DNA from: Pseudacidobacterium ailaaui
Lineage (GTDB): Bacteria; Acidobacteriota; Terriglobia; Terriglobales; Acidobacteriaceae
Length of the DNA: 64,000 bases
Reading direction: 5' to 3'
NCBI RefSeq assembly: GCF_000688455.1
Contig: NZ_JIAL01000001.1
Coordinates: 2,635,001 to 2,699,000 of the forward strand
In this document: positions 1-64,000 of the stretch, piece after piece
Layout: every line of letters begins with the position of its first letter
Position numbering within the stretch: position 1 is the first letter of the stretch
Made by a program: the position numbers and the translations under genes
Notes under the pieces: model-generated
What the model was told of the DNA's origin: nothing
The model's input: only the letters and a program-made list of their open reading frames with translations
The model's database searches: none

Positions 1-1307
1 CGCCCATGGTTTCTATCCCCGGTGGCGAGCCATTGTTGCACCCGGAAATCGACAAGATTGTTGCAGGTCTGGTTGCGCGTAAGAAGTACGTATATCTGTG
101 TACGAACGCGCTGCTTCTTAAAGAAAAACTTCATCTTTTTAAGCCGAGTAAATATCTCTCTTTTTCTGTCCACGTAGATGGACAGCGGGAACATCACGAT
201 TTTTCCGTATGCCGTGAAGGTGGCTATGATGCGGCCATAGAAGGCATCAAGGCGGCCGTGGCCGCCGGGTTTCGTGTAACCACAAACACAACCTTGTTCG
301 ACGGTGCAGATCCCAATTCGGTCCGCGCCTTCTTTGATGAGATGATGGCCCTGGGGGTCGAGGGGATGATGGTGGCCCCCGGCTATACCTATGAAAAGGC
401 CCCCGACCAGAAGCACTTCCTGGGACGTGCGCGGTCCCGTCGTCTGTTTCGCGCGATCCTTTCCAACCGGAAGAAGGCGTGGAAGTTCAATGCTTCGCCC
501 ATGTATATGGAGTTTTTGATGGGCAGGCGTGAGTTTTCCTGCACGCCTTGGGGGATGCCTGCTTACAGCGTTTTTGGCTGGCAGAAACCCTGTTACCTTT
601 TGCAGGATGGTTATGCCGATACGTTTGAAGAGCTGATCGAAACCACCGACTGGTCAAAGTACGGAACAGAATCCGGCAATCCTAAATGCGCCAACTGTAT
701 GGTCCATTCCGGATATGAGGCTTCCGGCGTCTACTATACGTTTGGGTCGCTGCGCGGCTTTCTGGATACGGTCATCGCCACACTCTTTGACAAATACGAG
801 GACAAAGAGGCACTCAAACTGCTGCATGAGCCAGTGAGACCAGTCCATAGCTATGAACCGCTGGTGCAGATTGAAACAAAGGTCCACGTGGTCGAAACTC
901 GTTCGGTGCATGATCCGAACGAGCAAGAAGTGGCCAGAGGTTTTGAGCGCGAAAACCTCGAAGGCTGGACCCCGAACCTGGATTCCGAAGAAGCTGTCCG
1001 CCAGGCCTTTGAAAAGGCCTTTGATTATCGCGGAGATGTGACTGTCACTCTCAAGGACGGTCGTCGGATTGAGAGCTATGTCTTTGACCGGAAGACAGGC
1101 AAGACGCTGGCCGATTCTGCTGTGCGCGTCATTCCCGCCAATGAACGTGTCAAATTGACCATTCCCTATTCTGAGATTGCTTCCGTTGCTTTTACCGGAC
1201 GGGACACCGCTGCAGGCAAAAGCTTTGAGGCGTGGGTCAAGAAATATTGGGAAAAGAAAGCCGCCGGAGAGCGAAACATCGGCTTGCATCCGGAAAAGCT
1301 GGATTAA
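1..1307 (+). CDS. hpnH: Adenosyl-hopene transferase HpnH (radical SAM), 5'-truncated by window edge
   Basis: Radical-SAM enzyme that adds the 5'-deoxyadenosyl group of SAM to hopene, the first step toward extended C35 hopanoids. The reading frame is open at the left edge, so the N-terminus with the CxxxCxxC iron-sulfur motif lies outside the window. What is visible starts at the radical-SAM GGEP motif (SIPGGEPLLHPEI) and includes the family's cysteine region CANCMVHSGYE. About 110 residues at the C-terminus (roughly base 960 onward) form an extra alpha/beta-looking segment (VTVTLKDGRRIESYVFD) beyond the usual HpnH length. A strong terminator follows. Family assignment is firm; the role of the extension is unknown. 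Confidence 0.88.
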   Translation, partial: PMVSIPGGEPLLHPEIDKIVAGLVARKKYVYLCTNALLLKEKLHLFKPSKYLSFSVHVDGQREHHDFSVCREGGYDAAIEGIKAAVAAGFRVTTNTTLFDGADPNSVRAFFDEMMALGVEGMMVAPGYTYEKAPDQKHFLGRARSRRLFRAILSNRKKAWKFNASPMYMEFLMGRREFSCTPWGMPAYSVFGWQKPCYLLQDGYADTFEELIETTDWSKYGTESGNPKCANCMVHSGYEASGVYYTFGSLRGFLDTVIATLFDKYEDKEALKLLHEPVRPVHSYEPLVQIETKVHVVETRSVHDPNEQEVARGFERENLEGWTPNLDSEEAVRQAFEKAFDYRGDVTVTLKDGRRIESYVFDRKTGKTLADSAVRVIPANERVKLTIPYSEIASVAFTGRDTAAGKSFEAWVKKYWEKKAAGERNIGLHPEKLD

Positions 1308-1385
1308 AATCCCGACATTTCGCCAGCAAATGGGCCACCTGCTTCCATAAAAGAGGAAGGCCCTGCCGAAAATGCTCAGGTCTCT

Positions 1386-1417
1386 CAAAAAGCTCCCCCT
1401 TGTCGGGGAGCTTTTTG
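1386..1417 (+). terminator. Rho-independent terminator after hpnH
   Basis: A perfect 13-bp inverted repeat (CAAAAAGCTCCCC / GGGGAGCTTTTTG) with a 6-base loop ends in a T run. The A run on the other side makes it symmetrical, but there is no minus-strand gene just to the right, so it most likely serves hpnH. Confidence 0.9.
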
Positions 1418-1480
1418 CTCGTTATCGCCCTTTCTGCTTCGACCTCGATGGATCCAGTCAAAAATCTGGGAATTTATCGC

Positions 1481-1516
1481 TTGACATAATATGTAACCTT
1501 TTGGTTGCATATTGTC
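1481..1516 (+). promoter_or_regulatory. Palindromic operator/promoter of the arsR-SRPBCC pair
   Basis: ATATGTAACC-TTTT-GGTTGCATAT (1489-1512) is a 10-bp dyad with one T/C mismatch. It is flanked by GACA (1483) and TGTC (1513), which extend the symmetry. It sits directly on the start region of the ArsR gene and overlaps CATAAT (1485-1490), a plausible -10. This is the expected layout for an autorepressed ArsR operator; the identification is inference from symmetry and position. Confidence 0.65.
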
Positions 1517-1840
1517 ATGAGCATGAACGAGGTCTTCAAGGCGCTTGCCGATCCGGTCCGGCGGCATTTGTTGGACAGGCTTCATTCGTGCAATGGCCAA
1601 ACGCTTGGCGAGCTTTGCGACGGGTACCAAATGTCGCGGCAGGCGGTGATGAAGCACCTTGCCATCCTGGAAAGAGCTGGGCTGGTTGTTACGCAAAAGC
1701 AGGGCAGGGAAAAGCTGCATTATCTGAATCCTGTTCCGATTCATGAAATTGCGGACCGCTGGATCAGCAAATATGAGCGCTCGCATCTGCGTGCTCTTGC
1801 TGATCTAAAACACAAGCTGGAAGAGAAAGAAAACAGATGA
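1517..1840 (+). CDS. ArsR-family winged-helix transcriptional regulator
   Basis: A protein of about 107 residues with the ArsR fold: an N-terminal helix with FKALADPVRRHLLDRL, a recognition helix MSRQAVMKHLAILERAGLV and a beta-wing containing GREKLHYLNP. It has no CxC metal-binding motif, so it belongs to the non-metal group that is usually encoded next to an SRPBCC/AHSA1 protein, as here. I chose the ATG at 1517. A TTG at 1505 is in frame but lies inside the operator palindrome. The SRPBCC gene follows after 13 bp, so the two are probably one operon autoregulated through the dyad at 1489-1512. Confidence 0.85.
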   Translation: MSMNEVFKALADPVRRHLLDRLHSCNGQTLGELCDGYQMSRQAVMKHLAILERAGLVVTQKQGREKLHYLNPVPIHEIADRWISKYERSHLRALADLKHKLEEKENR

Positions 1841-1853
1841 AAGGGAGAAACAT

Positions 1854-2339
1854 ATGGCTGAAAGTAAGTTTGTTTATGTGACTTATATCCGCACGACCCC
1901 GGAAAAACTTTGGTCGGCGCTCACCAACGACACAGAGTTTATGCAGCAGTACTGGTTCGGAACTCGTTGTGAGAGCCGCTGGACGGCGGGTTCTTCATGG
2001 AAGATGGTGCAGGCAGACGGAAGTGTTTCCGATGCAGGAGAGATTGTAGAATCGCAGGCACCGCATCGGTTGGTGATTCGCTGGCGTCACGAAAAGAGGC
2101 CCGAGCTTAAGGCTGAAGGTGAATCGCTCTGCACAATGGAGCTTGAGCCTTGCGGATCGGCGGTGAAACTCACCGTGACGCATACGATTGGCCGGGAAAA
2201 CTCAAAACTGATTGAGGCTGTTTCTGGCGGCTGGCCCAAGATTCTTTCTAATCTCAAGTCCCTGGCCGAGACAGGCTCCGTAACATTGCACACCGCCTAT
2301 CCTCCTCAGGGCGCAAAGCTGGAAGCAAGCCATGCCTAG
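1854..2339 (+). CDS. SRPBCC (AHSA1-like/START-fold) protein
   Basis: A 161-residue single-domain protein of the SRPBCC superfamily, a helix-grip fold with a deep hydrophobic cavity. Family hallmarks are the opening TTPEKLWSALTNDTEFMQQYW, the mid-domain APHRLVIRWRH and the C-terminal helix GGWPKILSNLKSLAETG. The ligand cannot be predicted. It follows the ArsR regulator by 13 bp with a good ribosome site (AAGGGAG), the common regulator/effector pairing for this family. The last 20 residues look like a disordered tail. Confidence 0.85.
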   Translation: MAESKFVYVTYIRTTPEKLWSALTNDTEFMQQYWFGTRCESRWTAGSSWKMVQADGSVSDAGEIVESQAPHRLVIRWRHEKRPELKAEGESLCTMELEPCGSAVKLTVTHTIGRENSKLIEAVSGGWPKILSNLKSLAETGSVTLHTAYPPQGAKLEASHA

Positions 2340-2350
2340 TTGATTTCTGT

Positions 2351-2393
2351 TGTTTCGCCTGCAGAGACTAGTGAAAACGCTGTGGGCGAAACA
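2351..2393. repeat. Intergenic inverted repeat downstream of the SRPBCC gene
   Basis: TGTTTCGCC (2351-2359) and GGCGAAACA (2385-2393) form a perfect 9-bp stem around a 25-base loop. No T run follows, so it is not a classical terminator. The rest of the 229-bp gap to the CBS gene shows nothing I can name. Confidence 0.5.
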
Positions 2394-2568
2394 GCGGGAC
2401 ATGGGACCTGAACAGTCCAATTGTCTGGACCGGCGCTCTGGTCCTTGGCCATAGAGAAACCATGCAATGTTTTGACGGCTGCTCATAGATACAAACATAA
2501 AATCTCAGCTGGCAGTGATTGACCGGGCCTTCCTGGGAGGACTATCATCCTCTCCCCGAAGGTGGGTT

Positions 2569-3018
2569 ATGGCCGAACTTGAAAGCAATATTGGTGCAGT
2601 TTTGAAGAACAAATCAGGAAAGATCTGGTCTGTCTCTCCGTCTGCCTCCGTTTATGAGGCCATAGAGCTGATGGCAGAAAAGCAGGTTGGCGCTCTTCCT
2701 GTGATGGATGGAGAGAAGCTGGTCGGAATCATCTCAGAGCGGGATTATGCGCGCAAGGTCATCCTCAAGGGACGCTCTTCGAAAGAAACAGCGGTCGTCG
2801 AGATTATGACCTCCGGTCCGATTACGATTACTCCACAACACACAGTGGCGGAATGTATGAGGATCATGACCGAGAAACGCTTCCGTCATCTCCCCGTCAT
2901 CGACAACGGGAAGCTGGTGGGTATGGTTTCCATTGGCGATCTGGTGAACTGGGTCATCACGGAGCAGCAGCAGACGATCCGGCACCTTGAGGCGTACATT
3001 AGCGGGAACGCATCGTAG
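2569..3018 (+). CDS. Tandem CBS-domain protein
   Basis: A 149-residue protein made of two CBS motifs forming one Bateman module: residues about 15-75 (VYEAIELMAEKQVGALPVMD, LVGIISERDYARKV) and 80-140 (EIMTSGPITITPQHTV, RFRHLPVID, KLVGMVSIGDLVNW). Such stand-alone modules bind adenine nucleotides or NAD and act as energy sensors; the target here is unknown. The ATG at 2569 follows GAAGGTGGG; an in-frame start at 2515 would add a non-conserved arginine-rich leader. Monocistronic. Confidence 0.9.
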   Translation: MAELESNIGAVLKNKSGKIWSVSPSASVYEAIELMAEKQVGALPVMDGEKLVGIISERDYARKVILKGRSSKETAVVEIMTSGPITITPQHTVAECMRIMTEKRFRHLPVIDNGKLVGMVSIGDLVNWVITEQQQTIRHLEAYISGNAS

Positions 3019-3077
3019 GACCGCGCGGACCAGCGGGACGAGCTGTTCAAGTCCTCGTGCCGGTGTATGATGCCGAC

Positions 3078-4130
3078 ATGCGCAAGACCATTTTTCTTCT
3101 TTGCTGGATCCTTCTCTCAGGAATCTCTGCATCAGCCCAGGCATCGCAGAAGTGGGCTGTTGTGCTTCATGGCGGGGCCGGAGTCATTGAACGCAGGAAC
3201 ATGGACCCAAAGACAGAAGCTGCTTACCGGGCCTCGCTTCAGGCAGCCTTGCAGAAAGCAGCCGATACGCTTGATAAGGGGGGATCCGCTTTGGACGCGG
3301 TCGAAGCGGCCATTCGCATGATGGAGGATGATCCGCTGTTCAATGCAGGACGGGGCGCTGTTTTTACCGCGGCCGGGAAGAATGAACTCGATGCGGCGAT
3401 TATGGACGGGTCGAATTTAAAAGCCGGCGCTGTTGCTGGAGTTACACGGACCCGCCACCCCATCTCGCTGGCGCGGGCCGTAATGGAAAAGTCGCCTCAT
3501 GTCATGCTTATCGGGGCGGGCGCTGATGAGTTTGCCGCAGAGCACGGGCTGGAAATGGTGGACCCCAGCTTCTTTTTTACCGAGCGTCGTTGGCAGGCCA
3601 TGGTGAGGGAGCTGCAGAAAGAAGGCAAACCCATTCCTCCGCGTCCCGCGGGTGCGCCCCCGGCACCAGACAAACCGGCTTCAGAAATTGAACCACCCAA
3701 TGCTCATAAATTTGGCACAGTCGGAGTGGTTGCATTGGACAAGCAGGGGAACATCGCGGCCGGAACCAGTACGGGTGGCCTCACCGCCAAGATGTGGGGG
3801 CGTGTAGGCGATTCGCCCATCATTGGGGCAGGGACCTATGCAGATAATCGCTCCTGTGCCGTTTCTGGAACAGGTACCGGAGAATACTTCATCCGACTGA
3901 CGGTAGCGCGGACCATCTGCGCACTGGTGCAATACAAAGGAATGGGGTTGCAGGCCGCTGCGGATGAGGTCATCCAGCATCAGCTTACAGAGATGAGGGG
4001 AGACGGGGGCATCATCGCCATTGACAAACAGGGCGACATGGTCTGGAGCTTTAACACTCCCGGGATGTACCGTGCCCGGCTTGCCGAAGGAGGCAAGCCG
4101 GAAATAGAGATGTACAAGGACCAGCCTTAA
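3078..4130 (+). CDS. Secreted isoaspartyl peptidase / plant-type L-asparaginase (Ntn hydrolase)
   Basis: A 350-residue precursor that should self-cleave into alpha and beta chains and hydrolyse isoaspartyl peptides or asparagine. A signal peptide (MRKTIFLLCWILLSGISASAQA) implies export. The substrate loop GGxxDAVEAAI and NAGRGAVF are present. The autocleavage site is at Gly213-Thr214 (KFG|TVGVVALD), with Thr214 the expected nucleophile, and GTSTGG lies downstream. A proline-rich linker of about 25 residues precedes the cleavage site. The upstream GTG at 3057 is less likely than the ATG at 3078, which gives a clean signal peptide. Its stop codon directly abuts the stop of the convergent lepB gene. 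Confidence 0.9.
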   Translation: MRKTIFLLCWILLSGISASAQASQKWAVVLHGGAGVIERRNMDPKTEAAYRASLQAALQKAADTLDKGGSALDAVEAAIRMMEDDPLFNAGRGAVFTAAGKNELDAAIMDGSNLKAGAVAGVTRTRHPISLARAVMEKSPHVMLIGAGADEFAAEHGLEMVDPSFFFTERRWQAMVRELQKEGKPIPPRPAGAPPAPDKPASEIEPPNAHKFGTVGVVALDKQGNIAAGTSTGGLTAKMWGRVGDSPIIGAGTYADNRSCAVSGTGTGEYFIRLTVARTICALVQYKGMGLQAAADEVIQHQLTEMRGDGGIIAIDKQGDMVWSFNTPGMYRARLAEGGKPEIEMYKDQP

Positions 4131-4925
4131 TTACTTCACCAAGTGCAGGGTCCGGCTCCATCGGGTCTGGTCAAAGAAATGAAGAATGATATGGCCAATA
4201 AAGCCGACCTTATCGCCAAGTGAGGTCTTATCAATCTGGTTTTCCGGAGTGACAAAAGACCAGTAGACAAAGAGGGGCCTTCCGACAATATTTTGGCGTG
4301 GAACGAATCCCCAGTACCGGCTATCGAGGCTTACAGGGCGATTGTCGCCCATGGCGAAGTATTGCCCGGGAGGGACAACAAGATCTTCTCCCTGAATATG
4401 GTTCGGCAAATCCACGGCCCATTGTGCTGTGACGTCTACGGCCTGGGAGGGCGGGACTGAGGGGAAATCATCCCGGTAAGGGTAGTACTCGTCATCGCTA
4501 GGTTTGGCTGCCTGGGGCTCATTTTGTGGCTGACCGTTCAGGTAGACAATTCCGTTGCGTAGATGGATATGGTCCCCGGGAACTCCGATGACGCGCTTGA
4601 CCAGAAAAATGTGGTCACCATTGGTCTCTGCTACGGGCTTGTAAAAAACGATAATATCGCCCCGTTTCACATCCCGGTAATGGACAAACGGTGCCCATTT
4701 GGCCGGAGGCGCCAGGGTCATGCGGTCCACCACCACATGGTCTCCGATCAACAGCGTCTTTTCCATCGAAGCGGAAGGGATCTCAAAATTCTGAAAGATA
4801 AACGTCAGCACAAAGAGTCCGATGACGAGGACGCCGCAAATTGAGGCGATGAATTCCAAAGGAGTTTCGTCGTTGTGCTTCTTGTTTTTCTTTTTGTCCG
4901 ATTGTTTTTCGATCGTCTGTTCCAT
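4131..4925 (-). CDS. lepB: Signal peptidase I (second tandem copy)
   Basis: A 264-residue S26 signal peptidase. One N-terminal membrane segment (about residues 25-46) follows a lysine-rich cytoplasmic stretch. The catalytic Ser is Ser53 in IPSASMEKTL and the general-base Lys is Lys110 in KRVIGVPGD. Box E is present (MGDNR...SRYWGFV). It removes signal peptides on the periplasmic face of the inner membrane. It follows a paralogue after 23 bp; an in-frame TTG at 4955 would overlap that gene by 7 bp, but the ATG at 4925 fits the family better. The two copies clearly differ in sequence, so this is an old duplication. Confidence 0.92.
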   Translation of the reverse strand: MEQTIEKQSDKKKNKKHNDETPLEFIASICGVLVIGLFVLTFIFQNFEIPSASMEKTLLIGDHVVVDRMTLAPPAKWAPFVHYRDVKRGDIIVFYKPVAETNGDHIFLVKRVIGVPGDHIHLRNGIVYLNGQPQNEPQAAKPSDDEYYPYRDDFPSVPPSQAVDVTAQWAVDLPNHIQGEDLVVPPGQYFAMGDNRPVSLDSRYWGFVPRQNIVGRPLFVYWSFVTPENQIDKTSLGDKVGFIGHIILHFFDQTRWSRTLHLVK

Positions 4926-4948
4926 ATTGATTGAACTCAGCAACTGAT

Positions 4949-5725
4949 TTACCAAACTTTGCGAAAAATGCGGTTCCAGCGGGCAAATCCGAGGATGCCA
5001 TGTGCTGAACCAGTACCGTGTCCGAGTCTATCATCCGGAAGATCGGGAACGGTGCTTGCTGGCTTCTGGCGCAGCGAAAAATAGATGATGAAAGGGCGTC
5101 CTACGATGTTCTGACGACGGACAAAGCCCCAGTAGCGGCTGTCGCGGCTGTGGTTGCGGTTATCACCAAGGACGAAATAGCTGTCTGGGGGTATGACCAG
5201 GTCGCCGTTTTGCACCTCTTTGCGCATCTCTGCCCACCATTGCATGTCTACGCCGGGGTCTGTGTACTGCAAAGTGGGAAATTCATCACGGTATTGGTCG
5301 GCATAGGAGCTTTGGTATTCAGCGTAAGGCTCGGGCAATGGTCTGCCATTCACAACGACCAGGCCATTGTGCAGGTGAATATGATCTCCGGGAAGTCCGA
5401 TGACGCGCTTGACCAGATGTTCTGCGGGATCAGGCGGGAAGTGGAAGACGATGATGTCTCCGCGTTGTACATTGCGATAGGGAATGAGCCAGTGCCAGAT
5501 TCCTGCGGGGGCGTAGACAGCCTTGTTTACCAGGAGGAAATCGCCAACCAGCAGTGTGTGCTCCATGGATTCTGAAGGAATACGGAAGGGCTGCACGATG
5601 AAGGTCAGGACAAAAAGTGCAATGACGATGACAGACAACATGGAGCGAAGCGCATCCAGAAGAGAAGGGTACAGATGAAGGTGCGGTTGCAGTTTTGTTC
5701 GAGACGCAGTCAGAATTTCAGTCAT
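4949..5725 (-). CDS. lepB: Signal peptidase I (first tandem copy)
   Basis: A 258-residue S26 signal peptidase with a single N-terminal transmembrane helix (about 28-46), catalytic Ser53 (IPSESMEHTL), Lys106 (KRVIGLPGD) and box E (LGDNRNHSRDSRYWGFV). Its ATG lies in the sequence ATGACTGA and overlaps the end of rnc by 8 bp, so it is translationally coupled to rnc. The rnc-lepB pairing is widespread in bacteria. Codons upstream of 5725 in the same frame belong to the rnc overlap and are not conserved. Confidence 0.93.
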   Translation of the reverse strand: MTEILTASRTKLQPHLHLYPSLLDALRSMLSVIVIALFVLTFIVQPFRIPSESMEHTLLVGDFLLVNKAVYAPAGIWHWLIPYRNVQRGDIIVFHFPPDPAEHLVKRVIGLPGDHIHLHNGLVVVNGRPLPEPYAEYQSSYADQYRDEFPTLQYTDPGVDMQWWAEMRKEVQNGDLVIPPDSYFVLGDNRNHSRDSRYWGFVRRQNIVGRPFIIYFSLRQKPASTVPDLPDDRLGHGTGSAHGILGFARWNRIFRKVW

Positions 5726-6485
5726 GGCTGGCCTCAACGGCTGCTGCTCGCAGCTTTTCCAGGGCGCGACGCGCAGCTTCCTGTTCGGCCTTTTTTCGTG
5801 AAGTGCCTGTACCGCGAGCCAAAGCCATGCCAGCACTGCCATTGGCAGAGTGATGGACCTCTACGGTGAATTTTTTGCGGTGGTCGGGGCCACTCTCCTT
5901 CTTGAGAATGTAGACGGGCTGGCCACCTTTGTATGCCTGTAGGTATTCCTGCAAGGCGGATTTGTGATCGCCCATGGCACGCCCTTCAAGCATCTCTTTC
6001 TGCAGGTCCTCAACATACGGCTCGACGGCGTGACGCTCGACAAAAGCACGAGCGGTTTCAAGACCGGCATCGAGGTAAAGGGCTGCCACGAGGGCCTCCA
6101 TGCAATTGGCAAGCAGGGCCGCCTTTTTGCGGCCACCACTACGCTCTTCTCCTTTACCCATGCGCATATACCGCCCCAGCCGGAGCTTTGCACCGACGTG
6201 ACCCAGGTGCTTACGGCTAACCAGGGCTGCGCGGAGGCGTGTCAATTCTCCCTCCTGAAGCTGAGGAAACCGACGGAAGAGCGATTCACCGACCAGAAGC
6301 CCAATCACCGCATCTCCAAGAAATTCAAGCTGCTCATTGTCCTGGTGAAGCTCTGCGGGCGCCTCCCCGGTCAGATGCTGTTCATGTGCCAGAGAACTAT
6401 GGGTGAGGGCCTGGACGAGGAGGTGCTGTTGCCCGAAGCGGTGTCCGAGCGCGCGTTCGAGCGTTTCAAGTGAAGGTTGCCCCAT
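5718..6485 (-). CDS. rnc: Ribonuclease III
   Basis: A 255-residue double-strand-specific endoribonuclease that processes rRNA precursors and structured mRNA. The RNase III signature NEQLEFLGDAV (residues 50-60) supplies the metal-binding acidic residues, and the second acidic cluster is NCMEALVAALYLDAG. A C-terminal dsRNA-binding domain spans about 180-250 (DHKSALQEYLQ, GTGTSRKKAEQEAARRAL). It is the first gene of the minus-strand unit rnc-lepB-lepB. Confidence 0.96.
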   Translation of the reverse strand: MGQPSLETLERALGHRFGQQHLLVQALTHSSLAHEQHLTGEAPAELHQDNEQLEFLGDAVIGLLVGESLFRRFPQLQEGELTRLRAALVSRKHLGHVGAKLRLGRYMRMGKGEERSGGRKKAALLANCMEALVAALYLDAGLETARAFVERHAVEPYVEDLQKEMLEGRAMGDHKSALQEYLQAYKGGQPVYILKKESGPDHRKKFTVEVHHSANGSAGMALARGTGTSRKKAEQEAARRALEKLRAAAVEASHD

Positions 6486-6623
6486 TTGCGCTGCAAATAC
6501 CCTACTTTAGAGTATTCGATTTATCAGACGGACTACAAAATTGAATGGATATGGCCAAAAACAGCATGTCAGGCGCACGCCTTCTGTTCTAATATGTGGC
6601 CTAATGGCAAGGGGGGACCCGTC

Positions 6624-6635
6624 AGGAGGTGATCC
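6624..6635 (+). promoter_or_regulatory. Exceptionally long Shine-Dalgarno sequence
   Basis: AGGAGGTGATCC directly before the ATG at 6636 is complementary over 12 bases to the canonical 3' end of bacterial 16S rRNA. Normal sites show 4-6 bases. It fixes the start of the FecR-like gene and suggests strong initiation. Confidence 0.85.
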
Positions 6636-8105
6636 ATGAGGTCCGGTAAACTCTTTCTGCTTCCGCTTTGTGTCGCGTTCTCTTCGTCTCTGGCAATTTC
6701 TGCACAGGAAAATCAAGTCCGTGCGGTCCGCATCAGCTATGTGCAAGGCACCGTAAAGCTTGTGGACGCAAGTGGGGTCGAATTTGATCAGGCCCATGCC
6801 AACATGCCGGTGACCCAGGGAATGCTTCTCAAGACCGGGAGCGACGGCAACGTGGAAGTGCAGTTTGAGGACGGGAGCGTGGCCCGTGCTACACCGGACA
6901 GCTCTTTGCGTTTTGACCAACTCCAGCGAAATGGAGAAGGCAGGACAGAGACGCAGATTACGGCGCTTTCCGGGTTGAGCTATTACGAGTTCAATAACCG
7001 CGATGGCAGGTACTCTGTACATTTCGGTCCGTATACGGCGAGTGCGAGCAAGAGCAGCATCCTGAGGCTGGGCGTTGACAGCAATTCGGCACAACTTGCT
7101 GTCATGCGAGGAGCAGCCCACGTTGAGACGGCCTCGCGTGAGGGAGTGGATCTTTCCTCAAACAAGACCGCCACGCTCAATTTGCAGATCGGATCGGGAT
7201 ACGATGTGGCCCATGGGATCCAGACCAATTCCTGGGACCAGTGGAACTCTGAACGGGACGGGTACCTGGCCAGACTGGGGGCCAAGGCGACCCTGGCCCG
7301 GACTTTGAGCAATAACCCTGACAATCCGGCCTGGAGCGACCTGGACTACTACGGAAATTGGTATAACTTTCCCGGCTATGGGGCGGGATGGATGCCGGCC
7401 GGGATGGAGATGAACTGGGACCCCTTCGGTTCGGGGTACTGGGGCTATTATCCGACTTACGGTTATACGTGGATTTCTGGGTATGCGTGGGGATGGTATC
7501 CCTATCACTGCGGCATGTGGAATTGGTTTGACGGGACGGGATGGGCTTGGTTCCCCGGCAACTGCGGCTGGGGCGGATATGGATACGGCTGGTATCCGGT
7601 GAACAGTATCGGAAACTATCCGAAGAATTACATCCCGCCTGTTCGGCCAAAACCCATTCAGCCTGTGCGGGGAGGCCATATGCCATCACAACAGGCGCTG
7701 ATTGCCGTTAACCGCACGGAGGGCACTGTCACTCCACCCGCCCGGCCTGCCGGGGCTGCAGGACCCATCATGTTTGGAGGCAGGAAGTTGCAACCGATTG
7801 AACCAGCCATTCATCTCAGAGGGGCTGGTCCACTGGGAGACAGCTTCCGAGCAGCGTCAGGTTATGGATTTGTCCGTTCGAACGGAACTCCGGGCGGTGT
7901 GCCTGACCCGCATTCTACGATGTTGCAGCCACGATATGTGCCTACGCCGGGCAGTTTGCGCAACGGTATGGGTATAGCATCTCCTGCGCAGGACCATTCG
8001 ATGCCTATAAACGGTGGTGGAGTGCGTATGTCGCTTCCGCCTTCTATGTCCGCTCCACAGGCATCTGCACCCGCGCCATCAGGGGGAGGAAGCGCACACC
8101 ACTGA
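6636..8105 (+). CDS. Secreted FecR-domain protein with W/Y/G-rich DUF6600-like region
   Basis: A 489-residue exported protein with a signal peptide ending near AISA. Residues about 30-160 form a FecR-like domain (VQGTVKLVDASGVEF, TGSDGNVEVQFEDGSVARATPDSSLRF). Residues about 225-335 are very rich in Trp, Tyr and Gly, with DUF6600-like spacing (GYTWISGYAWGWYPYHCG, GWAWFPGNCGW). The C-terminal 150 residues are proline/serine/glycine-rich and probably disordered. Proteins of this build are common in Acidobacteriota and are thought to be cell-surface proteins, but the function is not known. No sigma factor or receptor gene is adjacent, so classical FecR signalling is unlikely. Confidence 0.85.
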   Translation: MRSGKLFLLPLCVAFSSSLAISAQENQVRAVRISYVQGTVKLVDASGVEFDQAHANMPVTQGMLLKTGSDGNVEVQFEDGSVARATPDSSLRFDQLQRNGEGRTETQITALSGLSYYEFNNRDGRYSVHFGPYTASASKSSILRLGVDSNSAQLAVMRGAAHVETASREGVDLSSNKTATLNLQIGSGYDVAHGIQTNSWDQWNSERDGYLARLGAKATLARTLSNNPDNPAWSDLDYYGNWYNFPGYGAGWMPAGMEMNWDPFGSGYWGYYPTYGYTWISGYAWGWYPYHCGMWNWFDGTGWAWFPGNCGWGGYGYGWYPVNSIGNYPKNYIPPVRPKPIQPVRGGHMPSQQALIAVNRTEGTVTPPARPAGAAGPIMFGGRKLQPIEPAIHLRGAGPLGDSFRAASGYGFVRSNGTPGGVPDPHSTMLQPRYVPTPGSLRNGMGIASPAQDHSMPINGGGVRMSLPPSMSAPQASAPAPSGGGSAHH

Positions 8106-8139
8106 AAATTTCAGAAAGGTGTGGGGACGCCGAGCTGGG

Positions 8140-8847
8140 TCACAGGTTTACCTCTCTGCCATCGAACCGGAGCAAGGGAGGAACAGGAGATTTTTCCCGC
8201 AGCCGGGTCCTGAACCGGTCTGCTTCTTTCGCGCTCATGCGCACATAACGCTCGTGCATCAGTGCTTTGCGCAGATAGTGCGGGGCATTTTCCAGCCAAC
8301 GAACGCGCGGTCCAGAGGCCTGCTCCAGAGAGACAATGGCGAGCTGGTCAAGGTGCGGCAGCCAGCGCGCCGGTGCTTCTGCAACGCTCCAGGTAACGTC
8401 AATCCAGTCATTGGCAGGAGCCGGAGGCAGCAATTCTGCTCCGCGCTGCAAAAAATGAGGGGTAGCTGATTGGTCCGGCAACACGATCTCTGGTTGGACG
8501 CCACGCTCAAGCATCTCTTCGGCAACGTGGCTGGGCGGACGAAGCAGTCCTACAGACACGGGCCTTTTCCTGCGCAGTTCATTTTTCAGGATGCGGAGCG
8601 CTTCATCGAGATGATTCACCATGAAGTCGCAGAAACCCTGGCGCAGGGCGATTTTGATGCGTTCTGGGTCAGCATCCGCTCCCAGAGAAGCTGCTCCGGC
8701 GATGCTGGCAGCGGCTGCGGTGGCTATGCCGGAAAGGTCCATCTCCCCAAGAAAGACAAGCTGGCCTTCCAGCGAGGGGGCCATGGCGCACAGGGAACAA
8801 AAACGGCCGAAGACTTCCGTAGGAGAGGGTGTGTAGTGGGAATCCAT
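8140..8847 (-). CDS. Urocanase-core-like protein, function unknown
   Basis: A 235-residue protein I do not recognise as a named family, but residues about 28-130 follow the central Rossmann part of urocanate hydratase. From memory, the matching stretches are GADADPERIKIALRQGFCD (56-74; urocanase has VDPERIxRRxETGYxD), NHLDEAL (78-84), PVSVGLL (96-102) and RGVQPEIVLPDQSATP (115-130; urocanase has PDxVTDQTSAHDP). The flanking urocanase domains, including the active-site Cys region, are absent, so catalysis of urocanate hydration is unlikely. It lies 59 bp downstream of the second pseudopilin gene on the same strand and may be co-transcribed with the secretin genes. The homology is my own reading, not a search result. 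Confidence 0.6.
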   Translation of the reverse strand: MDSHYTPSPTEVFGRFCSLCAMAPSLEGQLVFLGEMDLSGIATAAAASIAGAASLGADADPERIKIALRQGFCDFMVNHLDEALRILKNELRRKRPVSVGLLRPPSHVAEEMLERGVQPEIVLPDQSATPHFLQRGAELLPPAPANDWIDVTWSVAEAPARWLPHLDQLAIVSLEQASGPRVRWLENAPHYLRKALMHERYVRMSAKEADRFRTRLREKSPVPPLLRFDGREVNL

Positions 8848-8906
8848 GGGCAGACAGTGCCAGTGTAAATGGCTGATTGCTCCTGAATGGAGGCAAAAGC
8901 GGGCGT

Positions 8907-9308
8907 TTACCAGCTTGAATACGGTTGCCCGTTGCTGCCAATAGCATCCGAGCCGCTGTGGACGTCAGAGATTCCAGGCTCAGTCTGGTCTACAGATTGC
9001 AGGCTGTCATCCATCTGCGTGACCCAGGTGTCTTTGCTGTGAGTCATCGGGTCGACGGGGATTTCCTTAAGGTAACCGTCCTGTACCAGATCGTCGAGGG
9101 ACTGTGGGCCTTTTTCCTTGTCCATGGTGTAGGAATCGATGGCCTGGCGCATGATGTGGAGGTCTTCTTTCAGGACGGCCTCCCGGGCAGAGCGGAGGGA
9201 CTGGAGATAGATGGGAATGGCAATGGACGCGAGTACCCCGATGATCAACATGACGATCATCAGCTCAATCAGCGTAAAGCCCTGTTCCTTTGGCCGCATT
9301 TTTACCAT
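8907..9308 (-). CDS. Type II secretion-like pseudopilin (GspG family)
   Basis: A 133-residue prepilin. A short positively charged leader ends in the prepilin-peptidase motif EQGFTLIELMIVMLIIG, giving one N-terminal hydrophobic helix. The body has the major-pseudopilin pattern (AREAVLKEDLHIMRQAIDSY, SLDDLVQDGYLKEIPVDPMT) and a terminal Trp. The start overlaps the stop of the upstream pseudopilin by 7 bp. Together with that protein and the secretin it suggests a periplasmic pseudopilus feeding an outer-membrane pore; the ATPase and platform genes are not in the window. Confidence 0.88.
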   Translation of the reverse strand: MVKMRPKEQGFTLIELMIVMLIIGVLASIAIPIYLQSLRSAREAVLKEDLHIMRQAIDSYTMDKEKGPQSLDDLVQDGYLKEIPVDPMTHSKDTWVTQMDDSLQSVDQTEPGISDVHSGSDAIGSNGQPYSSW

Positions 9309-9769
9309 GTGTTGTATTTTGTCCCGTCCAGTGCTGTTCCGTCAGATTTCGAGTACACATCAAAGACGTTTTGTCCGCCCCAGGAATCGCTGTTGGGATC
9401 GTCCTGCATGGAGCGTAATCCCCAATCATCCTTGCCGGTCATGGGATCTACCGGAATACGCCGCAAAAAGCGCACTTTTTTCCCCTGCACGTCCACTCCG
9501 TTAACGAGGGTTTCAAGGTCAGGCGGATAGCCGAAGCTGTCCACCTTGGTCTGGAACGCATTGCGGTCCGCGGCATCCTTGTAACGGTCAATGGCATCGC
9601 GCATCATCCAGAGGTCATAACGCAGCTCACGCTCTTTCTGGCGCTTGACTTCAAGCTTCGTGAGCGGGATGGCGGCCGAGGCCAATACGGCAAGGATGGC
9701 GACGGTGACGATCAACTCGACGAGAGTGAGTCCGGCTTCAGGGTTTCGTGCTCTGGTCCTGTACATCAT
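9302..9769 (-). CDS. Type II secretion-like pseudopilin (GspG family)
   Basis: A prepilin of 155 residues with the cleavage motif EAGLTLVELIVTVAILAVL; Leu replaces the usual Phe at +1. The body resembles the downstream pseudopilin (ELRYDLWMMRDAIDRYKDAA, LRRIPVDPMTG, NTW end), so the two are paralogues. Two adjacent ATGs (9769 and 9766) are possible starts; longer in-frame versions add an unlikely leader. It lies between the secretin (upstream) and the second pseudopilin (7-bp overlap). Confidence 0.87.
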   Translation of the reverse strand: MMYRTRARNPEAGLTLVELIVTVAILAVLASAAIPLTKLEVKRQKERELRYDLWMMRDAIDRYKDAADRNAFQTKVDSFGYPPDLETLVNGVDVQGKKVRFLRRIPVDPMTGKDDWGLRSMQDDPNSDSWGGQNVFDVYSKSDGTALDGTKYNTW

Positions 9770-9859
9770 GGTCGGTATTGCGAACCCGCGGCCGGCACAT
9801 CGTTGATGAAGTACCGGCCGAAATCCAGACAGGCGTCCGGGCAAAAGGGATGCGCCATC

Positions 9860-12166
9860 TTATTGCACATGGACGACTGTCTGTGAGCCGACGGCAGGCA
9901 TGGCCTGCTGGGCGCTGTTTCTGACTACGGGCCGAGTGATGGCGATGGATGCGTCCCCAGGCGCTTTTGCCTGGAAGGTGAGCACCACCACGGGGCCGCT
10001 ACCGCTGACGCCGCTTACCCCCGGCGGGCGCGAGGCAGAGATGGCCACGCCTCCATTGCCGTCATCGCGATGCACCAGAGCGACGGCCTGGCCGTCCTTA
10101 CCGAGCAGGCTGCCGTTGTCTACATTGATGAGCGTCAGGCGGGAGTTGTCATACTGCATCTGCATGGGGACAGAAAAGACGTCCTTGCCGCCCTCCAGGT
10201 TGACTGTGACCTGGAAGGTGGAACCGGTCTTCTGCGGAGCGGGTGGCGCAACAAGCTGCAGACTGACGGGAGCGCCAGCATTGGCCTGCTGCTGCATCTG
10301 CTGCAAAGCATTCTGTGCTGCCACTGAGGGCGTCTGCCCGGATACCGTGCCGTCCTGGCTGACAGCAGAGGCTGAGGAAACGGGCCTTGTTGTCTGGGCT
10401 GAAGCGGGAAGACGCCGGATTTCAATGGAATTCATCGTGCCGGAGTCCACGGCCTCTGTATTCAGCGGATTGATCTGTTCGGCGCGGACGATGTGGGGAA
10501 TCACAAGAAAGACAATCTCATCGTCCCGCACCTCCCGCTGCTCGGACCCAAAGATATAGCGCAGGATGGGAAGCTCAGCCAACCCTGGGGTACCGCTCAG
10601 AGACTTGCTTTCCTGGCGCATAAGGATGCCGCCGAGAATGCTGGCTTCGCCTTCCTTGAGGCGGATGGTCTGGTCTACGGAGCGTTGCGTGATAATCGGC
10701 TCGTTGATGCCTCCCAGATTCACGGTGCCGTTTTCCGAGGAGACCTCGATCTTCATTTTGATGGTAACGTCGCGGTCATAGTGCACCGTGGGCTTCATGT
10801 CAATGTTCACGCCCACGTCGAGGTACTGGAACTGGGTGTTGACCAAAGAGCTTACGATGGCGGTCGCAGCCCCGGTCTGGTAAGAGCCGGTGGCCACGGG
10901 GAGTTTTTCGCCAATTTTGAGGACCGCCTGCTGGCCATCGGAGGCGCGCACCCGAGGGTTTTGCAGGAGTTTTGTGTCCGTATCACTGAGCAACAGGTTG
11001 ACCTGTGCCTGGCCAATCGTGACCGCGAAGTTGGTGGCATTCAGGTGGGCCAGGTCATTCAAAGACAAGGTGCCCGTAGAAGAGGTGGTTGTGGTGCCGG
11101 TCGTGGTGCTGGAAGAGGACGATGTCGTGGACTCGTTTGCGTTCGAGGTCTGGAAGTTGATGGACGCTGTCTGCGGAAGCTGGATGCCGATGTTCCGGAT
11201 TTTGTCGCGGTTGACTTCCATCACTGCGACATCAATGACGACTTCAGGTTTGGCCTTATCCAGGTCATTGATGATTTTCTGGGCCAGAAGCAGCTCGTCA
11301 GGTGTTCCGCGCATGATGATGGCATTCTGGCTGGGCACCGCATAGAGGCGCGCCGTGGTAAAGACCTGGCGCAGCGCGGTCTGGATATCGTTGAGGTCCT
11401 GCTGCTGGGCAACGTTGGTCAGGTAGAAAGTCTGGACCGCTTGTTCGTCCAGCTCCGTGCGCTTGCCGCGGTTGTTCTCAGCGACAAAGATGGTGTTGTC
11501 AGTAATCGGGCGCCAGAAGGTGCCGGAGATGGTGCCGATGATCCGCAGCGCATCATAAAGTGAGACATTGGTGAGGTCTACCTGGATCCGTTTTGAGGTG
11601 TACTGCGGGTCAAAGAGCACGTTGATGCCGGCCAGTTTGCCGACCGTCTGGTAGATGACGCGGCTGTCTTCAACCGAGTGGATCGTGATGGGTTCATTGG
11701 AAATGGGCTTGAGCGTGGGTGGGCCGCCCAGTTCACTCAAGGCCGGATTGGCGTTCGGGGACGATGGCATCTCCTGATTGGGCGGAGCATTGATTTTGTC
11801 GCGGGTGGCACGAAGCTCCTGCTGTGCAAGTTCGTTGCCGGGGTCGATTTCGATGGCATGGAGAAACTCGGTGACCGCGCCGGTCATATCGCCCTGGTCC
11901 CGGAGCTTTTCTCCGCGCTTCACATGGGCCGAAGCAGCGGCAAAACGCGTACGCTCGTAGGCGGTTTTATAGCGCAAGTCGGTGGGCTTTTTCTGGAAGG
12001 CCTTGTAATAGTCCTCGTAGGCCGTCTCCACGTCATCGCGAGCCTCGGCATTCTGGCCCTCTTTGAACCAGTGGCTGGCGGACTGTGCGTGTAACGATCT
12101 CCAGGGGCCAAAGAGAAGGAGAAATCCGACCGAAAGAAAGGCCAGTTTGAGGGCGTTATGCTTCAT
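9860..12166 (-). CDS. TPR-secretin-cohesin protein (GspD/PilQ-like outer-membrane secretin)
   Basis: A 768-residue exported protein. In order it has a signal peptide (to about residue 28), TPR-like repeats (30-105: SHWFKEGQNAEARDDVETAY, MTGAVTEFLHAIEIDPGNEL), secretin N-domains (about 160-320: INVLFDPQYTSKRIQVDL, NAIIMRGTPDELLLAQKII), the secretin core (about 400-575: LLSDTDTKLLQNPRV, LGGILMRQESKSLSGTPGL, DDEIVFLVIPHIV) and a C-terminal cohesin-like beta domain (about 650-768). It should form a large gated outer-membrane channel. It is first in a minus-strand unit with two pseudopilins. The cohesin domain is unusual outside clostridial cellulosomes. The start at 12166 gives a proper signal peptide; the earlier in-frame start does not. 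Confidence 0.9.
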   Translation of the reverse strand: MKHNALKLAFLSVGFLLLFGPWRSLHAQSASHWFKEGQNAEARDDVETAYEDYYKAFQKKPTDLRYKTAYERTRFAAASAHVKRGEKLRDQGDMTGAVTEFLHAIEIDPGNELAQQELRATRDKINAPPNQEMPSSPNANPALSELGGPPTLKPISNEPITIHSVEDSRVIYQTVGKLAGINVLFDPQYTSKRIQVDLTNVSLYDALRIIGTISGTFWRPITDNTIFVAENNRGKRTELDEQAVQTFYLTNVAQQQDLNDIQTALRQVFTTARLYAVPSQNAIIMRGTPDELLLAQKIINDLDKAKPEVVIDVAVMEVNRDKIRNIGIQLPQTASINFQTSNANESTTSSSSSTTTGTTTTSSTGTLSLNDLAHLNATNFAVTIGQAQVNLLLSDTDTKLLQNPRVRASDGQQAVLKIGEKLPVATGSYQTGAATAIVSSLVNTQFQYLDVGVNIDMKPTVHYDRDVTIKMKIEVSSENGTVNLGGINEPIITQRSVDQTIRLKEGEASILGGILMRQESKSLSGTPGLAELPILRYIFGSEQREVRDDEIVFLVIPHIVRAEQINPLNTEAVDSGTMNSIEIRRLPASAQTTRPVSSASAVSQDGTVSGQTPSVAAQNALQQMQQQANAGAPVSLQLVAPPAPQKTGSTFQVTVNLEGGKDVFSVPMQMQYDNSRLTLINVDNGSLLGKDGQAVALVHRDDGNGGVAISASRPPGVSGVSGSGPVVVLTFQAKAPGDASIAITRPVVRNSAQQAMPAVGSQTVVHVQ

Positions 12167-12294
12167 GCAACTCCAGCGGAAAGATGTATCGGAAAAGGCG
12201 TATAGTCGTGGCCGATTATAGCATTCCGGCACAGAGGATTCAGGATGACGGACGCGCGCTTCGGGTTGAATCCTGTGCCTTGTAAACTAAGTAT

Positions 12295-12822
12295 ATGGCC
12301 CGTCAGTCCAGTCATCCGGTGGCTCCTGCCCCCTCCCAGAAATCCAAGCCGCGCGACCCGGTGGCTGCCGGCTCGCGGGATGCGGCGCAAAACCGTGCCG
12401 CCGGGCACAACTATTTCCTGCTGGACAAATTTGAAGCAGGAGTTGCGCTGCGCGGCACCGAGGTCAAGTCCATTCGTGAGGGCAAAGCCAATCTTAAGGA
12501 TGCCTATGGCATCATCCAGAACGGCGAGGCCTTTCTGCTGAACGCGCATATCGGCCCTTACTCCCATACCGGATACACGACGCACGACGCACTCCGCACA
12601 CGCAAGTTGCTGCTCCATCGGGACGAGATTCGCAAGCTACAAGGCAAGACGCAGCAGAAGGGATTTACGCTCATCCCCACCCGGCTTTATTTTCGCAACG
12701 GGCGCGTAAAGTGCGAACTGGCCCTGGCCAAGGGCAAACAGGACTGGGACAAACGCGAAACCGAGCGCCGGAGGGAGGCTGATCGCGAGGCGCGGGCAGC
12801 GATGGCGCGGGCCAAACGATAG
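12295..12822 (+). CDS. smpB: SsrA-binding protein SmpB
   Basis: A 175-residue partner of tmRNA in trans-translation (ribosome rescue). Core motifs are HNYFLLDKFEAGVALRGTEVKS, GKANLKDAY, HIGPYSHTGY and the C-terminal basic tail following GKQDWDKRE, which inserts into the mRNA channel. The N-terminal 35 residues are a proline/serine-rich extension absent from typical 150-160 residue SmpB. The tmRNA gene itself is not in the window. Convergent with dnaX. Confidence 0.95.
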   Translation: MARQSSHPVAPAPSQKSKPRDPVAAGSRDAAQNRAAGHNYFLLDKFEAGVALRGTEVKSIREGKANLKDAYGIIQNGEAFLLNAHIGPYSHTGYTTHDALRTRKLLLHRDEIRKLQGKTQQKGFTLIPTRLYFRNGRVKCELALAKGKQDWDKRETERRREADREARAAMARAKR

Positions 12823-12880
12823 GATTTTCCATGCGGGCCGCAGGAAGGGACCTTGAACAGACCTTTCGTGCGACCGAGGG

Positions 12881-14770
12881 CTACTTTTTGTCCCTGAGGT
12901 CGAGGACGCTACGCACCTCTGCCTGAAAGAGCTCCAGCGCCTGCTTGACAAGAGGGTGTTCCATGGCCACAGCCTGGATCGAGCCGCCGGAGGCGCGCCG
13001 GGGGCGCGAGTTTCCGTTGGCGCCGCCCTTTTCTCCGGGAACCACTGAGAGTTTGAGCGGAGCGCTGATGGCGCGCAGAGTATTCCGGACAATCTTTTCT
13101 GCCTCCTGAGTCATGGTCAGCTCGATCATGGTTTTGGTCCGTGTGACCTCGACCTGAACGGTGTCTCCCTGGAGGGTCCAATTGCCCTCATCCAGAAGGA
13201 GAGCGGCGGAGTTGTGTCCTTTTTCTTCCAGGGCCGAGCAGACGGCCTCATGGATGCGGTCCAAATCTGTTTCCGGGGCTGCATCCACTGAGGGAGTGGC
13301 GGCCGGGGCCAGAGCCAGAGTGCCTTCGGTGGTCGCAGCAGGTGTTTCTGAGATGGCAGAAACAGGGGCTTTGAAGGCGGCCTGCGATGTAATTTCCAAA
13401 GGCGTAAGCGCACGGGGAGCGGCAGGCGTTTCGGAGACTGCCGCGGCCGTACTTTCACTGCTCATCTTTCGTTCCCGGTCGGCTTCAAAAGGAGAAATTG
13501 CTGGACGCGATGGGCCGGTGGGACGTGCCGGGGAAGGTGCAGACAGAGTGTGGGTCGGGACGGAGGCGGTCCTTGGCAAGGCGCTGCCGCCTGGCTGTGA
13601 CTTGCTTCCCGAAGGCATCTGGCTGAGGAACTCCTCGACCGGCAGCAGGCGTTGCAGATGGACCAGTTTGACGAGGCCCAGTTCCAGATGGAAGCGCTGC
13701 TCTTGCCGGTAGTTCAGCTCATCGTAAGTGCGCAGCATGACTTGCAGGAAGCGGGTCAGGTCTTCTTCAGAAAAGAGCATTGCCGAGCGTGCTGCGCGGG
13801 CGCGCTCATCGGCAGAGATTTGCAGCAACTCAGAATTTTCGCCTGCGATGCGCGCCATCAGGACGTTTCTGAGATAGCGGACGAACTGACGGGCCAGTGC
13901 TTGCGGGCTGTTTCCGGCATTGAGCAGTGCATGGACCTGGAGAATGACGCCGGAAGTATTGTTTTCGCTGACTGCCTCAAGCAGGCGCTCAAAGACGGTG
14001 TTGGGAACTGTGCCCATCAAATCGCGGATCCGGTCTGCATCCAGGATGGGGCGTCCATTGAGGACCGGAGCGGAGGCAATGGCCTGGTCCATGATGGAAA
14101 GCGCGTCGCGCATGGAGCCGTCACCGGCCTCGGCGAGCAGGGCCAGGGCATCCTCTCCGGCAGCAATGTTTTCCTGCTCGGCGATGGCACGCAATTGGCC
14201 CAGGATGTCCTCAAAGCGGACGGCGTGAAAGCTGAAATGCTGGCAGCGCGAGCGGATGGTCTGAGGGAAGTCCTCTGGCTGCGTCGTTGCCATCATAAAA
14301 ATGACATGCTCGGGCGGCTCTTCAAGGGTCTTGAGAAGAGCATTGAAGGCGGCGTCTGTAATCTGATGGGCCTCGTCGAGGATGTAGATTTTGTACTTGT
14401 CCCGCGCGGGACGGTAGCGGGCGGCATCGCGCAGCTCACGGATTTCGTCGATGCCGCGGTTTGTGGCTGCGTCGATCTCAATTACATCCACGGCGTTGCC
14501 GGCCCGGATTTCCTTGCAGGAATCGCAGACGCCACACGGCTCCGGGGTGGGCCGCTCCGCAGATCCAGCAACAGAGCGGCAATTGAGGGCCATGGCAAGG
14601 ATACGCGCAATGGTGGTTTTGCCGATGCCGCGATGGCCGCTGAAGATGTATCCGTGGGCTATGCGTCCTTGCTCCAGAGCATTGAGCAGGGTGCGGGTGA
14701 CGTGTTCCTGACCGACCACATCAGAGAACCGCTGAGGGCGATATTTTCTTGCTAAGACCTGATACGCCAT
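12881..14770 (-). CDS. dnaX: DNA polymerase III subunits gamma/tau
   Basis: A 629-residue clamp-loader ATPase. It has Walker A GHRGIGKT (45-52), a zinc module with Cys64, 79, 82 and 85, Walker B/DExx LDEAHQ (131-136) and NALLKTLEEPP. The C-terminal third is alanine/proline-rich, as in tau. I see no A-rich slippery sequence that would suggest programmed frameshifting to make gamma. The start MAYQVLARKYRPQRF at 14770 is the family consensus; 20 further in-frame residues upstream are not. Confidence 0.95.
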   Translation of the reverse strand: MAYQVLARKYRPQRFSDVVGQEHVTRTLLNALEQGRIAHGYIFSGHRGIGKTTIARILAMALNCRSVAGSAERPTPEPCGVCDSCKEIRAGNAVDVIEIDAATNRGIDEIRELRDAARYRPARDKYKIYILDEAHQITDAAFNALLKTLEEPPEHVIFMMATTQPEDFPQTIRSRCQHFSFHAVRFEDILGQLRAIAEQENIAAGEDALALLAEAGDGSMRDALSIMDQAIASAPVLNGRPILDADRIRDLMGTVPNTVFERLLEAVSENNTSGVILQVHALLNAGNSPQALARQFVRYLRNVLMARIAGENSELLQISADERARAARSAMLFSEEDLTRFLQVMLRTYDELNYRQEQRFHLELGLVKLVHLQRLLPVEEFLSQMPSGSKSQPGGSALPRTASVPTHTLSAPSPARPTGPSRPAISPFEADRERKMSSESTAAAVSETPAAPRALTPLEITSQAAFKAPVSAISETPAATTEGTLALAPAATPSVDAAPETDLDRIHEAVCSALEEKGHNSAALLLDEGNWTLQGDTVQVEVTRTKTMIELTMTQEAEKIVRNTLRAISAPLKLSVVPGEKGGANGNSRPRRASGGSIQAVAMEHPLVKQALELFQAEVRSVLDLRDKK

Positions 14771-14869
14771 GATGAGTCTGAAAAACGATTGTAATGCTGT
14801 GATGAGGGCCGTGCGTTTGTCCTGACTCAAATTTTACGGAGTTTCTGTCCGGACATGTATTCTGGCTTT

Positions 14870-15202
14870 ATGCTGGATTTTGAGCTTACTCCCTTTCAAC
14901 TGGCCGAAATTCTGAAGCGGCCCGAAAGGGAAAAGACAGTGCTGCTGGATGTGCGGGAACCCGGAGAGTATGCTCTTGCCCGGATTGAAGGCAGCATTCT
15001 CATGCCGATGGGAGAGGTGCCCGGACGAGCACATCGCGAGCTGGATCCGGAAGCACACATCGTAACGATCTGCCATCATGGAGTGCGATCCATGAGTGTT
15101 GCCGTCTGGCTGCGCAACGAGGGGTTTGAGCAGGCGCAGTCCCTGCGCGGCGGCATTGACGCCTGGTCGCGGCTGGTGGATCCGGCTGTGCCGAGGTATT
15201 GA
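14870..15202 (+). CDS. Single-domain rhodanese (sulfurtransferase)
   Basis: A rhodanese domain of about 110 residues with VLLDVREPGEYALARIEGS and the active loop CHHGVRS, where Cys68 is the expected persulfide carrier. It transfers sulfane sulfur to cyanide in vitro; the physiological acceptor is unknown. ATGs at 14855 and 14870 are both possible. It is followed after 4 bp by the VanZ gene. Confidence 0.88.
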   Translation: MLDFELTPFQLAEILKRPEREKTVLLDVREPGEYALARIEGSILMPMGEVPGRAHRELDPEAHIVTICHHGVRSMSVAVWLRNEGFEQAQSLRGGIDAWSRLVDPAVPRY

Positions 15203-15206
15203 TGCT

Positions 15207-15722
15207 ATGAAGAAACCGGCGCTGCGGCTTTTTCTGCACTGGATCCCGGCTATGGCCGGAATCCTGGTCATCGTGGCTGAATCTACCATTTTCTTTGGCG
15301 CCGGCAATACCAGCCGGTGGCTCCTGCCCGTGTGGCAAAGACTTTTTGGACCTGTCGCTCCGGAGCGATGGGAGGTCATTCATTTCTATATCCGCAAAAC
15401 GGGGCATTTTGTGGGATACGGTCTGGTCAGCCTGGGCTTTTTTGAAGGCTGGCGAGCGACATTCTCTCCCGGAAAGGATTGGGCCCGGTTGTTGGTTGCA
15501 GCAGCACTCCCTGCTCTGTTCTCGACTCTGCTGCTTGCCATGTGGGATGAATGGCACCAGTCCTTCCTGCCCGGGCGGACCAGTTCTCCAGTAGACGTAG
15601 GCATTGATTTTTCCGGGGCCGTGATGGCCCATCTAATACTTCTGCTGGTGCTGACTGCGGTCTGGAAGGTCAGGTCATCCCGGGCCAGTGCCTCTTCCGG
15701 AGCAGTGCCGGTTGTGCGTTAA
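15207..15722 (+). CDS. VanZ-like membrane protein
   Basis: A protein of about 171 residues with roughly four transmembrane segments. It has the VanZ-family pattern FYIRKTGHFVGYGLVSLGF and the loop DEWHQSFLPGRTSSPVDVGIDFSG. Family members have been linked to glycopeptide/lipid resistance in a few bacteria, but the general role is not settled. It starts 4 bp after the rhodanese gene, so the two are probably co-transcribed. Confidence 0.85.
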   Translation: MKKPALRLFLHWIPAMAGILVIVAESTIFFGAGNTSRWLLPVWQRLFGPVAPERWEVIHFYIRKTGHFVGYGLVSLGFFEGWRATFSPGKDWARLLVAAALPALFSTLLLAMWDEWHQSFLPGRTSSPVDVGIDFSGAVMAHLILLLVLTAVWKVRSSRASASSGAVPVVR

Positions 15723-15769
15723 ACCAAGAACATTCCGTATACTCATCTGTTCACAAAACAGGAGAGGCC

Positions 15770-17140
15770 ATGCTGACATCTGCTGCATATGCGCGCACCC
15801 ATGCCGCGCGTTTTCTTGAAGAGCTAAAAGCGCTTTTGCGCATTCCTTCGGTTTCCACACTGCCGGAACACAAGGGCGACGTGCGCAAGGCCGCCGAATG
15901 GCTTGCCGCTGAGCTCAAGCGCATCGGAATGGAGAATGTCCGGCTGGTGGAGACCGCCGGTCATCCACTGGTCTATGCGGACTGGCTTCACGCTGAAGGC
16001 AGGCCGACGGCGCTCTGCTATGGACACTACGATGTGCAACCCCCGGACCCGCTGGAGGAGTGGATCTCCCCGCCCTTTGTGCCGACCGAACGCAACGGCA
16101 ATCTCTATGCCCGCGGCGCGGTGGATGACAAAGGGCAAATGTATATGCACCTCAAGGCCCTGGAATCATTGTTTGCTGCCCATCAAGGACGGCTGCCGGT
16201 CAATGTCCGGGTGATTCTGGAGGGAGAAGAGGAGGTCGGAGGGGAGTCGATTGCAAAGTTCATTCGCGAGCATCCTGAGCAATTGAAGGCCGACTTCGCG
16301 CTGGTGTCAGACACAGAGATGTTTGCTCCGGAGCTGCCTACGCTCTGTGTGGGACTGCGCGGTATGATCTACACCGAGATTGAGGCGCGAGGTGCAAAAA
16401 CGGACCTGCATTCCGGCATGTATGGCGGAGCAGCGCCAAATCCTTTTGTGGCATTGGCCCAAATTATTGCGCAACTGAAAGACAAGGACGGACGCATCCT
16501 TATTCCGGGATTTTATGACCGAGTCAAGGCCCCGGATGCGGAGGAACTGAAGGCCTGGAAGAGGCTGCCCTTTGACGAGGAACATTATCGGAAGACGGAA
16601 ATTGGGTCTTTGCAACTGACTGGCGAGTCAGGCTATTCCGTGCTGGAACGGACGTGGGCGCGACCAACGCTGGATGTTCATGGTATGCCGGGAGGCTTCA
16701 CGGGGGCGGGAGCAAAGACGGTCATACCGGCAAAGGCCACAGCGAAGATCTCTATGCGCCTCGTCCCTGAGATGACGCCGCAGGAGGCCTTTTCGCAATA
16801 TAAGCGATACGTAGAGTCGCTGACGCCCGCGGGCATTGAACTGGATGTAAGACTCATCCACGCGGGGGATCCGATTGTCGTCGGTACTGAGAATCCATAC
16901 ATTCAGGCGGCAACCCGGGCGCTCAAGCAGGTCTGGGGCACTGAGGCGGTGTTTGTTCGCTCCGGGGGCTCGATTCCTGTGGTCGGTGATTTTGAGCGTC
17001 ATCTGAAGGTCCCCACCGTGATGATGGGGTTCGGGCTGCCGGATGATAATCTGCACGCGCCGAACGAGAAGTTCCACCTGGCAAACTTTTATCGGGGAAT
17101 TGAATCCATCATTACGTTCTTTGAAGAGCTGGCGAAGTGA
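15770..17140 (+). CDS. M20-family dipeptidase/carboxypeptidase
   Basis: A 456-residue dizinc metallopeptidase of the M20 (DapE/CNDP-like) family. Metal and catalytic residues lie in GHYDVQPP (His86, Asp88), GAVDDKGQ (Asp119/120) and EGEEEVGGES (Glu153-155), with a late His in NLHAPNEKF. A lid/dimerisation domain is inserted at about 190-350 (RGAKTDLHSGMYGG). It probably cleaves dipeptides in the cytoplasm, since no signal peptide is seen. It overlaps mobA by 4 bp (GTGA). Confidence 0.92.
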   Translation: MLTSAAYARTHAARFLEELKALLRIPSVSTLPEHKGDVRKAAEWLAAELKRIGMENVRLVETAGHPLVYADWLHAEGRPTALCYGHYDVQPPDPLEEWISPPFVPTERNGNLYARGAVDDKGQMYMHLKALESLFAAHQGRLPVNVRVILEGEEEVGGESIAKFIREHPEQLKADFALVSDTEMFAPELPTLCVGLRGMIYTEIEARGAKTDLHSGMYGGAAPNPFVALAQIIAQLKDKDGRILIPGFYDRVKAPDAEELKAWKRLPFDEEHYRKTEIGSLQLTGESGYSVLERTWARPTLDVHGMPGGFTGAGAKTVIPAKATAKISMRLVPEMTPQEAFSQYKRYVESLTPAGIELDVRLIHAGDPIVVGTENPYIQAATRALKQVWGTEAVFVRSGGSIPVVGDFERHLKVPTVMMGFGLPDDNLHAPNEKFHLANFYRGIESIITFFEELAK

Positions 17141-17787
17141 ACGCATATGTCCTGGCAGGAGGGCGTAGCACCCGCATGGGGCGGGACAAGGCCCTTGTCG
17201 CCTACCGGGGCCGTCCGCTGGTTGAGCGCGCTGTTCATCTTTTGCGGGAGGCGGGGCTGGAAGCCTGGATTGCTGGTTCGCGACCCGATCTGCAATCCTT
17301 CGCTCCTTTTGTTCCAGACCGATATCGGGAGTGTGGACCGCTGGGAGGCATCGAGGCAGCTCTGAGCACTGGGAAGAGTGAGTGGAACCTGTTTTTAGCT
17401 GTAGACATGCCACTGATGACAGCGGCCTTCCTCCGCTACCTGAAGGAGCGTGTAAGCATCACAGAAGCATATGCGACCATCCCAACGATGGCAGGGCGGC
17501 CAATGCCTCTGTGTGCGGTCTATCACTGCGAACTGCTGGGCGGAATCCGCAGGGCGTTAGATTCCGGAGAATACCGGGTGGTCCGCGCAGTGATGGAGGC
17601 AGCGGGCAGCAATCTGGACCTTTTCAGTGCTGAAGCTGTGATTGCTGTGCGAAAGGACCTGACGAAAAATTGCAAAGGCGCGACGTTGGCCCATCGATGG
17701 TTTAAGAATGTAAATACGACAGCCGACCTGGCGCAGATTGTTGAAAGAGAAGGGGATTTCTGCGGGGAGAAACAAGAAGAGGCCTGA
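17137..17787 (+). CDS. mobA: Molybdenum cofactor guanylyltransferase
   Basis: A 216-residue nucleotidyltransferase that joins GMP to molybdopterin to form the MGD cofactor. The signature LAGGRSTRMGRDKAL (6-20) binds GTP, and ECGPLGGIEAAL and AVDMPLM (metal-binding Asp) are conserved. A GTG start overlaps the preceding stop codon, implying translational coupling. No molybdoenzyme is in the window. Confidence 0.9.
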   Translation: MNAYVLAGGRSTRMGRDKALVAYRGRPLVERAVHLLREAGLEAWIAGSRPDLQSFAPFVPDRYRECGPLGGIEAALSTGKSEWNLFLAVDMPLMTAAFLRYLKERVSITEAYATIPTMAGRPMPLCAVYHCELLGGIRRALDSGEYRVVRAVMEAAGSNLDLFSAEAVIAVRKDLTKNCKGATLAHRWFKNVNTTADLAQIVEREGDFCGEKQEEA

Positions 17788-18591
17788 TTGAGCAGCGTTC
17801 CTGAAATTATTATCGAAGAGAAGAACGGCCAGAAAGGGCCGCAGCCCTATATCGCCTTTGAGCATGTCTCCAAGTCTTTCGGAGACCATGTGGTGCTGGA
17901 TGACGTCAGCTTTTTTGTCCTTCCGGGCGAGACGCTCTGTATTCTGGGGCGCAGCGGAGTAGGGAAATCAGTCTCACTCCAGCACATCATGGGATTTCTC
18001 AAGCCGGATTCCGGACGCATTCTGGTGGCCGGGGAGGACATCTGCGGATATGGCGAAGAGCAGATGCAGGCCATCCGGCGCAAGGTGACGATGGTTTTTC
18101 AGAATGGGGCGCTCTTTGACTCACTCACGGTCGGGGAAAACGTCGCTTTTCCGTTGCGGGAACGAGGAGAGCTGCGCGAAGACCAGATCCAGCAAATTGT
18201 GAATGGACTGCTGGAAATGGTGGGTGTTGCTGAAATGAAAGATCTTCTTCCTTCCGATCTCTCGACTGGGATGAAGCGCTGTGTTGCCATTGCGCGCGCC
18301 CTGGCGGCCCAGCCAGATGCCATTCTTTATGATGAGCCCACGACCATGGTAGATCCGCTGATTGCACGGCTGCTGGGGGACCTGATCCAGAAGCTCAAAC
18401 ATCAGCTGCACCTGACCAGCATCGTCGTCACGCATGACATGCGATTTGCCAAGAAGCTGGCGGACCGAGTGCTGTTTTTGCATCAGGGCAAGTCGGTCTT
18501 CTTTGGGACGATGGAAGAGATGGAACAATCGCAGGAAGAGGTAGTAAGACAGTTTCTTGAGCTGGACGAACTTGTCCTTCCGGAGGCGTAG
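17788..18591 (+). CDS. ABC transporter ATPase, MlaF-like
   Basis: A 267-residue ATP-binding subunit closest in style to MlaF/Ttg2A of phospholipid (Mla) transporters. It has Walker A GRSGVGKS (54-61), Q-loop VFQNGALFDSLTV, Walker B ILYDEP (179-184) and switch His in VVTHD. The signature is LSTGMKR (158-164) instead of LSGGMKR, and the D-loop reads TTMVDP rather than the usual GLDP. The matching permease (MlaE) and MCE protein (MlaD) are not adjacent. It starts with TTG directly after the mobA stop. Confidence 0.85.
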   Translation: MSSVPEIIIEEKNGQKGPQPYIAFEHVSKSFGDHVVLDDVSFFVLPGETLCILGRSGVGKSVSLQHIMGFLKPDSGRILVAGEDICGYGEEQMQAIRRKVTMVFQNGALFDSLTVGENVAFPLRERGELREDQIQQIVNGLLEMVGVAEMKDLLPSDLSTGMKRCVAIARALAAQPDAILYDEPTTMVDPLIARLLGDLIQKLKHQLHLTSIVVTHDMRFAKKLADRVLFLHQGKSVFFGTMEEMEQSQEEVVRQFLELDELVLPEA

Positions 18592-18596
18592 ACAGG

Positions 18597-19028
18597 ATGG
18601 CGCAAGCGGCCAATTTTGTGGGTACATGGAAGCTACTGGACTATGCATTTTTGTATGACGATGGCAGAGTGGAAAGGCCCTGGGGCGAAGAGGTTGCAGG
18701 ATATTTGTTGTATTCCGCCGAAGGCTACATGAGTGGAAATCTGAGTGCTGCCCGGCAAAGCCGCAGTGTGGAGAGAGGCCGGGACGGAACATCGTCGCGC
18801 AGACGCGATTATATTGCCTATGCCGGGCCTTACACTGTGGGAGAGGAAACCATCATCCACCATGTGGAAGTCAGTCTTTTCCCGAACTGGCTGGGAACGG
18901 CTCAGGTCCGATATCACACGCTGGAAGGCGACAAGCTGGTACTGCGGACCCCACCGGTGTTATCGGACGAGGGAAGAATGGCCGTGCAGCTCATTTGGCA
19001 GCGGGTGAGGGCTTCAGAAGTCCTCTAG
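18597..19028 (+). CDS. Lipocalin-like domain protein
   Basis: A 143-residue protein of the lipocalin-like family. It has the opening FVGTWKLLDYAF, the central GYLLYSAEGYMSGNL and the later VSLFPNWLGTAQVRYHTLEGDKLVLRTP. These beta-barrel proteins are thought to bind small hydrophobic ligands. No signal peptide is visible. It is 5 bp downstream of the MlaF-like ATPase, which makes a lipid-related role tempting but unproven. Confidence 0.8.
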   Translation: MAQAANFVGTWKLLDYAFLYDDGRVERPWGEEVAGYLLYSAEGYMSGNLSAARQSRSVERGRDGTSSRRRDYIAYAGPYTVGEETIIHHVEVSLFPNWLGTAQVRYHTLEGDKLVLRTPPVLSDEGRMAVQLIWQRVRASEVL

Positions 19029-19037
19029 AATAAAGAA

Positions 19038-19652
19038 ATGGCTGATCAACTGTATCTTAGCCTGTGGTATCCGAACTTTCGCCTGACGTCTCTTGGGCCT
19101 GCACTTCTGGGTGTGATGCGCCAATTCAACCTGGCAGGAGGCGACCGCATGGTGCGCTCTGCTTCTGCCTATCCGATTTCCTGGAATGAGGCCCCGCAAT
19201 ATCAGCGGATTTATGACGAGGAGGACGGCGAGGCCGCGGCCCCGGAACAGGCGGTGCCAGCCGCATTGGAACTCCTTCATGATGATTTTGCCTATGAGTT
19301 TGAGATGACCTGGGAACTATGGACGCCGGAAACAGGAGGGGGTCTGGACCCTATCTGGCGTAAAGAGCCGCGCGTGGTGCGCATTGCCGGATTTGGACCG
19401 GAATTTGATGAAGGAGCTTACGAGCAGAATGGACAGATCCGGGTGGATTTTGGTCTGGACACGGCGTTTCTTTATGAAGATCTGGATCTTGATCCGGAGG
19501 CAGCCGAGAGGGTCAAGGAAAATGTCCAGATGTTGGTGGATTTTACCAATGGGGTCCAGCAGCACTGCGGGATTTCCTCGCGCCTTCTGTGGTCAGAATC
19601 TGGCGAGAGCCTGGCGCAGAAGCTGATCGCGAGATTACAACAGGTCAATTGA
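19038..19652 (+). CDS. Hypothetical protein, conserved-looking
   Basis: A 204-residue protein I do not recognise. It begins LYLSLWYPNFRLTSLG, has no signal peptide or membrane helix, and is acidic in the middle (DEEDGEAAAPEQAVP). The C-terminal third is helical (PEAAERVKENVQMLVDFTNGVQQH). Codon usage matches its neighbours. It lies 9 bp after the lipocalin-like gene and 27 bp before the Lpt genes. Confidence 0.7.
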   Translation: MADQLYLSLWYPNFRLTSLGPALLGVMRQFNLAGGDRMVRSASAYPISWNEAPQYQRIYDEEDGEAAAPEQAVPAALELLHDDFAYEFEMTWELWTPETGGGLDPIWRKEPRVVRIAGFGPEFDEGAYEQNGQIRVDFGLDTAFLYEDLDLDPEAAERVKENVQMLVDFTNGVQQHCGISSRLLWSESGESLAQKLIARLQQVN

Positions 19653-19679
19653 TCGCATGGTGGCTGCGATAATTTCATC

Positions 19680-22058
19680 ATGACCATCACGATCAAGCGG
19701 CTGCGGGTGCTCATCGTGGCCCTAGCATGTTTGCTGTTGGCGGTGGTCAGCGGTTTTCTGGTGTATGCTCGATATCGCGTCCGCCACATTGGCAAAGACC
19801 TCCCGGCAAAGCTGGGCATGAACATCCAGCGGACAGCCAACGGATTTACCTATTCCCAGTCGCAAAAGGGCCACACGCTGTTTACCATCCACGCCTCCAG
19901 GCTAGTGCAGTTCAGCAGCGATGGCCATGCCACTCTGCATGATGTGGCGATTACGCTGTACGGCCCTCCGGGAACAAACCGCGAAGACCACGTCTATGGC
20001 AGCGACTTTGATTATGACCAGAAAAATGGAATCGCCTCAGCCAAAGGTGAGGTGCAGATTGATCTGGAATCTCCGGAGGGGCAGGGCGAAGGCGAGGAGG
20101 AGGCTGAGAGAGGCACAATCCACGTGAAGGCGCGGGGTATGGTTTTCAATCAGAAGACCGGCATCGCCAGCACGGACCAGTTTGTGGAGTTTTATTTGCC
20201 CAAGGCCGCAGGTCAGGCCGTCGGTGCCAGCTATGACTCCAAACAGGGAGTATTGATACTTGACCGGCAGGTGGAGCTGACATCGAGTGATAATGGCGAG
20301 CCTGCCATTGTTCACGCTGCCCACGCGCAGCTGCTAAGGGATTCGCGTCAGGCTTTTCTGCTTGATGCAGAGGCCGAGTTCCGCAACACGCATAGCAAGG
20401 CCGACCAGGCAATTGTGTATTTCCGCAAGGATGGTTCGGCGGAAAAGATAGACGCCCGGGGTAATGTCCATTTGATTACGGACAGTGGTGCGGAATCGGT
20501 CTGCCAGACTACGACCATCCACCTGGATGCAAAGAGCCAGCCGCTACAGGCGCTGATGGGAGGAGGAATCAATTTTACCGACCACGATCCTTTACGCACG
20601 ATGCACGGCAACGCGGTCGAAGGTACGCTGGACTTCGGAGCGAATTCCACACTGAAACATGCGCAGTTCCGAAACGCGGTCAGTTTTGTGGAGCAACAAA
20701 AGCTGGTGGACGATCCGAACGGATCGACGACGAGGCAGATCCAGGCGACGAAGCTGGATGTGGACTTTGCTCCCGGGCCGGACAAGAGTGCGGTCGCGCA
20801 AAAAGCGCTGGCCACCGGAAGCGCTGTAGCCACATTCCGCAGCATTCCATCCAAAGGAAGCGAGCAGAACACTGTGGTGAGTGGGGACCAGTTGCTGGCC
20901 ACGCTGGAGGGCGGACGTACGGTCCGTCAACTAGACGGTACAGGGAACACAAAGATTGTGGACACGGCCAAAGATGGCACGGTGAATACGACTTCTGGCG
21001 ATACGCTGCACATGACCTTTGCAAATATGGCCAAGGCCCACGCCGAGACCCAGCGGCAAAAAAGAGCTGCACAGAAAGACCATGATATGGAGAATGCCGG
21101 GATTGAGACCGCCATTCAGGAGGGTCATGTTGTCCTGACGCAGGTCCCTCCGAAGAGCAAAAAGGACGCATCCGTGCTGCAAGCCTCAGCGCTGCGGGCC
21201 GAGTATCACGCTGCCGATCAGGTCGTCCACCTTATCGGGAACCCGCATGTGAACAATGGCGAGATAGACCTGACGGCGCAGGTGATTGACTACCATCGCG
21301 ATTCTGGGGATGCGACCGCAACGGGCAGTGTGAAGGCCACCGATTTGCAAACAAATGGAAAGCAGCAGGCGCAAGGTGCGATGCTTGGTGGCCAGGGACT
21401 GACACATATCTTGGCCGATCAAGCAGAGTTGCACCACGCCTCCGGAGACAGTATCTTCCGTGGAAATGCAAGGATGTGGCAGCAGACTGGAAATATGGTT
21501 TCAGCACCGGTCCTCGTGCTTTCCCAGAGTCAGCAGACGCTCAAGGCCTATGGTGAAGCCGGCGAGATTGCCCCGGTCAATACAGCCATTGCCTCAGTCA
21601 TGGGGTCAAAAAAACAGCAGGGCGTGGTACGCGTCAGGAGTCGGATGCTCGTCTATTCTGACAAAGAGCGTCGCGGCGATTTTACCGGAGACGTGGTGGC
21701 CATTGCTCCAGACGGGACCATCCGCGCCGACCGCGCCCAATTTTTTCTGGAATCGGCGGAGAAAAAGCCGTCGGGCAGCACACAGCAAAGTCAGCAGTCG
21801 CAGATTGAAAAGATTGTCGCCACCGGGCATGTATTGCTGACGCAGCCCGGGAGAAAGGGAGAAGGTGAGCAACTGGTGTACACCGCCGCCGACGGGCGCT
21901 ATGTGCTGACCGGTACTTCGTCAAATCCGCCGTATATCGTGGACGCAGCGCAGGGCACAACGACGGGAGCAGCGTTGATTTTCAATGACCAGGATGATAG
22001 CGTCGAGGTGAGTGGCGGGGCGTCCGCGGCGGTCACCAGAACGCACACGCGAAAGTAA
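19680..22058 (+). CDS. LptC/LptA-like LPS-transport protein with multiple OstA repeats
   Basis: A 792-residue protein with one N-terminal membrane anchor (about 10-30) followed by an LptC-like domain (FTYSQSQKGHTLFTIHASRL, GSDFDYDQKNGIASAKGEVQ). Several OstA/LptA-like beta-jellyroll segments follow, up to the C-terminus (VHAAHAQLLRDSRQAFLLDA, LRAEYHAADQVVHLIGNPHV, VRVRSRMLVYSDKERRGDFTGDV). LptC and LptA normally are separate proteins of about 190 residues each. Here one chain could span the periplasm as an LPS bridge. Its TAA directly abuts the lptB ATG, which supports the assignment. Confidence 0.85.
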   Translation: MTITIKRLRVLIVALACLLLAVVSGFLVYARYRVRHIGKDLPAKLGMNIQRTANGFTYSQSQKGHTLFTIHASRLVQFSSDGHATLHDVAITLYGPPGTNREDHVYGSDFDYDQKNGIASAKGEVQIDLESPEGQGEGEEEAERGTIHVKARGMVFNQKTGIASTDQFVEFYLPKAAGQAVGASYDSKQGVLILDRQVELTSSDNGEPAIVHAAHAQLLRDSRQAFLLDAEAEFRNTHSKADQAIVYFRKDGSAEKIDARGNVHLITDSGAESVCQTTTIHLDAKSQPLQALMGGGINFTDHDPLRTMHGNAVEGTLDFGANSTLKHAQFRNAVSFVEQQKLVDDPNGSTTRQIQATKLDVDFAPGPDKSAVAQKALATGSAVATFRSIPSKGSEQNTVVSGDQLLATLEGGRTVRQLDGTGNTKIVDTAKDGTVNTTSGDTLHMTFANMAKAHAETQRQKRAAQKDHDMENAGIETAIQEGHVVLTQVPPKSKKDASVLQASALRAEYHAADQVVHLIGNPHVNNGEIDLTAQVIDYHRDSGDATATGSVKATDLQTNGKQQAQGAMLGGQGLTHILADQAELHHASGDSIFRGNARMWQQTGNMVSAPVLVLSQSQQTLKAYGEAGEIAPVNTAIASVMGSKKQQGVVRVRSRMLVYSDKERRGDFTGDVVAIAPDGTIRADRAQFFLESAEKKPSGSTQQSQQSQIEKIVATGHVLLTQPGRKGEGEQLVYTAADGRYVLTGTSSNPPYIVDAAQGTTTGAALIFNDQDDSVEVSGGASAAVTRTHTRK

Positions 22059-22787
22059 ATGCAGAAATTGTCTACCGATGGAATCGGAAAGTCTTATAAA
22101 GGCCGTCAGGTCGTCCGCGGCGTAGACCTCGAAATTTCCCAGGGTGAGGTAGTGGGACTGCTTGGTCCCAATGGCGCGGGAAAGACAACCTCGTTTTACA
22201 TGATCGTCGGATTGGTGTCGCCTGACACAGGACGCATTCTTGCAGATGGTGAGGACATCACACGGGTCCCGATGTATTTACGCGCGCGTCAGTATGGAAT
22301 CAGCTATCTGCCACAAGAGCCATCGGTATTTCGCAAGCTTACCGTGGAAGAGAACATTCTGGCTGTGCTTGAGGTGCAGTCGCTCACGCCGGAGCTGCGG
22401 CGTGCCCGTACGGAGAAGCTGCTGGACCAGTTGAATCTGGGGCACATTCGCAAAACACGAGGATATGCACTTTCCGGGGGAGAACGGCGGCGTGTGGAGA
22501 TCGCCCGCTGCCTGTGCATTCAACCCTCTTTCATCCTGCTGGACGAGCCGTTTTCCGGCATTGACCCGATTGCGGTGCTGGATCTACAGGAAATTATTTA
22601 TGACCTGAAGGCGAGCGGGATTGGGGTGCTGATTACCGATCACAATGTGCGCGAGACCCTCTCGGTAACAGACCGGGCCTACATCATTAATGAGGGCCGC
22701 ATCTTCCGGCATGGTACTCCGGAGCAACTGGGCAGTGACCCAGAGGTGCGGCGGGTATATCTGGGCGAGGGCTTTTCTTTGAACTAA
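22059..22787 (+). CDS. lptB: LPS export ABC transporter ATPase
   Basis: A 242-residue ATPase that powers extraction of LPS from the inner membrane with LptFG. It has Walker [10 protein letters not shown], the Q-loop [19 protein letters not shown] typical of LptB, the signature LSGGERRR, Walker [13 protein letters not shown] and the H-loop [11 protein letters not shown]. It starts immediately after the LptC/LptA-like stop codon (TAAATG). The permease genes lptF/G are not in the window. Confidence 0.96.
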
Positions 22788-22829
22788 ACGTGCCAGTACT
22801 GTGCGCTGATACATTAAACATAAAGACCC

Positions 22830-23882
22830 ATGTTTTATCCCACGAATAACTTACGTATTCAGGCAACCAAGGTTGTGCTTCCTCCCGTGTTTTTGCAGGA
22901 GGAGATCCCGGTCACAGAAAAAGCAAGTGCAACGGTATTTCAGGCACGCCATGAGATTTCCGCGATTCTGAATGGACAGGACCGGCGTCTGGTGGTGGTA
23001 GTCGGGCCTTGCTCTATCCATGATCCAAAGGCAGCGCGTGAGTATGCCGGCCTGCTGAAAGGGGCCATCGCAGAGTTTTCCCAGGATCTGATGATCGTGA
23101 TGCGGCTCTATTTTGAAAAACCCCGGACGACGCTCGGGTGGAAAGGGCTGATCAATGACCCACATCTGGATGAGTCGTTTCGCATCAATGATGGGTTGCG
23201 TATAGCGCGCCATCTGCTGGTGGACCTTGCGGGAATGGGGGTGCCTGCTGGGACGGAATTTCTGGACATGATTTCGCCTCAATATGTGGCCGAGCTGGTA
23301 AGCTGGGGCGCGATCGGGGCGCGCACTACGGAAAGCCAGGTGCATCGCCAGCTTGCATCCGGATTGTCGTGTCCGGTGGGCTTTAAGAATGGGACCTCAG
23401 GAAATGTGCAAATTGCCATTGAAGCGATTGTTTCAGCCGGTCATCCCCACACCTTTCTCGGGACTTCAGAGACTGGCCAGTCGGCAATCTTGTTTACTGC
23501 AGGGAATCCGGACTGCCATATCATTCTTCGCGGCGGACGCCAGACGACCAACTATGACGCGGCTTCCGTGGCGACGACGGCTGAGCAGATGGAAAAAGCC
23601 GGGATCAAGCCACGCATCATGATCGATTGCAGTCATGCAAACAGCGGTAAGGACCACCGGAAACAGGGGGCCGTATGCCGCAATGTTGCCGGACAGATTG
23701 CCGCAGGAGATCGGCGCATCATGGGCGTCATGCTGGAGAGCAACCTGGTAGCGGGAGCACAGCAACTGGTTCCGGGCAAACCCTTGGTATATGGGCAGAG
23801 TATTACGGATGCCTGCATTGACTGGCAGGAGACATACCAGCTTCTCGGCGAGCTAGCGGCTGCGGTAAGGGCCAGGGGATAG
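22830..23882 (+). CDS. aroG: 3-deoxy-7-phosphoheptulonate synthase (class I)
   Basis: A 350-residue DAHP synthase that condenses phosphoenolpyruvate and erythrose 4-phosphate to start the shikimate pathway. Class I AroF/G/H motifs are VVVGPCSIHD, MRLYFEKPRTTLGWKGLINDP, GARTTESQVHRQLASGLS, FKNGT and IDCSHANSGKDH. Its length equals the E. coli enzymes, so the N-terminal feedback region is present; which amino acid inhibits it cannot be read. Monocistronic. Confidence 0.95.
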   Translation: MFYPTNNLRIQATKVVLPPVFLQEEIPVTEKASATVFQARHEISAILNGQDRRLVVVVGPCSIHDPKAAREYAGLLKGAIAEFSQDLMIVMRLYFEKPRTTLGWKGLINDPHLDESFRINDGLRIARHLLVDLAGMGVPAGTEFLDMISPQYVAELVSWGAIGARTTESQVHRQLASGLSCPVGFKNGTSGNVQIAIEAIVSAGHPHTFLGTSETGQSAILFTAGNPDCHIILRGGRQTTNYDAASVATTAEQMEKAGIKPRIMIDCSHANSGKDHRKQGAVCRNVAGQIAAGDRRIMGVMLESNLVAGAQQLVPGKPLVYGQSITDACIDWQETYQLLGELAAAVRARG

Positions 23883-23932
23883 CAGGCGCCTTGCCTGTGT
23901 GGCTGAGGAAGTATCATAGAGTTATATCCTGC

Positions 23933-25249
23933 ATGGCAGACCAGCCTCCAAGTACCCAGCCTCTCGGCTCCGGGGCCGTTGCATTTTTGTCCCGCGATTT
24001 TCGGCTTTACCAGCTTGCGCGTGTGCTCGTCATTATTGGTGCAGAGGCGCAGACGCTGGCCATTGCTTGGTTGGTTTACCAGATTACGAACAGCGCCTTA
24101 TATCTGGGATACACGGGCCTGACATTGTTTCTGCCCGGCCTTCTCTTTGTTTTACCTGCCGGGCACGTCTCTGACCGCTTTGACCGGCGGCAGGTCATTA
24201 TCGTCTGTTACACACTCCAGATCTTCTGTACGCTTACTTTGTTTTTTTTCGCCTGGCATGGGCTGCACCGGGTGTGGCCCATCTACACGGTACTGTTCCT
24301 CATCGGGACGGGACGCGCCTTCAGTGGTCCGGCAAGCTCGGCGCTGATTCCGCACCTGGTACCGAAGGAACATTTTGTGAATGCGGTCACCTGGGGAGCA
24401 ACCATGTTTCAGATTGCGAATGTAGTTGGTCCCTCGCTTGGCGGCATTCTTTATACATTGCCATTGCATCATCGGATTGCGGGTGCGGCCGCCGTATTTC
24501 TATTCACGCTGGTCACTCTGGTCGTATTTGTTGCCCTCATGTTTTCTCTGCGCGTGCGGCCCGGGCGGATGGAGCATCGCGCTGTATCCAGAGAGGTGCT
24601 GCTGGCCGGACTGCGCTACGTATGGAAGACACAGCTTCTGCTGGGGTCCATTTCGCTGGACATGTTTGCCGTATTGTTGGGTGGGGCTACGGCGCTGATG
24701 CCGATCTTTGCCAAAGAGGTGCTCCACACCGGTCCGAGGGGCCTTGGTCTGCTCCGTGCCGCTCCGGCAGTGGGGGCATTGACTGTTTCGATGTGGCTAA
24801 CGTGGAAGCCGATCCAGCGGCGTGCCGGTGCGAGGATGCTCTTCTGCGTAGGTATTTTTGGAGCGGCCACTATCGTTTTTGGAGCATCCAGAAACCTATG
24901 GCTCTCGCTGGCAGCGCTGTTCGTTGTAGGCGCGTCTGATATGGTCAGTGTTGTTATCCGGTCGTCCATCCTGCAACTGGCTACTCCGCCCGAGATGCGA
25001 GGGAGGGTCAGCGCCGTCAACTCCTTGTTTATTGGCGCATCAAATGAACTGGGCGAGTTCGAAAGCGGATTAACGGCGTCCTGGTGGGGGGCCGTCCGGG
25101 CCGTGATCTATGGCGGCATTGGCTCGCTGGCGATTACGGGCCTGTGGAGCGTCTTTTTTCCCAGTCTGAGGCAGGCCAACCAGCTCACGGCGGAATCGCT
25201 GCTGCAAGTGGAGCAAGAAGAGGCGGCGCAACAGGTGCGTCAGCTCTAG
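23933..25249 (+). CDS. MFS transporter (MFS_3/EntS-like exporter)
   Basis: A 438-residue major-facilitator protein with about 12 predicted membrane helices. The loop motif GHVSDRFDRRQVI between helices 2 and 3 and GRAFSGPASSALIPHLVPKEHFVNA are typical of the EntS/macrolide-efflux type. The substrate is unknown. The ATG at 23933 is chosen; an upstream in-frame start at 23891 adds a basic, non-conserved leader. Confidence 0.9.
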   Translation: MADQPPSTQPLGSGAVAFLSRDFRLYQLARVLVIIGAEAQTLAIAWLVYQITNSALYLGYTGLTLFLPGLLFVLPAGHVSDRFDRRQVIIVCYTLQIFCTLTLFFFAWHGLHRVWPIYTVLFLIGTGRAFSGPASSALIPHLVPKEHFVNAVTWGATMFQIANVVGPSLGGILYTLPLHHRIAGAAAVFLFTLVTLVVFVALMFSLRVRPGRMEHRAVSREVLLAGLRYVWKTQLLLGSISLDMFAVLLGGATALMPIFAKEVLHTGPRGLGLLRAAPAVGALTVSMWLTWKPIQRRAGARMLFCVGIFGAATIVFGASRNLWLSLAALFVVGASDMVSVVIRSSILQLATPPEMRGRVSAVNSLFIGASNELGEFESGLTASWWGAVRAVIYGGIGSLAITGLWSVFFPSLRQANQLTAESLLQVEQEEAAQQVRQL

Positions 25250-25267
25250 CGTTCGAGTGATTTTTCG

Positions 25268-26785
25268 CTAATTGAATCCTCGTCGTGTGCGGCGCTGGGT
25301 CCAGTCTTCTACTTCGTGTTCCAGATCGCGTTCCATCCGCGATTGGCTGCGCTGTGGTTTTTCCGCAGCGATAAAGGCCCGCTCTTCTGTGCGGCTGATA
25401 CGGTGATGAGCGTACATGCCTTCAAGAAGAAATTCAGCGGCGGCCACCAGGTGCTCCGGGTCAGATTTGGAATGGATACCAAGCGGCGCCAGCTTTTCTA
25501 TGAGCCCCTGAATCTGTTTTAGCTCAGCGGCAATGGACCGGGAGGGCTGGTCGTCGTCAAACCTGAGGGAGCCTCCTAGATTGAACCACTGCTCAATCTG
25601 CTGCGTGTTGGTCGCAGAAAAATATTTATCAAAGATTTTTGCGATGGATGCACGAAGAATTTCGCGGACGACTGTTTCGGCCCCGCGCATTTCGCCTTCG
25701 TATTCAAGTTCCAGTTTTCCAGTGATGCCTGGCAAGGCGGCGTAGATGTCCCCGACGCGAGGCATGATGAGGGATTCCTTGTGCAGCAAAGCCCGTCGTT
25801 CGGCATTGGAGATGACCAGATCCATGGTTGAAATCGGCAGACGCTGACTGACGCCACTGCGTTTGTCCACCTTCTTGTCTTCACGCGCTGTAAAAGCAAT
25901 CTGCTCGACGATTTCACGCATGTACTGGGCAATCTCAATTCGGCCCAGGCCGCGCTCGCTCCATGTTTCCTGGGCTGTAATGGAGATGCCCTCTTCGAGT
26001 GTCTCAGGATAGTGCGTGCGGATCTCAGAGCCGATACGGTCTTTGAGCGGTGTGACGATCTTTCCGCGAGCAGTGTAGTCCTCCGGATTTGCGCTGAAGA
26101 CCAGTGCAACGTCCAGGGGAAGACGCACGGGGTAGCCCTTTATCTGGATGTCGCCCTCCTGCATGATATTGAACAGCGCCACCTGGATTTTTCCTGCGAG
26201 GTCGGGCAGCTCGTTGATGGCGAAGATGCCCCGGTTGGCGCGAGGCAGCAGACCAAAGTGCATCGTGAGTTCGCTGGCAAGATGGTGTCCGCCACGTGCA
26301 GCCTTGATCGGATCAAGGTCACCAATCAGGTCCGCCACAGTCACGTCCGGTGTTGCCAGTTTCTCGACATAGCGCTCCTCACGCTCCAGATAGTCCACCG
26401 GTGTGTCTTCTCCGTTTTCGGCAATGAGATCGCGGCATCGCTGACACAGCGGCTTATAGGGGTTGTCGCGGATCTCACATCCGGCGATGTAAGGCATCTG
26501 TTCATCCAGAAGCGAAGTAAGCGCCCGTAAAATCCGGCTCTTGGCCTGACCGCGCAAGCCTAGCAGAATGAAGTTCTGGCGTGAGAGTACGGCGTTGATG
26601 ATCTGCGGGACGACTGTATCTTCATATCCGATAATTCCCGGAAAGATGGGATCGCCTGACCGGAGACGGGCGATGAGATTTTCACGCAATTCATGCTTTA
26701 CGCTGCGGTTTGCGATGCGGTCTTCTGCGAATTCCGCGCTCTTGCGCAAGGCTCCGAGGGTCCTGGGCAGGGAATTGGTCGCCAT
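25268..26785 (-). CDS. AAA+ ATPase, magnesium-chelatase ChlI/MoxR-like
   Basis: A 505-residue AAA+ protein. The Walker A is GLRGQAKSRIL, the Walker B region is GIFAINELPDLAGKIQVALFNIMQEGD and sensor 1 is VFSANPEDYT. Four Cys (CEIRDNPYKPLCQRCRDL) suggest a metal site. The C-terminal half is helical. Related ATPases work with VWA-domain partners to insert metals or remodel proteins, but no VWA gene is next to it. Long in-frame extensions toward 27343 run antisense to the LON-domain gene and are rejected. Confidence 0.85.
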   Translation of the reverse strand: MATNSLPRTLGALRKSAEFAEDRIANRSVKHELRENLIARLRSGDPIFPGIIGYEDTVVPQIINAVLSRQNFILLGLRGQAKSRILRALTSLLDEQMPYIAGCEIRDNPYKPLCQRCRDLIAENGEDTPVDYLEREERYVEKLATPDVTVADLIGDLDPIKAARGGHHLASELTMHFGLLPRANRGIFAINELPDLAGKIQVALFNIMQEGDIQIKGYPVRLPLDVALVFSANPEDYTARGKIVTPLKDRIGSEIRTHYPETLEEGISITAQETWSERGLGRIEIAQYMREIVEQIAFTAREDKKVDKRSGVSQRLPISTMDLVISNAERRALLHKESLIMPRVGDIYAALPGITGKLELEYEGEMRGAETVVREILRASIAKIFDKYFSATNTQQIEQWFNLGGSLRFDDDQPSRSIAAELKQIQGLIEKLAPLGIHSKSDPEHLVAAAEFLLEGMYAHHRISRTEERAFIAAEKPQRSQSRMERDLEHEVEDWTQRRTRRGFN

Positions 26786-26867
26786 AGCTGCTCCTGCTTT
26801 TAGTATGACCTTTTTGAAGCGCTGGGGAGAGGGAAAAGGAAAAGATTGGACGAGCGCAAATGGGAAG

Positions 26868-27476
26868 TCACATGATGCGGCCGTTTCCAGCGGCAGTGCG
26901 AGTGGCATGGGCCCCAGCGCGAAGCTTGGGCAGCATGGTTTTGTAAAACTCACAGAGGAGCTCAGTACGTTTTGTGTCAGAACGCAGGGCGAGCAGTTGT
27001 TGTTTAAAGCCCAGGTCTGCGGGCAAGGCGGCAGCAAGCTGGAACGCGATCGGCCCACCCAGGTCGAAGTGGATCTGCGGCTGTTCCATTCCGGCCAGTT
27101 CGAGGACTTCAAAATGCAGCGCAAGACACTCTTCCCGAAGATGCTTTGTGGATTCGCATCCATCGTCATCAGCAAAGAAATCGACTTCAGCCTGCAGAAA
27201 GGTCCGGGAGTTGTCGAGATGTTCAATCTCAAAGCGTTCACCGCCCTGGCACAAGATGTCCATGCGGCCATCACTGTATTGATGCAGAACACGCACAATT
27301 GAGGCCATGCAACCCACGACAGAAAGACCTTCGCGCTGCGCACGTACTACGCCGAAGCCGCTGCCCTGGGCGAGGCACTCGCCGATCATCTCCTTATAGC
27401 GCTCTTCAAAGATGTGGAGCGGCAGCGGCGTTCCCGGAAACAATACGACATGAAGAGGGAACAAGGGAACCTTCAT
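26868..27476 (-). CDS. LON N-terminal (substrate-binding) domain protein
   Basis: A 202-residue stand-alone LON domain: VPLFPLHVVLFPGTPLPLHIFEERYKEMI at the start, then FGVVRAQREG and a C-terminal helical part. It lacks the AAA+ and protease domains of Lon. Such proteins are probably PUA-like substrate-binding factors with unclear partners. The ATG at 27476 gives the consensus N-terminus. It lies upstream of the ChlI-like ATPase on the same strand, 82 bp apart. Confidence 0.88.
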   Translation of the reverse strand: MKVPLFPLHVVLFPGTPLPLHIFEERYKEMIGECLAQGSGFGVVRAQREGLSVVGCMASIVRVLHQYSDGRMDILCQGGERFEIEHLDNSRTFLQAEVDFFADDDGCESTKHLREECLALHFEVLELAGMEQPQIHFDLGGPIAFQLAAALPADLGFKQQLLALRSDTKRTELLCEFYKTMLPKLRAGAHATRTAAGNGRIM

Positions 27477-27545
27477 GACCAAGTTATTATCCTTGACTTT
27501 GTGTGATGGGGGAACGGGTTGGCGGCAAATTTGTTTTGATAAGGA

Positions 27546-27863
27546 TTACAGGTCCATTTCCAATTCATCGAGCATGGCCTGCATCTCATTGCGCGCATGT
27601 TGATTGCTGGTGCGGATGGCAGAAGCGATGCCTTCTTTCAGACGAGATTTTGCCTCCTCCTTCCGTCCGACCCTGGCCAGGGTCTGCGCGGCCATGAAAT
27701 AGCCGGCTGTGTAATCAGGATGGTCGGCAAGCAGCCGTGCAAATTCAGAGAGAGCAGCGTCTATCTCGCCCTGGCTGGCATACTCCATAGCGAGACCATA
27801 GCGAGCAAAGGCATTGGTTGGATCTTGCGCAAGAATTTCTTTCAGTGTGGCGATTTTGTCCAT
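27546..27863 (-). CDS. Small TPR protein
   Basis: A 105-residue, almost all-helical protein of two to three TPR units (LKEILAQDPTNAFARYGLAMEYASQGEIDAAL, FARLLADHPDYTAGYFMAAQTLARVGRKEEA). It is presumably a protein-protein adaptor in the cytoplasm. It is 69 bp upstream of the LON-domain gene on the same strand. Confidence 0.82.
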   Translation of the reverse strand: MDKIATLKEILAQDPTNAFARYGLAMEYASQGEIDAALSEFARLLADHPDYTAGYFMAAQTLARVGRKEEAKSRLKEGIASAIRTSNQHARNEMQAMLDELEMDL

Positions 27864-28031
27864 ACGGAGGTGTTCTCAGGGTAAATTCTTTTCGCTGTCT
27901 TGTGTTGCATCGAGGCTGGCAACCAGGTTTGCGCGAAGAGTTGGTCCTCATGCGAAACTAGAAGGTCAGGCTCTTTCTATGTTCTAAAAAATTGTATTGA
28001 AAAAGAGGAAAAAACAGAAAGGCAGGAAGGA

Positions 28032-28565
28032 ATGCATTTTCCCGCACGTACAGTTTCCGAGTCTCAGTCTGAAATGACGGAACTGATTTTGCCGAATGAC
28101 ACAAATACTCTGGGCAATCTGCTGGGCGGACGCCTGATGCACTTCATTGATCTGGTGGGCGCCATGGCCGCTTACCGGCATTCACGGACACATGTGGTGA
28201 CGGCTTCCATGGACCATATAGACTTTATTGCTCCGGTGCATGTGGGCGATCTACTGATTTTGAAGTCATCGCTGAATCGTGCTTTTCATACTTCCATGGA
28301 AGTGGGAGTGAAGGTCTGGGTGGAAAATACAATTGCCGGAACACACCGCCATGTGGCCTCAGCCTATCTCACATTCGTGGCTGTGGATTCACAAGGGCGT
28401 CGCGTGCCTGTTCCCCAGGTGCAGCCAGAAACAGAAGAAGAAAAGCGGCGCTATGAAGATGCTGCCCGCAGACGAGAGCTTCGCCAGAAGGAGCTGGAAT
28501 TAAAAAAGGCCAAGAGAAAGGCCGAAGTGGAATTGCCGGGATCGGTGCGTCCAGGCAGGGTGTAA
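28032..28565 (+). CDS. Acyl-CoA thioesterase (hotdog fold)
   Basis: A 177-residue hotdog thioesterase of the YciA/BACH type: ELILPNDTNTLGNLLGGRLMHFIDLVGAMAAYRHS, VTASMDHIDFIAPVHVGD. It hydrolyses acyl-CoA in the cytoplasm; chain-length preference is not readable. The last 45 residues are a charged helix (EEEKRRYEDAARRRELRQ) that is longer than usual. The ATG at 28032 follows AGGAAGG; the longer in-frame ORF upstream has no conserved sequence. Confidence 0.9.
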   Translation: MHFPARTVSESQSEMTELILPNDTNTLGNLLGGRLMHFIDLVGAMAAYRHSRTHVVTASMDHIDFIAPVHVGDLLILKSSLNRAFHTSMEVGVKVWVENTIAGTHRHVASAYLTFVAVDSQGRRVPVPQVQPETEEEKRRYEDAARRRELRQKELELKKAKRKAEVELPGSVRPGRV

Positions 28566-28623
28566 AGAGGGCAGCTCTTTCGGAGCAGCGAGAGAAATTT
28601 CAACAGACAAACAGGAGTTCTTC

Positions 28624-29457
28624 ATGGCACATCCTCATGCAGCAGCGCCCACCCCCACCTCGATTCCCGGAGTTGCAAATATTGTTGCCATTGGATCCGG
28701 AAAAGGCGGGGTAGGGAAGACCACGGTTGCCGTCAATACCGCCATTGCGCTGGCGAAGCTGGGATTTAAGGTGGGGCTGATTGACGCAGATGTGTACGGT
28801 CCCAATGTGCCGACGATGCTTGGTACAGGACAACAGCCGCGTGTACTTTCCAATAACATGATTGAGCCAAACACGGCCCATGGCATCAAAGCAATCTCCA
28901 TTGGCTTTATTTCTCCAGGAGACAAACCGATGGTCATGCGTGGGCCCATGCTGCATCAGATCATTCGGCAGTTTTTGCAGCAGGTGGAGTGGGGAGATCT
29001 GGATTTTCTTCTGGTAGACCTGCCTCCGGGGACCGGCGACGCTGTCATTTCTCTTGTGCAGACAGTGCCTCTGACCGGTGCCGTTGTCGTTTCCACGCCG
29101 TCGGATGTTGCTCTGCAGGACGCGCGCAAGGCGCTGGAAATGTTTCACCAGGTAAATGTCGAAGTATTGGGAATTGTGGAAAATATGAGCCACTTCATTT
29201 GTCCACATTGTCACCAGGAAATCGACATTTTCTCGAAGGGAGGGGCCGAGCACACTGCCAGACAGTTCCATGTTCCCTTCCTGGGAGCGGTGGAGCTGGA
29301 TCCGGAGATCAGGATGGGCGGCGATCGAGGTCTACCGGTTGCGTTACTGGGAGAGCATTCGCCCAAGGCGAAAAGTTTTTATGCTGTGGCCCGTCAGATT
29401 GCGGACCGGGCCAAAGCACAGGCTGCCAAAAACGAAAATATTCTGGAAATCCATTGA
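28624..29457 (+). CDS. Mrp/ApbC-type iron-sulfur cluster carrier ATPase
   Basis: A 277-residue MinD-superfamily ATPase with a deviant Walker A KGGVGKTT (27-34), DADVYGPNVPTMLG, and VDLPPGTGD for Walker B. The CPHCH motif supplies the CxxC that holds a 4Fe-4S cluster at a dimer interface. It lacks the N-terminal DUF59 domain found in many Mrp proteins. Its likely role is delivery of Fe-S clusters to apo-proteins. It starts 58 bp after the thioesterase gene. Confidence 0.93.
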   Translation: MAHPHAAAPTPTSIPGVANIVAIGSGKGGVGKTTVAVNTAIALAKLGFKVGLIDADVYGPNVPTMLGTGQQPRVLSNNMIEPNTAHGIKAISIGFISPGDKPMVMRGPMLHQIIRQFLQQVEWGDLDFLLVDLPPGTGDAVISLVQTVPLTGAVVVSTPSDVALQDARKALEMFHQVNVEVLGIVENMSHFICPHCHQEIDIFSKGGAEHTARQFHVPFLGAVELDPEIRMGGDRGLPVALLGEHSPKAKSFYAVARQIADRAKAQAAKNENILEIH

Positions 29458-29514
29458 CCGCCGGACCAGGCCTGCCCCTGAAGAGCAAAAAGAAGCTTTC
29501 GCTGGGCGCGGATG

Positions 29515-30531
29515 CTACCGGAGGAAGTCTTCGGGTTTGTCCCTACGCCAGTCAGCGAATGCCTCTTCGATGGTGTACTGGTAACGGTATCCCATTTCCT
29601 GCAGGCGGCGTGCTTCAATGTTGGTAGAGCGGTAAAGTTTTCTCACGCGCGTCGGGGAGATTGGCTGTTTGATTCCGAAGATGCTGGCCACTCCCTCGAT
29701 CGGATACGAAATGCCAAGAAGGAGCTTGCGAGGTACTGAGAAGGGCCTACGCCGGATACCCGCACTTTTGCATATAGCACTGACGTATTCCTGGAGCGCT
29801 GGAGTAGGAAACATCGAGAAATTCAGCAGCAGTTGTCCTGTATGGTGCTGCTCCAGAGCATCCAGGCCGAAGAGGAAGACATTGACCAGCTCTTTGACGT
29901 ATCCTCCGGCTTTGCGGGTTTCACGGTTTCCCATGTATACGAAATAACCCTTCACCAGGCTTCGTACCAGCCGGGTGACATTTCCACCCTCTCCTGGCCC
30001 AAATACAACTCCTGGCCGCACAATCAAGAGTTTTCTTCCGGGGGCTGCAACCTGCCAGGCAATGTGTATCTTTTCAGCCACAAGCTTCGATCCACCGTAA
30101 GGAGTTTCCGGCACAGGAAGAGAGTCTTCGTCCCTGCTTTCTTCAGTGGGGCCATAGGGAGAAATAGAGCTGGTAAAGACCAGGCGCTGGCAGCCCGTGG
30201 CCTCTGCATATGCGCAGACGTGAGCAGCACCCTTCAGATTGGTTTCATAGTATTCATGGGGCTGGTGGCCCGGTTCACGATGGACAGCGGCGAAGTTAAA
30301 GATGACGTCCGGAGAAAAATCCGGTAAAGAAAATGGCTGCCGGATATCATGCTGAAGAAACCTGACCCTGTTGTTTGCAAGTCCCTGCTGTAGCTCTGTG
30401 GTGTAAGAGGCCACACGCGGCGGTGCAACGTCCACAAGGAGAATTTGTTCAGCTGTGGAGCTGCGCAGAAGACGGAGCGCAGTGTGGGTCCCGATAAATC
30501 CTGTGCCACCAAAAATAACAATTCGTTTCAA
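29515..30531 (-). CDS. NAD-dependent epimerase/dehydratase (extended SDR)
   Basis: A 338-residue extended short-chain dehydrogenase with the Rossmann motif FGGTGFIGTHTA, the catalytic region TSSISPYGP and YxxxK in TPYGGSKL, and VRPGVVFGPGEGGNVTRLV. It probably acts on a nucleotide-sugar in surface polysaccharide synthesis, since a glycosyltransferase gene lies 66 bp upstream on the same strand. The exact substrate is unknown. Confidence 0.88.
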   Translation of the reverse strand: MKRIVIFGGTGFIGTHTALRLLRSSTAEQILLVDVAPPRVASYTTELQQGLANNRVRFLQHDIRQPFSLPDFSPDVIFNFAAVHREPGHQPHEYYETNLKGAAHVCAYAEATGCQRLVFTSSISPYGPTEESRDEDSLPVPETPYGGSKLVAEKIHIAWQVAAPGRKLLIVRPGVVFGPGEGGNVTRLVRSLVKGYFVYMGNRETRKAGGYVKELVNVFLFGLDALEQHHTGQLLLNFSMFPTPALQEYVSAICKSAGIRRRPFSVPRKLLLGISYPIEGVASIFGIKQPISPTRVRKLYRSTNIEARRLQEMGYRYQYTIEEAFADWRRDKPEDFLR

Positions 30532-30597
30532 GAGAGTACTTTCCTTGGCTGGTCTGGTTTCGTGCAGACGATGTCCATTTTTATCAGAACTTCCGAT

Positions 30598-31785
30598 TCA
30601 AGCCTGGATGAGATGGAGAAAACGGTCGGCAATGGATTCGATATTAAAGTTCCGTTCAGCATAAGAGCGGGCATTTTGACCAAAAGAAGACCTCTTTTCA
30701 GAGTCGTGCATCAATATCTGGGCCGCTGCCACAAACTCTTCACTTGAATCGGGGGAAACTACAAGCCCAGCGTGGGCCTTATGAATGACTTTAGCGGCCA
30801 TATTGACGGCCGGTGCAGCCATCAGGATAGGCCTTGCCGCGCACAGGTAAGAAAGGGTTTTAGAGGGTACGGCAAAGGTACCGGCATCCTGGTCCAGAAG
30901 TGTGATGAGCACATCAGCTGCGCTCATGACCTCAGACAGTCGCTCATAAGGTTGGAACGGCTGTAAGCGGAAGACCTCGGGAGGCAGGTCCTTTGTGTTT
31001 TCCCGAAGCCAGTCTGCACCGGCACCCGCAGCATTTACAATCAGGCGGGCCCCTCCGGTCGAAGACAGATGCTGGGCAAGAGCCAGAAGCAGTTCAGGGC
31101 GGTGCTTCATACCCAGGGTACCGGAATACATGAAGCAGAATTGTTCTGCGACCCCATTTTCCCGCGCCCAGGCGTTGTCTTTGGGCATAGGCTTAATCTC
31201 ATCGAGAGGCGACCAGTTTTCGATGAGATGGATCTTCTTTTCGTCGATTCCCCAGTTCCGCACGTAATCCACAAAACTGTCGGAAATACATACGACCGAG
31301 TCGGATTGACGGAGCAGCTTTTTTTCCAGGGATTCGTAGTAGGCGCCGCCTACTCCCGCAATGAGCCTCAGTTTCCTTGCCAAAACAAAGCGCACTGCCA
31401 TACTGTAGACGTCTTGCAGCCAGTAGACGAATTTTGCATTGCGCCTTTTGCTCGCCTGCAGAAGGATCTTCTGTCCGTCCAGCGGCATGTTGGCGGAAAG
31501 TACGGCATCAGGACGGAACTTTTCAACAGCCTTGGCCACTTCGTTTCCATATTCAATATCCGCGGCGCGACGGCTGCGGATGGAGTGCTTGGAGAAGCTG
31601 CGCCCAATATGCAGGCCATGGATGTTCAGATTTTTGACAGAAGACCCTGTTGCAACAGCACCTTTGGGAGTTGAAGTGTTTCCGGCGAAATAAACATGCT
31701 CTACTTCATGACCACGCTTGGCTAGCTCCCGGCTCAGTTGGATCTGAAAAGGATGGCCACAAAACTCATTGATAAAAATTCGCAT
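30598..31785 (-). CDS. Glycosyltransferase (GT4, WcaI-like)
   Basis: A 395-residue GT-B glycosyltransferase. The N-terminal domain starts MRIFINEFCGHPFQIQLSRELAKRGHEV. The C-terminal nucleotide-sugar site has FMYSGTLGMKHRPELLL and DVLITLLDQDAGTFAVPSKTLSYLCAARPIL, the E/D-rich donor loop of WcaI-like enzymes. It likely adds a sugar to an exopolysaccharide or O-antigen intermediate. Forms a pair with the downstream epimerase. The local base composition is more AT-rich than the flanks, common for surface-sugar genes. Confidence 0.88.
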   Translation of the reverse strand: MRIFINEFCGHPFQIQLSRELAKRGHEVEHVYFAGNTSTPKGAVATGSSVKNLNIHGLHIGRSFSKHSIRSRRAADIEYGNEVAKAVEKFRPDAVLSANMPLDGQKILLQASKRRNAKFVYWLQDVYSMAVRFVLARKLRLIAGVGGAYYESLEKKLLRQSDSVVCISDSFVDYVRNWGIDEKKIHLIENWSPLDEIKPMPKDNAWARENGVAEQFCFMYSGTLGMKHRPELLLALAQHLSSTGGARLIVNAAGAGADWLRENTKDLPPEVFRLQPFQPYERLSEVMSAADVLITLLDQDAGTFAVPSKTLSYLCAARPILMAAPAVNMAAKVIHKAHAGLVVSPDSSEEFVAAAQILMHDSEKRSSFGQNARSYAERNFNIESIADRFLHLIQA

Positions 31786-32162
31786 CCATGGACCTCAATC
31801 GTGCTTCCACTTCACGTTAAAGTGGCAACAAAACCCATCCTCACAGTTCAATCCGGATAAATTCTTTATTTTGTTGCCAAAGCAGGGCCCGCTTTTTCTT
31901 GTGCAGAGCCAGGAGTCCAGCAATAAAACTTTGAAAATTACTTCAGCTTAAAAGCTTAGGTACTTTATGTTCTAAATAAAAAGAGAAAGTCAATGAGGTG
32001 AAATAACCAGCCGCTGTGTGGGGCATGGTGTATTAAGTCTACTTTATCATAGTCATGTCGGGTGCTTTGATGATTGTTTGGTTACAAAGCCCTTGCAACC
32101 TCTTGTGAGAGTGCAAGATCACGATATACGGATCGATCCACTATCTTAAGGACAAAGGCAGT
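31786..32162. other. AT-rich intergenic region with two hairpins
   Basis: A 377-bp gap between divergent genes with no credible ORF. It holds an 11-bp perfect inverted repeat (TGGCAACAAAA at 31823-31833, TTTTGTTGCCA at 31869-31879), close to the glycosyltransferase start. In the ctaA leader at 32092-32117 there is a hairpin with arms CTTGCA/TGCAAG and inner CTCT/AGAG. Promoters for both genes must lie here, but I cannot place them with confidence. Confidence 0.5.
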
Positions 32163-33113
32163 TTGATCTCCAGCCCGGTTACAAATACGGTAGGGAAGAA
32201 AGAATCCCTGAAGAGTGCGTCCCGCTATGCCTGGGTGGTAGTGGCGTACAATGTCGCTGTTATTTTGTGGGGTGCAATTGTCCGTGCAACTGGATCGGGT
32301 GCGGGCTGTGGCGAGCATTGGCCGCTGTGCAATGGCACCGTTATCCAGCATTCCCCACGCCTGGACACGCTCATTGAACTGACGCACCGCATGACCAGTG
32401 GAATTGCTTTATTGGCCATGCTGGTGCTGCTGGTATGGACGTTTTCCGTTACGGCAAGGGGCCACCTGGCACGTGTGGCCGTTAGTGCTGCTGGCATTCT
32501 TACCTTGAATGAGGCGCTGCTGGGTGCCTTGCTGGTCCTTCTTGGGAAAGTAGCGCACGACCAATCTGCCTCGCGAGCTGTCTATCTTTCCCTGCACCTT
32601 GCCAACACGATGCTTTTGATTGCTGCGCTGGCATTGACGGCACACTTTCTGTCGCGCCGCATCGACCCGATTCGGGGGCGTTTGCGCATTGATTCGCTGG
32701 GGACTGCCGTTCCGGGGATGCTGGCTACACTCTTTGTTGGTGTCAGTGGATCACTGGCAGCTTTGGGCGACACGCTTTTTCCGGCGGCCTCATTGCGTTC
32801 CGCCATCGCTGAGGACTTTTCTTCACGGAGTGCCTGGCTGATACGCATTCGCTGGCTTCATCCTACCCTTGCGGTGCTGGCAGGAGGCTTCATCTGCTGG
32901 CTGGTCTTCAGGAGTGTACAGCACAGGAGAAACCGGAGGCTGGCAATAGTTGTAGTGATGCTGCTTGCGGTGCAGTATGTTCTGGGGGTGGCGGACCTGA
33001 CGCTGCTTGCTCCGGTATGGATGCAGATTGTCCACCTCCTGGGCGCCGACCTGTTATGGCTCACTCTGGTTGTGCTGGCAGCCCGCATCTGCGTGGTTCC
33101 AGCAGAGCAATAG
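32163..33113 (+). CDS. ctaA: Heme A synthase CtaA
   Basis: A 316-residue membrane protein with about eight helices that oxidises the heme O methyl group to make heme A for cytochrome c oxidase. It has the cysteine pair in RATGSGAGCGEHWPLCNG (Cys49, Cys56) typical of one CtaA class, a heme-ligand His in ELTHRMTSG (His75), and further His in YLSLHLANT, RWLHPTLAVLAGG and VHLLGADLLWL. It uses a TTG start after AAGGACAAAGGCAG. No other oxidase-assembly gene is adjacent. Confidence 0.88.
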   Translation: MISSPVTNTVGKKESLKSASRYAWVVVAYNVAVILWGAIVRATGSGAGCGEHWPLCNGTVIQHSPRLDTLIELTHRMTSGIALLAMLVLLVWTFSVTARGHLARVAVSAAGILTLNEALLGALLVLLGKVAHDQSASRAVYLSLHLANTMLLIAALALTAHFLSRRIDPIRGRLRIDSLGTAVPGMLATLFVGVSGSLAALGDTLFPAASLRSAIAEDFSSRSAWLIRIRWLHPTLAVLAGGFICWLVFRSVQHRRNRRLAIVVVMLLAVQYVLGVADLTLLAPVWMQIVHLLGADLLWLTLVVLAARICVVPAEQ

Positions 33114-33161
33114 ACAGGCAAAGACGCTTCGGGGTCTGATTCAGGGTTTCAGCGTCGGCGA

Positions 33162-33198
33162 CCCAAAACAAAATGCCCCATCCAGAATGGATGAGGCA
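33162..33198 (-). terminator. Terminator of the thrC-moaD unit
   Basis: Read on the minus strand, an 11-bp stem (TGCCTCATCCA / TGGATGGGGCA, one mismatch) with a short loop is followed by TTTTGTTTT. It lies 20 bp after the moaD stop codon and ends the riboswitch-controlled transcript. Confidence 0.8.
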
Positions 33199-33217
33199 AA
33201 TACAGAGGAACCAGGAA

Positions 33218-33571
33218 TCAATAACAGGTACAGTCTTCCTGACCACAATAGGAGCAGCAGCGCAGGACAGGGCGCCGGGCAGAGCAATCGTCCGGGCAGC
33301 CGCCGGCGATGGAAGGAATGACGAGTACCTCGTCGCCATCTTTAAACGAATACTTCTCGTTGCCCAGGAAGCGGATATCTTCCTCGTTGACGTAGAAGTT
33401 GATGAAGCGGCGCACTTGTCCGGTCTCATCGCGCAGGTGTGTCTTAAGCGCGGGAAAATGTGCTTCGATGTCCTCAATCAGCGCAGGCAGGTTTGCAGCG
33501 GTGGATTGAATCTCCTTCGCGCCATTGGTGTGCTTTTGGAATGCATTGGGCAACAAAACTCTAACGGACAT
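33218..33571 (-). CDS. MoaD/ThiS-type sulfur-carrier protein with cysteine-rich C-terminal tail
   Basis: A 117-residue ubiquitin-like protein. Residues 1-91 match the MoaD/CysO type (SVRVLLPNAFQKHTNG, VRRFINFYVNEEDIRFLG, DGDEVLVIPSIAGG). Carriers of this kind normally end at the di-glycine, which is activated to a thiocarboxylate and donates sulfur. Here Gly90-Gly91 is followed in frame by 26 residues with seven cysteines (positions 92, 96, 105, 106, 109, 114, 116), so a protease (JAMM type in known cases) would have to expose the GG. It overlaps the threonine-synthase-like gene by 11 bp and lies downstream of a SAM riboswitch. A role as sulfur donor for homocysteine synthesis is inferred. 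Confidence 0.85.
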   Translation of the reverse strand: MSVRVLLPNAFQKHTNGAKEIQSTAANLPALIEDIEAHFPALKTHLRDETGQVRRFINFYVNEEDIRFLGNEKYSFKDGDEVLVIPSIAGGCPDDCSARRPVLRCCSYCGQEDCTCY

Positions 33572-34832
33572 CGATGCCTCCTGTTACCAGCTCGTTTAGT
33601 TCCTTGATTTCGTTGATGTAGTTTTCAAAATCGGTCAGACGCGGGCGAATGGCCTGCCCCTGCTCATAGGCGCCATGCAGAACGTCGGTCGTCTTCAGGC
33701 CGTTTCCGGTGATGCAGCTTACCGTCACCTCATCGGGCTGAATTCGGCCATGTGCGTAAAGGCGTGCAGTGACGGCAGTGGTAACGCCGCCAGCGGTTTC
33801 TGTAAAGACGCCTTCGGTTTCTGCAAGTTCCTGGATGGCGGAGACAATTTCTACGTCGGAGACATCTTCAGCCCAGCCGCCGCTCTCGCGGATGGCGCGC
33901 GCGGCATAGACACCGTCTGCGGGATTGCCGATGGCCAGTGAGCGCGCAATCGTCGAGGGCCGCTGCGGATCAATGTGGTCGGCGCCGGATTTCACGGCTT
34001 TTGCAATCGGCGAGCAGCCGGTGGCCTGCGCTCCAAAGAAGCGCACAGGCTTGTCTTCTACGAGGCCGAGGAGAACGAGTTCTTTGAATGCTTTGCGGAT
34101 CTTGGTGATGAGCGATCCTCCGGCCATGGGAACGACGACGTTGTCGGGCAGGCGCCAGCCAAGCTGCTCGGCGATCTCGTAGCCGACGGTCTTTGATCCT
34201 TCCGCGTAGTAGGGGCGAAGGTTGACGTTTACAAAACCCCAGTGGAAGCGGTCGGCAATCTGCGAGCAGAGGCGGTTTACGTGATCATAATTGCCGTCTA
34301 TGCGGATGAGGTTCGCACCGTAAACCTGGGTATTAAGGATCTTTGCCGCTTCAAGGTCGGCCGGAACAAGAATGTAGGTCTTCAGGCCGAGACGCGCCGC
34401 CTGGGCGGCCACGGCGTTGGCGAGGTTGCCAGTCGAGGAGCAGCCGACGGTGTCAAAGCCGAAGTCCTGCGCCGCGGCAAGGGCCACGGCCACTACGCGG
34501 TCCTTAAAACTGAGTGTAGGCAGGCATACTGCGTCGTTCTTGATGTACAGATTTTTTGCGCCAATTCTCTTGGCCAGACGCGGGGCCTTCAACAGAGGTG
34601 TCCAACCCGCAGGCGTCTGAGGGAGGTAATTTTCTGCGACCGGCAGCAGGGCCTGATAGCGCCACATATTGGTGGGACCCTGCGCAATCGTTTCCCGAGT
34701 CACCGTCTTTTTTGCGGCATCGAGATCAACCTGTACTTCCAGCGGCGAGAAACACTCGTCACAGATGGAGAGCGGCGCGTTCGCATATCGCTTGCCGCAC
34801 TCCCGACAACATAACTCGTAAGATGAAGCCAT
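33561..34832 (-). CDS. thrC: Threonine synthase family PLP enzyme (possible homocysteine-forming enzyme)
   Basis: A 423-residue fold-type II PLP enzyme. An N-terminal zinc-ribbon (Cys9, 12, 24, 27) precedes the core with the PLP lysine in PTLSFKDR (Lys110), the phosphate loop GCSSTGNLANAVAAQAA and VVPMAGGSLITKI. By family it converts O-phosphohomoserine to threonine. However, it is headed by a SAM riboswitch and its 3' end overlaps a sulfur-carrier gene by 11 bp, a context that fits sulfhydrylation to homocysteine. Sequence alone cannot decide. The ATG at 34832 is preceded by GAGGG inside a small hairpin; the frame stays open upstream to 35084, but that stretch is the riboswitch. Confidence 0.9.
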   Translation of the reverse strand: MASSYELCCRECGKRYANAPLSICDECFSPLEVQVDLDAAKKTVTRETIAQGPTNMWRYQALLPVAENYLPQTPAGWTPLLKAPRLAKRIGAKNLYIKNDAVCLPTLSFKDRVVAVALAAAQDFGFDTVGCSSTGNLANAVAAQAARLGLKTYILVPADLEAAKILNTQVYGANLIRIDGNYDHVNRLCSQIADRFHWGFVNVNLRPYYAEGSKTVGYEIAEQLGWRLPDNVVVPMAGGSLITKIRKAFKELVLLGLVEDKPVRFFGAQATGCSPIAKAVKSGADHIDPQRPSTIARSLAIGNPADGVYAARAIRESGGWAEDVSDVEIVSAIQELAETEGVFTETAGGVTTAVTARLYAHGRIQPDEVTVSCITGNGLKTTDVLHGAYEQGQAIRPRLTDFENYINEIKELNELVTGGIDVR

Positions 34833-34839
34833 CCTAGCC

Positions 34840-34854
34840 CTCGCAATCTGCGAG
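34840..34854 (-). promoter_or_regulatory. Hairpin overlapping the thrC ribosome site
   Basis: On the minus strand CTCGCA-GAT-TGCGAG forms a stem whose 3' arm merges with the GAGGG ribosome site 8 bases before the ATG. It could be the expression platform through which the upstream SAM aptamer blocks translation; no intrinsic terminator is seen between aptamer and gene. Confidence 0.45.
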
Positions 34855-35001
34855 CGGCGGTTGGGAACTCTCGCCGGGATACGGCCCAGCGAGTGCAAAA
34901 CTGCACGGGCACTGCGTGACGACCACTCTGATACAGCCTTACTGCTACTGCGTACTGCACTTACCTGGGATTTAGCGAGATGCGATACAACCTGCACCCC
35001 G

Positions 35002-35117
35002 AATCTCATGTATCCCACCCTTTTGGGTGAGCGAGAGTTGACACCGATGTCCCGAATTGCTCGGGCCGGTTGTCGTGGCGTCACAGGGCCCGTCCCTCAG
35101 CCACTCTGCATGAAATT
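35002..35117 (-). ncRNA. SAM riboswitch (SAM-I/SAM-IV clan)
   Basis: On the minus strand a 9-bp P1 stem (AATTTCATG / CATGAGATT, one G-U) closes a 116-base aptamer. Inside are the P2/kink-turn core GAGTGGCTGAGGGACGGGCC with its partner TGACGCCAC and CAACCGG, the P3 hairpin CCCGAG-CAAT-TCGGG, the J3/4 segment CGGTGTCAACTC and the P4 hairpin CACCC-AAAA-GGGTG, followed by GGATACATGAG. This is the S-box order and sequence pattern. It lies about 170 bases upstream of the threonine-synthase-like gene and should lower its expression when SAM is plentiful. The exact subclass (SAM-I, SAM-IV or SAM-I/IV variant) needs a covariance model. Confidence 0.87.
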
Positions 35118-35193
35118 CAGGCTCGCTCACACGGAGCAAACATGAATGATTTGTTTGTAACACAGGGAAAGAGTGAACGCAAGAGGGAAATTC

Positions 35194-35277
35194 AACTCGG
35201 ACAAAGTTCTTGAGGTGCTTTTGAATGCGGGGAGCGGGCTCGCGACCTGTCCATGCACAACTTTAAAAGTCCGAGGT
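35194..35277. repeat. Long-range bipartite inverted repeat, possible structured RNA or operator
   Basis: CTCGGAC-AAAGTT (35196-35208) pairs with AACTTT-AAAA-GTCCGAG (35259-35275): 13 base pairs interrupted by one 4-base bulge, around a 50-base GC-rich loop with a further GTGC/GCAC (35215, 35255). It lies between the SAM riboswitch and the Phd-like gene. The strand of any transcript is unknown. Confidence 0.5.
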
Positions 35278-35342
35278 AGCAAACGAAAACCCTCTCAAGT
35301 TATGATCGTCAAAAATAACAAAAGCAAAAAGAGGTCTTTGAA

Positions 35343-35756
35343 ATGAGCAAGATTTACATTTCATCTGCCGAAGTTGCACGCGATTTTTCCGAATATCTGA
35401 CGAAAGCCCAGAACGGGGCGCAGATCGTCATTCATGATGTCACCCCGCCCGTTATGCTTTGTATTGCAGAACAGGCCGTTAGAACGTCACTGTCTGCGGC
35501 TGGGGCAGCCGAGGACAAGTCACAGACAGAGCCAATACCCGCATTGCTGAACAGCTTCCCGGCCAGTGTGGAAGCAATCATCACGGTTGCCGAATCCATT
35601 GCCCAGCGGTATGGCGTATGTGCCACAGTCATCGATGACCAAACTGCGCGTACAAAAGAAATTCTTTGTTCCCCTCCGCGCCCAGAATCGGCGACTCAAT
35701 CTGGTCAATCCTCTGGCCGCCAAGCTTCTCCAGGCAACGACGTACTTTTTCCGTAG
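35343..35756 (+). CDS. Phd/YefM-like antitoxin-family protein, orphan, with overlapping 3' end
   Basis: The first 45 residues (SKIYISSAEVARDFSEYLTKAQNGAQIVIHD) match the DNA-binding N-terminus of Phd/YefM antitoxins. The rest of the 137 residues is not recognisable, and from residue 96 on the frame runs antisense to the last 128 bp of tlyA. Typical family members have 80-90 residues. No toxin gene follows. A good ribosome site (AGAGG) precedes the ATG. It may be a real gene with a read-through tail or one that lost its original 3' end and toxin. Confidence 0.6.
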   Translation: MSKIYISSAEVARDFSEYLTKAQNGAQIVIHDVTPPVMLCIAEQAVRTSLSAAGAAEDKSQTEPIPALLNSFPASVEAIITVAESIAQRYGVCATVIDDQTARTKEILCSPPRPESATQSGQSSGRQASPGNDVLFP

Positions 35757-36366
35757 CCATCGAGTGTACTTCGGGGTCGCGCACGATGCCTCCTTTGCCA
35801 ACATATTCGCGTCCTGCCTCGAACTGGGGCTTGACCAGTACAACCGCTTCGCTCAGTTGCGGGCAGGTTGCAATGACGGCTGGCAGGACCATGGCTGCTG
35901 AGATGAAGGAAACGTCCATGGCCAGAAAGCTGATACCAGCAGGGAGGTCTCCGGGTTGCAGATGGCGGGCATTGGTCCGCTCCATCAGAGTGACGCGAGG
36001 GTCTGAGCGCAGCTTCTGCGCAATCTGGCCGTGGCCAGTGTCGATGGCGATGACCTGAGCGGCGCCATGCTGCAACATGCAGTCTGTGAAACCGCCTGTA
36101 GATGCACCTACGTCCACGCAATGACGGCCCGACAGGTCAATGTTCCAGTGCGTCAATGCGGCTTCGAGCTTCAATCCGCCGCGGCCCACGTAGCGCAGGT
36201 CCTGGCCCAGAAGACGAAGTGTGGCGTCCTGTGGTACCTGGTGTCCAGGCTTGTCGAGCTTCTGCTCATTGACGAGCACGCGCCCGGCCAGGATCATGGC
36301 TTGTGCGCGTTCCCTGGTGGGTGCCAGATTGCGTTCGACCAGGAGTTTGTCCAGACGCATTTTCAT
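35629..36366 (-). CDS. tlyA: TlyA-family rRNA 2'-O-methyltransferase
   Basis: A 245-residue protein with an N-terminal S4 RNA-binding domain (RLDKLLVERNLAPTRERAQAMI, about 1-60) and a FtsJ-like methyltransferase domain (VDVGASTGGFTDCMLQHGA for SAM binding, then DVSFISAAMVLP and VVLVKPQFEAG). Family members methylate 16S/23S rRNA riboses; they were first described as hemolysins. The C-terminal SPILGAEGNKEFLLY is the natural end, so the overlap with the Phd-like ORF is not due to an extended tlyA. Confidence 0.93.
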   Translation of the reverse strand: MKMRLDKLLVERNLAPTRERAQAMILAGRVLVNEQKLDKPGHQVPQDATLRLLGQDLRYVGRGGLKLEAALTHWNIDLSGRHCVDVGASTGGFTDCMLQHGAAQVIAIDTGHGQIAQKLRSDPRVTLMERTNARHLQPGDLPAGISFLAMDVSFISAAMVLPAVIATCPQLSEAVVLVKPQFEAGREYVGKGGIVRDPEVHSMATEKVRRCLEKLGGQRIDQIESPILGAEGNKEFLLYAQFGHR

Positions 36367-36447
36367 GGGAATCCTGTGCGGTCACGGGAAAGTTTTCAGG
36401 GCAGAAATTGACTGCACCTCGAAGCAACGCGCCGCATCTTTTAAGAT

Positions 36448-37161
36448 ATGTCAGAACTCAATGGACAAGTTGCAGTAGTGACCGGGGCTGCGCGCGGCAT
36501 CGGAGAAGCCATCAGCCGGCGTCTTGCTGCTATGGGAGCAACCGTCGTACTTGCCTCGCGAGACCTCACACAACTGGACCGCGTGAAGCTTGCGATTCAG
36601 AGCAAAGGGGGAGTAGCAGAGACGGCGCATCTGGACCTGCTGGATGAGCGGTCCGTTCAGCATCTGGCCGCCTCGATCAAGGAGCGGCATCACCGCTGTG
36701 ACATTCTCGTCAACAATGCAGGCATTGGCCTCTCCGCACGGCCACTGCACGAAACTTCTCCGGCAGAGTGGGACATGATTATGGCGACAAACCTGCGAGG
36801 CCCCTATCTGATGGTCCGTGCATTGGCGCCGATGATGATTGCAGCTGGCTCCGGGCATATTGTAAACATCTCTTCCCTTGCAGGGCACAACCCATTGCCC
36901 AACGGGGCCGCCTATGCTGCATCGAAATGGGGGCTGAACGGACTGACCTATTCTCTTGCTGAGGAGCTGCGTCCGCATAACATTCGCGTTTCCGTGATAG
37001 CGCCTGGATCGGTGAATACGGGCTTCAGTGTAAGCAGTGGGAAGGATCCGGGCCGGAAGATCCAGCCAGATGACGTGGCCCATGTTGTGGCCATGCTGGT
37101 CACACAAGCGCCCCAGTCTTTTGTGAGTGAAGTCCTGCTGCGTCCGACACAAAAGCCCTAA
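36448..37161 (+). CDS. Short-chain dehydrogenase/reductase (FabG-like)
   Basis: A 237-residue classical SDR: TGAARGIGEA cofactor loop, NNAG, catalytic Ser in ISSLAGHNPLPNG and YAASK. Arg39 in VVLASRD suggests NADP(H) preference. The substrate is unknown. It is a single gene 81 bp from the divergent tlyA. Confidence 0.9.
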   Translation: MSELNGQVAVVTGAARGIGEAISRRLAAMGATVVLASRDLTQLDRVKLAIQSKGGVAETAHLDLLDERSVQHLAASIKERHHRCDILVNNAGIGLSARPLHETSPAEWDMIMATNLRGPYLMVRALAPMMIAAGSGHIVNISSLAGHNPLPNGAAYAASKWGLNGLTYSLAEELRPHNIRVSVIAPGSVNTGFSVSSGKDPGRKIQPDDVAHVVAMLVTQAPQSFVSEVLLRPTQKP

Positions 37162-37233
37162 TGGCAGAAAGAGAAAGAGGCCACGCCGGGCAAACAGCGT
37201 GGCCGTCCTGAGGAGATGCTGGCAGCGAGCGCC

Positions 37234-38799
37234 TTATTCCTCCTCTGCGTTTTGCTGTGGTCGCAGGAGCGGGAAGAGAATCACATCGCGAATCGAGCGC
37301 GCCCCAGTCAGGACCATTGTAAGGCGGTCAATGCCGATCCCTTCGCCTCCTGTGGGCGGCAGGCCATAGGCAAGGGCGCGGACATAGTCCTCGTCCATCT
37401 GGTGTGCTTCATCGTCGCCGTGTTCGCGCTGTGCGAGCTGCTGCACAAATCGTTTCCGCTGTTCTTCAGGATCGTTTAGCTCGCTAAATGCATTGCCCAG
37501 TTCGAACCCGCCGATGTAAAACTCAAACCGTTCGACCCAGTCTGGCTCATCAGGTTTCTGCTTGGAAAGCGGCGAGACGGCAAGAGGAAAGTCGTAAATG
37601 ATAGTGGGTTGGATCAGGTGGTCTTCCGCCACCGTTTCAAAGATCGTAGCAATGGTCTTGCCGCGTGGTTCGCCGCGCTTGTATTCCATGTGAATTCGGG
37701 CTGCGCGCAGACGTTCAACCAGAGCAACTGTGGACGCATCGCTGTTAAAGTCGTCCATTGTCGGTTTTGCGCCCGCTTCTTCTGGCCAGAACTCGATGAT
37801 GGCTTCGCGCATCGAAAATCGCCGCCACTTCGCCAGATCAATCTCGTGCCCATCGAAATGTGTAATGCTGGTGCCATTGACCTCCTGGGCCACGTGCCGG
37901 ACGATTTCTTCCGTAAGGTCCATCAGATCCTGGTAGTTGGCATAGGCCTGATAAAACTCCAGCATGGTGAATTCAGGATTGTGCTGGGTTGAAATGCCTT
38001 CATTCCGGAAATTGCGGTTGATCTCGTAGACGCGATCTAAGCCGCCTACGACCAAACGCTTGAGATACAGCTCCGGCGCAATGCGCAGGAAGAGATCGAT
38101 ATCGAGCGCATTGTGGTGCGTAACGAACGGGCGTGCAGCGGCCCCTCCGGCGATGGGCTGCATCATGGGTGTTTCCACTTCGATGTAGCCGCGCTGATCA
38201 AAAAAGTCACGGATGGCTTTCAGCACCTTGGCCCGTTTGATAAAGACGTCGCGCACGTGGATTTCATCGGGGCCGCCTTCATTCAGCGTGCTGTTCATGA
38301 AGAGGTCCACATAGCGCTGACGGTAGCGCAGTTCAATATCTGAGATGCCGTGGTACTTTTCCGGCATGGCCAGCATGGCCTTGGCGAGGAAGGTGATGGT
38401 TTTGACGTGAATGGTCAACTCGCCAGTGCGGGTGCGGAAGAGATATCCGGTAACCCCGATGTGGTCGCCGAGGTCGAGCAGCTTGTAGAGCAGGAAGGTC
38501 TCTTCGCCCACGTCGTCTTTGCGGACGTAGATTTGCAGACGTTCGCCATTCTGTTGAAGATGGGCGAATCCGGCTTTGCCCTGTCCGCGAATCGTCATGA
38601 TGCGCCCGGCGACGGAGACATCCACACGGTTGGCCTCAAGCTCTTCTGCGGTAGCTGCACGGTATTTCGCCCATATCTCGGGGATGGTGTGTGTAGTGAT
38701 GTACTGATTGGGATACGTCTGCTGGCCAAGTGCGGCAATCTGGTTCAATTTTTCGCGGCGGAGTGCAAAAAGGTTCCGCTCGAAATCGGATTCAAACAC
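37234..38799 (-). CDS. lysS: Lysyl-tRNA synthetase (class II)
   Basis: A 521-residue class IIb synthetase. The N-terminal OB-fold anticodon domain (about 60-160, [21 protein letters not shown]) is followed by the catalytic core with motif 2 ([28 protein letters not shown]) and motif 3 ([20 protein letters not shown]). I chose the GTG at 38799, preceded by GAGG at an 8-base spacing; the frame is open for 140 residues upstream, but that part is non-conserved and overlaps the atpZ promoter region and gene. Confidence 0.93.
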
Positions 38800-38946
38800 T
38801 GGGGTTGCCTCGGTAATTGTGAGTGATCGTGTAAGGACTAGTATAGCGGGCCAGCTGGCGGCCCGCGGCCATCCGCGATCGGCTTTTTCGCCATCAGCTG
38901 TCAGCATCGCTGCACCGTGATATAACAACCTTCGAGTACTCCAGGC

Positions 38947-39207
38947 ATGGCATTCAGCAATCCACCTGAGAAAAAACAAGACGGCCACAACAGTGGCGGC
39001 ATGGACACACTGCTGCGGGCCGAAAAGCTGACGCAGATTGCCGTCATCTTGCCGGCTGCGGTCTTTGTGGGCTGGGTGATTGGCGGCGCGCTCGACAAGT
39101 GGTTGCATCAGAATTGGATTTACATTGTGGGCATACTTCTGGGGGCGATTGCTGGCTTTGTCCAGGTCTTCCGACTCGTATCGAGCACAGGGAAAGAGAT
39201 TCGGTGA
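38947..39207 (+). CDS. atpZ: AtpZ/AtpI-family protein
   Basis: An 86-residue protein with two membrane helices (about 30-52 and 58-80: [42 protein letters not shown]). AtpZ/AtpI proteins aid assembly of the c-ring or Mg2+/Ca2+ transport for ATP synthase. First gene of the atpZ-I-B-E cluster; its stop overlaps the next start (GTGA). Confidence 0.87.
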
Positions 39208-39617
39208 CAGAGAGCGGCAATCCAATGTTTGATTTCAGCGATGCGGACCTGAAGTCTGCCCTTCAGCGATCCCTGAAGGCGACAGCCATTGCGGGGGTCG
39301 TCATCGCCGTTGTACTCGCCATTGCATTTGGCTGGCAGACGGGAGTTCTGCTGCTGGTCGGCGCAGCGGTTTCTGTGACTGGAATCTGGGAGTGGCAGCG
39401 GCTGGTGGCCTTTATCAATGCCCGTTTGGACAATCAGAGGCCGTCGGCGGGGGCGGGCCGCGTGGTCGCTATGTTTATTCTGCGCTTAATTTTGGCTGGC
39501 GCCGCGCTTTATCTTAGTCTAAAGTATTTAAATGGATCGGTTTACGCGCTGATTGGTGGGCTGGGGCTGGCAGTCCTGGTCTTGACAATAGAAGCGGTGC
39601 GCCTGATACGGTCTTAG
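39204..39617 (+). CDS. atpI: ATP synthase subunit I-like membrane protein
   Basis: A 137-residue protein with about four membrane helices ([67 protein letters not shown]). Its position between atpZ and atpB fits AtpI, the c-ring assembly factor. The GTG at 39204 overlaps the atpZ stop; an ATG at 39225 is the alternative start. Confidence 0.8.
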
Positions 39618-39645
39618 ACGGCACGTTTTTCCCGCAGAAATCCTT

Positions 39646-40386
39646 ATGTACGGTTTATTGATTGCATTTACCCGTCTGCTCAATGAGCTTTTTGGCGGCC
39701 TGATCACCTCAGTGGTTGACAAGCTGGGCATTCATCCAGTGCATCCGGCTGCGCCGATTCGTCCGGTTCATGCTCTGGAAATCTTCGTTGCACTGATCTT
39801 GCTGCTTTTCTTTGTGATGGTACGCCTTACCCTGAATGTGGAGCGGCCGGGCAAGATCCAGCACCTGGCAGAAATGATCCACGAGTTTGTGAATGGACAG
39901 GCCGAGGCCATCTTTGGTCATCACGGATATGAGCCACACCTTCCGTTTGTCACGACAATTCTGCTGTTTGTGCTGCTGTGCAACTGCCTGGGACTTCTGC
40001 CGCACATAGAGACGCCGACGTCGGATCCTGTCGTACCCTTGGGCATCGCCATCCTGACATTTCTTTACTACAACTTGCATGGCGTGCTGAAGCAGGGGCC
40101 AGTCGGTTATCTGAAGCACTTTATGGGGCCAATGTGGTGGCTGGCTCCCCTGATGTTTCCGATTGAGATCATCTCGCATCTGGCGCGCATCATGTCGCTG
40201 ACGGTCCGACTTTACGCGAACATGTTTGCCAGCGATCTGCTGACCCTGGTCTTCTTCTCGCTGGTGCCGATTGCCATTCCGATTATCTTTCTCGGGCTGC
40301 ACTTCGGCGTCGCCCTGATCCAGGCATACGTGTTCATGCTGCTGGCGATGATCTATCTGGCGGAAGCCACGGCACAGGAGCACTGA
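39646..40386 (+). CDS. atpB: ATP synthase F0 subunit a
   Basis: A 246-residue membrane subunit that carries protons past the c-ring. It has the essential arginine in SLTVRLYANMFASDLL, the preceding IEIISHLAR and the C-terminal helix FGVALIQAYVFMLLAMIYLAEA. Five to six membrane helices. Located 28 bp after atpI and before atpE. Confidence 0.95.
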   Translation: MYGLLIAFTRLLNELFGGLITSVVDKLGIHPVHPAAPIRPVHALEIFVALILLLFFVMVRLTLNVERPGKIQHLAEMIHEFVNGQAEAIFGHHGYEPHLPFVTTILLFVLLCNCLGLLPHIETPTSDPVVPLGIAILTFLYYNLHGVLKQGPVGYLKHFMGPMWWLAPLMFPIEIISHLARIMSLTVRLYANMFASDLLTLVFFSLVPIAIPIIFLGLHFGVALIQAYVFMLLAMIYLAEATAQEH

Positions 40387-40538
40387 GGGGCACGCCAGGC
40401 AGGACGGTTTTTAAGGTTCCGTGACCGGAGTTTGCTTCCACTCCGGCAGAGCGGGCCGTGAGCGTGAGGGGGCCAGCACGGTGAGCCTCAACCACCCACT
40501 GACGGCATATTTTTGAGGAAGCACAAGGAGAAATACGA

Positions 40539-40841
40539 ATGCGCAAACTGCAATATCTTTTCATGACGCTGAGCGTGCTTTGCATGGCATCGCCGGCGTT
40601 TGCACAGTCTACTGGTGGTTCGGCCCCAAGCTGGGTGCCGATCGGTGCTGGAATTGGCATGGGCATCGCATCGGGCCTTTGCGGAATCGGACAGGGGCGA
40701 GTGGCCGGGTCCGCCGCGGAAGCCATTGCCCGCAACCCAGGAGCGCGCGCCGGCATTCAGCTGATGCTGGTGCTTGGTCTGGCGTTCATCGAGTCGCTGG
40801 CCCTCTTTACGCTGCTGATTGTCTTCGCCAAGGTGAAGTAA
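40539..40841 (+). CDS. atpE: ATP synthase F0 subunit c
   Basis: A 100-residue c-subunit: an N-terminal signal-like segment (LFMTLSVLCMASPAFAQ) and two helices joined by the polar loop ARNPGAR. The ion-binding carboxylate is Glu85 in GLAFIESLALF, with Ser86 next to it and Gln52 in helix 1 (GIGQGRVAG). Gln and Ser at these places occur in Na+-binding c-rings, but the Thr and Tyr of the Na+ signature are Leu and Phe here, so proton use is more likely. The F1 genes and atpF do not follow; a terminator does. Confidence 0.92.
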   Translation: MRKLQYLFMTLSVLCMASPAFAQSTGGSAPSWVPIGAGIGMGIASGLCGIGQGRVAGSAAEAIARNPGARAGIQLMLVLGLAFIESLALFTLLIVFAKVK

Positions 40842-40865
40842 GAAGCAGTTTGCGACAGGCAAATA

Positions 40866-40897
40866 AAAAATGCCTCCGGTAATCCGGAGGCATTTTC
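40866..40897 (+). terminator. Bidirectional terminator between atpE and thiC
   Basis: AAAATGCCTCCGG-TAAT-CCGGAGGCATTTT is a perfect 13-bp stem with A and T runs on both sides. It can end both the atpZIBE transcript and the convergent thiC transcript. Confidence 0.92.
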
Positions 40898-40909
40898 ATT
40901 TCAAGGGAT

Positions 40910-42475
<1,566 letters not shown>

Positions 42476-42483
42476 TCACAGTC

Positions 42484-42951
42484 ATGAAGAGCAATCAGGG
42501 CACGCGCATTGGTATCGCGATTCTTGTTGTGCTTGGCGCGATTCTTTATCTCGCGGTCAGCGGAGTCCAGGCCAACAAGAGCTATTACGTCACCATCCAG
42601 GAGCTGCATGGAATGGGAGACAAGGCCTATACACGCCATTTACGGGTGGCAGGGTTTGTACAGCCTGGATCCATCCAGCGCAATGGCTCCGATGCAAAAT
42701 TTGTCCTGGTGGAAAACAACCTTACGCTGCCTGTGACGTATCAGGGTGAGGAGCCTCCACCGGACACCTTCAAAGACAATTCGCAGGCGTTGGCGATTGG
42801 TACATTCGGCCGGGATGGCGTCTTCCATGCCACGCAGCTCCAGGCCAAGTGTGCATCGAAATATGCTCCCGCTCAGCCCGGGCAGCAAGGCGGTGCTTTG
42901 AGCGCCCGAAGTGCCGGAACAAATTCTTCCACCACCCCGGCACCACGATAG
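42484..42951 (+). CDS. ccmE: Cytochrome c maturation protein CcmE, variant CxxxY type
   Basis: A 155-residue periplasmic heme chaperone with one N-terminal anchor helix (about 9-28) and the CcmE beta-barrel (LRVAGFVQPGSIQRNG, FVLVENNLTLPVTYQGEEPPPDTF, ALAIGTFGRDGVFHATQLQAKC). In most bacteria heme is bound to His in HxxxY; here the site reads CASKY (Cys123, Tyr127), the cysteine variant known from archaea and some bacteria. The last 25 residues are a flexible tail. First gene of ccmE-ccmA-ybaK-ccmB. Confidence 0.9.
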   Translation: MKSNQGTRIGIAILVVLGAILYLAVSGVQANKSYYVTIQELHGMGDKAYTRHLRVAGFVQPGSIQRNGSDAKFVLVENNLTLPVTYQGEEPPPDTFKDNSQALAIGTFGRDGVFHATQLQAKCASKYAPAQPGQQGGALSARSAGTNSSTTPAPR

Positions 42952-43024
42952 CAAAGGGTATGGTCATGCGGCTGCCTTGGAGACCGCTTTCTGATGGTTG
43001 CTCCCTGTACACTCATTCCAGCCA

Positions 43025-43738
43025 ATGCAGATAATCGCCCAGCTTGAGAATGTTTCCCGTGTTTATGGGACCTTTGCCGCGTTGAGAAAGGTTTCCCTTA
43101 CGCTGGAGGCAGGAAGATGTTATGTCCTGCTAGGCGAAAATGGTGCGGGCAAGTCGACGCTGCTGCGGATGCTGGCCGGACTGCTGCGGCCATCCTATGG
43201 TGTGGTAAGGGTCTTTGGCAGTGCTCCGGATGCAATACGTGAGCGTATCGGGTATATGGGTCACGCACCCATGCTGTACGACGAATATACGGCCCTGGAA
43301 AACCTACGCTATTTTGCGAAACTCTATCGTTCGCGGCCTTGCCTGGAGGGAGAAGCGGCACTGCGTGCAGTTGGGCTCGATCCGGGGCTGAAGCGGCCCG
43401 TAGGACAATATTCTCAGGGGATGCGTCAGAGGGCCTCTCTGGCGCGTGTGCTTCTTCCGCAGCCAGATCTGCTGCTGCTCGATGAGCCGTTTTCCAACAT
43501 GGACAGTACCAGCGTGCACCAGATGCTGGATCTGCTGAGAAACCTTCGGGCACAGCAAAAGACAATTGTTTTGACAACGCACCAGCGTGATTTGGCAGAA
43601 CCCCTTGCAGATGCGCTGATTGTGCTGGCGGCCGGGAGTGTGGATGCCGTGGTCAAGAAAGGGAATGGAGCTTTTTCGATTTCGCTTTCTGCCGACGCTC
43701 CAATAGAACGACACATTCAAATCTACGGCCCCAAATGA
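43025..43738 (+). CDS. ccmA: Heme exporter ATPase CcmA
   Basis: A 237-residue ABC ATPase with Walker A GENGAGKST, the Q-loop region YMGHAPMLYDEYTALENLRY, the signature YSQGMRQR typical of CcmA, Walker B LLLLDEPFSNMD and the H-loop TTHQRDLA. With CcmB it drives release of holo-CcmE. Located 73 bp after ccmE. Confidence 0.92.
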   Translation: MQIIAQLENVSRVYGTFAALRKVSLTLEAGRCYVLLGENGAGKSTLLRMLAGLLRPSYGVVRVFGSAPDAIRERIGYMGHAPMLYDEYTALENLRYFAKLYRSRPCLEGEAALRAVGLDPGLKRPVGQYSQGMRQRASLARVLLPQPDLLLLDEPFSNMDSTSVHQMLDLLRNLRAQQKTIVLTTHQRDLAEPLADALIVLAAGSVDAVVKKGNGAFSISLSADAPIERHIQIYGPK

Positions 43739-43754
43739 CGGTTCATAATAAACG

Positions 43755-44234
43755 ATGAAGACAAACGCAGCACGGTATCTCGACTCTCTCGGCATACATT
43801 ACGAACTGCGCAACTATGCGCTGGATGATGAGAACTTTTCCGCAATTCTTGTGGCGGAAAAAATAGGGTTGCCGCCGGAGCAGGTGTTTAAAACCCTGCT
43901 GTGCGTCACCAGCGAGAAAGAGCATATCTTCGCGGTCATTCCCGGCAATGCAGAACTGGACTTCAAGAAGCTCGCCCATGCGGCCGGGGCGCGCAAGGCA
44001 GAAATGGTTTCCCTTAAAGACATCCAGCCGCTGACTGGATATGTCCGCGGAGGTGTGACCGTATTTGGAGCAAAAAAAGATTTTCCTGTCTACGTGGACG
44101 AGACCATCGAACTTTTTGACCAAATTTCAGTGTCCGCCGGCACGCGCGGTACACAGATTCTTCTTTCGTCCACAGACTATGTTCGTGCAGCAAAGGCCGT
44201 CGTGGTCCCGCTGACGAAAGAGGCGATGGCGTGA
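43755..44234 (+). CDS. ybaK: Cys-tRNA(Pro)/Cys-tRNA(Cys) deacylase, YbaK family
   Basis: A 159-residue YbaK/EbsC protein that hydrolyses mischarged Cys-tRNA(Pro): MKTNAARYLDSLGIHYELRNY, VFKTLLC with the catalytic Lys, LDFKKLAHAAGARKAEMV, TGYVRGGVTVFGAKKDFPVYVD. It is inserted between ccmA and ccmB: 16 bp after ccmA, and its end overlaps ccmB by 4 bp. A link to heme export is not known. Confidence 0.92.
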   Translation: MKTNAARYLDSLGIHYELRNYALDDENFSAILVAEKIGLPPEQVFKTLLCVTSEKEHIFAVIPGNAELDFKKLAHAAGARKAEMVSLKDIQPLTGYVRGGVTVFGAKKDFPVYVDETIELFDQISVSAGTRGTQILLSSTDYVRAAKAVVVPLTKEAMA

Positions 44235-44902
44235 AACTGCCATACTTCATCACGCATCTGGTAAAAGACCTGCGTCTGGAATGGCGCTCTAAAGACGCCA
44301 TTAACTCCATGCTGTTCTTTGCACTGCTGGTCGTGGTGCTTTTCAGTCTGGCCTTTGATCCCACGCGGGAATCTTCTCGCCAGATCGCGGGCGGGATTCT
44401 ATGTGTGGCAGCCATGTTTGCTGCTGTCTCAGCTCTGAACCAGGCCTGGGCGCGCGAGATACGACATCAGGTACTGGATGCACAGAGGATGACTCCCGCG
44501 CCATCGGCTTCACTGTTTCTGGGCAAGGCCCTGGCAAATTTTTTCTTTGTTACGGTGGTTGAACTCATTCTTGCTCCGGTATTTATCGTGTTTTACAACC
44601 TGCATGCCCTGGGCAATGTCTGGCTGCTGGCAGGCGTGCTTCCGCTGGGAACATGGGCGTTGGTGGTCAACGGGACCTTTTTTGCGGCGCTCTCCCTTCG
44701 TGCCCGTAATCGCGAGCTTCTGCTGCCTCTGCTTCTGTTTCCATTGTTCATTCCAGCGCTGCTGGCCATGGTATTGGCAACAAACTACATTCTTACCGGC
44801 GAACAAGACCCGGGTCTTTGGATCAAAATGCTCGCCGGCTATGACGTGATTTATACGACCATCTGCTTGCTTCTGTTTGAAGTCGTATTCCATGCTGAAT
44901 GA
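44231..44902 (+). CDS. ccmB: Heme exporter permease CcmB
   Basis: A 223-residue protein with six membrane helices and the CcmB pattern (KDLRLEWRSKDAINSMLFFALLVVVLFSLAF, LNQAWAREIRHQVLDAQRMTPAP). It starts with GTG overlapping the ybaK stop. CcmC, CcmF and CcmG/H genes do not follow in this window. Confidence 0.9.
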   Translation: MKLPYFITHLVKDLRLEWRSKDAINSMLFFALLVVVLFSLAFDPTRESSRQIAGGILCVAAMFAAVSALNQAWAREIRHQVLDAQRMTPAPSASLFLGKALANFFFVTVVELILAPVFIVFYNLHALGNVWLLAGVLPLGTWALVVNGTFFAALSLRARNRELLLPLLLFPLFIPALLAMVLATNYILTGEQDPGLWIKMLAGYDVIYTTICLLLFEVVFHAE

Positions 44903-44934
44903 GGGACGGGGTCGCCAGCTCCGCAGTCTTTCCA

Positions 44935-45135
44935 AGCATGGCCAGCCGATGAAGGAGACGAAGAGGTCCGCTTTCGCTCCTGGCGAGAAGACAGAGCCAA
45001 AGTCAAATGTGCCCGGTAAAACTCCGACGATCGTTACTGAAGTGTTGTTCAAATTGACGGTCTGCCCGATGATGCTGCGATCGCCGTGAAACTGACGTTT
45101 CCAAAACGGATAGCCAGTAACGCTACAGGCTGGGC
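44935..45135 (-). pseudogene. Relic of an ADOP-type MacB/FtsX permease gene
   Basis: On the minus strand about 60 codons read TGYPFWKRQFHGDRSIIGQT and continue through VNLNNTSVTIVGVLPGTFDF and SVFSPGAKADLFVSF. This is the periplasmic MacB_PCD segment of acidobacterial permeases (compare the intact gene at 48579, which has FRTWQQKYGQDPSIVGASF and GFPYTLIGIAPPGF). No start, membrane domains or remaining sequence can be found on either side, so it is a remnant of a gene of about 2.4 kb. Confidence 0.8.
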
Positions 45136-45160
45136 ATGTTTCACAAATTCATCAGACCGC

Positions 45161-45197
45161 GCATACACACTCCTGTGTGATCACCACATGTGTATGC
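45161..45197. repeat. Perfect 9-bp inverted repeat upstream of the DegT gene
   Basis: GCATACACA (45161-45169) and TGTGTATGC (45189-45197) are exact inverted copies with a 19-base spacer. They lie between the permease relic and the aminotransferase. Could be an operator or a scar of the event that removed the permease gene. Confidence 0.5.
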
Positions 45198-45339
45198 CGT
45201 GTTTCCTGTGGGAATACGACAGAAATGAGGCATGTCCTTCGTATTTATTAAGGACGCAGGGCGAATGAAGCTTCGTCCATAACCCGGAGAGTTGATCCTC
45301 AGATGGCAGATAGGGACCTTTCCCTGCGACAATCAATGT

Positions 45340-46443
45340 ATGCAATTTGTCGATTTAAAGGCGCAATACCGCAGGCTGAAGCAAGAAATTGATGCACGAA
45401 TTCAGACAGTGCTAGAGCACGGCCAGTACATTTTGGGGCCAGAGGTGGCAGAGCTGGAAGAGCAGCTACGGGTGCGTATCGGCGCAAGGCACTGTATCAC
45501 CTGTTCGAGTGGCACGGATGCACTTCTGCTGGCCCTGATGGCGGCTGGAATCGGCCCGGGCGATGAAGTGATTACTTCTCCGTTTACATTTTTTGCAACA
45601 GGAGAAATGATCTCCCTGCTGGGTGCGGTGCCTGTTTTCGTGGATATTGATCCGGAGACCTACAACATTGCGCCCGAAAAAATCAGCGCTGTGATTACTT
45701 CTCGCACGAAGGCCATTTTGCCCATCAGTCTCTACGGGCAGTGTGCAGACTTCGATGCCATCAACGCAATTGCACAAAACCATGGACTTGCGGTGATCGA
45801 AGATGCAGCCCAAAGCTTTGGGGCCACCTACAAAGGGCGTCATTCCTGTAATCTCAGCACCATTGGATGCACTAGCTTTTTTCCCTCCAAACCACTCGGC
45901 TGCTATGGAGACGGGGGAGCTTGTTTTACAAACGACGATATGCTCGCCCGGCGAATGATGGAACTTCGTAATCACGGACAGGACCGCCGCTATCACCATA
46001 CTGCGATTGGAATCAACGGTAGGCTGGATACGCTTCAGGCCGCTGTGCTTCTGGCAAAGCTGGCGGTCTTTGATGAGGAGATCGCTGCACGGCAGAGGAT
46101 CGCTGCTGAGTATGATTGCCTGCTACAGGATGTAGTCAGGACGCCTGTCGTGCGGGAGGGTCATACCAGCGCTTATGCGCAATACACGATCGAAGTTGAG
46201 CGGCGTAACGAGGTCGAGAACGCTCTCAGGCTGACCGGCATTCCCACGGCCGTCCATTATCCTGTACCCCTGCACTTGCAGCCGGCATTTGCAGCCATGG
46301 GGTTAGGCGAGGGGAGCTATCCCCATGCAGAGCGGGCCGGGATGCGGGTCCTCAGCCTGCCCATGCACCCCTATCTTGATAGGGACCAGATCGTGCGGAT
46401 TGCCCAAGCCGTGCACGATGCCGTGAAAGCCTGTTCCGCGTGA
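45340..46443 (+). CDS. DegT/DnrJ/EryC1/StrS sugar aminotransferase
   Basis: A 367-residue PLP aminotransferase of nucleotide-sugar pathways. It has the consensus start MQFVDLKAQYRRLKQEID, SSGTDALLLALMA, PFTFFATGEMI, VIEDAAQSFGA (PLP-binding Asp156) and the PLP lysine in SFFPSKPLGCYGDGG (Lys184). It transfers an amino group to a keto-sugar nucleotide, probably for a surface polysaccharide. No other sugar gene is adjacent; the nearest are at 29.5-31.8 kb. Confidence 0.92.
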   Translation: MQFVDLKAQYRRLKQEIDARIQTVLEHGQYILGPEVAELEEQLRVRIGARHCITCSSGTDALLLALMAAGIGPGDEVITSPFTFFATGEMISLLGAVPVFVDIDPETYNIAPEKISAVITSRTKAILPISLYGQCADFDAINAIAQNHGLAVIEDAAQSFGATYKGRHSCNLSTIGCTSFFPSKPLGCYGDGGACFTNDDMLARRMMELRNHGQDRRYHHTAIGINGRLDTLQAAVLLAKLAVFDEEIAARQRIAAEYDCLLQDVVRTPVVREGHTSAYAQYTIEVERRNEVENALRLTGIPTAVHYPVPLHLQPAFAAMGLGEGSYPHAERAGMRVLSLPMHPYLDRDQIVRIAQAVHDAVKACSA

Positions 46444-46488
46444 CCGCCTTCGGGAACATAAAAAATTACCACGTACATAGATTTTGCA

Positions 46489-46517
46489 TTGACAGAGTGG
46501 GCCGAGAAGAGAAGAAT
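46489..46517 (+). promoter_or_regulatory. Candidate sigma-70 promoter of the merR-type gene
   Basis: TTGACA (46489-46494) and AAGAAT (46512-46517) are 17 bases apart, giving a predicted start about 40 bases before the ATG at 46565. Confidence 0.5.
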
Positions 46518-46564
46518 CACATCAAACATTTCTGCCAGGAAATGTTTTGAAGGGCATTTATCTG

Positions 46565-47056
46565 ATGCTCCAGTGTTTTACCACTCGCGACGTCCTTCAT
46601 CTCACTGGCGTCTCAGCGCGCCAGTTGCAGTGGTGGGACGAACAAGGCGTGGTGGTACCGAAACGCGAAGGTCGCAAACGCATTTATTCGGCAGAAGACC
46701 TGATTGAAATTCTCGTGATTGAAGAACTTCGGCGCCGGCAGATCTCCTTGCAGCAGGTGCGGCGCGTTCTGCGTTTTCTGCGCAAGGAGCTACGTTTACG
46801 TCTGGCAGACCTTGCTCAGGGCAAAAGGGAGCATCACTTGTTACTGAGCGGCCGGCACATCTACCTTGAATCAGACTCCCACCAGATCATTGATCTCATG
46901 CGCAACACCAGCCAGCCGATGCTGTTGATATGTTTAACGGATGCAGTGAAGCATCTCCGAATGGATTTGAGGCAGGTTCTGGCCCAGGCCCCGAAGAAGA
47001 CCGCAGGTCCGGCCAGAAGCAAAAGGAGGGCACCGGAAAAAGCACAGACGGCGTAA
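46565..47056 (+). CDS. MerR-family transcriptional regulator
   Basis: A 163-residue regulator with an N-terminal MerR winged helix: FTTRDVLHLTGVSARQLQWW, GRKRIYSAEDLIEILVIEELR, then the helix SLQQVRRVLRFLRKEL. The C-terminal part (about 80-130) is a small effector or dimerisation domain without conserved Cys, and the tail is basic. The effector is unknown. I chose the ATG at 46565 over the TTG at 46547. It is followed after 52 bp by a zinc-ribbon protein. Confidence 0.85.
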   Translation: MLQCFTTRDVLHLTGVSARQLQWWDEQGVVVPKREGRKRIYSAEDLIEILVIEELRRRQISLQQVRRVLRFLRKELRLRLADLAQGKREHHLLLSGRHIYLESDSHQIIDLMRNTSQPMLLICLTDAVKHLRMDLRQVLAQAPKKTAGPARSKRRAPEKAQTA

Positions 47057-47108
47057 TTCCAGAATTCAGTCTCCGTAACAGAACCAGGAAAGCAAATCCA
47101 AGGAGGGC

Positions 47109-47375
47109 ATGATGTCAGCTGAATTGCAATGGCTTGAAGAATGGATACCAGAACAGATGGAGCCGGGAACACTCTTTGTGCTGGAAAATGCTGGAACCAT
47201 GGGGGATGCACGGAACCCTTATTGGGCCGTGCTGGCCTGTCCTCGCTGTGGCTCTCTTGGACTGATTACCCGCGGGCAGTTTGGTGGGCTTGAATCCATT
47301 ATTTGCGGTAGCAATCATTGCTCGGCAGAGTATTTCCTGTATGGGGATGAGATTGAATACCGAAAGCCCCATTAA
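47109..47375 (+). CDS. Small zinc-ribbon-like hypothetical protein
   Basis: An 88-residue protein I cannot name. Four cysteines (CPRC, then IICGSNHC) are spaced like a zinc ribbon, and aromatic residues follow (AEYFLYGDEIEY). A strong ribosome site AGGAGGG precedes two adjacent ATGs (47109 and 47112). It probably shares the transcript of the MerR-type gene. Confidence 0.75.
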   Translation: MMSAELQWLEEWIPEQMEPGTLFVLENAGTMGDARNPYWAVLACPRCGSLGLITRGQFGGLESIICGSNHCSAEYFLYGDEIEYRKPH

Positions 47376-47408
47376 TGCCAGCAAGGTTTCTGAGCAGGCA
47401 ACTCCGAG

Positions 47409-47441
47409 GGAAAACCGGACATCACCTAAGTCCGGTTTCCC
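47409..47441. terminator. Hairpin between convergent genes
   Basis: AAACCGGAC (47412-47420) and GTCCGGTTT (47430-47438) form a 9-bp stem that extends with flanking GGG/CCC across one bulge. No long T run follows on either strand, so termination is likely but not certain. Confidence 0.5.
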
Positions 47442-47455
47442 CGAATCTCAGCGGA

Positions 47456-48325
47456 TCAACGCCTCCGCTGGAAGCAATAGGTAATTCCTCCTGAGATGAG
47501 AGGATAAGTTTTCAAGGGTTCCAGATCATTTCTGTATTTGGTGACTTGGGCACGCAGATTGGCCTGTACCGTAGGGTCGGTAGCTACGTTCACGCAGTTC
47601 TGGCCATTGCTGTCACATACCTGGCCGGAGGTCAGCGCCATATCAAAGGCCGGGGCCCCGATAAAGGCCACGCCGATCTCAAAAGGAAACGAAAACTGGC
47701 CCTTATGCGGAATCATATTGCCCCATCCTGTGGTGATGGTAAAGGCAGGGTTGTGGGTATGCAGGCCAGCAGTCCCATTCCCCCGTACCGGATCAGAGCC
47801 GGATGAGTAGTAGGTATAGCCGTTGAGGGAAAAGCTGGTGCCCGGCTGTGCGGTAAAGGTGGCCTCCGCACCGCTGTCATTGTAGAAAAGAATTCCAGGA
47901 CTCAACTTCCAGCCATGTGCTGCAAAAGGGAAGTAATCAACAGAGATTCCTGCAGAACTTAAATGCAGATGGGCGTCCACATTGAACCCGTTGGTGGAAA
48001 TGTTATTGTCGGTAAAGCCAAAGACGCTGCCGGAGGCCCGGAGATTCAAATGTGGGCTTAAATAGCTAGCGGTTTGCATTCGGATGCCGAGCGTAGAGAG
48101 GTCCACCCCGACCGCAAAACGAGAAAATGGGCGGGGGGCCGTGATGGCGGAGGCAGGTGTCTGTCTTGTGATTGGTGTGCCGGAGGAGATGGAAGCAGCT
48201 GAGGAGGCGTTGACCGCAGGAACCTCATCAGCGAGTTGTGCGGCCGATGGCAGTGAACCAAGACAGAGTGTCATTAAGGCAAGCGCCAAGATCGCCTGCA
48301 CCGAGCGAAGGGGGAGGATACGCAT
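47456..48325 (-). CDS. Putative outer-membrane beta-barrel protein
   Basis: A 289-residue exported protein. The signal peptide ends near PSAAQ and is followed by a Ser/Ala/Thr-rich linker to about residue 65. Alternating hydrophobic/aromatic strands come next (FAVGVDLSTLGIRMQTASYL, NLRASGSVFGF, AGISVDYFPF) and a C-terminal GGITYCFQRRR. It resembles small acidobacterial barrel proteins of unknown role. Two Cys (VCDSNGQNC) may form a disulfide. Confidence 0.72.
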   Translation of the reverse strand: MRILPLRSVQAILALALMTLCLGSLPSAAQLADEVPAVNASSAASISSGTPITRQTPASAITAPRPFSRFAVGVDLSTLGIRMQTASYLSPHLNLRASGSVFGFTDNNISTNGFNVDAHLHLSSAGISVDYFPFAAHGWKLSPGILFYNDSGAEATFTAQPGTSFSLNGYTYYSSGSDPVRGNGTAGLHTHNPAFTITTGWGNMIPHKGQFSFPFEIGVAFIGAPAFDMALTSGQVCDSNGQNCVNVATDPTVQANLRAQVTKYRNDLEPLKTYPLISGGITYCFQRRR

Positions 48326-48578
48326 GTGTGCTCCAGTTAGCCAGGGTGAAACAAATACACAGACAGATATGCTTGCTAGGGATATCGGCTGGATTGTCTC
48401 GGGATATGAGAAATTCTACTTAATTTCATTCCATCTGTGAAAGCGAGGTCGGGGAAATCTGCTGTGATGGAATCAAAGTTCTTTGCAATAGCACAAAATC
48501 AAGCACGGTCCGCCAAGTGGACGGGGATTTTTGCCGCATCAGGGAACGAATATGGCAAGATTCGCGTAAAGCAAGTCT

Positions 48579-51125
48579 ATGCGGGTCATTGTTGACGACA
48601 TTCGCTATGGGTTAAGGCAATTCAGAAAGGCCCCCGGATTTACGATCACGGCCGTCCTGACTCTGGCGTTGGGCATCGGAGCCACCACTGCCATTTTTAC
48701 TTTGATTCATGCTGTCCTGCTCAAGTCGCTGCCGGTAACACGGCCCGAGGACCTGATACGGGTTGGCAATGAGGAAAACTGCTGTATTAACGGCGGAATG
48801 CAAGACAATTGGTCGCTTTTCTCCTTTGACCAATACAAGCTGTTCCGGGACAACAATCCTGAATTTCAGCAACTGGCCGCCTTTCAAGCGGGGCGGGACC
48901 AAATCAGCGTGCGCCGGCAGGGAAGCAGCCAACCGGCGGAAAGCTTTATCAGTGAATTTGTCTCTGGCAATGCATTTGATGCGCTAGGTATTCAGGCCTA
49001 TGCGGGGCGTCTGCTGCAACCCTCCGACGACCAGAAGGGCGCCGCCCCGGTGGCTGTGATGAGCTTCCGTACTTGGCAGCAGAAATATGGGCAGGACCCT
49101 TCGATTGTGGGTGCCAGCTTCATGATCAATGGATTTCCTTACACGCTCATCGGAATTGCTCCGCCGGGGTTTTATGGCGACCGGCTGGCTGATAATCCTC
49201 CGTCCTTCTGGCTTCCTCTTTCCAGTGAACCGCAAATTGATGGGGTCATGGCTGTTCTGGACCGTCCGGACTTGGACTGGCTGAACCTTCTGGGCCGTAT
49301 CCGGCCAAACACAAACCTGAAGCAACTGGAGGCCAGAATGCAGGTACAGTTGCGACAGTGGATGCTGAGTCCTCAAAGCAAAGTGCGGCAGAATGACCGC
49401 TCACTGATCCCCAAGCAGACACTGCATCTCTCTCCAGGTGGTGGCGGTGTCCAGACCATGCGCGATCAGTACAAAGACGGTCTGCGTCTGCTGATGTGGA
49501 TCTCCTCATTTGTCCTTTTAATTGCCTGCGCAAACCTGGCGAACCTGATGCTGGCGCGGGCGGCCACTCGGCGTCAGCAGACCTCAGTGCGCTCTGCACT
49601 GGGCGCTCCACGGACCAGATTAATCCGGCAGGCGCTAACGGAAAGCGTTGTGCTGGCTGTTCTTGGTGGCTTGGCTGGACTCGCTGTGGCCTACGGCGGG
49701 TCCCGGCTGATTCTTCATCTGGCTTTTCAGAAAAGTTTTGTGCCGATCGATCCTGCTCCGTCTCTTCCAGTGCTTGGATTTGCCTTTGCGGTTTCCCTGC
49801 TGACAGGAGTGCTTTTTGGCGTGGCCCCTGCCTGGATGATGGTCCATGCCAGCCCAATTGATGCGCTGCGTGGTACAAACCGCACGACCGCGCAGGGAAG
49901 TACGATGGCCCAGAAGTCTCTGGTCGTACTGCAGGCAGCCATCTCATTGGTGCTGCTGTGTGCTGCCGGCCTGCTGACGCAGAGCCTTCGCAATATGCAG
50001 AACCAGCATTTTGGTTTTGAGACGCAGAACCGCTACATTCTGCATATCGATCCGCAGATGGCCGGCTACAAGCCTGAGCAGATGGATGCTTTTTATCGTG
50101 AGCTGCATGATCTTCTGGCGGCCATTCCCGGCGTGAAAAGCGTGGCCTATTCTCTCTACAGCCCTATGGAAGGCAACAACTGGGGTACTGGGGTCTTTCT
50201 TGAAGGGCAGGCACCTCCGCCTCCCGGGAGCAATGACAACAATACTTCCTGGGTACGGGCCAGTGCGGATTACTTTGCGACCATTGGAACCAGGATCATT
50301 CAGGGACGCGGTCTAACACTGGCCGACACAGAGTCATCGCAGCCAGTCGCGGTCGTCAACAAGACCTTTGCCAAGAAGTTTTTTAAAGACGGGAATGCGA
50401 TTGGCAAGCATTTTGGCATTGATGGTCCCGAGCACACTGGCACATTTGAGATTGTGGGAGTGACGGAAGATACCCAGTACTGGGGACCAACAGAAAAAAT
50501 CCGCCCTATGTTTTTTCTCTCTGCTCATCAGTGGGTGAAATACACCGATGCAGACATGAACATGTTTGAAAAAGTCTCCCATTCCAAACTGGATTCTGTG
50601 GAAATTCAGACCGCTGGCTTTGTTCCCGGTCTGGAAGCTCAGGTCCGCCGCGCCATTGCGCAGGTAAATCCAGACCTGACCGTGATCGACTTCAACAGTT
50701 TTGCTGATCAGGTAAAGGGAAACTTCAACCAACAGGCCATGATTGCGCGGCTCACATCTCTTTTCGGTCTAGTGGCCTTGGCGCTGGCTTCTATCGGACT
50801 GTACGGGGTCACGGCTTATTCGGTTGAACGGCGCACAAGCGAAATCGGCATTCGAATGGCCCTCGGGGCGGACCGCCTTGCTGTGCTGAAACTGGTCCTC
50901 CGTGGAGCATTCCTCCAGGTCATCATCGGGCTTGCGATTGGGCTTCCCGCAACCATTTTGGGAGGGCAGGCACTTTCCAGTCTGCTCTTCGGTATCCGGC
51001 CCTATGACCCAGCCGTATTGCTCATCACAACGGTCATTCTGCTGGGTTCTGCTTTTCTGGCCGCCGTCATACCGGCACGCCGGGCGGCCAGTACAGAGCC
51101 GATGCAGGCGTTACGCATTGAGTAG
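48579..51125 (+). CDS. ADOP-family ABC transporter permease (duplicated MacB/FtsX)
   Basis: An 848-residue permease of the acidobacterial duplicated orphan permease type. It starts with the family's DDIRYGLRQFRKAPGFT, followed by membrane helix 1 (ITAVLTLALGIGATTAIFT), a periplasmic MacB_PCD domain (about 60-280), an FtsX domain with three helices (LMWISSFVLLIACANLANLMLARAATRRQQ, about 305-415), then a second helix (about 435-460), a second MacB_PCD domain and a second FtsX domain (about 715-845, ending RRAASTEPMQALRIE). No ABC ATPase is adjacent, as is usual for this family. The substrate is unknown. Overlaps the purB stop by 15 bp. Confidence 0.92.
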   Translation: MRVIVDDIRYGLRQFRKAPGFTITAVLTLALGIGATTAIFTLIHAVLLKSLPVTRPEDLIRVGNEENCCINGGMQDNWSLFSFDQYKLFRDNNPEFQQLAAFQAGRDQISVRRQGSSQPAESFISEFVSGNAFDALGIQAYAGRLLQPSDDQKGAAPVAVMSFRTWQQKYGQDPSIVGASFMINGFPYTLIGIAPPGFYGDRLADNPPSFWLPLSSEPQIDGVMAVLDRPDLDWLNLLGRIRPNTNLKQLEARMQVQLRQWMLSPQSKVRQNDRSLIPKQTLHLSPGGGGVQTMRDQYKDGLRLLMWISSFVLLIACANLANLMLARAATRRQQTSVRSALGAPRTRLIRQALTESVVLAVLGGLAGLAVAYGGSRLILHLAFQKSFVPIDPAPSLPVLGFAFAVSLLTGVLFGVAPAWMMVHASPIDALRGTNRTTAQGSTMAQKSLVVLQAAISLVLLCAAGLLTQSLRNMQNQHFGFETQNRYILHIDPQMAGYKPEQMDAFYRELHDLLAAIPGVKSVAYSLYSPMEGNNWGTGVFLEGQAPPPPGSNDNNTSWVRASADYFATIGTRIIQGRGLTLADTESSQPVAVVNKTFAKKFFKDGNAIGKHFGIDGPEHTGTFEIVGVTEDTQYWGPTEKIRPMFFLSAHQWVKYTDADMNMFEKVSHSKLDSVEIQTAGFVPGLEAQVRRAIAQVNPDLTVIDFNSFADQVKGNFNQQAMIARLTSLFGLVALALASIGLYGVTAYSVERRTSEIGIRMALGADRLAVLKLVLRGAFLQVIIGLAIGLPATILGGQALSSLLFGIRPYDPAVLLITTVILLGSAFLAAVIPARRAASTEPMQALRIE

Positions 51126-52409
51126 GACGCGGTCGAAGATCGCGTCCACATTTTTAAGTTGCCGCTCCAGAGCAAAGGTATGTTCAAGCTTTTCTGGACT
51201 TAGCTTTGCGGTAATTTCCGGATCATTTTTTACCAGATCGCGAAAGACCAGGTCTTCCTTCCATGCGCGCATGGCATGTTTCTGCACGAGCCGGTATGCA
51301 TCTTCGCGTAACATTCCAGCCTCAGCAAGATCGAGCAATAGTTGTCCACTAAAGATCAATCCGCCGGTGCTTTGCAGGTTCTTCAACATGCGCTGGGGAA
51401 AGACCAGTAAGTTCTCAACGAGGCTTGCTGTTTTGACCAGTAAATAGTCTGTCAGGATCGTTGAGTCCGGGAAAATGATGCGCTCAACCGAAGAGTGGGA
51501 GATGTCCCGTTCATGCCAGAGCGCCACATTTTCATACGCGGCCTGTGCATTGGCCCGCACTACGCGCGCAAGTCCGCTGATTTGTTCTGATGTAATCGGA
51601 TTTCGCTTATGCGGCATCGCAGAGGAGCCCTTCTGCTTTTCAGAGAAGTATTCTTCTGCTTCCCGCACTTCCGTCCGCTGGAGATGGCGGATTTCCACGG
51701 CAATCTTGTCCAGGGTTGCAGTTATGATTGCTAGGGCAGAGATGTATTGCGCATGGCGGTCCCGCTGGACCACCTGGGTCGCGATGGGGTCCGGTTTCAA
51801 CCCGAGCTTTTCGCAAATGCGCTCTTCGTGTTTAGGACTTAGATGGCCGAAGGTACCCACGGCGCCGGACAGCTTTCCGATCCGCATTTGTTCCGCTGCA
51901 GCATCAAACCGCTCCAGATTACGGCGCATCTCCGCATACCAGTTCAGCAGCTTCAGCCCAAAGGTAGTGGGTTCAGCATGAATGCCATGCGTGCGTCCGA
52001 TGGTCGGCGTGTGTTTGAATTCAATGGCGCGCTTTTTGAGGACTTCCATAAGGGCCAGAAGGTCCTGCCGGATGAGGGCAGAGGCTTCTTTGACCAGAAG
52101 GGCCAGAGCAGTGTCTACCACATCATTCGAGGTAAGCCCATAATGCAGCCAGCGCGATTCCGGCCCAACGTTTTCCGCCACGGCAGTGGTGAAAGCGATT
52201 ACGTCATGCCGGACCTCCGCTTCAATCTGTTGGATCCGCTCTACTGAAAATTTTCCTCGCTCGCGGATGGCCCTCGCTGCTTCCTGCGGGACGATGCCGT
52301 CTTCAGCAAGGGTTTCACTGGCTGCCACCTCTACGGCCAGCCAGGCACGATATTTGTTTTCTTCGTTCCAGATGCGGCCCATCTGCGGACGGGTATAGCG
52401 GGCGATCAA
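51111..52409 (-). CDS. purB: Adenylosuccinate lyase
   Basis: A 432-residue fumarase/aspartase-superfamily enzyme acting twice in purine synthesis (SAICAR to AICAR, adenylosuccinate to AMP). It has HYGLTSNDVVDTA, IGRTHGIHAEPTTFG and the signature GSSAMPHKRNPITSE. I place the start at the TTG at 52409, which follows AAGGAGG by 6 bases and gives the family N-terminus IARYTRPQMG. An upstream GTG (52430) would put the ribosome site inside the gene. Confidence 0.95.
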   Translation of the reverse strand: MIARYTRPQMGRIWNEENKYRAWLAVEVAASETLAEDGIVPQEAARAIRERGKFSVERIQQIEAEVRHDVIAFTTAVAENVGPESRWLHYGLTSNDVVDTALALLVKEASALIRQDLLALMEVLKKRAIEFKHTPTIGRTHGIHAEPTTFGLKLLNWYAEMRRNLERFDAAAEQMRIGKLSGAVGTFGHLSPKHEERICEKLGLKPDPIATQVVQRDRHAQYISALAIITATLDKIAVEIRHLQRTEVREAEEYFSEKQKGSSAMPHKRNPITSEQISGLARVVRANAQAAYENVALWHERDISHSSVERIIFPDSTILTDYLLVKTASLVENLLVFPQRMLKNLQSTGGLIFSGQLLLDLAEAGMLREDAYRLVQKHAMRAWKEDLVFRDLVKNDPEITAKLSPEKLEHTFALERQLKNVDAIFDRVLLNA

Positions 52410-52525
52410 AGACAGCCTCCTTGAAATCACTTTCTTTTAGTGTAATGAAACCATCCAGGAAAACTGGGCAGAAGAGTGCAGAGAGGGGGCCTGGCACGGG
52501 AATGTACCAGGCCATGGAAGCGCTC

Positions 52526-53386
52526 CTATCCGACGAAATCCACCTTCACCGGATGAGGGATGATGCCGCGTTCGTGTCCCAGAGTGAGGAGCTTGCGGAT
52601 GGCCTCACGTCCATCTTCGCCGTAGTTCAGTGTGCGCTCATTCACGTACATGCCGACGAATTTATCTGCAAGATTGGTATCAAGGTCGCGCGCAAACTGC
52701 ATGGCGTAGGAAAGCGCCTCTTCACGGTGGTCCAGCCCATGCTGGATGCTGTCGCGCAGGGCCTGTGTGACTTTGAGCATCACGTCCGTACCCAGAGAGC
52801 GCCGGATGGCATTCCCCCCTAGAGGCAGGGGCAGTCCTGTTTCCTCGCGCCACCATTGGCCAAGGTCAATGATTTTATGCAGACCGTTATGCGCATAAGT
52901 AAGCTGGCCCTCGTGGATGATGAGTCCAGCATGGTAGTTCCCAGCCAGTACCTCGGGAATGATCTTGTCGAAAGGAACAACAGCCGTCTCAATTTCCGGA
53001 GCAAAAAGTTTCAGTGCCAGGAAGGCAGTGGTCAGTGTGCCGGGGACGGCGACTTTGACCTTCTTGATCTCGTTCAGAGTAAAGCGCTGGCTGGCTACAA
53101 TCATTGGGCCATACCCTTCTCCTACGGAGCCGCCACATGCCATCAGCGCATAGTTGTCCTGAATGTAAGGATAGGCATGGAAGGAAATTGCGGTTACATC
53201 GTAAAAGGCCTCTTTCATGGCCTTCTGATTCAGCGTTTCAATGTCGCAAAGTGTGTGGGTGAACTTGTAGCCATTCACGCGGATTTTGTTCGTCGCCAGC
53301 CCATAAAACATAAATGCGTCGTCAGAATCAGGGCTATGGGCGATGGTGATCTCACGTATCCCGGCGGATTCAGCGGATGCGGTCAC
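52526..53386 (-). CDS. mqnD: 1,4-dihydroxy-6-naphthoate synthase (MqnD), futalosine pathway
   Basis: A periplasmic-binding-protein-fold enzyme of about 286 residues that converts cyclic dehypoxanthine futalosine to dihydroxynaphthoate in menaquinone synthesis. It has AHSPDSDDAFMFYGL, DIETLNQKAMKEAFYDVTAISFHAY, VAVPGTLTTAFLALKL and GLPLPLGGNAIRRSLG. A GTG at 53386 follows AAAGGA; another GTG at 53416 is possible, and no ATG is available. It shows that the organism uses the futalosine route; other mqn genes are not in the window. Confidence 0.85.
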   Translation of the reverse strand: MTASAESAGIREITIAHSPDSDDAFMFYGLATNKIRVNGYKFTHTLCDIETLNQKAMKEAFYDVTAISFHAYPYIQDNYALMACGGSVGEGYGPMIVASQRFTLNEIKKVKVAVPGTLTTAFLALKLFAPEIETAVVPFDKIIPEVLAGNYHAGLIIHEGQLTYAHNGLHKIIDLGQWWREETGLPLPLGGNAIRRSLGTDVMLKVTQALRDSIQHGLDHREEALSYAMQFARDLDTNLADKFVGMYVNERTLNYGEDGREAIRKLLTLGHERGIIPHPVKVDFVG

Positions 53387-53464
53387 TGCGAAAACTTTCC
53401 TTTCTACTGCAGACACACCATGTGCATCACGGTGTAATTCTGGAATGAAAACAGGTGAGAAAAA

Positions 53465-54064
53465 TCAGCGGACTGCTGCTGTTTCTATTTTACGCGCACG
53501 GAACCACCCGGTAGCGATACCTGCGGCCAAGCAGACCTTCAGCGCATCTCCGGCAAGAAACGGTACAACGGCCAGCGCTGCCGTGTGGGCCAGGCTCTGG
53601 TGCGTAAGCACAGCCAGCCATGTAGTCCCGGCCGCCAGAATCAGGGCGTTACCCGAGAAAGAGGCAACGAGGGCGGTCCAGAAGCTACGAGCGGACAGGC
53701 GGCGATAAAGAATACTGACCAGTGCCGCGACAACCGGGTAGGACAAGAGATAGCCGCCGGTAGGGCCAAGAAGCTGTGCTATGCCTCCTGGTCCTTGGGG
53801 GGTGAATACGGGCAGTCCGGAAACGCCTTCTAGCAAATAAAGGGCCAGCGCTGCGAAGGCCGCGGACGGCTCCATAAAGAGGCCCAGCAGAAGGACAGCA
53901 AATGGTTGCAGCGTCATCGGTACGGGCGTAAAGAAAAGCGGTACTGAGATATGCGCGCATAAGGCCACGATTGCGCTCGCTGCCAATACGGACACTCCCC
54001 AGCGGGACACGGAATGGACGCGGGAAAGATTGAGAACAACGGACTCTGCATTGCTTTGCGCCAT
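53465..54064 (-). CDS. bioY: Biotin transporter substrate-binding subunit BioY
   Basis: A 199-residue membrane protein with six helices. The BioY pattern is visible: VPLFFTPVPMTLQPFAVLLLGL, ALYLLEGVSGLPVFTPQGPGG, LLGPTGGYLLSYPVVA. It is the S-component of an ECF-type biotin importer and may work alone or with a shared energising module. No BirA box or bio gene is nearby. Ends a minus-strand set of cutA, a small membrane protein and bioY. Confidence 0.93.
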   Translation of the reverse strand: MAQSNAESVVLNLSRVHSVSRWGVSVLAASAIVALCAHISVPLFFTPVPMTLQPFAVLLLGLFMEPSAAFAALALYLLEGVSGLPVFTPQGPGGIAQLLGPTGGYLLSYPVVAALVSILYRRLSARSFWTALVASFSGNALILAAGTTWLAVLTHQSLAHTAALAVVPFLAGDALKVCLAAGIATGWFRARKIETAAVR

Positions 54065-54073
54065 AATTGACTC

Positions 54074-54220
54074 CTATTCCTGTTCGTGGTCTGGCTCAGT
54101 TGCCTTGATCGATATGTGCTCGTCTTGATTGCCGTTCCTGCGGATGTGGCGGGCAACCGCCACTGCCGTCCAGAGAATCGCAACGATACTCAGGACAAAA
54201 ATTGCAAAAAGCACACGCAT
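54074..54220 (-). CDS. Small single-span membrane protein
   Basis: A 48-residue protein: one membrane helix (VLFAIFVLSIVAILWTAVAVA) followed by a charged tail (RHIRRNGNQDEHISIKATEPDHEQE). It sits between cutA and bioY on the same strand, 9 bp before bioY. The ATG at 54220 lacks a clear ribosome site; a GTG at 54262 overlapping the cutA end is possible and would give 62 residues. Function unknown. Confidence 0.6.
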   Translation of the reverse strand: MRVLFAIFVLSIVAILWTAVAVARHIRRNGNQDEHISIKATEPDHEQE

Positions 54221-54245
54221 GGAACCATGTAGAGAATACCACTCC

Positions 54246-54563
54246 TCACTGAGAGGATTCACGCAGCCAGCGCAGGTATGCGCTGCTTCCCCCTTCTACC
54301 GGCAGGACCAAAAACTCAGGGACATCGTAAGAATGCATCTGGTGGAGCCTCGTTTCGATGGCCGCAAGCTTTTCTACATTGCATTTGATGATCAGCATGA
54401 TCTCCAACGATTCTTCCACAGCGCCCTGCCAGCGGTAGATGGAAGTTACGTTTTCGACAAGGTTCACACAGGCGGCCAGACGCTCTTCAACCAGGGTGCG
54501 GGCAATACGCTGCGCCTCTTCCCGGGAAGATGTTGTACTTAGAACAATGCGCGCCTCTTCCAT
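54246..54563 (-). CDS. cutA: CutA1 divalent-ion tolerance protein
   Basis: A 105-residue trimeric PII-like protein: VLSTTSSREEAQRIARTLVEERLAACVNLV, SIYRWQGAVEESLEIMLIIK, VPEFLVLPVEGGSSAYLRWL. The family was tied to copper tolerance in E. coli, but its real function is uncertain. Divergent from the phosphohexomutase gene. Confidence 0.93.
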   Translation of the reverse strand: MEEARIVLSTTSSREEAQRIARTLVEERLAACVNLVENVTSIYRWQGAVEESLEIMLIIKCNVEKLAAIETRLHQMHSYDVPEFLVLPVEGGSSAYLRWLRESSQ

Positions 54564-54628
54564 AAAACCTTCCAGAGATTAAGATGGCAATGTTAGATGT
54601 TCTTTGTGCATCTTAGAACAGGAGAACC

Positions 54629-56029
54629 ATGGCCACACAAATCAAGTTTGGGACCTCAGGCTGGCGTGCCATCGTCGCTGAAGAATTTACCCTTGCCAAC
54701 ATTCGCCGGGCTGTTACAGGCATTGCAAAGTATGTAACTTCGCAGCCGGGACCTCATACTGTCCTGGTAGGGCGCGATCCACGCTTTCTGGGTGAGATTT
54801 TTGTTGCCGAAGCGGCAAAAATGCTGGCTGCAAATGGCGTCACCCCTGTTCTGATACCGGAAGCCGCTCCGACCCCTGCGATTGCTTATGCGGTGCGCAC
54901 CCGTAAGACCGGCGGGTCCATTAACTTTACTGCCTCTCACAATCCTCCCGAATATAACGGCATTAAATATTCCACTTCTGATGGCGCGCCTGCACTGCCA
55001 GAGGTGACAAGCCAAATCGAAGCCTATATCGCGGACCTGGGAGAGAGCGTACCTGCACCGCCCGAATCAAACCAGAAATTCGAAGAGACCGACGTCAGAC
55101 CCGATTATCTGAAGCGTCTGGCTGAGCTGGTCGACCTGAAGGCCATCCAGAAGGCCGGCATCAAGGTGGTTTGTGATCCTTTCTGGGGAGCGGGCCGCGG
55201 TTATGCCTCGCAGCTACTGGCGGAAAACGGCGTTTCCGTGGCAACTGTGCATGATTACCGCGACGTGCTCTTCGGTGGCCATGCGCCTGAGCCGGATGAT
55301 CATCTTCTGGCTGATTGCAAAGCCAAAATGAAGGAGACTGGGGCGGCCATTGGCATTGCTACCGATGGAGATGCAGACCGTTTCGGCGTGGTGGATGCGG
55401 ACGGTACCTTTATCCAGCCGAATTACATCATTGCTTTGCTTTTTGATTATTTGGTGGAGACGCGCGGCTGGAAGAACGGTGTGGCCAAGTCGGTGGCCAC
55501 GACCAACTTGATCAATGCGCTGGCGGAGCACCACAACGTCCAGCTTTATGAAACGCCCGTGGGATTCAAGTACATCGGTGCGCTGATTGATCAGGACAAG
55601 ATTGCGATTGGCGGCGAAGAGAGTGCAGGACTGACCATTCGCAGCCACGTTCCGGAAAAAGACGGCATCATCGCCGGGCTCCTGGTCGCAGAGATGGTGG
55701 CTGTTCGAGGGAAGAGCGTTGGCCAGCAACTACGAGAATTATTTGCTAAGGTTGGTTCCTTTTATCCATTAAGAGAGAACTTTCGCTTGACGCCGGAAGT
55801 AAAAGAAAAATTTACTGAAAAAGTAAAGTACGACCCGCAAGACCTGGGTGGGCGAAAAGTAACGCAGGTGGTACGTACCGACGGCCTGAAGCTGGTCCTG
55901 GATGACGGTTCCTGGGTTTGCTATCGCCTCTCGGGTACGGAGCCAGTTGTACGTGTCTACTCCGAGGCCAGAACGGAAAGTGGCCTTGCTCCGTTAAGCG
56001 AGGCGGCAAAAAACTGGGTGATGGAATAG
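54629..56029 (+). CDS. Phosphoglucomutase/phosphomannomutase family protein
   Basis: A 466-residue alpha-D-phosphohexomutase. It has the phosphoserine loop TASHNPPEYNGIK (Ser103), metal loop DGDADR (246-251), sugar loop GGEESAG and phosphate-binding loop RLSGTEP. It interconverts sugar 1- and 6-phosphates; whether glucose, mannose or glucosamine is preferred cannot be read, though GGEESAG is typical of phosphogluco/phosphomannomutases. Good ribosome site CAGGAGA. Followed after 13 bp by the FtsB-like gene. Confidence 0.93.
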   Translation: MATQIKFGTSGWRAIVAEEFTLANIRRAVTGIAKYVTSQPGPHTVLVGRDPRFLGEIFVAEAAKMLAANGVTPVLIPEAAPTPAIAYAVRTRKTGGSINFTASHNPPEYNGIKYSTSDGAPALPEVTSQIEAYIADLGESVPAPPESNQKFEETDVRPDYLKRLAELVDLKAIQKAGIKVVCDPFWGAGRGYASQLLAENGVSVATVHDYRDVLFGGHAPEPDDHLLADCKAKMKETGAAIGIATDGDADRFGVVDADGTFIQPNYIIALLFDYLVETRGWKNGVAKSVATTNLINALAEHHNVQLYETPVGFKYIGALIDQDKIAIGGEESAGLTIRSHVPEKDGIIAGLLVAEMVAVRGKSVGQQLRELFAKVGSFYPLRENFRLTPEVKEKFTEKVKYDPQDLGGRKVTQVVRTDGLKLVLDDGSWVCYRLSGTEPVVRVYSEARTESGLAPLSEAAKNWVME

Positions 56030-56042
56030 GGCCGGCAAGACG

Positions 56043-56402
56043 GTGCAGGAAATCATTCATAACCCGAAGGTGGCGCACGCCGCAGGTGTTGTCTATCGGA
56101 TGCGGCGGCGCATCGCCACTGCCATGGCCATTGTGCTGGCCTTATTTTTGGGGTATCACGTCGTCTTCGGGCAGAACGGCATAACTGCCTATCAGCAGAA
56201 ACGGCTGGAAGACAGAGAGCTGCAAAAGCAGATTCAGGAGCTTCAGGAGGAGAATGCTCGCATGAAGGAGCATGTAGATCATCTCCAGAATGATCCCGAT
56301 GCGATCGAGCATGAGGCCCGCGAGCGTTTGCACTATACCCGACCCGGCGAGGTCATCTATACGCTCAATGGAAAGAATGCTCCGGCTCCCGCCTCAAAAT
56401 GA
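56043..56402 (+). CDS. Septum formation initiator family protein (FtsB/DivIC-like)
   Basis: A 119-residue bitopic protein. A short basic cytoplasmic part precedes one membrane helix (ATAMAIVLALFLGYHVVFG, about 25-43), then a coiled coil (about 50-85: QKRLEDRELQKQIQELQEEN) and the family end DAIEHEARERLHYTRPGEVIY. It should act in the divisome with FtsL/FtsQ. GTG start at 56043; an ATG at 56100 is the alternative and keeps the helix and coil. Confidence 0.87.
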   Translation: MQEIIHNPKVAHAAGVVYRMRRRIATAMAIVLALFLGYHVVFGQNGITAYQQKRLEDRELQKQIQELQEENARMKEHVDHLQNDPDAIEHEARERLHYTRPGEVIYTLNGKNAPAPASK

Positions 56403-56442
56403 GGCGCAACTCCGAAAAGCCTGGTGGGTTTCACCCGTTAGC

Positions 56443-57225
56443 ATGACCCATGCACCGCATTGCTGGAAAGGTCCTCTATGCTTGATGGCTCTTTGCCTTT
56501 TTGTTTTTTCAGCCCTGCGTCTGCAGGCGCAATCGGTGCCATCAGCTGAACAGCAGCGAATCCTTGATCTTACAAATCAAGCGCGGGCGCAGCAGGGCCT
56601 GCCTCCCCTTGAGTGGGACGCTTCATTGGCAGCGGCGGCCCAGACCCACGCGCAGCACATGCTGGATGCGCACACACTGAGTCATCAGTTGGCCGGCGAG
56701 CCGGATCTTGTCGTCAGGGCCGGACAGGCAGGTGCACACTTCCGCGCCGTGGCCGAAAATGTTGCCATGGCAGGGAGTCTCGATGGTCTGCAAAGCGCAT
56801 GGATGAAGTCACCTCTGCACCGCGCCAACATTCTCGATCCCAGGATGGACCATATCGGAGTGGGGCTGGTTGAACGGGACGGATATTGGTATGGAGCGGT
56901 GGTCTTTGACAGCGCAGTGGCCAGTTTAGGTCCTGCACAGATTGAGCAGCAGCTGGCCACACTCCTTCGACAGAGAGGAATCAGCCAGTTCCGGCCTCCC
57001 GATGCCGCGCGTAAGGACTGCGCGCTGGAGGCGGGAGATGTAAGCGGCACCAGACCACGCTTTATCATGCGGTGGGAAAGCACCAGTCTCAATCGACTGC
57101 CTTCCGTGCTGGAGCAGCGGCTGCAGTCGGGCAGGTATACGGCGGCCTCCATCGGGGCATGTCCTGAGGCAGGCCAGCAGAATCAAGGCTTTACAACCTA
57201 TCAAGTCGCCGTTTTATTGTATTAA
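56443..57225 (+). CDS. Secreted CAP-domain (SCP/PR-1-like) protein
   Basis: A 260-residue exported protein with a signal peptide ending near LRLQAQ. The CAP domain spans about 30-155: ILDLTNQARAQQGLPPLEWD, AQTHAQHMLDAHTLSHQLAG, AVAENVAMAG, WMKSPLHRANILDPRMDHIGVGLV. The two His and Glu/His of the CAP cavity are present. The C-terminal 100 residues are a further, unrecognised domain. The exact function of bacterial CAP proteins is unclear. The ATG at 56443 gives the signal peptide; longer ORF versions overlap the FtsB-like gene. Confidence 0.87.
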   Translation: MTHAPHCWKGPLCLMALCLFVFSALRLQAQSVPSAEQQRILDLTNQARAQQGLPPLEWDASLAAAAQTHAQHMLDAHTLSHQLAGEPDLVVRAGQAGAHFRAVAENVAMAGSLDGLQSAWMKSPLHRANILDPRMDHIGVGLVERDGYWYGAVVFDSAVASLGPAQIEQQLATLLRQRGISQFRPPDAARKDCALEAGDVSGTRPRFIMRWESTSLNRLPSVLEQRLQSGRYTAASIGACPEAGQQNQGFTTYQVAVLLY

Positions 57226-57302
57226 AAAGAAATCTATCCTATCAAAACAGGCGCAAAAAATCTCTTCCAAATTGTTGTTTTTATGGAGTAGATTGGTGCG
57301 CC

Positions 57303-57509
57303 ATGGCGACGACTACGCTTATTTTTGGCATCATTCTTCTTGGAACCGGGATTTTGGGCCACCACTTCTTTACCCGCGAAAAGCGGCAGCTTCACCCCGA
57401 TGAGCATCGGGCACGCAAGTGGGTCATGACCATCGGCTCACTGGTAGTAGGGCTATGGCTGGTTGCATTTTCCGCAGCGCAGCTATTGCACATCTATCAC
57501 GCTGGCTGA
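57303..57509 (+). CDS. Small two-helix membrane protein
   Basis: A 68-residue protein with two membrane helices (TLIFGIILLGTGILGHHFF and MTIGSLVVGLWLVAFSAAQLL) separated by a charged loop (TREKRQLHPDEHRARKW). No family recognised. Stand-alone between the CAP gene and the convergent protease gene. Confidence 0.7.
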   Translation: MATTTLIFGIILLGTGILGHHFFTREKRQLHPDEHRARKWVMTIGSLVVGLWLVAFSAAQLLHIYHAG

Positions 57510-57573
57510 AAAGAGCAGACAGTCCAGTAAAAATGGACCCGGCTGTTCCCGGGCGCTGTACTTGCAGCTTGCC

Positions 57574-59706
57574 CTACTCACGCAGAGAACAGGCGGAGAC
57601 GGTGCGTGCTCCGGCGTGTTTTGATTTGGTCACATGGAAGCGGTGCAGGCGCATATATCGCACGCGCAAACCATCTAACACTGCCGGCATAGAGCGCGGT
57701 GTTTTGTCCATGTCAACCAGCACCAGCAGCGCGGCCTCCCGCGGATCATCCTGGCTTTGGGTAACTCCTACTCCGAAGATGGCAGGGTCGGCCATGAGCT
57801 GCGGAGCATAACGGTTTGCCGTTGCCGTTGCTGCGCTAAGTTCCGAGGCAGAAAGATGGATTCCCGGGTGGACAACGGGGAATTTTGGAGCCGAACCATT
57901 CGCAATGCTGGCCGCATCAGTGGGAACCACCACGGTGCGAACGCCTGCAACGGTGGCGGGTATGCTGCGAGTGGAGTTGTTCTTGTCTAAATAAACAATG
58001 ACCGCCGCTTCTCCAGGAGCATCGGCACTCTTCCCGGCTGCCACTCCCAGGACACCCTTTTCATGGTTAACCAGCGAGGCGGATGCGATTCTCGCCGCAT
58101 TGATAGCTTGCGTCTGCGCCAGAGGCGGTAGTTCGATTGCCGGCGTTGTCTGAATGTTTCTGTCATAGTCCAGGCAGGCGATTGCATGAGGTGCATGCGT
58201 GCCGACGAGGCTTAGCTTGGTTCCGGCCTGCTTACTCAGCTCACTCAAAACGTCTCCGATAGGATTGGCTACGCTTAGACCATGCCCGTCTCCGTCCGTT
58301 CCTCCGGCATAGAAAAGGCCGATGGCTTGTGCATTCCCTGCATCAAGAACCAATGATCCTGAGTCTCCGCTGTCAGAGAAACGGTCGCCTCCGATCCCAA
58401 TCTGCCCGGTGAAGGTCTTGGTGTAGTAAGGCTGGGTTTCGGCGCAGTCTTTGTAGTAGTCCACTTTGACATTGAGATTGATGGTTTCAATCGTTGAGCA
58501 GGTCAGGCCGGTCGTGCGGCCGCTTTTTACCACCCGAATACGGCCAAGATTTTCAGCGGTCAGGGCTTCGCCGCTGCCAGCCACAGGCGGCGCGGACCCC
58601 AAAGTTTCATTGCTTCCAGTCCCCTGCATGCCCAGTTGCAGGATGCTCCCATCAGGGCTGACTGCGCCAGGTACAACAGAGGCCAGCGCTGCATCCACGT
58701 TTGTTTGCGGGGAAGCCAAGGGAACATAGTAACGAAGTGTTCCCACGGGGCGCGCAGTCAGTGGATGGCACGCATGATCAATCAATCCAGGCTGGTCGAT
58801 GCTATCGCCAATCTTGGCCTGGTCTGATTCAGCCAGCACATGATTATTGCTCAGGATGTACTGGTTATGGGAGGTGTCCTCGACCAGTGCGCCCAGGGTC
58901 CCTCCACAACAATCTGCAATATAGCTGTTTCCAGAACCGTCCTTGAATACGTCATAGTCCGTGTCATTGCCTCCGGAAGCTCCTAGGGATATCGGACCTG
59001 TCTGTGTGGACTGGTTCGTCAGTGCGTTGGAATTGATCCCCTCGTTGTTCAGCAGCAGATGAACACGCGACTGCGTACGAGTGTTGTTCACCGTGGCCGT
59101 CACATTTACCGCCTGAGGAGCAGTCAACAATGCAGGCGCCGTGTAAATCACTTTGCAGACCGTGTACTGGTGTGCTCCACGGCTGCACGTGGAAGAGCTG
59201 AGTGCACCAGCATTGCTGTCGCTAACGTCCCAATGGACAGAGCCACCTCCGACCTCAGCGATCTGCGCCGAAATTTCCAGAGAAGCGCCGGCGGCCAGGG
59301 CCGCATTCTCTGGAAGAAGAGATTGCAAAAAACCCGGCGTTACTGTGATCATGCTGGTTGCTGTGCGGGCAGGGTCCTGTTGCAGATGCGCGGTAACCTG
59401 TACCATCAGGCTGTCACTGGCCAGAGCGCTGGGAGGCGTATAGAGACCGCTTGCATCCATCGAACCGATACCCATCGATGCATTCGATTGGGAAGATGCA
59501 ATCGACCAGGTGACATCTGCGGGAGATCCGTCGGGCAGGAAAGCTTTCAGGCGTACCTGTTCTGTTGTGCTCAGACTTGCCGTAGCTGGGGTGAGGAAAA
59601 GTCCAGCGCTATTCATGCCGCTCACTTGCACACCACAGCCTGCCATCAACAGGAGGAGCGGCACAAGCAGAGCAGACGCGCGAAATCGTTGTAAAGAAAA
59701 CGGCAT
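57574..59706 (-). CDS. Lipoprotein trypsin-like serine protease with duplicated C-terminal modules
   Basis: A 710-residue protein with a lipobox LLLMAGC (Cys24), so probably an envelope lipoprotein. Two Ig-like/BIG-type beta domains span about 30-220 (LKAFLPDGSPADVTWSIASS; YTPPSALASDSLMVQVTA). A chymotrypsin-fold domain follows with His289 (NNHVLA), Asp338 (TNVDAAL) and Ser449 in DSGDSGSLV, so the triad is complete. Residues about 548-595 and 639-686 are two copies of one module (GVAAGKSADAPGEAAVIVYLD; GVGVTQSQDDPREAALLVLVD). The target is unknown. ATG at 59706 fits the lipoprotein signal. Confidence 0.85.
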   Translation of the reverse strand: MPFSLQRFRASALLVPLLLLMAGCGVQVSGMNSAGLFLTPATASLSTTEQVRLKAFLPDGSPADVTWSIASSQSNASMGIGSMDASGLYTPPSALASDSLMVQVTAHLQQDPARTATSMITVTPGFLQSLLPENAALAAGASLEISAQIAEVGGGSVHWDVSDSNAGALSSSTCSRGAHQYTVCKVIYTAPALLTAPQAVNVTATVNNTRTQSRVHLLLNNEGINSNALTNQSTQTGPISLGASGGNDTDYDVFKDGSGNSYIADCCGGTLGALVEDTSHNQYILSNNHVLAESDQAKIGDSIDQPGLIDHACHPLTARPVGTLRYYVPLASPQTNVDAALASVVPGAVSPDGSILQLGMQGTGSNETLGSAPPVAGSGEALTAENLGRIRVVKSGRTTGLTCSTIETINLNVKVDYYKDCAETQPYYTKTFTGQIGIGGDRFSDSGDSGSLVLDAGNAQAIGLFYAGGTDGDGHGLSVANPIGDVLSELSKQAGTKLSLVGTHAPHAIACLDYDRNIQTTPAIELPPLAQTQAINAARIASASLVNHEKGVLGVAAGKSADAPGEAAVIVYLDKNNSTRSIPATVAGVRTVVVPTDAASIANGSAPKFPVVHPGIHLSASELSAATATANRYAPQLMADPAIFGVGVTQSQDDPREAALLVLVDMDKTPRSMPAVLDGLRVRYMRLHRFHVTKSKHAGARTVSACSLRE

Positions 59707-59770
59707 GAGTGGCAAACAAGGGGCCAAGAATTATTAGACAGGCTGGCCCACAGGTTTGTCACTGTTTGTC

Positions 59771-60049
59771 TCAGGCTGCGACACGTGGCTTGCCCTCGCC
59801 AGTGAGTGAGGGGGAGACCTTGGCTGAAGGGACCACTTTCAACTCCCCAGCCTGAGAAGCCTCAATGCGGCGCACTTCGCGTGCGCTTAAAGGCCTCATC
59901 GTCTGGGGTGAATAATAGATGCGCTTTCCGCAATCAAGACAGACCTTATAAGTTTCCCGCTGGATGGTGAAAGGCCGCGTCAGATGTGAATGATGGCATC
60001 CCAGGAAAATTTCATAAAAGAAATCAATGATGGTTTGCAGAATTTTCAT
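59771..60049 (-). CDS. Small hypothetical protein with CxxC motif
   Basis: A 92-residue protein: an amphipathic N-terminus (KILQTIIDFFYEIFLGCHHSH), a central TYKVCLDCGKRIYYSPQTMRPL that looks like half a zinc ribbon (with Cys18 and His19/20/22 as possible further ligands), and a flexible tail. No family recognised. Confidence 0.65.
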   Translation of the reverse strand: MKILQTIIDFFYEIFLGCHHSHLTRPFTIQRETYKVCLDCGKRIYYSPQTMRPLSAREVRRIEASQAGELKVVPSAKVSPSLTGEGKPRVAA

Positions 60050-60165
60050 TGCTGGCCCTTTCTGGCTTTCACCCCATAGTGGTCAGGGTGAAAGCGGCGT
60101 TTCAGTCCAACAACAAATGGCATCTACGCACTTTTTAAGATGCAATTCAGGCCAAAATGTCGCTT

Positions 60166-61176
60166 TCATTTCACTCGTATGACCAGCTTTCCGAAATGCT
60201 TCCCGGATTCCATACGGCGCAGAGCGGCAGGCAGCTCCGAAAAGGCAAAGACTTCATCTACAACAGGTTGCAGGCGATGGAATGCAATGGCCCGGTTCAT
60301 TTCAAGAAAATCAGCCCGTGACCCAACATAAATGCCCTGAATCTGGATTTGCTTATGCAGGATCGGGGCAATCTGCAAAGGCTCGCCGGACTGGCTAAGA
60401 ACGCCAATCTGTGCCACCGTGCCGCCCGTGCGTACCGCTTGCAGAGACTGGAAGAATGTACCGGCGCCTCCTACCTCTACCACCAGGTCCGCACCTTCAT
60501 TTCCTGTCTGTGCATGCACCCATTCTGCCCAGCGGGGGTTACTCCGGTAATTGAAGCCAGCATCCAGACCCAGTTCTTGAGCACGTGCCAGCTTCTCATC
60601 GCTACTGGAAGTCCCCAAGACCCGCGCGCCCAGCAACTTTGAAAATTGCAGAGCAAAAAGGGAAACACCTCCTGTGCCCTGAATCACAACCGTGTCTCCA
60701 GCCTTTACCTTTCCCGCGCGGACGACCGCATTCCACGCCGTTACGGCAGCACAGGGAAGTGTTGCGGCCTGCTCCCAGGAAAGATGGTCTGGAACCGGGA
60801 CCACTCCATGCTCAGGGAGCAGGACATACTCGGCCAGCATTCCGTCGATGTCTCCACCCAGCGCGCCGCGCTGTTTTTCTGCTGAGGGAGGTCCCTCCAG
60901 CCAATTCTGCATAAAGATGGCCGCAACCCGGTCTCCGGACTTGACCTGTTTGACGCCCTCACCTGTGGCCACCACTTCGCCAGCCCCGTCGGATGCGGGA
61001 ATGCGCGGCAGGTGCATCCTGGGGTTATATTTCCCCAGTGTTACCAAAAGGTCCCGGTAATTGAGAGAAACCGCCTTGACCTGGACCAATATCTCTCCGG
61101 GACCAGGCTGCGGCATGGGCCTTTCCGCTAGTTGCAGATGTTCAATGCCAAATGCTGGAATTTGCCAGAATTTCAT
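60166..61176 (-). CDS. Zinc-independent MDR alcohol dehydrogenase / quinone oxidoreductase-like
   Basis: A 336-residue medium-chain dehydrogenase. The GroES-like N-terminal domain (VSLNYRDLLVTLGKY, PASDGAGEVVATGEGV) lacks the catalytic-zinc Cys/His set. The Rossmann domain has QGTGGVSLFALQFSKLLGARVLGTSSSDEKL, pointing to NADPH. It probably reduces an enone, quinone or aldehyde. The substrate is unknown. Confidence 0.9.
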   Translation of the reverse strand: MKFWQIPAFGIEHLQLAERPMPQPGPGEILVQVKAVSLNYRDLLVTLGKYNPRMHLPRIPASDGAGEVVATGEGVKQVKSGDRVAAIFMQNWLEGPPSAEKQRGALGGDIDGMLAEYVLLPEHGVVPVPDHLSWEQAATLPCAAVTAWNAVVRAGKVKAGDTVVIQGTGGVSLFALQFSKLLGARVLGTSSSDEKLARAQELGLDAGFNYRSNPRWAEWVHAQTGNEGADLVVEVGGAGTFFQSLQAVRTGGTVAQIGVLSQSGEPLQIAPILHKQIQIQGIYVGSRADFLEMNRAIAFHRLQPVVDEVFAFSELPAALRRMESGKHFGKLVIRVK

Positions 61177-61261
61177 CCTCTATCTCCTGATTTCTGGTTA
61201 CTGCAATATAGATGGAGCTAGGGGCTTTCACGATGCGTCCGCGCGGCGATACCATAAAAGT

Positions 61262-61501
61262 ATGGCCAGAGGCTGGGAAAGCAAGTCTGTGGAGGAACAA
61301 GTGGCTGAAAAAGAGCATGTGCTGGACGCGCGGGACGCCAAGCCGGAGGCTGCGGCTGAAGCGGAACGGAAACGCAAACGCCAGATGCTGGAGCTTCAGC
61401 GCGAGCGAATCCTGGATGAACGGACATCCAATCCTCATCGCAGAGCGGCACTGGAGGCCGCTCTGGCCGATATTGAATCGAAGCTGGCGGCAATCCCCTG
61501 A
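61262..61501 (+). CDS. Small coiled-coil hypothetical protein
   Basis: A 79-residue, very polar, all-helical protein (EAAAEAERKRKRQMLELQRE; RRAALEAALADIESKLAAIP). No domain recognised. The longer frame upstream to 61061 runs antisense to the dehydrogenase gene and is not credible. Confidence 0.7.
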   Translation: MARGWESKSVEEQVAEKEHVLDARDAKPEAAAEAERKRKRQMLELQRERILDERTSNPHRRAALEAALADIESKLAAIP

Positions 61502-61507
61502 GACAGC

Positions 61508-62281
61508 CTATGCTTTGCGGTGGAAAAGAAGAGAGTTTGCCTGATCAATGCTCGTCATCAGAACACGGGCGATATTGACATGCGCCGGACGCGATACCGC
61601 CCAGACAATCGCATCGGCCACATCCGCGGGGGTCAAGGGCGTCAGCCCCTGATATACCTTCGCTGCCCGTTCTTTGTCTCCGTGAAAACGGACCTCGCTG
61701 AATTCTGTTTCCACCATACCAGGATCGATGCTGGTAACCCGGACTGGTGTCCCCAACAGGTCTTGGCGCAGCCCATCATTGATCGCACGTTCCGCGGCCT
61801 TTGTTCCGCAATAGACTGAGCCGCCAGGATAGGTCATTTCTCCAGCCGTAGAGCCAAGGTTGACAATGTGGCCGCGCCCCCTTGCCACCATCCCGGGGAC
61901 GACTGCGCGGGTCACATAAAGCATTCCCTTGACATTGGTGTCAATCATTTCCTCCCAGTCCTCGACTTTCGCCTCATAGACCTTGTCCAGGCCGCGGCTG
62001 AGTCCGGCATTGTTGATCAACACATCTATAGGCTGCCATTCTTCGGGCAGGCTTCGGATCTGCTGTTCAACCTGTTCCCGGTTGCGAACATCCAGGGCGA
62101 GCGTGTAGATAGCATCGGCCCCTGCTTCCAGCAACTCGGGTTTCATATTCTCTAGTCTTTCCAGGCGACGCGCCGCCAGGAGCAGGCGGGCACCCTCCCT
62201 GGCAAAAGCCCGGGCTGTAGCCTGACCAATTCCTGCGCTGGCTCCGGTAATGAAAACAATTTTTCCTTTCAGATTTCCCAT
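61508..62281 (-). CDS. Short-chain dehydrogenase (YdfG-like)
   Basis: A 257-residue classical SDR: TGASAGIGQATARAFAREGA, NNAGLSRG, catalytic GSTAGEMTYPGGSVYCGTK (Ser, Tyr, Lys) and IDPGMVETEFSEVRFHGD. The last two motifs are typical of YdfG-type 3-hydroxy acid (serine/threonine, malonic semialdehyde) dehydrogenases that use NADP. Arg38-Arg39 in LAARRLERL fit NADP. Confidence 0.9.
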   Translation of the reverse strand: MGNLKGKIVFITGASAGIGQATARAFAREGARLLLAARRLERLENMKPELLEAGADAIYTLALDVRNREQVEQQIRSLPEEWQPIDVLINNAGLSRGLDKVYEAKVEDWEEMIDTNVKGMLYVTRAVVPGMVARGRGHIVNLGSTAGEMTYPGGSVYCGTKAAERAINDGLRQDLLGTPVRVTSIDPGMVETEFSEVRFHGDKERAAKVYQGLTPLTPADVADAIVWAVSRPAHVNIARVLMTSIDQANSLLFHRKA

Positions 62282-62377
62282 GCTGTCATCGTATCGGATG
62301 GATGGTCCCCATGGTGCAGCCAGGCTTCACTCGCCGCCTTTTGAAGCCCCTCCAGAGACTTGCATTCCATGGGCCGC

Positions 62378-63613
62378 TCAGCGGAGTGGTGAAGGATGGT
62401 CCTGACGGCTTGTTTCCGGAACAAGAAAGGAGAGGGCCATTGCGGCAGCCAGAGCAAGCACGGCAAATGCCCAAAACGTGGCTTTAAATCCAAGGTGCTG
62501 TACTATAATTCCGGAGACAACCGGCCCCACCACGCCGCCTACCGCCTGGGCTGTGGCAAATAATCCGAGCAGACTGTTAAATTTGCCTTTGCCTGCGGTC
62601 AGATCGGCGGCCATTGCCACCACAACCACGCCATAGATTCCGGCACCGATCCCGTCCAGCATCTGCAAAGCCACCACCGCGCGAGGACTGCTGGCAAATG
62701 TGTAGGAAAGAATGCGTAAGGGAAGTGCCCAGAAACCAATCATCATCACCGCTTTACGTCCCCGGCTCTCACACATTCTCCCGCTTAGCCAGGCAACAGG
62801 AACCATAACGACCTGTGCCATGAGAACCGTTGAAGTCATGAGAGAATCGGACCCGCCGAGCATTTTTACATACAGCGCCGTAAGCGGAAGCACGGGAGCG
62901 TTGGCAAAGTGGAAAAGGGAAATCGCAACGAAGAGCCCTAGGATAGCACGGTCGCCAAGCAGGGAGCGCCAGCTCTGGTCGTGTTCGATTGTAGGGCCGT
63001 CTTTGCGTCCCGAACCCCTGGCCTCGTCCAGCTCATTGCGACGAATGAGGAAGACGGATGCGGCCCCAATGAGCGATGCGAACCCGACAGAATAGAAAAC
63101 ACCCGCCGTCCCGAACCATTTCACGAGTCCGATAGCAAGCAGGGCTGCGACGATGTTGCCCGCGTGGTTCCAGCTCTGGTTCTCGCCCATGAGTGGTCCC
63201 AGAAATTGCTTTCCGGCCAGTGCCAGTGCCAAGGCGCCCAGGAGCGGAGCAAAGAAGCTTTGCGTAATTCCAGAGAGAAAAAGCAGCGGGTCGATCCATG
63301 CAAATGCAGGTGGGACGATAGGCAACAGAACAAAACACAGGCCCGTAGTGATGGAGACTATGGCAAACAAAGTACGCCGTGAGGCCACCTTGTCCGTGAT
63401 GATCCCTGCCGGCGTCTGGAACAAAAGGGTTCCAAGTCCTGCGGTGGCTGTGGCGACCCCGATTGCGTCGTACCGCCAGCGAGCATCTTTCAGGAATGCA
63501 CTGAGCACGGGAAGCAGGACCCCAACCGACTCTGCCTGGAAGAAATTTGCGGCATTCAGGCCAATCCGGCTGCGGGCTGAGAAGGGCCAGCCGGATTGGG
63601 CCATTTCTTTCAT
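62378..63613 (-). CDS. MFS transporter
   Basis: A 411-residue major-facilitator protein with about 12 helices. It has FFQAESVGVLLPVLSAFLKD, a helix 2-3 loop GIITDKVASRRTLFAIV, and in the second half LSGRMCESRGRKAVMMIGF. The substrate is unknown. It lies 96 bp upstream of the YdfG-like gene and is encoded on the same strand. Confidence 0.88.
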   Translation of the reverse strand: MKEMAQSGWPFSARSRIGLNAANFFQAESVGVLLPVLSAFLKDARWRYDAIGVATATAGLGTLLFQTPAGIITDKVASRRTLFAIVSITTGLCFVLLPIVPPAFAWIDPLLFLSGITQSFFAPLLGALALALAGKQFLGPLMGENQSWNHAGNIVAALLAIGLVKWFGTAGVFYSVGFASLIGAASVFLIRRNELDEARGSGRKDGPTIEHDQSWRSLLGDRAILGLFVAISLFHFANAPVLPLTALYVKMLGGSDSLMTSTVLMAQVVMVPVAWLSGRMCESRGRKAVMMIGFWALPLRILSYTFASSPRAVVALQMLDGIGAGIYGVVVVAMAADLTAGKGKFNSLLGLFATAQAVGGVVGPVVSGIIVQHLGFKATFWAFAVLALAAAMALSFLVPETSRQDHPSPLR

Positions 63614-63720
63614 CCAGCGGTTAGACTGGAAAGCATTTCTCAGAGTTGTCTGTCACGCTACGCTGCGCCCCGCACTTTGCCATACGCACCTTCTTGCATC
63701 AAGACCACCAGGCGCATCGA

Positions 63721-64000
63721 TCAACCCATGTACATGCCGCCGTTGACATCCAGGACATGTCCCGTGATGTAAGAGGCATCATCGGAGGCAAGAAAACGGA
63801 CAGCCTTGGCAACATCCTCTTCCGTCCCGGGCCGTCCCAGAGGAACCTGCGTCAGCATGGCCGTGCGCTGCTTTTCATCCAGCACAGCGGTCATCGCGGT
63901 TTCGATGTACCCGGGGGCCACTGCGTTCGCTGTAATGTTACGTGAGGCCAGCTCGCGCGCGAGGGACTTGGTGAAGCCGATAAGACCAGCCTTGCTGGCA
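63721..64000 (-). CDS. fabG: 3-oxoacyl-ACP reductase FabG, 5' part outside window
   Basis: The C-terminal 92 residues of a FabG-type SDR; the frame is open to the right edge. It begins inside the active-site helix with [20 protein letters not shown] (Lys of YxxxK) and continues with [36 protein letters not shown] and the FabG-typical end [16 protein letters not shown]. It reduces 3-ketoacyl-ACP in fatty-acid elongation. A fab cluster may lie further right. Confidence 0.9.

Follow-up and report, generated by a model that had tools for sequence, protein, structure and literature searches.

A SAM riboswitch-associated MetM/MetO-like gene pair predicted to make homocysteine in Acidobacteriota

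A gene pair of Pseudacidobacterium ailaaui, located on the minus strand of the 64,000-nucleotide stretch of DNA analysed here (the window), very probably constitutes a SAM-repressed MetM/MetO unit that, judging by homology and genomic context, would form homocysteine from O-phosphohomoserine and a carrier thiocarboxylate. A preliminary description had proposed this route, and the proposal is supported by the match of the pair to MetM/MetO of Streptomyces albulus, as cited in PMC12172450, by the exclusion of MetX, by the presence of a separate thrC and by changed residues in the enzyme. Neither of the outcomes named in that description as contradicting it was obtained: a covariance model does match the riboswitch, and the genome does not combine a sole threonine-synthase-type gene with a complete conventional homocysteine pathway. 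Given the published MetM/MetO system and the riboswitch-metM-metO order in Nonomuraea, the mechanism and the layout are already known, of which the preliminary description was unaware. What is added here is the distribution of the unit in Acidobacteriota and the Cys-rich tail of its carrier.

Results

Organization of the riboswitch and the gene pair

The features of the unit, in the order in which they are read on the minus strand, are as follows.

35003..35116, minus strand: SAM-I (S-box) riboswitch aptamer (RF00162, 79.1 bits, E 5.8e-17, full model)
34838..34854, minus strand: possible expression platform, a 6-bp hairpin CTCGCA/TGCGAG at 34840–34854 (from folding of the last 70 nt of the leader)
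33561..34832, minus strand: metM-like gene, threonine-synthase-family PLP enzyme of 423 aa (PF00291, 232 bits; clade, residues and Foldseek)
33218..33571, minus strand: metO-like gene, ThiS/MoaD-type sulfur carrier of 117 aa (PF02597, 42.8 bits)
33221..33298, minus strand: C-terminal tail of the carrier, 26 aa past Gly90-Gly91 (CCSYC motif conserved)
33174..33198, minus strand: terminator-like hairpin with T-rich tail, about 20 nt past the carrier stop (by position only)

A cmscan of the window matched the SAM-I model from position 1 to 108 at 79.1 bits (gathering score 44.4), confirming the complete S-box-type aptamer that had been placed at 35002–35117, with the edges moved by 1 nt. No other Rfam match above the gathering score was present in the whole 64-kb window, and no second RF00162 match was found anywhere in the 3.69-Mb genome. 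The 3′ arm of the 6-bp hairpin overlaps the Shine-Dalgarno-like GAGGG (34838–34842) upstream of the metM-like ATG, and resembling hairpins were recognized by eye in some near relatives. A hairpin at the ribosome-binding site hints at translational control of the metM-like gene, though only faintly, since folding of the surrounding stretch (34815–34935) exceeds that of shuffles by no clear margin (z −1.34). The entire leader, including the aptamer, does fold better than shuffles (z −3.07), and a terminator scan found no terminator-like site in the leader.

The enzyme and its separation from threonine synthase

The metM-like gene extends from the ATG at 34832 to a stop codon at 33561–33563; profile and sequence searches used a 422-aa query starting one codon past this ATG. 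The PF00291 match, a score above the TIGR00260 thrC cut-off and best NCBIfam matches to threonine synthase models bear out the earlier assignment of the product to the threonine synthase family of PLP enzymes. Its AlphaFold model (mean pLDDT 82.8), for which the best Foldseek matches were solved threonine synthases, confirms a predicted threonine-synthase fold and nothing further. In a core sample of 61 genomes, comprising P. ailaaui and 60 relatives, the enzyme belongs to a clade within the family that is separate from canonical ThrC, with scores of 441–955 bits and the next score at 245 bits. All 18 enzymes of alignment A1 share the lysine motif SFKDR without variation.

A residue alignment was made of 44 MetM-clade proteins (18 of the relatives' set, 25 from the 80 named loci described below, and Nonomuraea) and seven ThrC proteins taken from the same genomes. 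L136, N203, R205 and Y208 were found in all 44 MetM-clade proteins, and T, S, N and R occupied these positions in all seven ThrC; the canonical residues, which in the organism's own ThrC are T160, S227, N229 and R232, were absent from the clade (44/44). We take these four to correspond to T88, S155, N157 and R160 of Thermus threonine synthase, of which T88 and R160 are presumably catalytic and phosphate-binding.

The TIGR00260 score would also fit an enzyme that is a threonine synthase, perhaps with threonine deaminase side activity, and that has the carrier and riboswitch next to it incidentally; for a Microcystis homologue, PMC12172450 reports in vitro activity both as threonine synthase and as threonine deaminase. 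We consider this very unlikely. The P. ailaaui genome encodes a separate 454-aa ThrC in which the residues of other ThrC are retained and whose gene overlaps thrB (TIGR00260 and TIGR00191, both above cut-off), as well as a third threonine-synthase-type paralogue above the cut-off of the threonine synthase model NF006050, so that the enzyme gene is not the only one of threonine-synthase type in the genome. Moreover, repression of a threonine enzyme by SAM would make little sense, the carrier lies alongside the enzyme in most loci across phyla (among the best 80 of at least 585 relatives, plus Nonomuraea), and MetX is missing wherever the clade occurs in the 61 genomes. A true threonine synthase was rejected in view of the second thrC with the usual residues.

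The sulfur carrier and its Cys-rich tail

The metO-like gene runs from an ATG at 33571 to a stop at 33218. The PF02597 match (42.8 bits) and the 11-bp overlap with the enzyme gene (33561–33571) agree with its description as an overlapping MoaD/ThiS-like gene. The Gly-Gly of the carrier (Gly90-Gly91) is internal, not C-terminal, and is followed by 26 residues that include the conserved motif CCSYCGQEDCTC (33224–33259, minus strand). Carrier-like matches, other carriers included, were obtained in 262 of 300 family genomes, and the tail was surveyed in the 30 best loci. In 26 of these (L187–L212), 16–42 residues follow Gly-Gly, ending in or beside CCSYC[GD]xE[DEN]CxC, and in the remaining four only 2–3 residues do. 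The five Cys, the Ser, the Tyr and the Glu of the motif were kept in 26/26 tailed carriers and the Gly in 25/26; the conserved positions show synonymous codon changes, and the linker between Gly-Gly and the motif is hypervariable. In a 38-enzyme tree, from which three short rows were omitted, three changes are needed to account for the tail; they may represent one gain and two losses.

The spacing of the Cys residues in the tail appears to resemble that of a zinc knuckle; AlphaFold gave a poor model of the carrier alone (mean pLDDT 52.7). As a tentative and somewhat doubtful suggestion, the module CCSYC-x2-E-x-C-x-C might bind zinc or a persulfide as a pro-domain or sensor, such that carrier activation, and hence homocysteine synthesis, would need processing by a JAMM protease and would respond to metal or thiol state; the carrier-NIL fusions of two other loci (L124 and L130, below) would then be a second, independent module. 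Co-occurrence of JAMM proteases is uninformative because 59 of the 61 genomes have one.

Downstream of the carrier, a hairpin of 11 pairs (33198–33174) is followed by TTTTGTTTTG. The hairpin and T-rich tail of the terminator proposed for this place are thus present, but there is no enrichment over shuffled sequence: a single terminator-like site was found in 32900–35500, and shuffles average 2.9. It is accordingly plausible by position only.

Distribution of the unit among relatives

Surveying the core sample for the order of riboswitch, enzyme and carrier, we found the enzyme clade in 39 of the 61 genomes. RF00162 was detected in 29 genomes, one copy in each, by a scan with stricter filters in which weak matches may be lost. 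The riboswitch lies directly upstream of a metM-like gene in 28 of them; that of G048 is at a contig edge, arranged as in G042, with the enzyme gene at the edge of another contig, and presumably belongs to the metM-like gene across the gap. The other 10 of the 39 units have no detected riboswitch (G005, G006, G012, G018, G022, G052, G055, G057, G058 and G060); in G006 and G022, a contig ends no more than about 205 bp from the unit. By tblastn, which was used for all counts of carrier presence in relatives' and wider loci, 28 of 30 relatives' loci contain a carrier, the exceptions being L014 and L015.

In 17 relatives' neighbourhoods, in which the naming of thrB and hom was checked on one locus (L085), thrB was near the unit in seven, hom in five, and either gene in eight; a second thrC was present in six. 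The window's own neighbourhood contains neither thrB nor hom, and thrB of this organism is elsewhere in the genome (L070).

The P. ailaaui genome also contains an operon (L177, about 1726741–1729723 of G000:C1) encoding a CysM-like enzyme, a JAMM protease, a second carrier ending in GGY, and a ThiF-rhodanese protein, which by their predicted functions can cover cysteine synthesis and supply candidate carrier-activating and processing enzymes. The operon bears on the idea that the unit makes cysteine from O-phosphoserine or O-acetylserine and a carrier thiocarboxylate, like Mycobacterium CysM/CysO. Carrier-dependent cysteine synthesis is well known, and SAM-I riboswitches can control cysteine genes, as the preliminary description also held. 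We regard this idea as extremely improbable, since a separate operon of the CysM type exists, units lie near thrB or hom in 8/17 neighbourhoods, and the exclusion seen is with MetX. Cysteine synthesis by the unit was rejected in view of the separate CysM-type operon.

Occurrence in other phyla

The wider set consisted of the best 80 of at least 585 relatives in a scan of named genomes. These 80 come from Acidobacteriota, Cyanobacteria, Nitrospirota, Nitrospinota, Desulfobacterota and other Deltaproteobacteria, Omnitrophota, Neomarinimicrobiota, Planctomycetota, Armatimonadota and Kiritimatiellae, and the cyanobacterial homologues among them are 55–58% identical to the window's enzyme. The actinomycete Nonomuraea has the order riboswitch-metM-metO and an enzyme 56% identical to that of the window. 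With Nonomuraea added to the best 80, a same-strand carrier was found in 74 of 81 loci, within 500 bp in 72. Two of the seven loci without one are at a contig end; in L137, L143, L144, L158 and L162, no carrier was found in the 1.5–4 kb of downstream DNA searched, and thrB (homoserine kinase, TIGR00191 above cut-off) directly follows metM in L137, L143 and L158.

A SAM riboswitch was present in 4 of 16 and in 2 of 10 wider loci scanned, and none was found in the other 12 and 8; in L130 it is about 2.3 kb upstream. One locus (L124) has the order riboswitch, metM, carrier-NIL fusion, two cysteine synthases, JAMM and ThiF/MoeB. The carrier-NIL fusion (PF02597 and PF09383) was observed downstream of metM at 5257–5772 of L124 and 6657–7142 of L130, the hosts being one Deltaproteobacteria and one Desulfuromonadales genome. 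In the wider phylum, RF00162 was detected in 78 of 199 genomes. Within flanks of at most 1.5 kb, 29 RF00162 loci contained metM (five), metY (two), another PF01053 gene (four), metX (one) or no query match (17). SAM-I riboswitches are not tied to metM in the wider phylum.

Other routes to homocysteine

MetX was called at 332 bits or more. All genomes, the 14 controls among them, score below the TIGR01392 cut-off of 500 bits, and we therefore drew our own line in the gap between 332 bits and the next score of 153. So called, MetX was present in 13/61 genomes and in 0/39 unit genomes (Fisher p 7.6e-8), in 0/19 unit genomes vs 12/18 others within the organism's own family (p 1.0e-5), and likewise excluded in 47 good assemblies (p 2.5e-7), by tests that ignore the relatedness of the genomes. 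The HcyBio route was ruled out, with HcyBio in 0/61 genomes. MetX, MetA and HcyBio are all absent from 32 of the 39 unit genomes. A MetA-family gene occurs in seven of the 61, all with the unit (G022, G024, G033, G039, G040, G045 and G047), showing that coexistence is possible; six of these also have MetY above its cut-off, of which the match in the seventh (476 bits) falls short. In nine genomes, none of metM, MetX, MetA and HcyBio was found (G002, G008, G011, G020, G023, G025, G046, G050 and G056). Several of the nine are near complete, and they may be auxotrophs or have a further route.

No complete conventional homocysteine pathway was found in the P. ailaaui genome, which has no PF04204, no HcyBio and no TIGR01326 (MetY) match above cut-off; its MetX-like protein scores only 131 bits, belongs to the alpha/beta-hydrolase family PF00561, and has all NCBIfam matches below their cut-offs. 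The genome has 11 matches to PF01053, the best being a 384-aa cystathionine-type enzyme. This protein falls below, but near, the cut-offs for gamma-lyase (512 of 594 bits) and gamma-synthase (502 of 513), and could in principle act as a plant-like cystathionine gamma-synthase that makes homocysteine from phosphohomoserine and cysteine, leaving the unit another role in sulfur metabolism. We give this very little credence: PF01053 matches, related enzymes included, occur in 61/61 genomes with or without the unit, and hence their presence offers no reason why the unit should replace MetX. In another genome, a PF01053 enzyme, a JAMM protease and MetX stand in a row (L180, G029:C6), possibly a Wolinella-like carrier-dependent homocysteine operon. 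A Met_synt_B12 domain was detected in P. ailaaui at 157.7 bits, in a match that crosses one stop codon, as it does in many relatives.

Discussion

Observed directly are the gene order, the riboswitch, the enzyme family, the conserved pairing with a carrier, the exclusion of MetX in the sample, the separate thrC and the remodelled residues. The MetM/MetO reading is tempered by MetA in 7/39 unit genomes, by carrierless loci, by units without a riboswitch and by the PF01053 enzyme. Under the MetM/MetO reading, the SAM-I riboswitch in the leader would sense SAM and lower expression of the metM/metO pair, probably by hiding the ribosome-binding site. The MetO carrier would be activated at Gly-Gly by adenylation and thiocarboxylation, probably through the ThiF-rhodanese protein of the genome, and in this organism the Cys-rich tail would have to be removed beforehand or handled in some other way. 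MetM would take O-phosphohomoserine from the hom-thrB branch and eliminate its phosphate on PLP; addition of the thiocarboxylate sulfur to the gamma carbon would then yield homocysteine, a substrate that a B12-type methionine synthase could methylate.

Carrier-dependent sulfur transfer has several precedents. In Wolinella HcyS/HcyD/HcyF, a protein thiocarboxylate donates sulfur for homocysteine, the PLP enzyme being of the MetY type (fold I) and the substrate an acylated homoserine. The window's enzyme, in contrast, is of the threonine-synthase fold-II type (PF00291), and the genome has no TIGR01326 match above cut-off. Mycobacterium CysM/CysO/Mec+/MoeZ combines a carrier with a fold-II PLP enzyme of the cysteine-synthase subfamily, the product being cysteine. 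The window shares the combination of fold-II enzyme and carrier, but its enzyme matches threonine synthase models, not the cysteine-synthase subfamily; the make-up of the Mycobacterium system is found elsewhere in the genome, in the L177 operon.

In the Streptomyces system, thiocarboxylated MetO is reportedly the sulfur donor. MetM of S. albulus is a threonine-synthase-related homocysteine synthase (Hasebe et al. 2024, doi 10.1128/aem.01247-24, as cited in PMC12172450) that, according to the same source, uses O-phosphohomoserine, adjoins a sulfur-carrier gene and has a SAM riboswitch upstream. The window resembles this arrangement in its threonine-synthase-type enzyme, adjacent Gly-Gly carrier and upstream SAM riboswitch; it differs in that the host belongs to Acidobacteriota, not Actinomycetota, and the carrier has a 26-residue Cys-rich extension past Gly-Gly.

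A caution comes from Microcystis aeruginosa, whose ThrC is 51.6% identical to MetM and has a sulfur-carrier neighbour (Kim et al. 2025, PMC12172450). According to that paper, this gene has no SAM riboswitch, whereas the window has one; MetM activity is unproven, and full MetM function is doubted in threonine-treated cells. Taken with the in vitro activities noted above, this doubt argues against a simple transfer of function. The Microcystis enzyme probably belongs to the same clade as the window's: in Microcystis novacekii, a homologue (L135) shares 56% identity with the enzyme of the window, and the carrier downstream of it ends in Gly-Gly. A literature search, covering part of the literature, found no title or abstract on such a unit in Acidobacteriota.

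The MetM/MetO reading would explain homocysteine formation in Acidobacteriota genomes that have no MetX, MetA or HcyBio. By the same reading, some of the threonine synthase annotations in Acidobacteriota, Cyanobacteria, Nitrospirota and other phyla probably stand for genes of methionine synthesis, with L136, Y208 and an adjoining carrier as sequence marks that separate MetM from threonine synthase. With its Cys-rich tail, the carrier also poses the testable question of how its activation is controlled.
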